Part shown: positions 1 to 7,593 of the stretch, one piece after another
How positions within the stretch are numbered: the stretch's first letter is position 1
Layout of the letters: each line of letters begins with the position of its first letter
Source: JAFGIT01 sp016929465 [NCBI: Candidatus Coatesbacteria bacterium]
GTDB lineage: Bacteria > B130-G9
DNA: 7,593 bases
NCBI GenBank assembly: GCA_016929465.1
Contig: JAFGIT010000357.1
Location: 1 to 7,593, forward strand
Direction of reading: 5' to 3'
Program-made: the position numbers and the translations under genes
Notes under the pieces: model-generated
The model's database searches: none
Told to the model about the DNA's origin: nothing
The model's input: only the letters and a program-made list of their open reading frames with translations

Positions 1-14
1 CCGAATATATAGAT

Positions 15-40
15 GGGCGGGGACAAGCCTCCGCCTCTAC
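15..40 (-). repeat. GTAG-headed GC-rich palindrome, unit 1
   Basis: Read on the minus strand, the unit begins GTAGAGGCGGAGGCTTG and then closes on itself. Bases 16-22 pair with 29-35 as a 7-bp stem with one G-T wobble and a 6-base loop. It shares the GTAG head and the GGCTT centre with the units at 72-87 and 212-227. The pattern is of the REP/small-palindrome kind scattered between genes in many bacterial genomes. Its family cannot be named from this window. Confidence 0.5.
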
Positions 41-71
41 AGATCGGAAACTGCATTTATGGCACAGCCTC

Positions 72-87
72 GGAAAGCCCACCCTAC
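72..87 (-). repeat. GTAG-headed repeat, unit 2 (degenerate)
   Basis: On the minus strand this reads GTAGGGTGGGCTTTCC. It matches the unit at 212-227 in 15 of 16 bases, and the two copies lie exactly 140 bp apart. Here the second arm of the palindrome has decayed, because the bases beyond the centre no longer complement the GGTGGGC arm. It looks like an old copy of the same element. Confidence 0.5.
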
Positions 88-121
88 GCCGACGTCAATC
101 CGCAATTGAAGTGGTGCCGGG

Positions 122-143
122 TCACCGCAAACCAAAGCGGTGA
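122..143. repeat. Perfect inverted repeat TCACCGC / GCGGTGA
   Basis: Bases 122-128 and 137-143 are perfect reverse complements (7 bp) separated by an A-rich 8-base loop (AAACCAAA). The arms do not match the GTAG units on either side. It could be an RNA hairpin in the 3' end of the minus-strand operon transcript or a protein-binding site. No T run follows it on either strand. Confidence 0.35.
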
Positions 144-207
144 GAGCTCCCCGCACTCCACGTTGCCCTTCGTGGCCCTTCTTGGACGAACCTCTGATCG
201 ATTAGCG

Positions 208-227
208 GGCTGGAAAGCCCAGCCTAC
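208..227 (-). repeat. GTAG-headed palindrome, unit 3, just past the UbiA gene stop
   Basis: On the minus strand this reads GTAGGCTGGGCTTTCCAGCC. Bases 208-213 and 219-224 form a perfect 6-bp GGCTGG/CCAGCC stem around a 5-base loop. It begins 4 bases after the stop codon of the UbiA-family gene, so it could stabilise or end that transcript. The bases after it (CGCTAATCG) contain no U tract, so I call it a repeat and not a terminator. Confidence 0.5.
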
Positions 228-228
228 A

Positions 229-1128
229 CTAGCCAAAGAGGGCGTATATGTCAGGCCAATAGACGAGTATCAGGATGCAGGCTATCCAGAGGAAGATGTC
301 GATGATTAGTGGGGCGTCGTCGAGGAGTATCTGTGCTGGGCTGCCGCCCATCTCCTTCCGATAGACGAGGTATAGATACCTCAAGAGGCCATATAGCACG
401 AAGGGGACCGTGATGTAGAGATACTTCGTGCCGAACTTCTGTGCGGTCTCCGGGGACATCGTGTAGAGCGTGTAAGCCAGGATGGTCGAGGCAGTCACGA
501 TGCTGATCATCTGGTCGAGCAGCTGCGGCGTGTATTCCTTCAGGATTATCCGATGCGATATCGCGTCTTCACCCAGCGAGACTAGCTCATGGCGCCGCTT
601 GGCGATGGCCAGAAACAGCGAGAGGAATATGGTGCACGCTATAAGCCAGTTCGAGAATTCGACGTCCACGACGACCGCACCGGCAAGGGCACGTATCACA
701 AAGCCGGCCGAAATGGTCATGATGTCCAGCATGACGATGTGCTTCAGTTTGTATGAGTAGAAGACCTGGATGACCAGATAGAGGGCTGAAACGAAGGCGA
801 AAGCCGGCGATATATGATAGGCAGCCGCGAGGGCGATGAGTGCCAGGACTGAGATTGCGGGCATGGCGAAGGAGGGGGCGAGCTTGCCTGCAGCAATCGG
901 GCGCAGCCGCTTCTTCGGGTGCATCTTGTCCTTTTCGATGTCCGTTATATCGTTCAGGACATAGACGAAGCCAGATAGAACGCAGAAGACAGCAAATCCA
1001 ATGAGCGCTCTCAGGAAGGGTTCTGCATCGAAGAGGTGCCGCGAGAAGACTATGCCCCCAAAGAGCAGGACGTTCTTAGTCCATTGCTTGGGCCGCATCG
1101 AGTGCAATAGCAGAATTATCTTCGTCAT
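229..1128 (-). CDS. UbiA-family polyprenyl-phosphate phosphoribosyltransferase (DPPR synthase-like)
   Basis: This is an integral membrane prenyltransferase-fold enzyme of 299 residues, a normal length for the family. Known members (mycobacterial Rv3806c type) transfer 5-phosphoribose from PRPP to a polyprenyl phosphate, the first step to lipid-linked ribofuranose or arabinofuranose. Visible marks are the RPKQWTKN motif at residues 12-19, the first Asp-rich motif NDITDIEKD at 59-67 followed by a basic RLRPIAAG stretch, the second motif YSYKLKHIVMLD at 124-135, and the C-terminal SPAQILLDDAPL at 263-274 typical of this subfamily and not of quinone-type UbiA. About nine hydrophobic segments are seen. 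The start is supported by AAGGGA at 1135-1140, six bases upstream. It is the last gene of the operon, 41 bp after the HAD gene. Substrate chain length cannot be read from sequence, and another UbiA activity is possible but less likely. Confidence 0.9.
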   Translation of the reverse strand: MTKIILLLHSMRPKQWTKNVLLFGGIVFSRHLFDAEPFLRALIGFAVFCVLSGFVYVLNDITDIEKDKMHPKKRLRPIAAGKLAPSFAMPAISVLALIALAAAYHISPAFAFVSALYLVIQVFYSYKLKHIVMLDIMTISAGFVIRALAGAVVVDVEFSNWLIACTIFLSLFLAIAKRRHELVSLGEDAISHRIILKEYTPQLLDQMISIVTASTILAYTLYTMSPETAQKFGTKYLYITVPFVLYGLLRYLYLVYRKEMGGSPAQILLDDAPLIIDIFLWIACILILVYWPDIYALFG

Positions 1129-1134
1129 GTCTCG

Positions 1135-1140
1135 TCCCTT
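1135..1140 (-). promoter_or_regulatory. Ribosome binding site of the UbiA-family gene
   Basis: AAGGGA on the minus strand lies 6 bases before the ATG at 1128. It is the clearest Shine-Dalgarno in the minus-strand operon. That fits this gene having a 41-bp gap upstream, where the other genes overlap or nearly touch. Confidence 0.55.
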
Positions 1141-1169
1141 CGCACCTCAGGCGGTTTTATTCCCTCAAC

Positions 1170-1907
1170 TCAAGCGCCGTTCCGCGGAAAAATGGTCAGC
1201 AGGTCTTCAGCCCTCTTTATAGTGTAATCTGGATTCGTTTCGCAAGTCTCATCAATCCGGTAGTGCGCCTGCTGCCTCGAGAGAATGCCCATCATCCCCA
1301 GCTGCTTTGCTGGCACTATATCCCAATCGAGCCGGTCGCCGACCAGGGCCACCATCGTCGGATGTGCCCCTGCCAGCTCACAGGCCTTCCTGTAAAGCGC
1401 GAGATCGGGCTTGTGCAGCTCGACCTCATCCGAGATGACGATGTGGTCGAAGAGCTCGATTATCCCTGAATCTATCAGCTGCTTCCTCTGAGTCCTTCCG
1501 GCCCCCTCGGTAATAACGCCGAGCTCATACGCCTTCTTGAGCTCTGTCAGGACGTCGAACATGCCAGGATAGAGCGTCAGCCCTTCCTCCCTGAATTTGG
1601 TGTATAGCTTGCCGACATCCTCGAACCGGCTCGCCAATCCAGGGCGAAGACCGTTGAGAAATAGCTCGGTCCTCCTCTTGCGGTCCTTCAGCAAGTTGCG
1701 CGGAATTTTGCCCTGCACGTCCTGGTACTCCAGATCGACCAGGAATTCCCATTGAGCCTTCAGGAATTCATCGAGCGGGAGCGGGCACTCGTCCCTGAGC
1801 GCTTCCCAGAGCTTGGTCATTGCATGGTCAACCGAGGCCTCGTAGTCGGTAAGAGTGCCGTCCAGGTCGAAGAATATAGCGCGAATATCAGATATAGCTG
1901 CTGCCAT
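1170..1907 (-). CDS. HAD-superfamily hydrolase (probable phosphatase)
   Basis: This is a cytosolic-type haloacid dehalogenase-fold protein of 245 residues with no signal peptide. All four HAD motifs are present: DLDGT at residues 14-18 (nucleophile Asp14, acid/base Asp16), Thr133 in VITEG, Lys166 in LHKPD, and GDRLDWD at 190-196 with Asp191 and Asp196. A helical cap sits between motifs I and II, as in YjjG/phosphoglycolate-phosphatase relatives. Motif II has Glu after the Thr where most relatives have Asn. The ATG lies 2 bp after the stop of the GT-C gene, so translation is probably coupled, and the local Shine-Dalgarno is weak. From context I infer that it may dephosphorylate the phosphoribosyl lipid made by the next gene, or a sugar phosphate feeding that pathway. 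HAD substrates cannot be read from sequence, so a general housekeeping phosphatase remains possible. Confidence 0.85.
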   Translation of the reverse strand: MAAAISDIRAIFFDLDGTLTDYEASVDHAMTKLWEALRDECPLPLDEFLKAQWEFLVDLEYQDVQGKIPRNLLKDRKRRTELFLNGLRPGLASRFEDVGKLYTKFREEGLTLYPGMFDVLTELKKAYELGVITEGAGRTQRKQLIDSGIIELFDHIVISDEVELHKPDLALYRKACELAGAHPTMVALVGDRLDWDIVPAKQLGMMGILSRQQAHYRIDETCETNPDYTIKRAEDLLTIFPRNGA

Positions 1908-1909
1908 AA

Positions 1910-3496
1910 TTATCGTCCATCGTTCCTAACATAGAGCGTGCCCCCGTCGAATTTTCCCTCCGCCTTTATGTAACCATGAGAATTGGCATAGTCAATGAAA
2001 GGAGTCTCCAGACCAGCCTGGAATCCGACCAGAATCGCGGCTGGCGGCTCCCTGTCGAGCACGGCTGCGAGCGTTTTCGGCGAAGCGCTGACATAGCCCC
2101 TTCTCTGGTCCTCCGTGAGTAGATCCCAGACCCTGTAGAAAAATGGGCCAGTCTCCAATTCCCTGTAGATGGGGATGCCAGCTTCGATAGCGTAGATTGG
2201 GGCGAGAGTCGCAATTTTGTCGCTTCCCTCAGGTGATCCGATCCGCTCGCGGATGGCATGAGCCGTCCGGTGTGTCGATATGCCCACCCAATTATCTAAT
2301 TTATTCAGTTTATGTATCTGTCTCAGAAGCACTGGACCACCAAAAATCGACATGACCACGACGGTGCAGATGATGAAGGCATCAAGAGCTCGCCTCTTAG
2401 CAATCGGAACCGCCTTATATAGAGCACAGATCAGGATCAGAAGGAATGGCACAGGGGCAGAGAAATAGTGGAAAAATAGGGGCGTTGGTTGGACCGCTAT
2501 CGCCAGCGTGAGCACTATCATCAAGGCAGAAAACAGCACATCCACTCTTGAAAGAATTGAAAGCCAGGCGTCGCGCTCCTTGGATGTGAGGAACCGAATG
2601 ATGATACAGATGGCCAATAGGAATAGCGCCGCATTGGTCGGTTTGAGAAGCAGCTGGAGGATGAAAGTGGCCTTGGTCCAGAACGACATCCCGATTTGGT
2701 AGCCCTGTGCCTCTCTCCATGCTGTATTCGCTGCGTGAAAGCCTAGATTGTTGAAATAGGATGCCCTAAAACCGGCGCAGAATAGGACGAAACCAGCCGG
2801 CAGAAAAGCGACCGCCAAGCCAGCCCACGCGGGATAGGACACCCCGCGCACACGTGCCTTAAAATCCACAGTTCTGGGTACAAGCAAGCCAGAGATTATG
2901 AGTGCTACCGGCGTCGCCAAATAAGACAGCTTGGTGCCGAAAGCAATCGCCGCCGCAGCTCCGGCCAGAAATACGTACATCCCCTTGATACCATCTTGGG
3001 AAGTCCCTTTCAGCAAAGAGTGGAATGCCAGGATGGAGAAGGAAAGAGGCAGCACCTGGTTCGACGCGAGGGGCGCGATGTGCATGATGGGGTAGTTTAG
3101 AACAAAGAGCACGATAAAGAGCATCGCCATAAAGGAATCCCTCAGGATTAGCCTCAGTATCGCAAACAATGAAGAGCAGGCAATCAGCATCAGGGCAAAT
3201 GAACACATCCTTGCCCAGAGAAGGTAGTGCGATGTCCCCGTCAGGTTGTATATGGCGCCGTATATATACGGAAGATACGGCATTTGGAAGTAAGGAAAGT
3301 CGCGATAGACCGAGCCATCCATGGCGAGCATACCGGCCGTGATATACGCCTGCTCATCGTTGACCGCGCCATCGATCATCGCCCGGGAGAACAGGCCCAG
3401 GGCCAGCGCCGCGAAGACTACGATTACTATGGAGGTCTTGAGCTTGCGGGTGGGGCCATCTCCCTCTGAAGCCGATGCTCCATGGTCCGGCATCAT
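1910..3496 (-). CDS. Multi-spanning GT-C fold glycosyltransferase (GT39/ArnT-like membrane protein)
   Basis: The protein has 528 residues with roughly ten or eleven hydrophobic segments. After the first segment (about 21-40) comes an outer loop with Asp-Glu in NDEQAYITAG (residues 46-55), the place of the catalytic acidic residue in GT-C enzymes. It is followed by the aromatic stretch YRDFPYFQMPYLPYIYG at 64-80, common in GT39/dolichyl-phosphate-mannosyltransferase-like proteins. A soluble tail of about 130 residues (from about 398) should lie on the outer side. Enzymes of this fold use polyprenyl-phosphate-linked sugars as donors, and the UbiA homologue in this operon makes that kind of lipid. 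The upstream GT4 gene overlaps it by 4 bp (ATGA). Two ATGs stand in tandem (3496 and 3493). A GGGAG sits 3 bases before the first and 6 before the second, so the start is uncertain by one codon. Sugar and acceptor are unknown. Confidence 0.85.
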   Translation of the reverse strand: MMPDHGASASEGDGPTRKLKTSIVIVVFAALALGLFSRAMIDGAVNDEQAYITAGMLAMDGSVYRDFPYFQMPYLPYIYGAIYNLTGTSHYLLWARMCSFALMLIACSSLFAILRLILRDSFMAMLFIVLFVLNYPIMHIAPLASNQVLPLSFSILAFHSLLKGTSQDGIKGMYVFLAGAAAAIAFGTKLSYLATPVALIISGLLVPRTVDFKARVRGVSYPAWAGLAVAFLPAGFVLFCAGFRASYFNNLGFHAANTAWREAQGYQIGMSFWTKATFILQLLLKPTNAALFLLAICIIIRFLTSKERDAWLSILSRVDVLFSALMIVLTLAIAVQPTPLFFHYFSAPVPFLLILICALYKAVPIAKRRALDAFIICTVVVMSIFGGPVLLRQIHKLNKLDNWVGISTHRTAHAIRERIGSPEGSDKIATLAPIYAIEAGIPIYRELETGPFFYRVWDLLTEDQRRGYVSASPKTLAAVLDREPPAAILVGFQAGLETPFIDYANSHGYIKAEGKFDGGTLYVRNDGR

Positions 3497-4680
3497 CGAC
3501 TCCCGGCGATCGTCTCGAGGAGCGAGAGTATTCTCTCCGCCCGCTTCCGATAGGTGAAATGAGCGGCCGTCTCGAGCCCACTTCGGATTATATTCTTTCT
3601 TAGCTCACGGTTCGAATAAACCATCCGGATCCCCTCGGCGAGAGCCTCTGGATTCTCTGGCTCGACCAGCACCGCGTTCTCCCTGTGCCTTAGTATCTCA
3701 CGCAGTGCGGGCACATCGCTCGCGACGACGGGAATGCCCGCGGCGAGATATTGGAAGAGCTTTAGCGGGCATGTGAATAGATATGGCTCGATCGAATGTC
3801 CAGCAGGGATGGAAATAACTGCTGCTGCGAACCGCTTCGATGACAGGAAGTCCATGACTTCCCCCGGCGGGAGATGGCCCTTGAGCGCAAGGCTGCCCTC
3901 TAAAAGCGAATATTGGTCCATGAGCTCCGACCTTCGAATTGCCGTTCCACCAGAAATCGATCCAGCTATCTCGAGTTTGAAGCCATCGAGAATCTTGAGC
4001 GCCTCGAAGAGCGTGTCGGTCCCCTTCCACCCGCCAAGGCTCCCCACGTACACGATCAGCTTCGGGACTTCACCAATTCCCTCAGCGCCCTCCACCTCGC
4101 TCGCTTTCAGCGGCTCAGGCCCGCCGTTGCGCGCGACGATCATGTTCTGCTCTCGGCCGAACATTGTGCGAGCGAGAGCGGCAGTGGCATCGGTGGTGCA
4201 GACAATGCCCCGAGCCTTGTCGAATACTTCACTCTCTGACTTGAAGGTCCTCATCGCCCTGCGCCGGGCACGTCCCGGCGGCAGTTCTGAGAGGCGTGCT
4301 TCATCCGATACGACCATGAATGCGACCTTGTGGGCTTCGTATATGAGCGGGACGCCTGAGCCCCGACAGGTTGGCAAGAGCGATTGTGCGATTCTCAAAT
4401 TCCTGCAATAGACAAAAGCATCTTTTAATTCGATTTTTGCGATTGCCTTACGGGCGACAACTGCGGCATCCATGTCTTTCTCTGCGATAATCTCCATGTT
4501 CTCTGGCAGTTCCAGGCCGTAGAATTCGCCGATCTTGTCTCGCTCTTCAGCTCCTACAGAATCTACGAGAAGCCGCACCTCTGCTCCGAGCTTTGCCAGC
4601 TGGCAGACGGTGTTAATCGCCTGAATTGTGCGGGCCTTTGCCTCCGGAAGAGTGGCTTCGTGAACGTAAATGAGACGCAT
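3493..4680 (-). CDS. Glycosyltransferase family 4 (GT-B fold)
   Basis: This is a soluble or membrane-associated GT-B glycosyltransferase of 395 residues that would use a nucleotide sugar in the cytoplasm. The C-terminal donor domain is clear: ARNGGP at residues 183-188, the strand-loop YVGSLGGWKG at 211-220, KGHLPPGEV at 267-275, and CPLKLFQYLAAGIPVVASD at 304-322. The residue that is normally the second Glu of the EX7E donor-binding motif is Gln310 (codon CAA), and the first position is Phe302. The enzyme may therefore be altered in donor binding, although several GT4 subfamilies lack the first Glu. The N-terminal half (1-170) is the more variable acceptor domain. The gene begins 6 bp after the pilM-like gene and overlaps the GT-C gene by 4 bp, so the three are almost certainly co-transcribed. 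The donor sugar is not predictable. Confidence 0.9.
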   Translation of the reverse strand: MRLIYVHEATLPEAKARTIQAINTVCQLAKLGAEVRLLVDSVGAEERDKIGEFYGLELPENMEIIAEKDMDAAVVARKAIAKIELKDAFVYCRNLRIAQSLLPTCRGSGVPLIYEAHKVAFMVVSDEARLSELPPGRARRRAMRTFKSESEVFDKARGIVCTTDATAALARTMFGREQNMIVARNGGPEPLKASEVEGAEGIGEVPKLIVYVGSLGGWKGTDTLFEALKILDGFKLEIAGSISGGTAIRRSELMDQYSLLEGSLALKGHLPPGEVMDFLSSKRFAAAVISIPAGHSIEPYLFTCPLKLFQYLAAGIPVVASDVPALREILRHRENAVLVEPENPEALAEGIRMVYSNRELRKNIIRSGLETAAHFTYRKRAERILSLLETIAGSR

Positions 4681-4686
4681 CGCAGC

Positions 4687-5787
4687 TCAATGCCCCAGAA
4701 GCCGTCTGTGCCCCGGCAATGGAGATGCTGATTCTCCCCCATACTTCGCGCTCAAGAATCTCGCCCGTAGCGCAAGCCCCATCGCCACGGCGAATATCGA
4801 CGAAGGCGGGGCTGGCATGTTTTTCGACAGGCTTCTGAATTGATGAGCCAACCCACGGAATGGGTCCAGGACGGTCACGCCAAACCTGAAGAGCGGCGTC
4901 ATTGCATCGACTATGCACGGAAGGGCGGCCGCGCCGCCACATACGAAGACCCTGTCGAAGTGCCAAGTCTGAGAATGTAGCCTCGCACGCCAAACCAGGT
5001 CCCGGATCTGACCTACGAAGGCCTCAATCTCGCTCTGGACGCTATTAACGGCATAGTCTGATGTCAGACCAACCGCCTCACTCCCCGCCAGGAGTGAAAC
5101 CGCCGGCCACAGGGCGATTGAAAGCTTGTTGCGCAAGGCCGAAACCACCAGGCGACACCCGACCTCCATCTCATCGTAGAAATAGAAATGACCGTTTCTT
5201 AGAAGCGTGATTTTCGTCAGTGACTCCCCTATATCAAGGATCGCTATCAGCCGGTCGTCGAACCGCTGCGAGGCACGCTGATATGTCGCCGCCAGGGCCA
5301 GGCCAGCGGCCTCCAGTTCGACCGGATTCTTGTGCGATGACATCAACACCTCATCGTAGAATTCGCACATCGACCTGCGTATGCCGACGAAGGCGAGCTC
5401 GCTGCCATTGGATTTGGCGTTCACCACCGGATTGGTGGTCGTGAATCCCCTTATGTAGTCCTGTTCGTCCAGCGGAAGGTATTGCTCTGATTCTGCTTCT
5501 GCTGCCGATATGAAGTCTCCTTCTGAAACACTTCGCAGGTCTATCCGCTTCAGAATAACGTTTGGCCCGCCATATACGCCAAGCGCAGATTGGGCCGTGC
5601 GTCTCATCCTGCGGGGAAAGATTCGCTTTAGGGTCCTGACCAATGGTTGTCGTCCCGCTACATTGTCACGGGGGATCTCGACGCAAGTGCCCGTCGATAG
5701 AGTCCTCCCCCTTCGTGGGTCGTAGCGGAGCTCAACCAATTTCACCAAATGGTGGCCGATGTCTATGCCAAAAGTGCTTCTGTGCAT
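4687..5787 (-). CDS. pilM: PilM-like actin-fold pilus assembly protein
   Basis: This 366-residue protein belongs to the actin-like ATPase superfamily and resembles PilM, the cytoplasmic ring component that binds the PilN tail in type IV pilus and related machines. The phosphate-1 loop is FGIDIGHHLVKLVEL (residues 6-20). The phosphate-2 loop is ILDIGESLTKITL, and the adenosine motif is VFVCGGAAALPCIVDAM. The stretch from about residue 74 (VILKRIDL, then EAESEQYLPLDEQDYI) is the PilM 1C-type subdomain, and it argues against FtsA or MreB. The loop that usually reads GSSS is GHH here, so nucleotide binding may differ. No pilN, pilO, pilP or pilQ follows; glycosyltransferases do. The ATG at 5787 is the only standard start after an in-frame stop. 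It has no good Shine-Dalgarno, since only GGA touches it. The actin-fold and PilM-family call is firm, but its exact machine (pilus, type II secretion-like or divergent) is inferred. Confidence 0.85.
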   Translation of the reverse strand: MHRSTFGIDIGHHLVKLVELRYDPRRGRTLSTGTCVEIPRDNVAGRQPLVRTLKRIFPRRMRRTAQSALGVYGGPNVILKRIDLRSVSEGDFISAAEAESEQYLPLDEQDYIRGFTTTNPVVNAKSNGSELAFVGIRRSMCEFYDEVLMSSHKNPVELEAAGLALAATYQRASQRFDDRLIAILDIGESLTKITLLRNGHFYFYDEMEVGCRLVVSALRNKLSIALWPAVSLLAGSEAVGLTSDYAVNSVQSEIEAFVGQIRDLVWRARLHSQTWHFDRVFVCGGAAALPCIVDAMTPLFRFGVTVLDPFRGLAHQFRSLSKNMPAPPSSIFAVAMGLALRARFLSAKYGGESASPLPGHRRLLGH

Positions 5788-5804
5788 TCCGTATATAGTA
5801 ATCC

Positions 5805-5870
5805 CTATTCCTCGTTCACAAACAAGTACATTTCATCACTTGCCGGAAATAATCGCATCCTGAGGGACAT
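5805..5870 (-). CDS. Possible 21-codon leader ORF ahead of pilM
   Basis: An ATG at 5870 opens a 21-residue frame (starting MSLRMRLFPASDEMYLF) that stops with TAG at 5805, 17 bases before the pilM start. AAGGAG lies 11 bases upstream (5882-5887), and AGGA lies 3 bases upstream (5874-5877). The pilM start has almost no ribosome binding site of its own, so a translated leader could supply ribosomes or couple translation. Frames this short arise by chance, and there is no homology evidence. It is a candidate only. Confidence 0.2.
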   Translation of the reverse strand: MSLRMRLFPASDEMYLFVNEE

Positions 5871-5881
5871 GAATCCTATAT

Positions 5882-5887
5882 CTCCTT
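5882..5887 (-). promoter_or_regulatory. AAGGAG Shine-Dalgarno-like site upstream of the leader ORF
   Basis: The minus strand reads AAGGAG, a strong anti-16S match, in an otherwise non-coding region. Its spacing to the ATG at 5870 is 11 bases, longer than usual. It is about 95 bases upstream of pilM, too far to serve that gene directly. Confidence 0.25.
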
Positions 5888-5933
5888 ATCGCCGATTTCG
5901 GGTATCGCCTTTATCCCCATTGCTTTCCGGGCC

Positions 5934-5963
5934 TTGCCCTCTTTATCCACCCCTGTCTATAAT
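5934..5963 (+). promoter_or_regulatory. Sigma70-type promoter of surE
   Basis: TTGCCC at 5934-5939 and a perfect TATAAT at 5958-5963 are separated by 18 bases. Transcription would start near 5970, which leaves a leader of about 30 bases before the surE ATG at 6000. The minus-strand reading of the same -10 box (TATAGA) also has a TTAAGG 18 bases upstream of it, a weak candidate for a divergent promoter serving pilM. Confidence 0.5.
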
Positions 5964-5989
5964 GCCCCTTCATTTTAAACCTTAAGCTC

Positions 5990-5993
5990 GGGA
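5990..5993 (+). promoter_or_regulatory. Ribosome binding site of surE
   Basis: GGGA lies 6 bases before the ATG at 6000. The match is modest, but the spacing is right and the start agrees with the family's conserved MKILLVNDDG beginning. Confidence 0.45.
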
Positions 5994-5999
5994 AATAGT

Positions 6000-6791
6000 A
6001 TGAAGATTCTTCTTGTCAATGACGACGGCATCAACGCGGACGGGATAATATCCCTTGAGAAGGCCCTGTCCGCGGTCGCAGAGGTTTACGTCGTCGCTCC
6101 CGATGAGGAGCGAAGTGCCTGCTCTCACAGCATTACACTCAGGCGCCCGATCTCGGCCACTAAACTATCGGACCGCAAGTATTCAATTGACGGTGTTCCT
6201 GCTGATTGCGTAAATCTGGCGCTGTTGCATCTGTTTGCGGATGTTGATTTCGACCTAGTCCTGTCGGGCATAAACAACGGACACAACACCGGCGAGGACA
6301 TCAGCTATTCCGGCACGGTTGCTGGTGCTATTGAGGCGACTTCACTGGGTCGGCGCGCGATGGCGCTTTCGATAGGCTATTCAGAGCGGCCTGATTTCGG
6401 CGCCGCGCGCGAATTTGCACGGGAATTCGTTGTGCGATTTCCGATGAACGAGCTTCCGCCGATATGTTTTCTCAATATAAATTTCCCGAAGGGCAAGGGT
6501 CCGTTTCCGGTGATGGTGACCAGGCAAGGCCGGCTCCATTTTGAGAACAGCGTCACGCAGATCGGTGATGACGCCGCCCTGGATGGAACCGCCGGCGCCG
6601 TCAGGAGGTTCAAGATAGGACGGACAACCGAGCGTGGTCTTGCCGACGAGGGCACCGACGTTTACGCCGTCAACAGGGGCTACATATCGATAACGCCGAT
6701 GCACGTGGACCTGACGGATTTGCGAGCTTTCGAAAAGACTGAGCACCTGGTCTTTCAGGCGATGGGCTCAGAGGCCAAGAACAGCAAATAA
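6000..6791 (+). CDS. surE: 5'/3'-nucleotidase SurE
   Basis: SurE is a cytosolic, divalent-metal-dependent phosphatase that hydrolyses nucleoside 5'- and 3'-monophosphates. Some members also cleave short polyphosphate. At 263 residues it has the usual length. The metal-binding residues are in place: Asp8 and Asp9 in LLVNDDGINADGI, Ser39 in ERSACSHSIT, and Asn92 in SGINNGHN. The family-typical stretches YSGTVAGAIEA (103-113) and ITPMHVDLTD (231-240) are also present. It is the first gene of the plus-strand unit, behind a clear promoter, and is followed 27 bp later by a VTT/DedA-family gene. No protein-L-isoaspartate methyltransferase gene (pcm), its frequent partner elsewhere, is found next to it. 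The function is well supported, though the physiological substrate here is not known. Confidence 0.97.
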   Translation: MKILLVNDDGINADGIISLEKALSAVAEVYVVAPDEERSACSHSITLRRPISATKLSDRKYSIDGVPADCVNLALLHLFADVDFDLVLSGINNGHNTGEDISYSGTVAGAIEATSLGRRAMALSIGYSERPDFGAAREFAREFVVRFPMNELPPICFLNINFPKGKGPFPVMVTRQGRLHFENSVTQIGDDAALDGTAGAVRRFKIGRTTERGLADEGTDVYAVNRGYISITPMHVDLTDLRAFEKTEHLVFQAMGSEAKNSK

Positions 6792-6807
6792 CACATCTTT
6801 ATGATTT

Positions 6808-6811
6808 AGGA
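6808..6811 (+). promoter_or_regulatory. Ribosome binding site deciding the GTG start of the VTT gene
   Basis: AGGA lies 7 bases before the GTG at 6819. The nearby ATG at 6801 runs into a stop after one codon, so the GTG is the right start. Confidence 0.55.
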
Positions 6812-6818
6812 CGAAAAA

Positions 6819-7526
6819 GTGCTCAAGTGGCTTGCATCTATACCACATCAACTCGTTGAGTGGACGATTGCGTGGGCGGATACCGCCTACAGCGTCTGGG
6901 CGCTTTTCTTCCTGGCGTTCGCCGAGTCGAGTTTTTTCCCGATACCGCCCGATGTCCTGCTTATCGCGATCGGGATGGCGAAGCCGCAATCGGCCCTATG
7001 GCTCGCTTTGGTTTGCACGATAGGCTCCACGGTGGGCGGGATGTTCGGCTTTCTGATCGGCAAGATAGGTGGGAGACCGCTTCTTCTCAAGATCTTCAAG
7101 GAGAAGAAGGTCGGTGTGGTGGATAAATACTTCGAGAAGTATGGTGTGATGGCCGTCGGAGTGGCCGGTTTCACGCCCATTCCCTACAAGGTCTTCACCA
7201 TATCGGCGGGCGCTTTCCGGATGAATTTCACGAAATTTGCGCTGATTTCTGTGCTGAGTCGCGGGGCGAGATTCTTCCTGGTGGGCCTTGTTCTGATGTT
7301 CATCTGGCCACTGGTGCGGGATTCAATGCCGAAAGAGCAGCTTATGGGCTATCTGAATTATTTTTCGGTGGCCTTCATAATCCTCTTGATCGGCGGCTTC
7401 TATTTTGTGAAAGTAATGGGGAAACGACACGCTCAGAAGTCTAGAGAGCTGGAGGCCCAGAACTTGCAGGAGACTGCGGAGCAGGGAACAGGTTCGGATA
7501 GAACTTCTGATGCGGATGTCTGTTAG
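6819..7526 (+). CDS. VTT/DedA-family membrane protein (YqaA-like)
   Basis: This is an inner-membrane protein of 235 residues with a VTT (SNARE-associated/DedA) domain. Family members are linked to lipid flipping, including recycling of undecaprenyl phosphate or phosphatidylethanolamine, and to membrane homeostasis. Signature parts are [17 protein letters not shown] (34-50, with Glu36 and Asp45 as the conserved acidic residues), the Gly-rich [17 protein letters not shown] (69-85), [15 protein letters not shown] (117-131), and the Arg-bearing [11 protein letters not shown] (146-156). The last hydrophobic segment ends near 200. The remaining 35 residues form a polar, charged tail ending in Cys, without a recognised domain. 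It starts with GTG, 27 bp after surE, and is probably co-transcribed with it. YqaA-type proteins are shorter DedA relatives, and its transported lipid is unknown. Confidence 0.9.
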
Positions 7527-7538
7527 TTAGATATGGTT

Positions 7539-7593
7539 CGGGGCGTAGCGCAGCCTGGTTAGCGCGCTGCCTTCGGGAGGCAGAGGTCGGAGG
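7539..7593 (+). tRNA. tRNA-Pro (anticodon CGG), truncated by the window edge
   Basis: The first 55 bases of a tRNA are present. The acceptor 5' strand is CGGGGCG (7539-7545), and the D stem is GCGC/GCGC (7548-7551 and 7562-7565). The anticodon stem is CTGCC/GGCAG (7567-7571 and 7579-7583). The 7-base loop TTCGGGA carries CGG at 7574-7576 and G at position 37. The variable loop is AGGTC and the T stem begins GGAGG. The first base C and the GTAGCGCAGCCTGGTTAGCGC start are typical of bacterial proline tRNAs. It reads CCG codons. The gene begins 12 bp after the VTT gene stop. The T loop and 3' acceptor strand lie outside the window. Confidence 0.94.

What the first reader, a model, noticed from the sequence alone, without database searches (positions are those of the whole stretch)
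229..5787. A pilM-like gene heads an operon for lipid-linked pentose and glycosyl transfer
Seen: pilM, GT4, GT-C, HAD and UbiA genes lie on one strand with gaps of 6, -4, 2 and 41 bp, so they very likely share a transcript. Known: Rv3806c-type enzymes make polyprenyl-phosphoryl phosphoribose, GT-C enzymes use polyprenyl-phosphate sugars, and some Pseudomonas aeruginosa strains decorate type IV pilins with D-arabinofuranose through a mycobacterial-like lipid-linked pathway and a GT-C transferase (TfpW). Inferred: this operon may encode glycosylation, by a pentofuranose, of a pilin or pilus-linked surface polymer, with the PilM homologue tying it to the pilus machine. I know of no described system with this exact gene order.
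Basis: partly seen in the sequence, partly recalled or inferred. Interest (0 to 1): 0.65.

Follow-up and report, generated by a model that had tools for sequence, protein, structure and literature searches.

The report
Orphan PilM-like gene heads pentose-lipid operon
In a poorly known bacterial phylum, a gene related to a type IV pilus part stands at the head of an operon that probably makes a lipid-bound ribose used to decorate surface sugars; the sugar chemistry is of a known kind, while the role of the pilus-like gene is open.

Summary
The five genes, strand and gaps are as reported. The window is one whole contig of a metagenome-assembled genome from a phylum with four held genomes. Two relatives in a sister genus keep the order PilM-GT4-HAD-UbiA without a GT-C; in a third genus HAD-UbiA and the PilM-like gene lie on different contigs. 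UbiA is, by model score and motifs, a polyprenyl-phosphate phosphoribosyltransferase. With the HAD phosphatase, a GT-C-like enzyme (indirect evidence) and a Wzx-type flippase divergent from pilM in the sister genus, this resembles the published three-component pathway for adding pentofuranoses outside the cytoplasm (PMC11127046). No DprE1-type oxidase was found, so ribofuranose, or another epimer, fits better than arabinofuranose. Pilin glycosylation is not supported: other clusters carry their own PilM-domain proteins, no pilin was seen nearby, and this PilM has no PilN neighbour and forms its own deep clade. Verdict: new variant of a known kind; the unusual part is an orphan PilM-like protein linked to lipid-linked sugar synthesis in two genera.

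The parts
4687..5787 (-). PilM-like actin-fold ATPase, 366 aa, no PilN partner; invariant C-terminal tail LPGH(R/K)RLLGH in 4 of 4 phylum members
   Evidence: Pfam PilM_2 73.3 bits; TIGR01175 82.4 bits, below its 133 cut-off; profile matches solved PilM 3jc8 E 6.8e-24; alignment A1
3493..4680 (-). GT4-type glycosyltransferase, 395 aa, presumed cytoplasmic (no hydrophobic segment in a crude scan)
   Evidence: Pfam Glycos_transf_1 79.1 bits; orthologue 6 bp after PilM in G001 and G003; no orthologue in G002, best match E 3.5e-17 and partial
1910..3496 (-). Probable GT-C membrane glycosyltransferase, 528 aa, DExxY motif; present at this place in the window genome only
   Evidence: No Pfam/NCBIfam match; motif and hydrophobic segments; three distant homologues, of which one passes PMT_2; AlphaFold model unusable, pLDDT 42.9
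1170..1907 (-). HAD phosphatase, 245 aa; proposed 5'-phosphatase of polyprenyl-phospho-ribose-5-phosphate
   Evidence: HAD_2 82.7 bits; TIGR02253 139.5 bits, below cut-off 169.75; DLDGT motif at 14; directly upstream of UbiA in 4 of 4 genomes
229..1128 (-). UbiA-family polyprenyl-phosphate phosphoribosyltransferase, 299 aa
   Evidence: NF008977 299.1 bits, cut-off 234; M. tuberculosis enzyme 8j8j E 1.2e-41; NDITDIEKD at 59, KRRHEL at 177
6000..6791 (+). SurE nucleotidase, divergent; probably not part of the system
   Evidence: Pfam SurE 183.5 bits
6819..7526 (+). DedA/VTT-domain membrane protein; whether it is part of the system is unknown
   Evidence: Pfam VTT_dom 61.7 bits; weak, below-cut-off match to undecaprenyl-phosphate transporter UptA, 45.9 of 250 bits

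Best explanation
The operon encodes a variant of the three-component pathway for adding pentofuranoses outside the cytoplasm. [quoted passage not shown] A Wzx/MATE-type flippase, divergent from pilM in the sister genus and on another contig in this genome, would turn the donor outward. A GT-C enzyme, here in the operon and in the relatives presumably one of many elsewhere, would add the pentose, most likely ribofuranose, to a surface glycan. The GT4 enzyme probably builds part of that glycan in the cytoplasm. The PilM-like protein is not the pilus PilM; its most likely role is a cytoplasmic ATP-binding adaptor for a membrane complex of this operon. Shown by sequence: family of UbiA, HAD, GT4 and PilM; conserved neighbourhood. 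Inferred: donor, sugar, acceptor, flippase role, GT-C role and any PilM role.
For: UbiA passes two phosphoribosyltransferase models and keeps the loop II and loop IV residues studied in C. youngae ORF15 and M. tuberculosis. HAD is directly upstream of UbiA in 4 of 4 genomes. The published enzyme ORF15 joins a HAD phosphatase and this kind of UbiA in one chain, and two distant genomes here carry HAD-UbiA fusions confirmed by family search. The flippase gene (PF01943) is divergent from pilM in 2 of 4 genomes and has orthologues in the other 2. No DprE1-type oxidase among the ten PF01565 loci examined of 13 matched places. PilM-GT4 linkage in 3 of 4 genomes, window included, at 52-69% identity to the window.
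Against: The flippase is not in this window and GT-C is not in the relatives' loci, so no single locus holds all three components. UbiA fails a third phosphoribosyltransferase model, NF008976 (165.6 of 474 bits). The window HAD is not of the type fused to UbiA elsewhere: those match PF12710 (one of two over its cut-off), the window HAD matches HAD_2 better, and tblastn of the window HAD found 0 of 38 distant UbiA loci. In G002 the PilM-like gene lies away from HAD-UbiA and no GT4 orthologue was found. GT-C assignment is indirect. Phylum genomes hold 17-32 PMT_2 matches each, so a GT-C neighbour is less telling. A terminator-like hairpin, of a kind expected by chance, sits at the PilM-GT4 junction.
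Confidence: 0.6

Rival explanations
1. Pilin or pilus glycosylation with D-arabinofuranose, as in Pseudomonas TfpW strains, with PilM tying the enzymes to the pilus machine.
For: PilM family match; pilus/secretion-type clusters exist in the genome; the lipid-linked pentose core is well supported; a UbiA orthologue is proposed to serve pilin arabinosylation in P. aeruginosa (passage in PMC11127046).
Against: No DprE1-type oxidase found; no pilin gene seen beside the operon; GT-C missing from the sister loci; other clusters have their own PilM-domain proteins.
Confidence: 0.07
2. The glycosyl genes form an ordinary cell-surface glycan module and the PilM-like gene is only a neighbour that shares a promoter, with an unrelated job.
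For: PilM and HAD-UbiA lie on different contigs in G002, where PilM sits between an ABC-2 transporter and a symporter; only two genera show the linkage.
Against: Linkage kept with the same 6-bp PilM-GT4 gap in 3 of 4 genomes across two genera while the genes outside the operon differ.
Confidence: 0.28
3. UbiA and HAD act in another lipid or nucleotide pathway (for example a different prenyl transfer with a housekeeping nucleotidase), not in pentofuranose transfer.
For: HAD scores best against TIGR02253 and YjjG nucleotidase models, both below their cut-offs; function untested.
Against: Of the 19 NCBIfam models listed for UbiA, the two over their cut-off are phosphoribosyltransferase models (299.1 of 234 and 221.7 of 207 bits).
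Confidence: 0.05

Closest known systems
Three-component pentofuranose side-chain system of Citrobacter youngae O1/O2 (ORF15 PRP-PPPRS, ORF14 MATE flippase, ORF12 GT136), PMC11127046
   Same: Phosphoribosyl UbiA with a HAD phosphatase, a Wzx-type flippase beside the operon in the sister genus, and a GT-C-like enzyme in the window; no DprE1 found.
   Different: HAD and UbiA are separate genes and the HAD is of another subgroup than those found fused here; the flippase is unlinked in this genome; the GT-C is not shown to be GT136; a PilM-like gene and a GT4 lead the operon.
Mycobacterial decaprenyl-phospho-arabinose pathway (Rv3806c, Rv3807c, DprE1/DprE2)
   Same: Same first enzyme family.
   Different: HAD instead of Rv3807c, which is unrelated to HAD phosphatases; no DprE1-type oxidase found.
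P. aeruginosa group IV pilin arabinosylation (TfpW)
   Same: Phosphoribosyl UbiA and a GT-C-like enzyme.
   Different: No pilin gene seen adjacent, no DprE1 found, GT-C not conserved at the locus.
Type IV pilus PilM (solved structures 3jc8, 5eou, 2ych; their organisms are recalled, not from a call)
   Same: Family match along nearly the whole length.
   Different: No PilN neighbour, separate clade on a long branch, distinct conserved C-terminal tail.

Membership tests
Polyprenyl-phosphate phosphoribosyltransferase (PPPRS/DPPRS) | Score over a curated equivalog cut-off | tested here: met
   NF008977 299.1 of 234 bits and NF008978 221.7 of 207; a third model, NF008976, is not met (165.6 of 474)
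Polyprenyl-phosphate phosphoribosyltransferase (PPPRS/DPPRS) | Loop II N-D-x-x-D-x-x-x-D and loop IV R-x-x-E | tested here: met
   NDITDIEKD at 59; KRRHEL at 177, compared with residues listed in PMC11127046 section 7
Polyprenyl-phosphate phosphoribosyltransferase (PPPRS/DPPRS) | PRPP-dependent activity | not testable with these tools
   needs an enzyme assay
HAD phosphoribose phosphatase (PRP) | HAD catalytic motif with loop I aspartate | tested here: met
   DLDGT at 14, GDRLD at 190
HAD phosphoribose phosphatase (PRP) | Sequence similarity to HAD domains fused to PPPRS | tested here: not met
   Two fused HADs match PF12710 (40.7 and 25.3 bits, cut-off 27), window HAD matches HAD_2; tblastn of the window HAD: 0 of 38 distant loci, 3 of 3 positive controls. 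No published PRP sequence was at hand, so PRP membership proper is open
Three-component pentofuranose system (PMC11127046) | Donor synthase linked to phosphatase | tested here: met
   HAD directly upstream of UbiA in 4 of 4 genomes
Three-component pentofuranose system (PMC11127046) | Linked MATE/Wzx flippase | tested here: inconclusive
   Adjacent to the PilM gene in G001 and G003, on another contig in G000 and G002
Three-component pentofuranose system (PMC11127046) | GT-C (GT136) transferase | tested here: inconclusive
   GT-C-like by motif and distant homologues only; no useful PDB match; GT136 membership not tested
TfpW-type pilin arabinosylation | DprE1/DprE2 epimerase | tested here: not met
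   PF04030 0 of 4, but that model also misses two DprE1-like genes; of 13 PF01565 places in 4 genomes, the 10 loci examined are GlcD-like, MurB-like or a PF02913 oxidase. DprE2 not tested; genomes 83-95% complete
TfpW-type pilin arabinosylation | Transferase gene next to pilin gene | tested here: not met
   No pilin-like ORF seen by eye in the window or relatives' flanks
Type IV pilus PilM | Pfam PilM_2 gathering score | tested here: met
   73.3 of 27 bits
Type IV pilus PilM | NCBIfam TIGR01175 cut-off | tested here: not met
   82.4 of 133 bits; the PilM-domain protein of the genome's own pilus-type cluster also fails, 89.5 bits, so this does not discriminate
Type IV pilus PilM | PilN encoded downstream or fused | tested here: not met
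   GT4 follows in 3 of 4, a symporter in 1 of 4; of 23 distant loci with a callable PilM, 12 have a strict NLLP-type start downstream, 17 by eye with a relaxed motif, 2 are cut

The most novel reading that the evidence does not exclude
A PilM-like actin-fold ATPase has left the pilus and secretion machines and serves as a dedicated cytoplasmic scaffold or switch for a membrane glycosylation complex that makes, flips and uses polyprenyl-phospho-pentose, through contacts other than PilN.
Probability: 0.17. Interest if true: 0.6.

Novelty: new variant of a known kind. Interest (0 to 1): 0.36.

Why it matters
It places the recently defined pentofuranose side-chain pathway in a deep, uncultured phylum (probably B130-G9, listed also as Ca. 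Cuxufiota; passage in PMC11382960), with separate HAD and UbiA genes and no DprE1 found, which predicts ribofuranose-type decoration. If the PilM link is functional, it would be a case of a type IV pilus platform protein used for lipid-linked sugar transfer, a role for which the literature searches here found no report (listings only).

Tried and rejected
AlphaFold models of the GT-C (single sequence, pLDDT 42.9) and of PilM (three sequences, pLDDT 38.6) were too poor; no fold search was made. GT-C against the PDB gave one meaningless match by sequence (E 0.18) and none by profile. PF04030 as the sole test for DprE1 was rejected, because two DprE1-like genes next to distant UbiA genes match only PF01565; PF01565 was used instead. 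The names DprE1-like, GlcD-like and MurB-like are mine, from domain content and look.

A third PilM-PilN-like protein in the cluster on G000:C413 (L063) was suspected by eye, but Pfam gave only TPR repeats, so it is not counted. Origin of the orphan PilM by recent duplication of the genome's pilus-type PilM was rejected: the orphan clade (4 rows) and the pilus-type PilM (2 rows) sit on separate long branches (3.43 and 2.75 changes per column). The tree of 28 rows was flagged by the program for long branches meeting the orphan group and for the odd letter make-up of the window row, so its deeper place is unsure. Twelve UbiA loci were picked for long open frames, so the 4 of 12 with a HAD motif are a biased sample; the 26 best-ranked distant loci had 0, with only about 1.5 kb of flank seen. 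Of 26 distant PilM loci (those given as loci), three (L014, L018, L023) dropped out of the PilN-neighbour count because no PilM ORF was called. The own-genome search with the window PilM finds only itself, so the other PilM-domain proteins were found through PF00437 and PF05137 clusters, not by similarity.

Literature: PMC11127046 was read in abstract, passages and sections 5, 7, 9 and part 1 of 2 of section 12; PMC11841053 and PMC11382960 in passages; other papers only as search listings.
Full report
What is there. The window is a whole contig, C88, of a metagenome-assembled genome of 3.19 Mb in 423 contigs, 86% complete. surE and a DedA-type gene point the other way. Promoter- and terminator-like sites are at chance level; one terminator-like hairpin lies at the PilM-GT4 junction. 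The phylum is represented by four held genomes, G000 to G003. A review lists phylum B130-G9, alias Candidatus Cuxufiota, with three species from hydrothermal, deep-sea vent and freshwater sediment (passage in PMC11382960); that the window belongs to it is inferred from the B130_G9 relative.

Conservation. In G001 and G003 (one sister genus) the order is PilM, GT4, HAD, UbiA, with the same 6-bp PilM-GT4 gap, protein identities 52-76%, and no GT-C between GT4 and HAD (alignments). The window's GT-C has no match at E 1e-3 in G001, G002 or G003. In G002 (a third genus) HAD and UbiA are again adjacent, but PilM lies on another contig between an ABC-2 transporter and a symporter, and no GT4 orthologue is found. 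So HAD-UbiA is linked in 4 of 4, PilM-GT4-HAD-UbiA in 3 of 4 (two genera), and GT-C in 1 of 4. Outside the phylum, the best PilM match among the other 94 of 98 genomes is E 2.6e-26 at 24% identity. A scan of GTDB species contigs returned 2 loci, both records of phylum members already seen (that scan depends on two short peptides, and records very near the window may be left out).

Enzymes. UbiA is over the cut-off of two of three phosphoribosyltransferase models listed, its alignment matches the solved M. tuberculosis enzyme, and it carries the loop II and loop IV residues studied in C. youngae ORF15. Such UbiA genes are common: 109 of 290 genomes, the four of the phylum included, have one at E 1e-30 or better. 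The HAD enzyme has the catalytic aspartate motif. A fused HAD-UbiA enzyme is the published donor synthase, and two distant genomes here also have HAD-UbiA fusions confirmed by family search, one of them beside a DprE1-like gene. The window HAD is of another HAD subgroup, however: tblastn finds it in 0 of 38 distant UbiA loci against 3 of 3 positive controls. The GT-C assignment is indirect: DExxY motif, eight hydrophobic segments in a crude scan and three distant homologues at 23-24% identity, one of which passes PMT_2, one of which falls below it and one of which has no match.

Flippase and sugar. A flippase gene (PF01943 in G001; 89% identical in G003) is divergent from pilM in G001 and G003. 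Orthologues are at G000:C136 (66% identity, at a contig end) and G002:C76 (56%), near a phosphotransferase-like gene in both (by eye). This could supply the published second component. PF01565 matched 13 places in the four genomes; the ten loci examined are GlcD-like, MurB-like or a PF02913 oxidase, not DprE1-like. The three places not examined are second pieces of two of these genes and one contig-edge piece in G003. Kelly and co-workers report DprE1/E2 homologues in systems with arabinofuranose and an ORF13-type epimerase for xylofuranose, so ribofuranose, or xylofuranose if an SDR elsewhere serves, is the better guess. The genomes are incomplete (83-95%), so absence is not proof.

The PilM-like protein. 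It matches PilM along nearly its whole length, but it is not the only PilM-like protein of this genome. A cluster on G000:C179 encodes a pilus-type ATPase and, by eye, platform and pilin genes with a 594-aa PilM-domain protein; G000:C385 encodes a secretion-type cluster with a PilM-PilN fusion. The orphan proteins form one clade on a long branch, with the program's warnings on long branches and letter make-up. Elsewhere PilM is usually followed by PilN: of 23 distant loci with a callable PilM, 12 by a strict motif and 17 by eye with a relaxed one, 4 without, 2 cut. All four orphans end in LPGH(R/K)RLLGH. What it binds is unknown. A cytoplasmic ATP-binding adaptor for the operon's membrane enzymes is the most likely role, by analogy to PilM and GspL (recalled), and a mere shared promoter is a real rival.

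Verdict. Observation confirmed; pathway type supported; pilin-arabinose reading not supported. The enzyme set is already described in print without PilM (PMC11127046). Paper searches for PilM with such enzymes gave nothing to the point (listings only). Hence a new variant of a known kind with a modest interest score, and a bolder PilM reading kept open.

Noticed in passing
L058:9985-11838 (G000:C385): The secretion-type PilM-PilN fusion carries an MshE-type c-di-GMP-binding domain in its middle (NF053729, 54.3 bits, cut-off 38, residues 231-283).
   Followed up: no
whole genomes G000-G003: Very many PMT_2-type GT-C matches at E 0.001 or better, some below the family cut-off: 32, 31, 31 and 17 in G000, G001, G002 and G003.
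   Followed up: no
L129:2-3151 and L130:3809-7145: The flippase orthologue lies near a phosphotransferase-like gene in G000 and G002, whereas in G001 and G003 it lies next to the PilM-like gene.
   Followed up: partly
window 72-87 and 212-227: Short direct repeat GGAAAGCCCASCCTAC at the left end of the contig, 2 copies where shuffles give 0.
   Followed up: no
L130:2261-3778: A GT-C-like gene (PMT_2 23.2 bits, 26.3, cut-off 26.1) lies near the flippase orthologue in G002.
   Followed up: no
L124:812-4339: In a distant genome a HAD-UbiA fusion gene is followed by DprE1-like and SDR-like genes, a compact arabinofuranose-type set (the SDR by eye).
   Followed up: partly
window 6819-7526: DedA-type gene beside the operon has a weak match to undecaprenyl-phosphate transporter models, far below their cut-offs.
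   Followed up: no
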